From: Dehalococcoidia bacterium
GTDB lineage: Bacteria > Chloroflexota > Dehalococcoidia > SM23-28-2 > RBG-16-64-32
Length of the DNA: 18,016 nucleotides
Reading direction: 5' to 3'
Assembly (NCBI GenBank): GCA_030690405.1
Contig: JAUYGU010000168.1
Location: 1 to 18,016, forward strand
Positions 1 to 18,016 of the stretch are shown piece after piece (within the stretch, counting starts at the first letter, position 1; every line of letters starts with the position of its first letter). The position numbers were made by a program, and so were the translations under genes. The notes beneath the pieces are model-generated. The model saw only the letters and a list, made by a program, of their open reading frames with translations, was not told the origin of the DNA and ran no database searches.

Positions 1-945
1 CCACAGCCCGTTATAGATCAACTCCGCGTACTCCTGGGCGATGCGCGCCTTCAGCCGCTGCTGGTCCTTCGAGAGGGTGAGCGCCTCCAGCGCCTCGTGG
101 GCCGCCAGCAGCGTCACCGCCGCCGGCGCCTCGTATATCTCGCGCGACTTGATCCCGACGAGCCTGTCCTCGACCATGTCTACGCGGCCCACGCCGTGCG
201 CTCCCGCCGACTCGTTGAGGCGTATGACCAGCGACACCGGGTCCGCCTCTCGCCCGTCCAGCGAGACGGGCAGCCCCCGCTCGAAGCCGATCTCCACGTA
301 GGAGGGGTCGTCCGGCGCCTCCGCGGGCGCGACCGTCCACTGGTAGACGTCCGCCGGCGGCTCCTGCCAGGGGTCCTCGAGGACGCCGCACTCCACGCTG
401 CGCCCCCAGACGTTCTCGTCGATCGAATAGGGACTCTCGCGGGTGACCGGCACTGGTATGGAGTGCCGCTGGGCGTAGGCGATCTCCGCCTCGCGGTCCA
501 TGTCCCAGTCCCGCACCGGCGCCACGATGCGTAGCTCCGGCGCCAGCGCCTGCACGGAGACCTCGATTCGCACCTGGTCGTTCCCCTTGCCGGTGCAGCC
601 GTGCGCGACGGCGGTGGCGCCTTCGGCCCGCGCCACCTCTACCAGCTCACGGGCGATAAGCGGCCGCGAGAGGGCCGTGGCCAGCGTGTAGTGCCCCTGA
701 TAGCGAGCGCCCGCCGCCAGCGCCGGGAAGACGAAGTGGCGTACGAACGTCTCCTGGACGTCGCGCCAGACGAACTTCGCCGCGCCCGTGGCCAGCGCCC
801 GCGACTGCACCTCCTCCCGCTGCCGCTGCATCCCCACGTCGGCGGTGAGGGCGATAACCTCGTAGCCGCGCTCCTCCTTGAGCCAGCGTACGGCCACGGA
901 GGTATCGAGGCCGCCGGAGTACGCCAGGACTACCTTTTCGCCCAC
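1..945 (-). CDS. argG: argininosuccinate synthase, C-terminus beyond window
   Basis: ArgG joins citrulline and aspartate with ATP to make argininosuccinate, the penultimate step of arginine synthesis in the cytoplasm. The visible 315 codons contain the N-type ATP pyrophosphatase loop YSGGLDTS at about residues 9-16. They also contain the family segments AHGCTGKGNDQVR, SPYSIDENVWGRSVECG and RPVSL-like substrate-binding regions. ArgG proteins of this type are about 400 residues, so roughly 85 residues lie to the left of the window. I chose the GTG at 945: it gives the typical beginning MGEKVVLAYSGG and has GAGG at 951-954 five bases ahead. Another in-frame GTG at 951 is possible. The start follows the argD stop (953-955) closely and overlaps its ribosome-binding region, so it is the fifth cistron of the arg operon and probably translationally coupled. 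Confidence 0.96.
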   Translation of the reverse strand, partial: MGEKVVLAYSGGLDTSVAVRWLKEERGYEVIALTADVGMQRQREEVQSRALATGAAKFVWRDVQETFVRHFVFPALAAGARYQGHYTLATALSRPLIARELVEVARAEGATAVAHGCTGKGNDQVRIEVSVQALAPELRIVAPVRDWDMDREAEIAYAQRHSIPVPVTRESPYSIDENVWGRSVECGVLEDPWQEPPADVYQWTVAPAEAPDDPSYVEIGFERGLPVSLDGREADPVSLVIRLNESAGAHGVGRVDMVEDRLVGIKSREIYEAPAAVTLLAAHEALEALTLSKDQQRLKARIAQEYAELIYNGLW

Positions 946-952
946 AACCACC

Positions 953-2155
953 TCACTTCGGCGCGCCGGCCTCTATGCGGCCGAGCACCCTGTCCACGAT
1001 CTCGACGGCGCGATCCAGCTCCTCCTCGCTCACGGTGAGCGGGGGCATCAGCCGCAGGGCGGTCGGTTTCACGTTGTTCGCCAGCAAACCCTCCGCCAGG
1101 CAGAGCCGCACCGCTTCCTCCGCGACCTCCCGGTTCAGCTCAATCGCCCAAAGGAGACCCTTGCCGCGCACCTCTTTCACCATCGGGTGGCGGTCCGCCA
1201 GCGAATGGAGCCGCCGCTCCAGGTGCTCGCCCTTCTTCGCGACCTGCGCCGGGATGTCGTGGTCGACGATGTGCTTCAGGACGGTATAACCGACGTGGGT
1301 GGCGAGCGGGTTGCCGCCGAAGGTCGTGCCGTGCTCGCCGAGCGTGAAGACGGCGCAGTGCTCCTTCGCCAGGAAGGCGCCGATGGGGAAGCCGCCGCCC
1401 AGCCCCTTCGCGACCGCCATCGCGTCCACCTCGATCCCGTAGAGCTGATGCGCGAACAGCTTCCCGGCGCGGCCCACGCCGCACTGCACCTCGTCCGCCA
1501 TCAGGAGGATGCCGGCCTCGTCGCACCAGGCGCGCAGCTTCGGGAAGAAGTCGTCGTCCGGCAGGTTGACGCCGCCCTCGCCCTGGATCGGCTCCAGCAG
1601 GATGGCAACGGTCTTGCCGGTGGTCGCCTTCTTCACCGCCTCGATGTCGTTGAAGGGGACGCGAACGAACCCCTCGACAAGCGGCGTGAAGGGCGCGCGG
1701 TACCTCTCGGTGGCCGAGGCGGTTACCGTGGCGAGGGTGCGGCCGTGGAAGGCGTTCTCCGCGACGATGATCTCGTAGGCGCCGTCGCGCTTCTCCTTGC
1801 CCCACTTCCGGGCCAGCTTGATGCAGCCTTCGACAGCCTCGGCGCCGCTGTTGCAGAAGAACACCCGGTCAAGGCCAGTCTGCTCGCAGAGGAGCTTCGC
1901 CAGCTTGATCTGGGGCAGCGTGTAGTAGTAGTTCGACACGTGCATCAGGGTCGCCGCCTGCTCCTGCACGGCCTTCACCACCTCGGGGTGGCAGTGGCCC
2001 AGGCTCACGGCCGCGATCCCGGCGACGAAGTCCAGGTACTCGCGGCCGTCCTCGTCCCAAACGCGCGTCCCTTCACCCCTGACCAGCGTTATCGGCAACC
2101 GCTTGCCTACGGGGAAGAAGTGCTTCGCCTCCAGCTCGATCCAGTTCTCGCTCAT
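953..2155 (-). CDS. argD: acetylornithine aminotransferase
   Basis: This class III PLP-dependent aminotransferase converts N-acetylglutamate semialdehyde to N-acetylornithine using glutamate. It has 400 residues, the usual family length. Visible landmarks are CNSGAEAVEG (about 101-110), the FHGRT segment (136-140), the PLP-contacting aspartate in ADEVQCGVGR (D221) and the Schiff-base lysine in VAKGLGGGFPIGA (K250). The ATG at 2155 lies 10 bases after the argB stop, with GGAG about four bases upstream. It sits between argB and argG in the arginine operon, which supports the acetylornithine role. Related enzymes also act on succinyldiaminopimelate or LysW-bound substrates, but the neighbours argue for ArgD. 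Confidence 0.96.
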   Translation of the reverse strand: MSENWIELEAKHFFPVGKRLPITLVRGEGTRVWDEDGREYLDFVAGIAAVSLGHCHPEVVKAVQEQAATLMHVSNYYYTLPQIKLAKLLCEQTGLDRVFFCNSGAEAVEGCIKLARKWGKEKRDGAYEIIVAENAFHGRTLATVTASATERYRAPFTPLVEGFVRVPFNDIEAVKKATTGKTVAILLEPIQGEGGVNLPDDDFFPKLRAWCDEAGILLMADEVQCGVGRAGKLFAHQLYGIEVDAMAVAKGLGGGFPIGAFLAKEHCAVFTLGEHGTTFGGNPLATHVGYTVLKHIVDHDIPAQVAKKGEHLERRLHSLADRHPMVKEVRGKGLLWAIELNREVAEEAVRLCLAEGLLANNVKPTALRLMPPLTVSEEELDRAVEIVDRVLGRIEAGAPK

Positions 2156-2165
2156 CGCGCTCCGT

Positions 2166-2939
2166 TCATCCTACCACTGTGCCCGTCTTCTCTTCGATAG
2201 CCTCCAGAAGGGCGCCCGCGCGCCGGCCGTCGGCGATGACGCTGCGGCAGCCGGCGGCGGCCGCGTGGAGGCAGGCCTCCACCTTGGGGATCATCCCGCC
2301 CTCTATGACGCCGGCCGCGCTCAGCTCCTCCGCCCGCGGCGGCGAGAGGGCGGGCAGCGTCTCGCCGCCCTCGTCGCGGATGCCGGGGACATCGGTCAGG
2401 AACACGAGCCAGCGGGCGCTGAGGGCTGCGGCGACCGCGCCGGCGGCGGTATCGGCGTTGATGTTCAGCAGTTGCCCGCTGGGCGCCTCGCCGCGCCACT
2501 CGACGGCGATCGGCGCCAGCACCGGCAGGAAGCCGCCGTCAAGCAGGTCAAGCAGCGGCCGCGTATCGACCTCCGCCACCTCGCCGACGAAGCCCAGCTC
2601 CTCGTCGAGCTGTCTCGCCTTGAGCAGGCCGCCGTCGGCGCCGGAGAGGCCGACCGCCCGGCCTCCCGCGGCGGCCAGGGCGGCGACGAGCTGCTTGTTG
2701 ACGAGCCCCGCGAGCACCGCCACCACGACCTCCAGCGTGCGCTCGTCCGTGACCCGCAGCCCCCGCTCGAAGTGGGTAGGCACGCCGTGCAGCTTCAGCC
2801 ACTCGCTGATGAGAGCGCCACCGCCGTGGACGACGACGGGCCGCAGGCCGCGGCGCTGGAGGGCGACGACATCCTGCAGCGCGGTGTCCCGAGTCCCGAG
2901 CGTGGAGCCGCCTATCTTGATTACGATGGTGTCAGGCAT
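2166..2939 (-). CDS. argB: N-acetylglutamate kinase
   Basis: ArgB phosphorylates N-acetylglutamate with ATP, the second step of the acetylated arginine pathway. The 257-residue protein has the amino-acid-kinase fold signatures KIGGSTL (about 8-14), VVVHGGGALIS (about 35-45), NINADTAAGAVAAAL and the FLTDVPGI segment. It begins directly with the first beta strand, as in the short E. coli type. It lacks the extra N-terminal helix found in arginine-inhibited hexameric forms, so classical feedback inhibition at this enzyme is doubtful (inference from length). The start at 2939 is bounded by an in-frame TAG at 2949-2951. No good Shine-Dalgarno precedes it. The strong one lies farther upstream in front of a 10-codon ORF, so argB may be translated by reinitiation. 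Confidence 0.96.
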   Translation of the reverse strand: MPDTIVIKIGGSTLGTRDTALQDVVALQRRGLRPVVVHGGGALISEWLKLHGVPTHFERGLRVTDERTLEVVVAVLAGLVNKQLVAALAAAGGRAVGLSGADGGLLKARQLDEELGFVGEVAEVDTRPLLDLLDGGFLPVLAPIAVEWRGEAPSGQLLNINADTAAGAVAAALSARWLVFLTDVPGIRDEGGETLPALSPPRAEELSAAGVIEGGMIPKVEACLHAAAAGCRSVIADGRRAGALLEAIEEKTGTVVG

Positions 2940-2948
2940 GGCGCTTCG

Positions 2949-2981
2949 CTAGAGCATTGGAGCAAGGGAACAATCGAGCAT
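2949..2981 (-). CDS. possible 10-codon upstream ORF before argB
   Basis: An ATG at 2979-2981 opens MLDCSLAPML and ends at TAG 2949-2951. AAGGAG is placed six bases ahead of this ATG, whereas argB itself, nine bases after the TAG, has no clear ribosome site. The mini-ORF is in the same frame as argB. Either it is a translated coupling or control peptide, or the argB reading frame once began here and was cut by the TAG. The small ORF lies inside the inverted repeat described separately, so folding could hide or expose its start. Translation is inferred only. Confidence 0.35.
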   Translation of the reverse strand: MLDCSLAPML

Positions 2982-3005
2982 CACCTTCTCCTTGCTCCAA
3001 TGCTC
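2952..3005 (-). repeat. 16-bp perfect inverted repeat between argJ and argB
   Basis: GAGCATTGGAGCAAGG (2952-2967) is exactly complementary to 2990-3005, with a 22-base loop. A second, competing pairing exists: the transcript segment CAATTGAGCAT (3000-3010) can pair with ATGCTCGATTG (2971-2981) in the loop, apart from one G-U pair. The stretch is visibly lower in G+C than the flanking genes. No T-run follows on the minus strand, so it is unlikely to be an intrinsic terminator. It could tune argB translation or mRNA stability, or be a dispersed palindromic element. Confidence 0.75.
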
Positions 3006-3015
3006 AATTGCTCTC

Positions 3016-4251
3016 TCAAGTCGTGTACAGGCTGTTGAGGCGAACGTACTCCTCCGTCAGGTCGGAGCCCCAGGCCACGGCGCTGTGCCCGCCGAGGCCC
3101 AGGTCCACCCGGAAGCGCACCTCCTTCGCCTCGAAGTAGGGCTTCGCCTGCCCCGCCTCCAGCGGCTGGGGCGAGCCGCCCTTCAGGAGGCACAGCTCGT
3201 GCCCATCGGCGTCGACCAGCCAGAGCGCCGTCTTCGCCTCCTCCATCCGGCAGCCGGAGTTGCCGACGGCAGCCAGCACGCGGCCCCAGTTCGGGTCGTG
3301 ACCGTAGACAGCCGTCTTCACCGCCAGCGAGCGCACGACCTCGCGCGCGGCCAGCCGCGCGTCCTGCGCCGACGCCGCGCCGACGACGGTCGCCTCGATC
3401 ACCTTGGTGCCGCCCTCGGCGTCGGCAACGATCTGCTGTGCGAGGTCGGTGCAGACGTGCGCCAGCGCCGCGGCGAACGCCGGCGCCAGCGGGTGGCCGT
3501 CGCTGATCTCGCCGCCGTCGGCGAGGCCGTTCGCCAGCACGACAACCGTGTCGTTCGTGCTCGTATCGCTGTCCACGTCGATCATGTTGAAGGAAACGCC
3601 CACCGCCTCCTTCAGCGCTCGCGAGAGGAAGGGCGCGGCGACGGGGGCGTCCGTGGTGATGAATGCGAGCATCGTCGCCATGTTGGGGTGGATCATGCCC
3701 GCCCCCTTGCAGGCGCCGCCCAGCGTGTACTGGCCGAAGCGTACGGCAGACTCTTTTGGCCGGGTGTCCGTGGTCATGATCCCCCGCGCGAACGCCGGGC
3801 CGCCGCCCGCCGAGAGCTCCACCGCCTCGATCCCCTGCCGCACGCGGTCCATGGGGAGGAAGGTGCCGATGACGCCGGTGGAGGCGACGACGATGTCGTG
3901 CGGGTCGAGGCCGAGCTTAGCGCCCGCGAGCTGCGCCATCTCGACGGCGTCGGCCAGCCCCTGCTCGCCGGTGGCGGCGTTGGCACAGCCGCTGTTGGCG
4001 ACGACGGCCTGCGCCGTCCCGCCGGCCAGGTGCTTGCGCGTGATGACGACCGGCGCGGCGACGACCTTGCACTGCGTGAACACGCCGGCGGCGGTGCAGG
4101 GCGCCTCGGAGTAGAGCAAGGCCACGTCCGGCTTGTCCCAGTCCAGCCGCATCCGGGCGGGCACCGCCCCCGCGACGAACCCCTTGGCGCTCGTCACGCC
4201 GCCGGCCACCACCACCTCAAGCGTCTCGCTCATAGCTGCCTCAGAATACAT
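3016..4251 (-). CDS. argJ: glutamate N-acetyltransferase / amino-acid acetyltransferase
   Basis: ArgJ moves the acetyl group from N-acetylornithine back to glutamate. Bifunctional members also use acetyl-CoA to start the pathway. The 411-residue precursor contains the self-cleavage region KGAGMIHPNMATML, in which the threonine of MATML becomes the N-terminal nucleophile of the beta chain after autoproteolysis. Other family segments are CNAATG-like NSGCANAATGEQG, STGVIGTFLPMDRV and the C-terminal VEYVRLNSLYTT-like ending. The ATG at 4251 is favoured because AGGAGG lies about nine bases ahead. A second ATG at 4233 (MSETLEVV) is a reasonable alternative. It starts 11 bases after argC. No argA is visible in the window, so whether this ArgJ is mono- or bifunctional cannot be decided here. 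Confidence 0.96.
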   Translation of the reverse strand: MYSEAAMSETLEVVVAGGVTSAKGFVAGAVPARMRLDWDKPDVALLYSEAPCTAAGVFTQCKVVAAPVVITRKHLAGGTAQAVVANSGCANAATGEQGLADAVEMAQLAGAKLGLDPHDIVVASTGVIGTFLPMDRVRQGIEAVELSAGGGPAFARGIMTTDTRPKESAVRFGQYTLGGACKGAGMIHPNMATMLAFITTDAPVAAPFLSRALKEAVGVSFNMIDVDSDTSTNDTVVVLANGLADGGEISDGHPLAPAFAAALAHVCTDLAQQIVADAEGGTKVIEATVVGAASAQDARLAAREVVRSLAVKTAVYGHDPNWGRVLAAVGNSGCRMEEAKTALWLVDADGHELCLLKGGSPQPLEAGQAKPYFEAKEVRFRVDLGLGGHSAVAWGSDLTEEYVRLNSLYTT

Positions 4252-4262
4252 GACCTCTCCTC

Positions 4263-5330
4263 CTACGGGTAGACTGCCGGCGTCTCCAGCCCGGCCGTCT
4301 CATTCAGCCCCAGCATCGCGTTCATATTCTGGATCGCCTGGCCAGCCGCGCCCTTCACCAGGTTATCGATGACGCTCACCACCACCAGCCGCTCCGTCCG
4401 CGGGTCCACGGTGGGATGGACCAGGCACATGTTGCTCCCCGCCACCAGCTTCGAGGCGGGCGGCGAGTCCACAACGCGCACGAACGGCTCGCCCTTGTAG
4501 AACTCCCGGTACAGCTCGCGCGCCTGCTCTCCACTCTGGACCGCGCCGGGCAGGAGCGGGGCGTAGCAGGTGGAGAGTATCCCCCGCGTCATCGGGATCA
4601 GATGCGGCGTGAAGGTGACCTTCGGCTGCGGGGCCGACAGGTCGGCCGACACTCGGCCCGGCTGCGGCGCCTCCGCTTGGGGCCACATCGCCGTGAGCTC
4701 CTGGACGATCTCCGGCAGGTGGCGGTGCCCGGCCAGGCCGTACGCGGAGACGCTCTCGTTCGCCTCCGCGAAGTGGTAGGCCAGACCCAGCGTGCGCCCG
4801 GCGCCCGAGACGCCGGACTTCGAGTCGATGATCACGTCCGGCCCGATGACGCCCTCCTTCACCGCCGGCGCCAGCGCCAGCAGAGCGCTCTCCGGGTAGC
4901 AGCCCGGGTTGGCGACGAGCCTGGAGGAGCGCACCGCCTCCCGGTTCAGCTCCGTCAGGCCGTAGGCGGCCCGCGCAAGCAGGTCGGGCGCGGGGTGCTC
5001 AGCCCCGTACCAGCGGGCGTACTCCTGCGGGTCGCGCAGGCGGAAGTCCGCGCTTATGTCGACCACCGGCACGCCGGCGCGCACCAGCGGCGCCAGCGCC
5101 TCCGCGCTCGCCGCGTGAGGGAGGGCGGAGAACGCGAAATCGACGTCGCCTATCTCCTCGCCCAGGGTGAGGTCGTAGGCCGCCAGGTGGGGGAAGACCT
5201 CCGCCAGCGGCTTGCCGGCGGCGCTACGGCCGCTGACGCTGGTCAGTCGCGCCTCCGGGTGGGCGTAGAGCAGCCGCGCCAGCTCGGCGCCGGCGTAGCC
5301 CGTGACGTTGATGATGCCCACTCTGACCAT
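4263..5330 (-). CDS. argC: N-acetyl-gamma-glutamyl-phosphate reductase
   Basis: ArgC reduces N-acetylglutamyl phosphate with NADPH to the semialdehyde, the third pathway step. The 355-residue protein opens with the Rossmann segment VGIINVTGYAGAELARLL. It carries the catalytic cysteine in ANPGCYPESALL (C144), the SGVSGAGR loop (172-179), the conserved GHRHLPEI histidine region (about 201-208) and the HLIPMTRGILST segment. It is the first cistron of the arg operon. GGAGGAG lies five bases before the ATG (5336-5342). An intrinsic-terminator-like hairpin ends about 15 bases before that ribosome site, and a short Arg-Pro-rich leader ORF lies farther upstream, so operon expression probably depends on attenuation. 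Confidence 0.97.
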   Translation of the reverse strand: MVRVGIINVTGYAGAELARLLYAHPEARLTSVSGRSAAGKPLAEVFPHLAAYDLTLGEEIGDVDFAFSALPHAASAEALAPLVRAGVPVVDISADFRLRDPQEYARWYGAEHPAPDLLARAAYGLTELNREAVRSSRLVANPGCYPESALLALAPAVKEGVIGPDVIIDSKSGVSGAGRTLGLAYHFAEANESVSAYGLAGHRHLPEIVQELTAMWPQAEAPQPGRVSADLSAPQPKVTFTPHLIPMTRGILSTCYAPLLPGAVQSGEQARELYREFYKGEPFVRVVDSPPASKLVAGSNMCLVHPTVDPRTERLVVVSVIDNLVKGAAGQAIQNMNAMLGLNETAGLETPAVYP

Positions 5331-5344
5331 AGCAGCTCCTCCAG

Positions 5345-5381
5345 AAAATCAAAATCGCCCCACCGTTTGCAGCGGTGGGGC
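5345..5381 (-). terminator. attenuator terminator hairpin before argC
   Basis: On the minus strand GCCCCACCG (5373-5381) pairs perfectly with CGGTGGGGC (5357-5365) around a 7-base loop. A U-rich tract GATTTTGATTTT (5345-5356) follows. This is an intrinsic-terminator layout placed inside the untranslated leader, upstream of the first structural gene. That position is diagnostic of attenuation rather than end-of-operon termination. Confidence 0.75.
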
Positions 5382-5460
5382 TTCCGGTTTGTGCTCTGCT
5401 AGCGACTGCTAGCGACTGCCCGCGGGCACAGGGAACCCACCGCCGAACGAAGGTCGCGGT
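5370..5460 (-). promoter_or_regulatory. competing antiterminator / anti-antiterminator segments of the arg leader
   Basis: Segment 2, CGGCGGUGGGUUCC (5432-5445), pairs with GGAA (5382-5385) plus CCCACCGCUG (5370-5379). This gives 14 pairs, one of them G-U, with a two-base bulge at 5380-5381. The helix uses nearly the whole 5' arm of the terminator, so the two structures exclude each other. Segment 1, ACCGCGA (5454-5460), can pair with segment 2 at 5439-5446 (7 bp, one bulged G) and overlaps the leader-peptide Arg codons 12 and 14. Model (inference): a ribosome stalled at Arg codons blocks segment 1, segment 2 pairs with the terminator arm, and transcription continues. Without stalling, segments 1 and 2 pair and the terminator forms. 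Confidence 0.65.
5397..5419. repeat. 10-bp tandem repeat in the arg leader
   Basis: The plus strand reads CTGCTAGCGA twice in direct succession, then ACTGCC. On the transcript this lies just after the last sense codons of the leader peptide and contains its TAG, with a second TAG ten bases on. It falls in the spacer between antiterminator segments 2 and 3. Function unknown. Confidence 0.6.
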
Positions 5461-5495
5461 CGCGGTCGAGCGTCCCCGATGCGCAGCGCAGTCAT
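5409..5495 (-). CDS. candidate arginine leader peptide
   Basis: A 28-codon ORF begins with ATG at 5493-5495 and ends with TAG at 5409-5411. It contains Arg at positions 5, 10, 12, 14 and 28, with the run ARPRPRP at 9-15 read from GCT CGA CCG CGA CCG CGA CCT. CGA appears to be a minority Arg codon here: in the nearby argG start I count mostly CGC and CGG. The ATG lies only nine bases after the -10 hexamer, so the mRNA would start at or within about three bases of it. This is a leaderless arrangement known for attenuation peptides in some GC-rich bacteria. There is no Shine-Dalgarno. In a GC-rich genome Arg codons also arise by chance, so the case rests on the combination with promoter, terminator and antiterminator. 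Confidence 0.65.
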   Translation of the reverse strand: MTALRIGDARPRPRPSFGGGFPVPAGSR

Positions 5496-5504
5496 GATGG
5501 CGAC

Positions 5505-5533
5505 AGGATACGGACTCGTGAGGCGGGTGTCAA
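5505..5533 (-). promoter_or_regulatory. sigma-70-type promoter of the arg operon
   Basis: The minus strand carries TTGACA (5528-5533), a 17-base spacer and TATCCT (5505-5510). The predicted start site near 5498 is at the leader-peptide ATG. The -35 box begins nine bases beyond the MFS stop codon, so the arg operon has its own promoter. A GGGC-TGAA-GCCC hairpin containing the MFS stop codon immediately precedes it. Confidence 0.75.
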
Positions 5534-5541
5534 GCCGGGCT

Positions 5542-6999
5542 TCAGCCCGCGGGCACGGCGGCCGGATCATCGTCTTCCAGAACAACCGGCGTACGCATCG
5601 TCCCCGCGGCCGCTTTGTCGTCGATCAAGAGAGCGGCGAGTATGCCGAGGACCGAGAGGACGGCGGCGACGATGAACGCGTCGTGGAAGGCGGACAGGGC
5701 TCCGTCCCGCGTCAGCGGGCTACCCAGGACGGCGTCGTAGTGGGTCAGGCGGTTCGTGAGGACCGTCGCGAGAAGGGCCACGCCGAAGCTCGCCGCCACC
5801 TGCCGCCCGGCGTTGAAGATCGCGCTCGCCCGGCCCGCGTCCACGGAGCTTATCGTCGCAAACGTCGCCGTCTGGATCGGGATCAGGGTCAGCGCGAACG
5901 ACCAGCCGCGGGCGAGCATGATGAGGCGGATCCACCACTGGCTGGTCTCCAGACCGACAAGCAGGAAGACGAGGGTGGTGAGCATGACGCCGGTCATCCC
6001 GGCCATCATCATCCGCCGCGGCCCGATATGCCGGTAGAGACGCCCGGCGGGCTGGACCATCATGAACACGCCGATCGCCTGGGGGAATGTCGTCAGGCCG
6101 GACTCCAGCGGGCTCAGCCCCATCTCCGCCTGGAGGAGCAGCGGCAGCAGGAACAGAGCGCCCAGAAGGCCGCCCTGCCCCATGAACTGCACCACGTTCG
6201 CGGCACGGAACAGCTTGTCGCGGAACAGCCGCACGTCGATCATGGGCTCCTTCACCCGCAGCTCGACGGCCGTGAAGAGGGCGAGGAGGACCAGGCCGGC
6301 AGACCCGAACAGGGCCACCCGGCCGTCGTCGAGGCCGCGCGGGCCGGCCTCCGCCAGCGCGTACATCACTCCGGCGAGACCGACACCCCCGAGCAGCAGG
6401 CCCGGCACGTCCAGGCGGCCGGGGTGCGCCTGCCTCTCCTCGCGGAGGAAGGCTGCGGCGACGATCAGGCCGGTGATGCCGACGGGGATGTTGATGAGGA
6501 AGATCCAGCGCCAGGACTGGTACTCCACCAGGTAGCCGCCCAGCACGGGGCCGCTGGCCGGTGCCACAACGATCGGGATCGAGAGTACGGCAGAGGCGAC
6601 GGCGCGCTCCACCGGCGGGAAGGCGCGGAACAGCATCGCGGTTCCCACGGGGGTGAGCATGCCACCGGCGGCGCCCTGGAGCAGCCGGAAGGCGATCAGC
6701 GATTCGATGTCCCAAGCCATTCCGCAGAGGAACGAACCCAGCGTGAACAGGGAGAGCGCGAACATGAAGACGCGCTTGGTGCCGAAGCGGTCGCCCGCCC
6801 AGCCGCTGACCGGGATGAACACGGCCAGGCTGAGCAGGTAGCCCGTGACCACCCACTGGATCGTCGTCGTGGAGGCGGAGAAGTCCTTCGCCAGCGTGGG
6901 CAGCGCCACGTTGGTGATCGTCATGTCCAGCAGGTCCATGAAGATCCCGAAGACGAAGACGATCCCTACCAGCCACTTGTACTCCAGCCGCAGTCTCAC
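5542..6999 (-). CDS. DHA2-family MFS multidrug exporter
   Basis: This 485-residue integral membrane protein matches 14-helix drug:H+ antiporters of the EmrB/QacA type. Visible signatures are LLDMTITNVALP in helix 1 (about 23-34, motif D1), GWAGDRFGTKR in the loop between helices 2 and 3 (about 66-76, motif A), and GPVLGGYLVEYQSWRW (about 150-165, motif C, typical of exporters). Many further hydrophobic segments follow to the C-terminus. The start is a GTG at 6999. AGGAG lies about 11 bases upstream, a rather long spacing. It begins 25 bases after the LLM oxidoreductase and is probably co-transcribed with it. The substrate cannot be read from sequence. Confidence 0.93.
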   Translation of the reverse strand: MRLRLEYKWLVGIVFVFGIFMDLLDMTITNVALPTLAKDFSASTTTIQWVVTGYLLSLAVFIPVSGWAGDRFGTKRVFMFALSLFTLGSFLCGMAWDIESLIAFRLLQGAAGGMLTPVGTAMLFRAFPPVERAVASAVLSIPIVVAPASGPVLGGYLVEYQSWRWIFLINIPVGITGLIVAAAFLREERQAHPGRLDVPGLLLGGVGLAGVMYALAEAGPRGLDDGRVALFGSAGLVLLALFTAVELRVKEPMIDVRLFRDKLFRAANVVQFMGQGGLLGALFLLPLLLQAEMGLSPLESGLTTFPQAIGVFMMVQPAGRLYRHIGPRRMMMAGMTGVMLTTLVFLLVGLETSQWWIRLIMLARGWSFALTLIPIQTATFATISSVDAGRASAIFNAGRQVAASFGVALLATVLTNRLTHYDAVLGSPLTRDGALSAFHDAFIVAAVLSVLGILAALLIDDKAAAGTMRTPVVLEDDDPAAVPAG

Positions 7000-7024
7000 G
7001 CCGGGCTTTTCTCCTCCCGTCGCC

Positions 7025-7900
7025 TCAGAGGGCGGCGACCTGCGGGATGACGTCGCGGCCGACGGCCTCGATGGGCTCCAGGCGCTCGACGCCGATCAGC
7101 ACGCCGATAGCTTTCTGCGCGCCCGCCTCGGCGAACCTCCCAAGCTGCTCCACCATCTGTCCCGTCATCTCCCCGCCCGACCCCGGATTCATGATGAAGT
7201 AGACCGTCTTCTCTATCTCCGCGTAGTCGCGGCCCTCGGCCTCGCAGTGCTCTCGCAACACCTCGAACTTGTGCCTGGCGGTATCGGCATCGCCGAAGAT
7301 GTTGCAGGCGTCGCCGTAGCGGGCGACCAGGCGCAGGGTCTTCCGCTCGCCACCGCCACCGATGAGGATCGGCGGCCGCGGCTTCCTCAACGGCTGCGGC
7401 GAGTTCAGCGTCTCCGCCAGCCGGTAATGCTTCCCCTCGAAGGGGCCGTTGTCGTCGCTCCACATCTGCAGGATAATCTGGAGCGCCTCCTCCAGCCGCT
7501 CGAACCGCTCCTTCAGCGGTGGGAACGGCACCCCCAGTCCCAGGTGCTCTCGCTCGAACCAGGCGGCGCCGATGCCCAGCCAGGCGCGGCCGCCGGAGAG
7601 CACGTCCAGCGTGCTGACCTGCTTGGCCAGGATGCCCGGATGGCGGTAGGTGACGCCCGTGCAGAGGGTCCCCAGCCCCACCCGCGACGTGTGGGCAGCG
7701 ATGTACGCCAGGGTGCTGTAACCCTCGAGCATGTCGTTTTCAGGCTGTCCCACCCCCGGGATCTGGAAGAAGTGGTCCATCACCCAGATCGACTCGAACC
7801 CCGCGTCCTCCGCCGTGCGGGCTATATCCGCCAGCCGAGGCCCCAGCTCCGGCGGCCCGCCGGGCCAGGTGTAATACGGTATCTGCAATCCGAGCTTCAA
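7025..7900 (-). CDS. LLM-class F420-dependent oxidoreductase
   Basis: This is a luciferase-like monooxygenase-fold protein of 291 residues. Such enzymes use F420 or FMN for hydride transfer to small organic substrates. It starts MKLGLQIPYYTW, has the barrel segment AEDAGFESIWVMDHFFQ (about 32-48), RVGLGTLCTGVTYRHPGILAKQ across the middle, and the cofactor phosphate region PPILIGGGGERKTLRLVARYGDACN. The start is a TTG at 7898-7900 with GGAGG five bases ahead, and a strong promoter lies just upstream. It is followed by the MFS exporter, so the pair may form a modify-and-export or detoxification unit (inference). F420 versus FMN use cannot be settled here, and the physiological substrate is unknown. 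Confidence 0.9.
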   Translation of the reverse strand: MKLGLQIPYYTWPGGPPELGPRLADIARTAEDAGFESIWVMDHFFQIPGVGQPENDMLEGYSTLAYIAAHTSRVGLGTLCTGVTYRHPGILAKQVSTLDVLSGGRAWLGIGAAWFEREHLGLGVPFPPLKERFERLEEALQIILQMWSDDNGPFEGKHYRLAETLNSPQPLRKPRPPILIGGGGERKTLRLVARYGDACNIFGDADTARHKFEVLREHCEAEGRDYAEIEKTVYFIMNPGSGGEMTGQMVEQLGRFAEAGAQKAIGVLIGVERLEPIEAVGRDVIPQVAAL

Positions 7901-7938
7901 GGGTTCCTCCGACCAGGGCTAAGCGACGTTACCCGCGA

Positions 7939-7967
7939 ATTGTAGGCGCGATTAACGTTTGCGTCAA
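7939..7967 (-). promoter_or_regulatory. sigma-70-type promoter of the LLM-MFS pair
   Basis: The minus strand has TTGACG (7962-7967), exactly 17 bases, then TACAAT (7939-7944). The expected start near 7932 leaves a leader of about 30 bases containing the GGAGG ribosome site of the oxidoreductase. The spacer contains the palindrome AACGTT, which could be part of an operator, but no regulator gene is adjacent. Confidence 0.7.
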
Positions 7968-7980
7968 CGATAAGCTCCCG

Positions 7981-8679
7981 TCACGTCGGCCGCTGCGCCG
8001 CCAGATATAGCGGCGCCGTCGGGCAGCGATCGCTCAGGGGGCACTCCGCGCAGAGGGGGCGCTGCGCCCGGCAGACCCGCCGGCCGTGCTTGATCAGCGA
8101 GATGTGGAACGGGTACACCTCCTCCGGCGCCAGCACCGCCTCCAGCAGGTCGTGCGCCGCCGCCGCGCCCGTCTTCGCAGGCACAAGCCCCAGCCGCTGC
8201 GCGACCCGGCCCACGTGGGTGTCCACCGGCAGCGCCGGACGCCCGAGGGCGAACATCAGCACGCAGGCCGCCGTCTTGGGCCCCACGCCGGGCAGCGAAC
8301 GCAGCCAGACCTTCGCCTCCGCCAGCGGCATCTCGCCAAGGAGCGAGAGGTCGAACGACCCCTGTCTCCGCCACACCTCTTCCAGCACCGCCTTGATCCG
8401 CCCCGACTTGGTCGGGGCTAGGCCGCCCACCTGTATCTCGCTCTCGATCTCGCCTGGCGACGCGGCCATCAGTTCGCCCCAGGCGGGAAACCGCGCCACG
8501 AGCCGCATGAACGCCCGGCCGGAGTTCGTATCGGACGTGTTCTGTGACAGGATCGTCAGCACCAGCTCCGTCATCGCGTCGCCGTGCGGCCGCCAGACGG
8601 GCCGGCCGTACAGGTCGGAGAGCCGCTCCACGATCTCGCCCGGCGGGAGCGGCGGCGCCTTCGCCTTAACCCGTGCCAT
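7981..8679 (-). CDS. nth: endonuclease III-type DNA glycosylase
   Basis: This HhH-GPD base-excision-repair glycosylase/AP lyase removes oxidised pyrimidines. The 232-residue protein has LTILSQNTSDTN (about 41-52), the helix-hairpin-helix LPGVGPKTAACV with the catalytic lysine (K135), and the catalytic aspartate in PVDTHVGRV (D153). A C-terminal 4Fe-4S loop is present, with cysteines 203, 210, 213 and 219 in the classic C-x6-C-x2-C-x5-C spacing. The frame stays open upstream, but the ATG at 8679 matches where the family begins, while the upstream part lies inside the serine hydrolase gene. The start follows that gene's stop by five bases, with only a weak ribosome site, which suggests coupling. 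Confidence 0.93.
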   Translation of the reverse strand: MARVKAKAPPLPPGEIVERLSDLYGRPVWRPHGDAMTELVLTILSQNTSDTNSGRAFMRLVARFPAWGELMAASPGEIESEIQVGGLAPTKSGRIKAVLEEVWRRQGSFDLSLLGEMPLAEAKVWLRSLPGVGPKTAACVLMFALGRPALPVDTHVGRVAQRLGLVPAKTGAAAAHDLLEAVLAPEEVYPFHISLIKHGRRVCRAQRPLCAECPLSDRCPTAPLYLAAQRPT

Positions 8680-8684
8680 CGTCC

Positions 8685-9713
8685 CTACGGATGGGCAGCG
8701 AAGTAGTCCCAGACGGCCCGCGAGACGGCCGCGATCGGCCGCGAGTCCCAAGAGCGGTCGGAGAGCACAGCGAGGACGTACGGCCCGCCCGGGCCCCACA
8801 CCAGCGCTACGTCGTGGGTGGCGTCCGTGAAGTTCCCGCTCTTGTGCGCTACGGCCGAGTTCGGAGGGACCCCGGACGGTATTCCATCACGGATGCTCTC
8901 CTGCAGGAGCAGGGCCAGCATCTCGCGGCGGGACTCCGCGCTGACGCCCTCGCCGGCGGCCACAGCCGCCATCAGCAGCGCCATGTCGTGGGCCGTGGTG
9001 GGCAGGTCGTAGGTCGTGACGGACATGTCGTTGATGCCAAGCGACCGGAGCGTCTGATTCACCCGCGCGGGGTTCACCAGGTCCTGGATCATCACCGCCG
9101 ACGGCGTGTCGCTGACGATGATCATCGCCTTCAGGGCGTCGGCGACGGTCAGCATATCGCCCTCGGCCAGGCCGAGGAGGTCCAGCGTGCCCAGGTCGTA
9201 ATCGGCGTACTTCTTCTCCAGCGTCAGCAGCTCCGAGAAGTCGAGCTCGCCGGCGTCGCGCTGGCGGTAGGCCTCCAGCAGGAGAGCGAGCTTGAACAGG
9301 CTAGCCGCGTAGTACACGCGCCCCGCGTTGAGCGACGCCGAGCGGCCGTCTTCCAGGTTGCGGACGACCACCGAGTACTCGCCCTCGAAGCCGGCGAGAG
9401 TGGAGCGGACGAGGGCGGCCAGCGCCGCGTCGTCGCGGGGCGGCGCGAAGGACGCCGGAAGCGGCGGCACGACCACGTCGGCGCTCAGGTGCTCCAGCGA
9501 TTTGACCGCCGGCAGGAAGACCGTGGGCACCGCTGCCAGCGGCGTGGCCGGCGTCGCCGACGGCTGGGGCCCCCCTTCCGGCGACTGGACAGGCCCTGAG
9601 CGCGGCGTAATGCCCACATCGCTAGCGGGCTCCGCCGCCCCACCGCCGCACCCCGCGGCGACCAACACCAATACCAACACGAGCGCTGGGAGGCCCGCCG
9701 GCGGAAACTTCAT
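8685..9713 (-). CDS. lipoprotein serine hydrolase, class A beta-lactamase-like
   Basis: The 342-residue protein starts with a hydrophobic signal (MKFPPAGLPALVLVLV) and a lipobox-like VAAGC, giving a lipid-anchored Cys22. A Pro/Ser/Ala-rich linker then runs to about residue 90. The catalytic domain keeps the serine nucleophile and lysine in SLFK (138-141), an SDN-type SDT (201-203) and the KTG-type KSG (291-293). The usual omega-loop ExxLN holding the deacylating glutamate is not visible. Between SDT and the DLPTTAHDMALLM segment the chain seems shortened. It is therefore more likely a cell-wall or peptide hydrolase/transpeptidase-like protein than an efficient beta-lactamase (inference). ATG starts at 9752 and 9722 are also in frame. 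I chose 9713 because it gives a normal lipoprotein signal. Confidence 0.85.
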   Translation of the reverse strand: MKFPPAGLPALVLVLVLVAAGCGGGAAEPASDVGITPRSGPVQSPEGGPQPSATPATPLAAVPTVFLPAVKSLEHLSADVVVPPLPASFAPPRDDAALAALVRSTLAGFEGEYSVVVRNLEDGRSASLNAGRVYYAASLFKLALLLEAYRQRDAGELDFSELLTLEKKYADYDLGTLDLLGLAEGDMLTVADALKAMIIVSDTPSAVMIQDLVNPARVNQTLRSLGINDMSVTTYDLPTTAHDMALLMAAVAAGEGVSAESRREMLALLLQESIRDGIPSGVPPNSAVAHKSGNFTDATHDVALVWGPGGPYVLAVLSDRSWDSRPIAAVSRAVWDYFAAHP

Positions 9714-9732
9714 GCAACCCATTCTCTCGCGG

Positions 9733-9767
9733 AACGGGGCGGAGTGCCACATCCGCCCCGCCCCGTT
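9733..9767. repeat. GC-rich inverted repeat between divergent genes
   Basis: CGGGGCGGA (9735-9743) is complementary to TCCGCCCCG (9752-9760). Alternatively AACGGGGCGG (9733-9742) pairs with CCGCCCCGTT (9758-9767), which overlaps the selD -35 box. It may be an operator, a 5' hairpin of the hydrolase mRNA, or neutral. Confidence 0.55.
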
Positions 9768-9795
9768 GTCGCCCCTGTAGCCGCGCCCCTATACT
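9766..9795 (+). promoter_or_regulatory. probable selD promoter
   Basis: TTGTCG (9766-9771, four of six consensus bases), an 18-base spacer, then TATACT (9790-9795, five of six). The expected start near 9802 gives a leader of about 35 bases. The selD ribosome site AAAGGAGG is at 9825-9832, four bases before the GTG. Confidence 0.6.
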
Positions 9796-9836
9796 GGTCA
9801 TGCGCGGTGCGTGTCGCCCGCCGGAAAGGAGGGCTC

Positions 9837-10883
9837 GTGGCCACAAAGCCGGTGCGCCTCACCCAGCTGGCCTCCTGCGCCGGTTGAGCCGGCAAGGCGG
9901 GGGCGGAAACCCTGGCGCAGGTCCTGCGCTACCTCTCAGATAGGCAAGTCGGCCAGCACCCCGATCTCCTCATCGGCCTGGCCGCGCCCGACGACGCCAC
10001 GGTCTACAAGCTCAACGATGAGCAGGCCGTGGTGCTTACGGTGGACTTTTTTGCGCCTCTCGTGGACGACCCCTACATCTACGGCGCAATCGCCGCCGCC
10101 AACGCCCTCAGCGACATCTACGCGATGGGCGCAGAGGTCACGCTGGCCCTGAACATCGCCGCCTTCCCAGAGGAGATGGCCCACGAGACGATCGCCGAGA
10201 TCCTCCGCGGCGGCGCCGACAAGGTCGCCGAGGCGGGGGGCGTCATCGCCGGCGGGCACACCGTGATCGACGCCGAGCCCAAGTACGGCCTCTGCGTCCT
10301 CGGCCTCATCCACCCGCAGCGTATATTCGCCAAAGGCGGCGCCCGCCCGGGCGACCTGCTTTACCTGAGCAAGCCCCTGGGCACCGGCATCATCACCACC
10401 GCCGCCAGGTCCGACGAGGCGAAGCCGGAGCACCTTCAGGCGGCGGTCGACTCCATGACCCGCCTCAACCGCCACCCTTCGCACATCGCCCGCGCGGTAG
10501 AGGCGCACGCCCTCACGGACATCACCGGCTACAGCATCCTGGGCCACGGCTACGAGATGGCGGCCGCCTCCGCGGCGGCGCTGCGCTTCAGCGCCGCCCG
10601 CATCCCGCTCTTGCCCGGCGTCCTGGAGTACGCCTCCCGGGGGATCGTCACCGGCGGCGGCGATCGCAACCGCAAGCACCTGCGGGACAAGATCACCTTC
10701 GCGGACGGTGTCTCCGAGGAGATGCGGCACGTCCTCTTCGACCCGCAGACCTCCGGCGGCCTCCTGCTCGCCGTGGGCCGCGACAAGGCCGCCGAGGTCG
10801 AGGCCGGGTTCGCCGCCGCCGAGCTGCCGGTCTGGCAGGTCGGCGAGGTGCGCAAGGGTAAGGGCGTGCAGGTGGTGCCGTAG
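9837..10883 (+). CDS. selD: selenide, water dikinase containing selenocysteine (in-frame TGA)
   Basis: SelD makes selenophosphate from selenide and ATP, the selenium donor for Sec-tRNA and selenouridine. Read through one TGA at 9885-9887, the gene encodes 348 residues. It begins VATKPVRLTQLASCAG-Sec-AGK. This lines up without gaps with the E. coli start through RLTQ, so Sec is residue 17, the position of catalytic Cys17, and Lys20 matches the essential lysine. Downstream are APDDATVY, the metal/ATP aspartates in TVDFFAPLVDD and NALSDIYAMG, VIAGGHTV, LTDITGYSILGH and the C-terminal DPQTSGGLLLAV. The GTG at 9837 has AAAGGAGG four bases ahead. An ATG at 10029 opens a falsely shortened frame that lacks the active site. 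No other Sec gene (selA, selB, selC) lies in the window. The selD stop is seven bases from the convergent GNAT stop. Confidence 0.93.
9913..9931 (+). promoter_or_regulatory. bacterial SECIS hairpin for the selD UGA codon
   Basis: UGGCGCAG (9913-9920) pairs with CUGCGCUA (9924-9931) over 8 bp, one of them G-U, around the loop GUC (9921-9923). The loop begins 34 bases after the UGA, inside the spacing accepted for bacterial SECIS elements. The top, GCAGGUCCUGC, closely resembles the GCAGGUCUGC apex of the E. coli fdhF SECIS bound by SelB. Confidence 0.75.
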
Positions 10884-10890
10884 ACCGGCG

Positions 10891-11340
10891 CTACAGCCGC
10901 AGCGCCATCGCCTTGATGCGGGCGCGCAGGTCTGGCATCCGCGAGACCGCCTCGTACTGGCGGGACGCCCGTACCCCCTCCTCGAACTCCTCCGGTTGCA
11001 CCTCTCGGAACCCAAGGCGGCCGAAGAAGACGCCGGCGTTCATCGTGAACAGGTAGACGCGCGCCACGTGACGCCGTCGCGCCTCAGCGAGGGCGGCCTC
11101 CACCAGGCGGCGGCCTTCGTCCCTGCGCCGCCGCTCCGGGGCGATGACGACGGAGCGCAGCAGCGCCGCCTCGCCATAGACCTCCAGCCCCACGCAGCCC
11201 ACGATATGCTCCCCGTCCGCCAGCACGAAGAACGTCTCCAGGAATTCGTCCAGGCCGTAGGCGGGAAGGTGCTCTCCCGTGATCAGCGCTTCGATGCGGG
11301 GGATGTCCTCCGCCCGCGCCGGCCTAGGCTCGGCGGTCAC
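10891..11340 (-). CDS. GNAT-family N-acetyltransferase (ArsN2-like)
   Basis: A 149-residue single-domain GNAT protein. It shows the expected strand order: ADGEHIVGCVGLEVYGEAALLRSVVIAPERRRR leads into the acetyl-CoA pyrophosphate-binding loop, here RRRRDEGRRLVEAAL (about 73-87), where the usual Q/RxxGxG/A is partly degenerate. It is followed by ARVYLFTMNAGVFFGRLGFREV. The GLEVYGEAALLRSV and FFGRLGF segments resemble ArsN2-type acetyltransferases, and short glutamate N-acetyltransferases look similar. The substrate is not known. The GTG start at 11338-11340 overlaps the stop of the upstream M48 protease gene in a GTGA arrangement, so it is translationally coupled as the last gene of the lemA cluster. 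Confidence 0.82.
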   Translation of the reverse strand: MTAEPRPARAEDIPRIEALITGEHLPAYGLDEFLETFFVLADGEHIVGCVGLEVYGEAALLRSVVIAPERRRRDEGRRLVEAALAEARRRHVARVYLFTMNAGVFFGRLGFREVQPEEFEEGVRASRQYEAVSRMPDLRARIKAMALRL

Positions 11341-12302
11341 GCCATCGCCCGCAGCAGGCGCACCCGCTCAGCGATGGGCGGGTGCGTGGAGAACAGGTTG
11401 TTCAAGAAGCTCTGGTGCTCGTGCAGGGGGTTGCAGATGTACAGGTGAGCCGTTCCCTTGTTCGCCGTCTCCAGCGGCTCCGGGTCGGCGGCGATCTTCT
11501 CCAGCGCGTCGGCGAGCGCGTCCGGGTTACGGCAGAGCATCGCGCCGGAGGCGTCGGCCAGGTACTCCCGCCGGCGGGAGACGGCCAGCCTCATCACGCT
11601 GGCAACGATGGGCGCGAGGATGATGAACAGCAGCGCGACGATGAGGATAACCGCGCCCGCCGCGCCGCCGCCGCGGCCGCGGTTGCTGCCGCGCGCGCCC
11701 GCCCCGTACCAGGTGAACCGCAGCATCAAGTCGGCCACGAGCGCGATCAGCCCCACGCCAACGGCCAGCAGCGTCATCAGCCGCACGTCGTAGTTGCCCA
11801 CGTGCGACAGCTCATGGGCGATGACGCCCTCCAACTCCCGCTTGTCCAGCTTGTCGAGCAGCCCCCTCGTCACCGCGACGGAGGCGCTCCTGGGATCGCG
11901 GCCGGTGGCGAAGGCGTTGGGCGCGCTGTCCTCGATCACGAACACCCGCGGCATCGGCAGGCCGGCGCCGATGCCCAGGTTCTCGACCACGCGGTACAGC
12001 TCCGGCTCCTCTTCCTTCGTCACCCCGTGCGCGCCGGAGACCATCAGCACCGTCGCGGGCGCCGAGAAGTACATCATCACGCCGATGCCCAGCGCTATCA
12101 ACGTCGCCACGATCGCGATCTGCACGGAGAGCCGGACCCGGTCCTCCGGCGGCGCGCCGGCGTAGAGGACGATGAAGACGCCAATGGCAGCGAAAAACGC
12201 CGCCACGAACAGCACGAATAGGACGAAGAACAGCGCCGTGCTGCGCCGGTTGGCGTCTATGCGGTCCCAGATCAGGACCCGCTCAGGCAGCGGCTCAGTC
12301 AC
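11337..12302 (-). CDS. htpX: M48/HtpX-family membrane metalloprotease
   Basis: HtpX-type zinc proteases degrade damaged membrane proteins with their active site facing the cytoplasm. This 321-residue protein has a short cytoplasmic start ending ERVLIWDRIDANRR, two transmembrane helices (about 22-48 and 62-80) and the zinc motif HELSH (163-167). A membrane hairpin (about 172-235) follows, then the third ligand glutamate in REYLAD (E246) and the conserved FSTHPP near the C-terminus. The GTG start at 12302 overlaps the stop of the upstream paralogue (GTGA), and the stop overlaps the GNAT start. The lemA gene three places upstream fits the common lemA-htpX association. Confidence 0.93.
   Translation of the reverse strand: MTEPLPERVLIWDRIDANRRSTALFFVLFVLFVAAFFAAIGVFIVLYAGAPPEDRVRLSVQIAIVATLIALGIGVMMYFSAPATVLMVSGAHGVTKEEEPELYRVVENLGIGAGLPMPRVFVIEDSAPNAFATGRDPRSASVAVTRGLLDKLDKRELEGVIAHELSHVGNYDVRLMTLLAVGVGLIALVADLMLRFTWYGAGARGSNRGRGGGAAGAVILIVALLFIILAPIVASVMRLAVSRRREYLADASGAMLCRNPDALADALEKIAADPEPLETANKGTAHLYICNPLHEHQSFLNNLFSTHPPIAERVRLLRAMA
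12244..12278 (-). repeat. 35-bp repeat, copy in the downstream htpX-like gene
   Basis: These 35 bases are identical to 13704-13738. They encode the IWDRIDANRR region of both M48 proteins. After one mismatch the identity continues for five more bases toward the start codons, while the genes are clearly diverged elsewhere. Confidence 0.9.
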
Positions 12303-13753
12303 GTGCGATCTACCTCGGTCATGGGCACCGTGCGCAGCACATAGCCGAACCTATCGTCCGAAGTAAGGACGCGCAGGAAATGGCCGCTCTCTTCCAGAAC
12401 CGTGATCACAGACCCGGAGGCGAGCTGACCAAGCGGGGCCGAGGCCGCGTCCGGCGTCCCGTACAGCGGCGTGTTAGCCCCGGTCAAGCGAAAGGCGGTG
12501 GCGGCAGCCTCGGCCGCCCGCGTCGGCGTGGTCTCGACGGGGTCCGGGCGGCTGTTCGTGGCAGCGGGCGCACCGGCAGGAGCGGCCACCGCCGGGGCTG
12601 CCGCAGAATGGAATCGCGCTCCGGCCTCCTCGGCTTCGCTGATGACCGAAGGTGGGACTCCCCCACCCATCGCCGCCACCACCGCGATCCGCTCCGCCAG
12701 GGGCGGGTGGGTGGAGAACATCCTGTCCCAGCGGGGAGCGTCCTCCGGGAGCGGATCAACAACGTAGAGGTGGGCCGTCGCCGCACCTACCTTCATCCCC
12801 GAACTGCCCGCTGCCCCGGTCTTGGCCAGCGCCCGCGCCAGCCCTTCTGGATAACGAGTGAGCAGGGCAGCGTCGGCGTCTGCCAGGTACTCGTGCTCGC
12901 GGAGCACGGCGGTCCGCAGGAGATAGGCGATGGCGGGAGCCCCTAGAAAGACGTAGAAGGGCAGGAACATTGCAGAGATGAACAGCACGCCGGCCAGCGG
13001 GTCCTCCCGCATGAAGTCGTCGACGAGGGAAATTCCCAGAGGTATCGTTGCCAGCATCGGCACCCCGAGATACAGGAGAAGACCCCCGCCCACGGCCCAG
13101 TGGATCCGGAACAGGAAGCGGAAGATGGCGATCACAATGCCTAGCGGCAGCCGCAGCAAGGCCACCCCCACCGCGAGCAGCGTACCCAATCGTGTATCGT
13201 AGTTGGCGATCTGCGCCAGCTCGTGGGCCACAATGCCCTCCAGCTCGCGACGGTCCAGCAGGCCCAGGAGGCCGCGCGTCACCACCAGCGACGCCCGTTC
13301 CGGGTCCATGCCGGTGGCAAAAGCGTTCGCCGCCCCGGACTCCACGACATAGAGCTGCGGCTGCGGCAGTCCGGCCCCGATGCACAGGTTCTCCACCGTA
13401 CCCCAGAGCTCCGGCTCTTCGGCCCGAGCGACCGGCCGGGCCCCGGACAGCCGCAGGACGATGGCAGACGCGAAGCGAAACAGCAGGTAGGCCGCCGCCA
13501 GCAGGACGAACACGGAAATGACGGCGTCGACCGCGGCGAAGCCGGCCAGCCACGCATCGTCCTCAGAGAAAACTTCCGCCAGGCCAATACCGGCCGCCAT
13601 CACCCCCAAGACCATCGCCACCCACAACATCAAGTACATGGCCAAGTAGGCCGCCACCGGCAGCAAGACCACCGCGAACGCCAACACCAGAAAACGACTG
13701 TTCCGCCGGTTGGCGTCTATGCGGTCCCAGATCAGGACGCGCTCTTGCGTCAT
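12299..13753 (-). CDS. M48/HtpX-like protein with degenerate zinc motif and SH3-like tail
   Basis: A 484-residue paralogue of the adjacent HtpX-like protease, with the same ERVLIWDRIDANRR start and several membrane helices. The zinc motif reads HELAQ (177-181): the second zinc-ligand histidine is glutamine (CAG codon at 13211-13213). The third-ligand glutamate of EYLAD (E288) and FSTHPP remain. An Ala/Pro-rich linker (about 385-420) follows. The last 60 or so residues (LYGTPDAASAPLGQLASGS...GYVLRT) look like a bacterial SH3 domain, which often binds cell wall or peptides. It may be an inactive, regulatory or scaffolding partner of the intact protease, or use another ligand (inference). ATG at 13753 is 16 bases after lemA, with no evident Shine-Dalgarno. 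Confidence 0.88.
   Translation of the reverse strand: MTQERVLIWDRIDANRRNSRFLVLAFAVVLLPVAAYLAMYLMLWVAMVLGVMAAGIGLAEVFSEDDAWLAGFAAVDAVISVFVLLAAAYLLFRFASAIVLRLSGARPVARAEEPELWGTVENLCIGAGLPQPQLYVVESGAANAFATGMDPERASLVVTRGLLGLLDRRELEGIVAHELAQIANYDTRLGTLLAVGVALLRLPLGIVIAIFRFLFRIHWAVGGGLLLYLGVPMLATIPLGISLVDDFMREDPLAGVLFISAMFLPFYVFLGAPAIAYLLRTAVLREHEYLADADAALLTRYPEGLARALAKTGAAGSSGMKVGAATAHLYVVDPLPEDAPRWDRMFSTHPPLAERIAVVAAMGGGVPPSVISEAEEAGARFHSAAAPAVAAPAGAPAATNSRPDPVETTPTRAAEAAATAFRLTGANTPLYGTPDAASAPLGQLASGSVITVLEESGHFLRVLTSDDRFGYVLRTVPMTEVDRT
13704..13738 (-). repeat. 35-bp repeat, copy in the upstream htpX-like gene
   Basis: Exact match to 12244-12278, in the same orientation and the same reading frame relative to the start codon. 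The copies are 1460 bases apart. Confidence 0.9.
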
Positions 13754-13769
13754 CGGAGGGCGAGACGGG

Positions 13770-14342
13770 CTAGTCCTTGCCGCCGAACTCCACCTTCACC
13801 TCCGCCCGGCCCTCCTCGTCCGTCTCGAAGAACTCCGCCTCCTTGAAGCCGAAGTTGCGGGCCATAACCGCGTTGGGGAACGTCTGAATGCGGTTGTTGT
13901 AGTCCAGCACGTTCTGGTTGTAGAACTGCCGCGAGAAGGCGATCTTCTCCTCGACGTCGGACAGCTCCTTCTGGAGCTCCATGAAGTTCTGCGAGGCCTT
14001 CAGCTCCGGGTAGTTCTCCGCGACCGCGAACAGGTGGCGCAGCGCCTGCGTGAGCATGTTGTTCGCGCCGGCCGCCTCGCCCGCGCTACCCGCCTGCTCC
14101 ACCATTGAGCGCGCCCGCGTCACCTCCTCGAACGTCTCGCGTTCGTGCGCCGCGTACCCCTTCACCGTCTCCACCAGGTTGGGGATCAGGCTGGCCCGCC
14201 GCCGGAGCTGTACGTCGATCCCCGACCACGCCTCGCCGACGCGGTTGCGGGACCGCACGAGCCCGTTGTACATGCCCACCATCACGAAGGCGATGAGCAC
14301 GATAACGCCGATTACCACGCCGATTATGATCGCCGGGACCAT
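13770..14342 (-). CDS. lemA: LemA family protein
   Basis: LemA proteins are small membrane-anchored helical-bundle proteins of uncertain role, often encoded with HtpX proteases. The 190-residue sequence has one N-terminal transmembrane helix (about 3-28). The LemA core follows: [44 protein letters not shown], the [17 protein letters not shown] segment, and the Q-rich [20 protein letters not shown] region. The ATG at 14342 has GGAGG six bases ahead. It is the first gene of the cluster with two M48 proteins and a GNAT enzyme. Confidence 0.96.
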
Positions 14343-14387
14343 TGACGGCCTCCTTGCTCTGGCTGCCGCATTGCACCTGCCGCCGAA

Positions 14388-14393
14388 ATTGTA
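14388..14393 (-). promoter_or_regulatory. possible -10 box for the lemA cluster
   Basis: TACAAT on the minus strand, 45 bases before the lemA ATG. No convincing -35 hexamer lies 16-18 bases upstream, so this is a weak call. Confidence 0.35.
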
Positions 14394-14427
14394 GCACGCC
14401 GCCCTGGGTTCTCCCGGCGGCCGGTGC

Positions 14428-14433
14428 TATCAT
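14428..14433 (+). promoter_or_regulatory. possible -10 box for a leaderless transcript
   Basis: TATCAT ends nine bases before the ATG at 14443, and there is no Shine-Dalgarno. If used, transcription would start at or next to the start codon. No good -35 box is visible. Confidence 0.3.
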
Positions 14434-14442
14434 GGCCCCGCC

Positions 14443-14964
14443 ATGCCCATTCGCGTCCGCGACTTCATGTCGCTCGTCCTGGAGCGCACGACAGAGCTGC
14501 TGCCGGCGGAGCTGCGCGGCTTCACCGCCCGCGTCCGCTTCGTCTGGCTTCAACTCCACTACTGGACGCCGAAGGTCCACTTTGAGGTCTGGTTGACGCG
14601 AAAGACGGAGCGCATCGAGATCGGGCTGCACTTTGAGGGGGAGCGGGAGTTCTCCTACCGCTGGGCGGAGGTGATGGCGGCCCGCATGCCGGAGGTGATG
14701 GCCCGCCTGGGCCCGCAGGTGGAGCTTGAGGAGTGGACGTCTTCCTGGACGCGCATTCACCAGACGCTCCCCTACGACCCGCTGAGCGAGCCGCTGGCGG
14801 AGGAGGTCGCGCGCCGCCTCGCCGAGATGATATCCGTCCTGCAGCCGATCGTGCAGGAGGAGCGGGAGAAGGTGCCGCCGGAACTGGAGGCGCTGGCGCC
14901 GGTCAAGAGGACGGGCGGCGGCCGTTTCCACCGCCGCGGCAGCCGGCGCGGCCCGCCGCTCTAG
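14443..14964 (+). CDS. hypothetical protein
   Basis: I do not recognise this 173-residue protein. It has no signal peptide or membrane segment. The N-terminal half alternates short helices and strands rich in aromatics (RVRFVWLQLHYWTPKVHFEVWLTRK, about 30-54). Then come FSYRWAEVMAARMPEVMARLGPQVELEEWTSSWTRIH (about 70-106) and a long helix (AEEVARRLAEMISVLQPIVQEEREKVPPELEAL, about 119-151). The last 20 residues are strongly basic and Gly/Arg-rich (RFHRRGSRRG), which could contact nucleic acid. The ordered amphipathic pattern and consistent length support a real gene. It is divergent from lemA and convergent with the ROK kinase. Confidence 0.72.
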   Translation: MPIRVRDFMSLVLERTTELLPAELRGFTARVRFVWLQLHYWTPKVHFEVWLTRKTERIEIGLHFEGEREFSYRWAEVMAARMPEVMARLGPQVELEEWTSSWTRIHQTLPYDPLSEPLAEEVARRLAEMISVLQPIVQEEREKVPPELEALAPVKRTGGGRFHRRGSRRGPPL

Positions 14965-15021
14965 GGGCAGCCCGCCGCGTTCCAAGCGTGCTGACGTCCC
15001 GGTTCAGCACGATGGTTCTTC

Positions 15022-15099
15022 CCGCTCATCCTGAGGTATCGAAGGAATGAGCGGAGCAGGACGCGCCATAGCCGTCAACGGTTCATGCTTCGATACCTC
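15022..15099. repeat. intergenic palindromic repeat between convergent genes
   Basis: CCGCTCAT (15022-15029) pairs with ATGAGCGG (15047-15054), extended by CC/GG with one bulged base. Inside it, GAGGTATCGAAG (15033-15044) is perfectly inverted at CTTCGATACCTC (15088-15099). The CTCATCCTGAG...TCGAAGG...ATGAGCGG wording resembles dispersed intergenic repeats seen in several bacterial genomes. Placed between two converging genes, it may also end transcription from both sides. The rest of this 173-base gap shows no gene. Confidence 0.6.
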
Positions 15100-15137
15100 T
15101 GCACGAGCGGTGAACAGCGCCGCTTTCGCCACACGCG

Positions 15138-16118
15138 CTAGAGGCAGCCCCCCGCCTCCCGCAGGCGGGCGATCATCCCCATCGCGCCGCTGAACTCCCC
15201 CAGCTCGCTCACGGTCAGCCGTACGCCCTTGAGCGGCTGGTTCATCGCCAGCGACTCCATCGTCACCTGGGCCTGATCCATCAGGAGGTCGCCGGCCTGG
15301 GCGCAGCCGCCGCCGACGATGATCGCCTCCGGATCGAAGATGTTGACGTAGCCGGCGAGGGCGACGCCGAGGTAGTGCCCCGCCTCCCGGAACGCCTCTC
15401 GGGAGGCGGCGTCCCCCATGTCGGCGGCGCGCTTCATCATCTCCGCCGTCACCGGCCCCTCCTGCCCGCGCAGGCGGGCCAGCACCGGCGAGTCGCCGCT
15501 CTCCGCCAGCCGCTCGCCCCTGCGCGCGATCGCCGTGCCGGAGGCGAGCGCCTCCAGGCAGCCGCGGGCGCCGCAGCCGCAGGGCGGTCCGTCGATATCG
15601 ATGATCATGTGGCCCAGCTCGCCGGCGGCGCCGCTCTTGCCGCGGTACAGCTCGCCGTGGATGATGATGCCGCCGCCGAGGCCGGTGCTCACGGTGATGT
15701 ACAGCATGTGGCGGGTGCCGCGCCCGGCCCCGAAGCGGTGTTCGCCCAGCGCCGCCGCCGAGGCGTCGTTCTCCAGGATCGCCGGCACGCCCACGCGCTC
15801 CGCCATCAGTCGCGCCAGCGGCACGTCCTGCCAGCCCGGGAGCTGCGGCGCGTTGGGCACGACGCCCCGCTCCACGTCCACCGCCCCCGGCGAGGCGAGC
15901 CCCAGCCCGGCGAGCTGCTCCCGCTCAACGCCAGCCCTCCCCAGGGCCGCGTCCAGGCTCTCGACCATCCGGCCGAGTACCGCCTCCAGCCCATCAGCCG
16001 CTCCCGACAGGCGTATATCGTCGCCCAGCACACGGCCGGAGCCGTCAGCGACGACGGCGCGGACTTTCGTCCCGCCGAGGTCGACGGCGGCGTAGAGGGA
16101 TGCGGAGCGCGCCGTCAC
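15138..16118 (-). CDS. ROK-family sugar kinase (glucokinase-like)
   Basis: This 326-residue ROK protein probably phosphorylates glucose or a related hexose with ATP in the cytoplasm. It has the ATP phosphate loop AAVDLGGTKVRA (10-21) and the catalytic aspartate in ENDASAAALGEH (D118). STGLGGGI (144-151), GELGH (166-170) and the ROK zinc motif CGCGARGCLE (C180, C182, C187 with H170) follow, then IVGGG in the C-terminal half. There is no N-terminal helix-turn-helix domain, so it is an enzyme rather than a ROK repressor. The start is a GTG at 16118. GGAGG lies about 13 bases ahead, a long spacing. The true substrate (glucose, mannose, N-acetylglucosamine) cannot be told from sequence alone. Confidence 0.93.
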   Translation of the reverse strand: MTARSASLYAAVDLGGTKVRAVVADGSGRVLGDDIRLSGAADGLEAVLGRMVESLDAALGRAGVEREQLAGLGLASPGAVDVERGVVPNAPQLPGWQDVPLARLMAERVGVPAILENDASAAALGEHRFGAGRGTRHMLYITVSTGLGGGIIIHGELYRGKSGAAGELGHMIIDIDGPPCGCGARGCLEALASGTAIARRGERLAESGDSPVLARLRGQEGPVTAEMMKRAADMGDAASREAFREAGHYLGVALAGYVNIFDPEAIIVGGGCAQAGDLLMDQAQVTMESLAMNQPLKGVRLTVSELGEFSGAMGMIARLREAGGCL

Positions 16119-16150
16119 GTTATGTCACGCCCCTCCTGCGCCCGGGGCAT

Positions 16151-16183
16151 GAGAAAAGCCCGCCCCGGCTGGCCGGAGCGGGC
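16151..16183 (-). terminator. intrinsic terminator after the small hypothetical gene
   Basis: On the minus strand a 26-base hairpin (16158-16183) has 6 bp GCCCGC/GCGGGC, one mismatch, then CCGG/CCGG closing a 4-base loop. TTTTCTC follows (16151-16157). It lies 20 bases past the stop at 16204 and ahead of the ROK kinase, which has no visible promoter of its own and may depend on partial readthrough. Confidence 0.75.
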
Positions 16184-16203
16184 CGTTCGAGACTTCGAAG
16201 CCG

Positions 16204-16647
16204 CTACTCCTGCGAGGGCCACAGGGAGTGGTACCCCTCTCCCGAAAGCGCCTGCTGCAACGACGTTCGCTCCAGCCGCCGCAGCTCCGCCATCGCCTCG
16301 TCCATCATGCGAGCCACCTCCGGCCGCTCGGACGCCTTCACCCGGTCACGGATGCGCTGTCCCAGGCCGCACGACTCCAGGAACTCCAGGGAGTGCGGCC
16401 AGACGAAGAAGCTGAACCGCTCCGGCACCGCGAAGGCCGGCCGCTGGCGGCCCAGCCAGTGGAACCGCTCCTCCACGGAGGAGACCGGCTCCACGACCTT
16501 GGCGAGAGGGCCCACGTCCTCCGTCTCGCGGCTATCGACGATCAGCCGCTCGGGGAATGTGCGGAAGCCGATGGTGAACACGTCGCACTCGTCCACCACC
16601 TTGCCAACCTCGTCGAGGTCAATCAGGAGGCCGTTCTCAGTGAACAC
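16204..16647 (-). CDS. hypothetical protein downstream of groEL
   Basis: A 147-residue protein I do not recognise. It is soluble, with no signal or membrane segment. The start is a tightly patterned alpha/beta unit (FTENGLLIDLDEVGKVVDE then CDVFTIGFRTFPERLIVDSRE). Next comes a W/F-rich middle (EERFHWLGRQRPAFAVPERFSFFVWPHS) and a helical C-terminal half with charged repeats (RPEVARMMDEAMAELRRLER). I chose the GTG at 16647, preceded by AAAGGA four bases away. A longer TTG start at 16683 has a weaker site. It lies 76 bases after groEL in the same direction and ends in a good terminator, so it could be read together with groEL. Confidence 0.75.
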   Translation of the reverse strand: MFTENGLLIDLDEVGKVVDECDVFTIGFRTFPERLIVDSRETEDVGPLAKVVEPVSSVEERFHWLGRQRPAFAVPERFSFFVWPHSLEFLESCGLGQRIRDRVKASERPEVARMMDEAMAELRRLERTSLQQALSGEGYHSLWPSQE

Positions 16648-16723
16648 AGCGTCCTTTCGGGCGGCACACGCCCTACAAGACAACCTTAGCAGGGTTGCGG
16701 CGCGTTGCCCATACCGGGGGAGC

Positions 16724-18016
16724 CTAGTACATCTCCGCCGGCGAGGGCATGGCTGCCTGCCTCTTCTCCGGGATGTCCGCGATCAGGCAGTTGGTGGTTA
16801 GCACCATAGAGGCGATGCTGACGGCGTTCTCCAGAGCGGAGCGGGTCACCTTCGTCGGGTCGACGATGCCGCGCTCCACCATGTCGCCGAACTCGTCCTT
16901 GGCGGCGTCGTAGCCCTGGCCCTTCTTCAGCCCCTTCACCTTCTGCACGATGACAGAGCCGTCCTGGCCGGCGTTGATGGCGATCCGCCGCAGCGGCTCC
17001 TCCAGGGCGCGGCGCAGGATGTTCAGGCCGGTGGCCTCGTCGCCTTCCAGCTTCACCTTCTCCAGGCTCGCCAGCGCGTTCAGGTAGGACACACCGCCGC
17101 CCGCCACCAGCCCCTCCTCCACCGCCGCGCGCGTCGCCTGCACGGCGTCCTCCACGCGGTGCTTCCGCTCCTTCAGCTCCGTCTCCGTGGCCGCGCCGAC
17201 CTTGACGACCGCCACGCTGCCGGACAGCTTGCCCAGCCGTTCCTGCAGCTTCTCGCGGTCCCAGTCGGACGTCGTCTCTTCGATCGCCGCCTTGATCTGG
17301 CGGACGCGCGCCTGGATGGCGTCCGCGGTGCCGCCGCCCTCGATGATGGTGGTCTCCTCTTTCCCGACGACGACCTTGCGGGCGCGGCCCAGGTCTTCGA
17401 TCTGGACGGCGTCCAGCTTGCGGCCCACCTCTTCACTGATCAGCTGGGCGCCGCTAATGGTGGCGAGGTCGGCCAGGTTGTCCTTGCGCCGGTCGCCGAA
17501 GCCGGGCGCCTTGACCGCGCACACGTTGAGCGCGCCGCGCAGCCTGTTCACCGCCAGCGTGGCCAGCGCCTCGCCCTCGCAGTCCTCACAGATCACGAGC
17601 AGGTCTTTCTTCCCGGTCTGGAGCACCCGCTCAAGCACGGGCAGGATGTCGTTCACGGCGGAGAGCTTCTTGTCCGTGATGAGGACGTACGGGCCTTCGA
17701 TCTCGCACTCCATGCGCTCGGCGTTGGTGACGAAGTAGGGGGAGATGTAACCGCGGTCGAAGTTCATCCCTTCGACGTACTCGACCTCGGTGACCACACC
17801 CTTGGACTCCTCCACGGTGATGACGCCGTCCTTGCCGACCTTCTCCATCACCTCGCCGATGAGCTCGCCGATCTCCTGGTCGTTGTTGGCGGAGATGGCG
17901 GCGATCTGGGCCATCTGCTGGCGGGTGGTGACGGGCGTGGCGTTCGCCTTGATCGCCTCTACCACGGCCCCGGCGGCCCTTTCGATTCCGCGCTTGAGGG
18001 CCATCGGGTTGGCGCC
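16724..18016 (-). CDS. groEL: chaperonin GroEL, N-terminus beyond window
   Basis: The 60-kDa chaperonin subunit folds proteins in an ATP-driven double ring with GroES. The visible 430 residues run from [11 protein letters not shown] (E. coli residue about 110) to the C-terminus. They include [61 protein letters not shown] and [20 protein letters not shown] segments. [12 protein letters not shown] and the ATPase aspartate region [15 protein letters not shown] are also present. The protein ends [14 protein letters not shown], without the flexible GGM-repeat tail typical of GroEL. The first ATG in the window (18002-18004) is internal, and the gene continues to the right. Its promoter and any groES lie outside. 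Confidence 0.96.

Follow-up and report, generated by a model that had tools for sequence, protein, structure and literature searches.

A probable ribosome-mediated arginine attenuator with an apparently leaderless sensor ORF upstream of argCJBD in Dehalococcoidia

By what means is arginine synthesis controlled in bacteria in which ArgR, the usual arginine regulator, is not detected? The question is raised by an 18,016-nt stretch of DNA from a Dehalococcoidia bacterium (hereafter the window, meaning the whole stretch that was analysed), which carries the argCJBD operon behind a compact leader. Positions 5533-5331 of the minus strand contain, in this order, a promoter, a mini-ORF and a terminator, after which argC begins. 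As judged from its sequence elements, the leader is very probably a ribosome-mediated (trp-type) transcription attenuator for arginine. The features on which this reading is based are given below; the conservation mentioned refers to a set of 21 leaders, comprising that of the window and those of 20 relatives, which were grouped by eye into ten lineages.

5533-5528, minus strand: -35 box, TTGACA (TTGACA or TTGACT in 21/21 leaders)
5510-5505, minus strand: -10 box, TATCCT, with a 17-nt spacer from the -35 box; more weakly conserved in relatives than the -35 box
5495-5409, minus strand: arginine-rich mini-ORF, 28 codons (ATG at 5495-5493) and a TAG stop (5411-5409), apparently leaderless
5468-5454, minus strand: putative sensor codons Arg10, Arg12 and Arg14, each CGA
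5475-5462, minus strand: segment 1, predicted protector strand sequestering segment 2, within an ORF-wide hairpin (5493-5454 with 5450-5414)
5445-5432, minus strand: segment 2, predicted 5' strand of the antiterminator, ORF codons 17-22
5385-5370, minus strand: segment 3, predicted 3' strand of the antiterminator, which takes in the 5' arm of the terminator (5381-5373)
5381-5357, minus strand: intrinsic terminator hairpin (3:4), 9 bp
5356-5343, minus strand: T-rich tail, GATTTTGATTTTCT
5342-5336, minus strand: GGAGGAG, by inspection the likely ribosome-binding site of argC
5330-4263, minus strand: argC, first gene of the operon (TIGR01850, 389 bits)
4251-3016, minus strand: argJ (TIGR00120, 433 bits)
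2939-2166, minus strand: argB (TIGR00761, 243 bits)
2155-953, minus strand: argD (TIGR00707, 460 bits)

The promoter (TTGACA-17-TATCCT) is a 10/12 match, of which the whole window contains five, as compared with 0.7 +/- 0.7 in shuffled sequences. A further promoter-like site on the minus strand, TTGACG-17-TACAAT (7967-7939, also 10/12), lies ahead of an F420-dependent LLM oxidoreductase ORF starting at 7900. The ATG of the mini-ORF sits 9 nt past the -10 box and the encoded peptide is MTALRIGDARPRPRPSFGGGFPVPAGSR, while the terminator combines its 9 bp with a 7-nt loop and the T-rich tail (-19.8 kcal/mol). Folding of the entire leader is better than that of 200/200 shuffles (z -3.8). An earlier note on this DNA had proposed the same architecture, and its coordinates, promoter, 9-nt gap, 28-codon ORF with three CGA codons and 9-bp terminator were all recovered in the sequence. 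Its 14-pair antiterminator (5445-5432 with 5385-5370, interrupted by a 2-nt bulge) is likewise as described, and is equalled in 0/300 dinucleotide shuffles of the ORF (0-18/300 for the nine other lineage representatives). The note had also pointed to a third segment that sequesters the antiterminator strand, which turns out to be real and larger than claimed: in the absence of a ribosome, the ORF is predicted to fold on itself (5493-5454 with 5450-5414), with 5443-5432 pairing with 5475-5462, a stretch that includes the Arg10 codon and the first nucleotide of the Arg12 codon. In the window, the mini-ORF stop codon is spanned by a tandem duplication, AGTCGCTAGC (5417-5398), which forms an additional small hairpin and is present as a single copy in L072-L076.

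Counting from the first nucleotide of the -35 box, the ATG is reached after 38-39 nt in 20/21 leaders and after 35 nt in L083. Standard promoter geometry places the RNA start 0-4 nt ahead of such an ATG, which leaves no space for a ribosome-binding site, and the mini-ORF is therefore likely to be leaderless, with transcription expected to start at about 5498-5495; in this respect the 9-nt gap has been taken further than in the earlier note. RNA polymerase would thus start about 0-4 nt ahead of the ATG, so that the ribosome would have to load at the extreme 5' end of the RNA (leaderless initiation). When charged tRNA-Arg is short, the ribosome would stall at CGA codons 10-14 and open the ORF-wide protector hairpin (1:2), and segment 2, once freed, would pair with segment 3 before segment 4 is made, which would prevent the terminator from forming and allow argCJBD to be transcribed. 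When arginine is plentiful, or when no ribosome has loaded, segment 2 would be covered or sequestered and the terminator (3:4) would form. The leaderless start, the ribosome stalling and the direction of the arginine response are all inferred here from the sequence.

The leader is a conserved property of the order to which the nearest relative of the window belongs. A scan with ArgC yielded 71 loci, the nearest of which are found in Chloroflexi MAGs (84-86 % identity); the order comprises 25 genomes, 24 of which have an argC match, and the leader precedes argC in 20 of these 24, including L083, which joined the set upon inspection and whose argC lies further downstream. The same genome that contains the second, partial argC-like match L096 (G006:C37; residues 114-355, 61 % identity) also has a leader-bearing argC. 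The remaining four argC-bearing genomes of the order (L082, L084, L087 and L088) have argC without the leader, and also lack detectable PF02863, the ArgR C-terminal domain. Among the relatives searched, PF02863 was found in 0/25 genomes and PF01316 in 0/12, while the same searches were positive in E. coli, B. subtilis and others; MAGs may be incomplete, and on this absence from the relatives examined an ArgR regulon was rejected as a candidate. Outside the order, none of eight informative argC loci of the class (from L097-L105) has such a leader, as judged by script and by eye, the ninth being uninformative because L099 has just 22 nt upstream. When the window is compared with L072-L076, identity is 79-86 % in the leader and 33-45 % in the 150 nt upstream of the -35 box, which indicates that the leader stays with argC while its upstream flank diverges. 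The earlier note had proposed examining relatives for conservation of the mini-ORF and of the alternative helices, and both are conserved: beyond the presence of the leader in 20/24 argC-bearing genomes, arginine richness and CGA usage are kept while the peptide drifts, and helices 2:3 and 1:2 are partner-specific overall, with exceptions.

The mini-ORFs of the 21 leaders have 21-36 codons, including 5-10 for arginine. In ten lineage representatives, arginine accounts for 63/252 residues, as compared with 6.2 % in 12 long ORFs of the window (P 1.6e-21), and CGA for 29/63 of the arginine codons, as compared with 9/269 in the long ORFs (P 1e-16), both backgrounds having been taken from the window alone rather than from each relative. 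The rarity of CGA in the window's long ORFs is another point on which the earlier note could be extended. Dinucleotide-shuffled leaders already yield 18.5 +/- 2.3 % arginine; the codon bias is the cleaner signal, since the leaders are CG-rich and their shuffles are arginine-rich too. Arginine gains and losses may offset each other: relative to L074-L076, Arg is replaced by Gly at codon 7 of the window and Gln by Arg at codon 10, and in L073 Arg is replaced by Ser at codon 5 and Pro by Arg at codon 15, so that the number of arginines stays at five. The tRNA-Arg anticodons found by ARAGORN were UCG, CCG, CCU and UCU in G003 and GCG, CCG, CCU and UCU in G008, with no ACG (inosine) gene in either of these probably incomplete genomes; provided that this set is correct, CGA is decoded by tRNA-Arg(UCG), with no inosine tRNA involved. 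With respect to the position of the stop codon, 17 leaders are late-stop (the window, L072-L080, L083, L086, L089, L090 and L093-L095) and four are early-stop (L081, L085, L091 and L092). Arg is the last codon before the stop in 16 of the 17 late-stop leaders, the exception being L079 (Arg-Pro), whereas the final residue is Leu or Pro in the four early-stop ones.

A covariance model of the leader (R1) recovered the 20 argC leaders of the order, i.e. the set from which it was built, at E <1e-13, with no second strong copy and with the next site at 0.0013. In a class sample of 393 genomes, E <=0.01 was reached in 31 genomes, namely those 20 and 11 others. Among the weak matches viewed (L130, L136, L138, L139 and L142) a leader was seen only in L138; the other weak matches are L137, L140, L141, L143-L145 and the G086 site. 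L138 is located upstream of a DAHP synthase gene in another order of the class, in which 4/7 genomes have a DAHP match, one of them (L236) without a gene start. At all three of the available gene starts, namely L233 (G143), L234 (G091) and L235 (G033, the same site as L138), a similar, apparently leaderless ORF rich in Tyr/Phe codons is found 35-39 nt after TTGACA, the runs observed being EYFIYY, YRYYDFSY and YGYYYFSY. A GC-rich hairpin follows each of these ORFs by inspection, and was scored by script in L138 alone. The three leaders are thus apparently Tyr/Phe attenuators of the same design, as far as the sequence tells. In the order of the window itself, no such leader was found at 87 DAHP, TrpE-N and LeuA loci, where the script recovered four controls and produced 30 candidate lines at new loci, none of which was judged a leader by eye; a comparison of the leader with a plasmid collection gave chance-level matches only (best E 0.2).

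Translation of Arg-Pro runs may be slow, and ligand sensing by a nascent chain is conceivable; the same helices could in principle be set by an arrest peptide, the ribosome being halted by the nascent Arg/Pro-rich chain itself, which might respond to free arginine inside the exit tunnel. The frequent occurrence of RPRP or RRPR and the terminal Arg of 16/17 late-stop leaders would agree with such a switch. Nevertheless, no conserved arrest residues were seen, the peptides of the different lineages sharing little besides arginine richness by inspection, and the preference for rare CGA (29/63) points to the codon and its tRNA, whereas arrest by the chain would be indifferent to the choice of Arg codon. 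The G-run of segment 2 is not kept in one frame, 7/21 leaders differing in this respect, which suggests that RNA rather than peptide is conserved there, and the occurrence of a Tyr/Phe variant at DAHP synthase agrees with codon sensing. An arrest peptide is therefore considered unlikely in comparison with attenuation by ribosome stalling at hungry arginine codons.

The attenuation reading is further supported by the helices themselves. Segment 2 is a G-rich mimic of the 3' arm of the terminator placed inside the ORF, and a 2:3 helix of 7-15 bp can be formed in 21/21 leaders. The 2:3 score is 29.2 for matched and 24.5 for swapped-lineage partners, with a permutation p of 0.0006-0.0032 over 20 choices of representatives, obtained after one revision of the rule for picking segment 2 (the first rule took the wrong G-run in five window-clade leaders); L078, L086, L089 and L090 are exceptions, falling slightly under the swapped mean. 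A narrower test, restricted to the extension of 2:3 beyond the terminator arm, gave p 0.0083-0.0190. Unrestricted RNAduplex did not discriminate (matched -23.9 vs swapped -23.4 kcal/mol); by this measure L081 and L085 were no better than shuffles, and the window was equalled in 45/500. The protector, which folds the ORF on itself, reaches -41.5 kcal/mol when matched and -34.2 kcal/mol when swapped (p 0.0002-0.0007; late-stop lineages alone, p 0.0002-0.0022); L080 runs counter to this, its matched protector being weaker than swapped ones, and L086, L090 and L091 fall slightly short of one of their two swapped means. On the whole, these sequence comparisons point to co-evolution of helices 1:2 and 2:3. 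All 21 leaders have the terminator and its seven inner pairs (columns 146-152); it covaries little, with 2/9 pairs compensatory and a covariation score that shuffles reach in 42/500. RNAalifold on a MAFFT alignment returned the terminator and a 3-pair helix only, in our opinion because the register of 2:3 shifts between lineages.

The hairpin is a good terminator on its own, and a same-strand ORF stops at 5542, shortly before the -35 box, so that the locus could be conceived as no more than a terminator and a promoter, with the hairpin ending upstream transcripts or attenuating constantly and the mini-ORF being incidental. Such an arrangement is very improbable, since the sequence upstream of the -35 box varies among relatives while the leader is kept at argC, and since it leaves unexplained the Arg and CGA bias, the near-constant spacing from -35 to ATG and the partner-specific 1:2 and 2:3 helices. 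Least credible of all is a T-box, a riboswitch or a repressor-controlled leader: arginine T-boxes are known in other bacteria according to the part of PMC1262725 consulted, but no Rfam family reached its gathering threshold in the window, a lenient threshold gave just two unrelated matches at 14-15 bits in the leader, the T-box was rejected with no covariance-model match in either, and the ArgR C-terminal domain was found in none of the 25 genomes. Some further regulator could act at the promoter in addition to the proposed attenuator.

The trp, his, leu, ilv, thr and phe leader-peptide attenuators of Proteobacteria are the classical cases of ribosome-mediated transcription attenuation, a mode of control known in its trp-type form for many amino acids. 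The argC leader resembles them in its mini-ORF rich in end-product codons, its three predicted, mutually exclusive helices (protector, antiterminator and terminator) and its expected logic, but would differ in sensing arginine, in its apparently leaderless ORF and, in window-type leaders, in a stop codon located past segment 2. The fungal arginine attenuator peptide is also encoded by a short upstream ORF that responds to arginine; it belongs to eukaryotic translational control by a nascent peptide and, unlike the argC leader, involves no terminator. Leaderless polycysteine short ORFs in mycobacteria, going by the title of a 2020 paper by Canestrari and co-workers, reportedly attenuate a downstream operon, and resemble the present, apparently leaderless mini-ORF in being short, enriched in one amino acid and located before an operon; they differ in the amino acid, cysteine instead of arginine, and here there is an intrinsic terminator. 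The mycobacterial cysteine case is termed translation attenuation in a passage of PMC13236596, which also describes a uORF attenuator for branched-chain amino acids in the 166-nt leader of Mycobacterium tuberculosis ilvB1NC; that leader likewise couples uORF sensor codons to a terminator and an antiterminator in a non-proteobacterium, and differs in its amino acids and its length. Histidine leader peptides of Firmicutes, rich in their amino acid and equipped with a terminator and an antiterminator, occur in lineages without other usual regulators, as stated in part of PMC9413887, and differ in the amino acid and the phylum. The carAB leader of Pseudomonas aeruginosa is likewise a leader peptide ahead of a gene feeding arginine synthesis, but in the passage of PMC4997734 consulted pyrimidines are held responsible for a possible attenuation, and arginine is said to act at the level of transcription. 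For Actinobacteria, the portion of PMC1262725 consulted states that conserved RNA structures were not seen ahead of arginine operons. Among the matches listed (titles, abstract starts and passages), no bacterial arginine leader-peptide attenuator was found, within a scope that excludes most subscription literature and the survey of Lopatovskaya et al. 2010, which might list arginine; none is described in the passages drawn from PMC2965389, PMC8632094, PMC1262725, PMC4997734, PMC4833913, PMC13236596 and PMC9413887.

A broader interpretation, whose chances we regard as about even, is that Dehalococcoidia possess a general leaderless attenuator chassis with swappable sensor codons (Arg at argC and Tyr/Phe at DAHP synthase), the arginine version of which reads the minor isoacceptor tRNA-Arg(UCG) via the rare CGA codon and replaces ArgR. 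In such a chassis the sensor ORF would occupy the first bases of the RNA, and ribosomes would therefore load once RNA appears; Tyr/Phe ORFs at DAHP synthase are what a codon-sensing chassis predicts. The arginine attenuator, if it is real, suggests how arginine synthesis is controlled in a lineage in which ArgR is not detected, adds Chloroflexota to the bacteria that use leader-peptide attenuation with leaderless ORFs, and offers a case in which the tuning of a charge sensor by codon choice (CGA) can be tested.

The proposed switch was also considered in a crude model, in which the RNA made before segment 4 is folded with 27 nt hidden by the ribosome. For the window, the predicted antiterminator fraction is 0.00 without a ribosome, 0.81 with the ribosome at Arg5, Arg10 or Arg12, 0.28 at Arg14 and 0.81 at Arg28 or the stop. 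In 21/21 leaders there is an Arg codon ahead of segment 2 at which a ribosome yields an antiterminator fraction of 0.50 or more, while without a ribosome the fraction is below 0.05 in 12/21 and 0.25-0.91 in 9/21; the predicted rise upon stalling is clear in the window and most late-stop leaders, with little change in L078, L083, L085, L091 and L092. At equilibrium, most states of the full-length RNA favour the terminator (window, 0.99-1.00; L074, L076, L078, L081, L083, L085 and L091 show exceptions), which implies that the switch must be kinetic, decided by timing. A ribosome at the stop codon of the window leaves segment 2 uncovered, and the model still gives 0.81 antiterminator, the corresponding values for the 17 late-stop leaders being 0.04-0.86. 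The model allows a helix that spans the ribosome at Arg28 or the stop, which we think is sterically unlikely; in terms of this model, termination at high arginine in window-type leaders would have to depend either on the ribosome, whose bulk sits between segments 2 and 3, or on the protector folding again. The early-stop leaders L081, L085, L091 and L092 share the classical trp geometry, in which the stop codon lies inside segment 2, and a ribosome placed there reduces the predicted antiterminator to 0.00.
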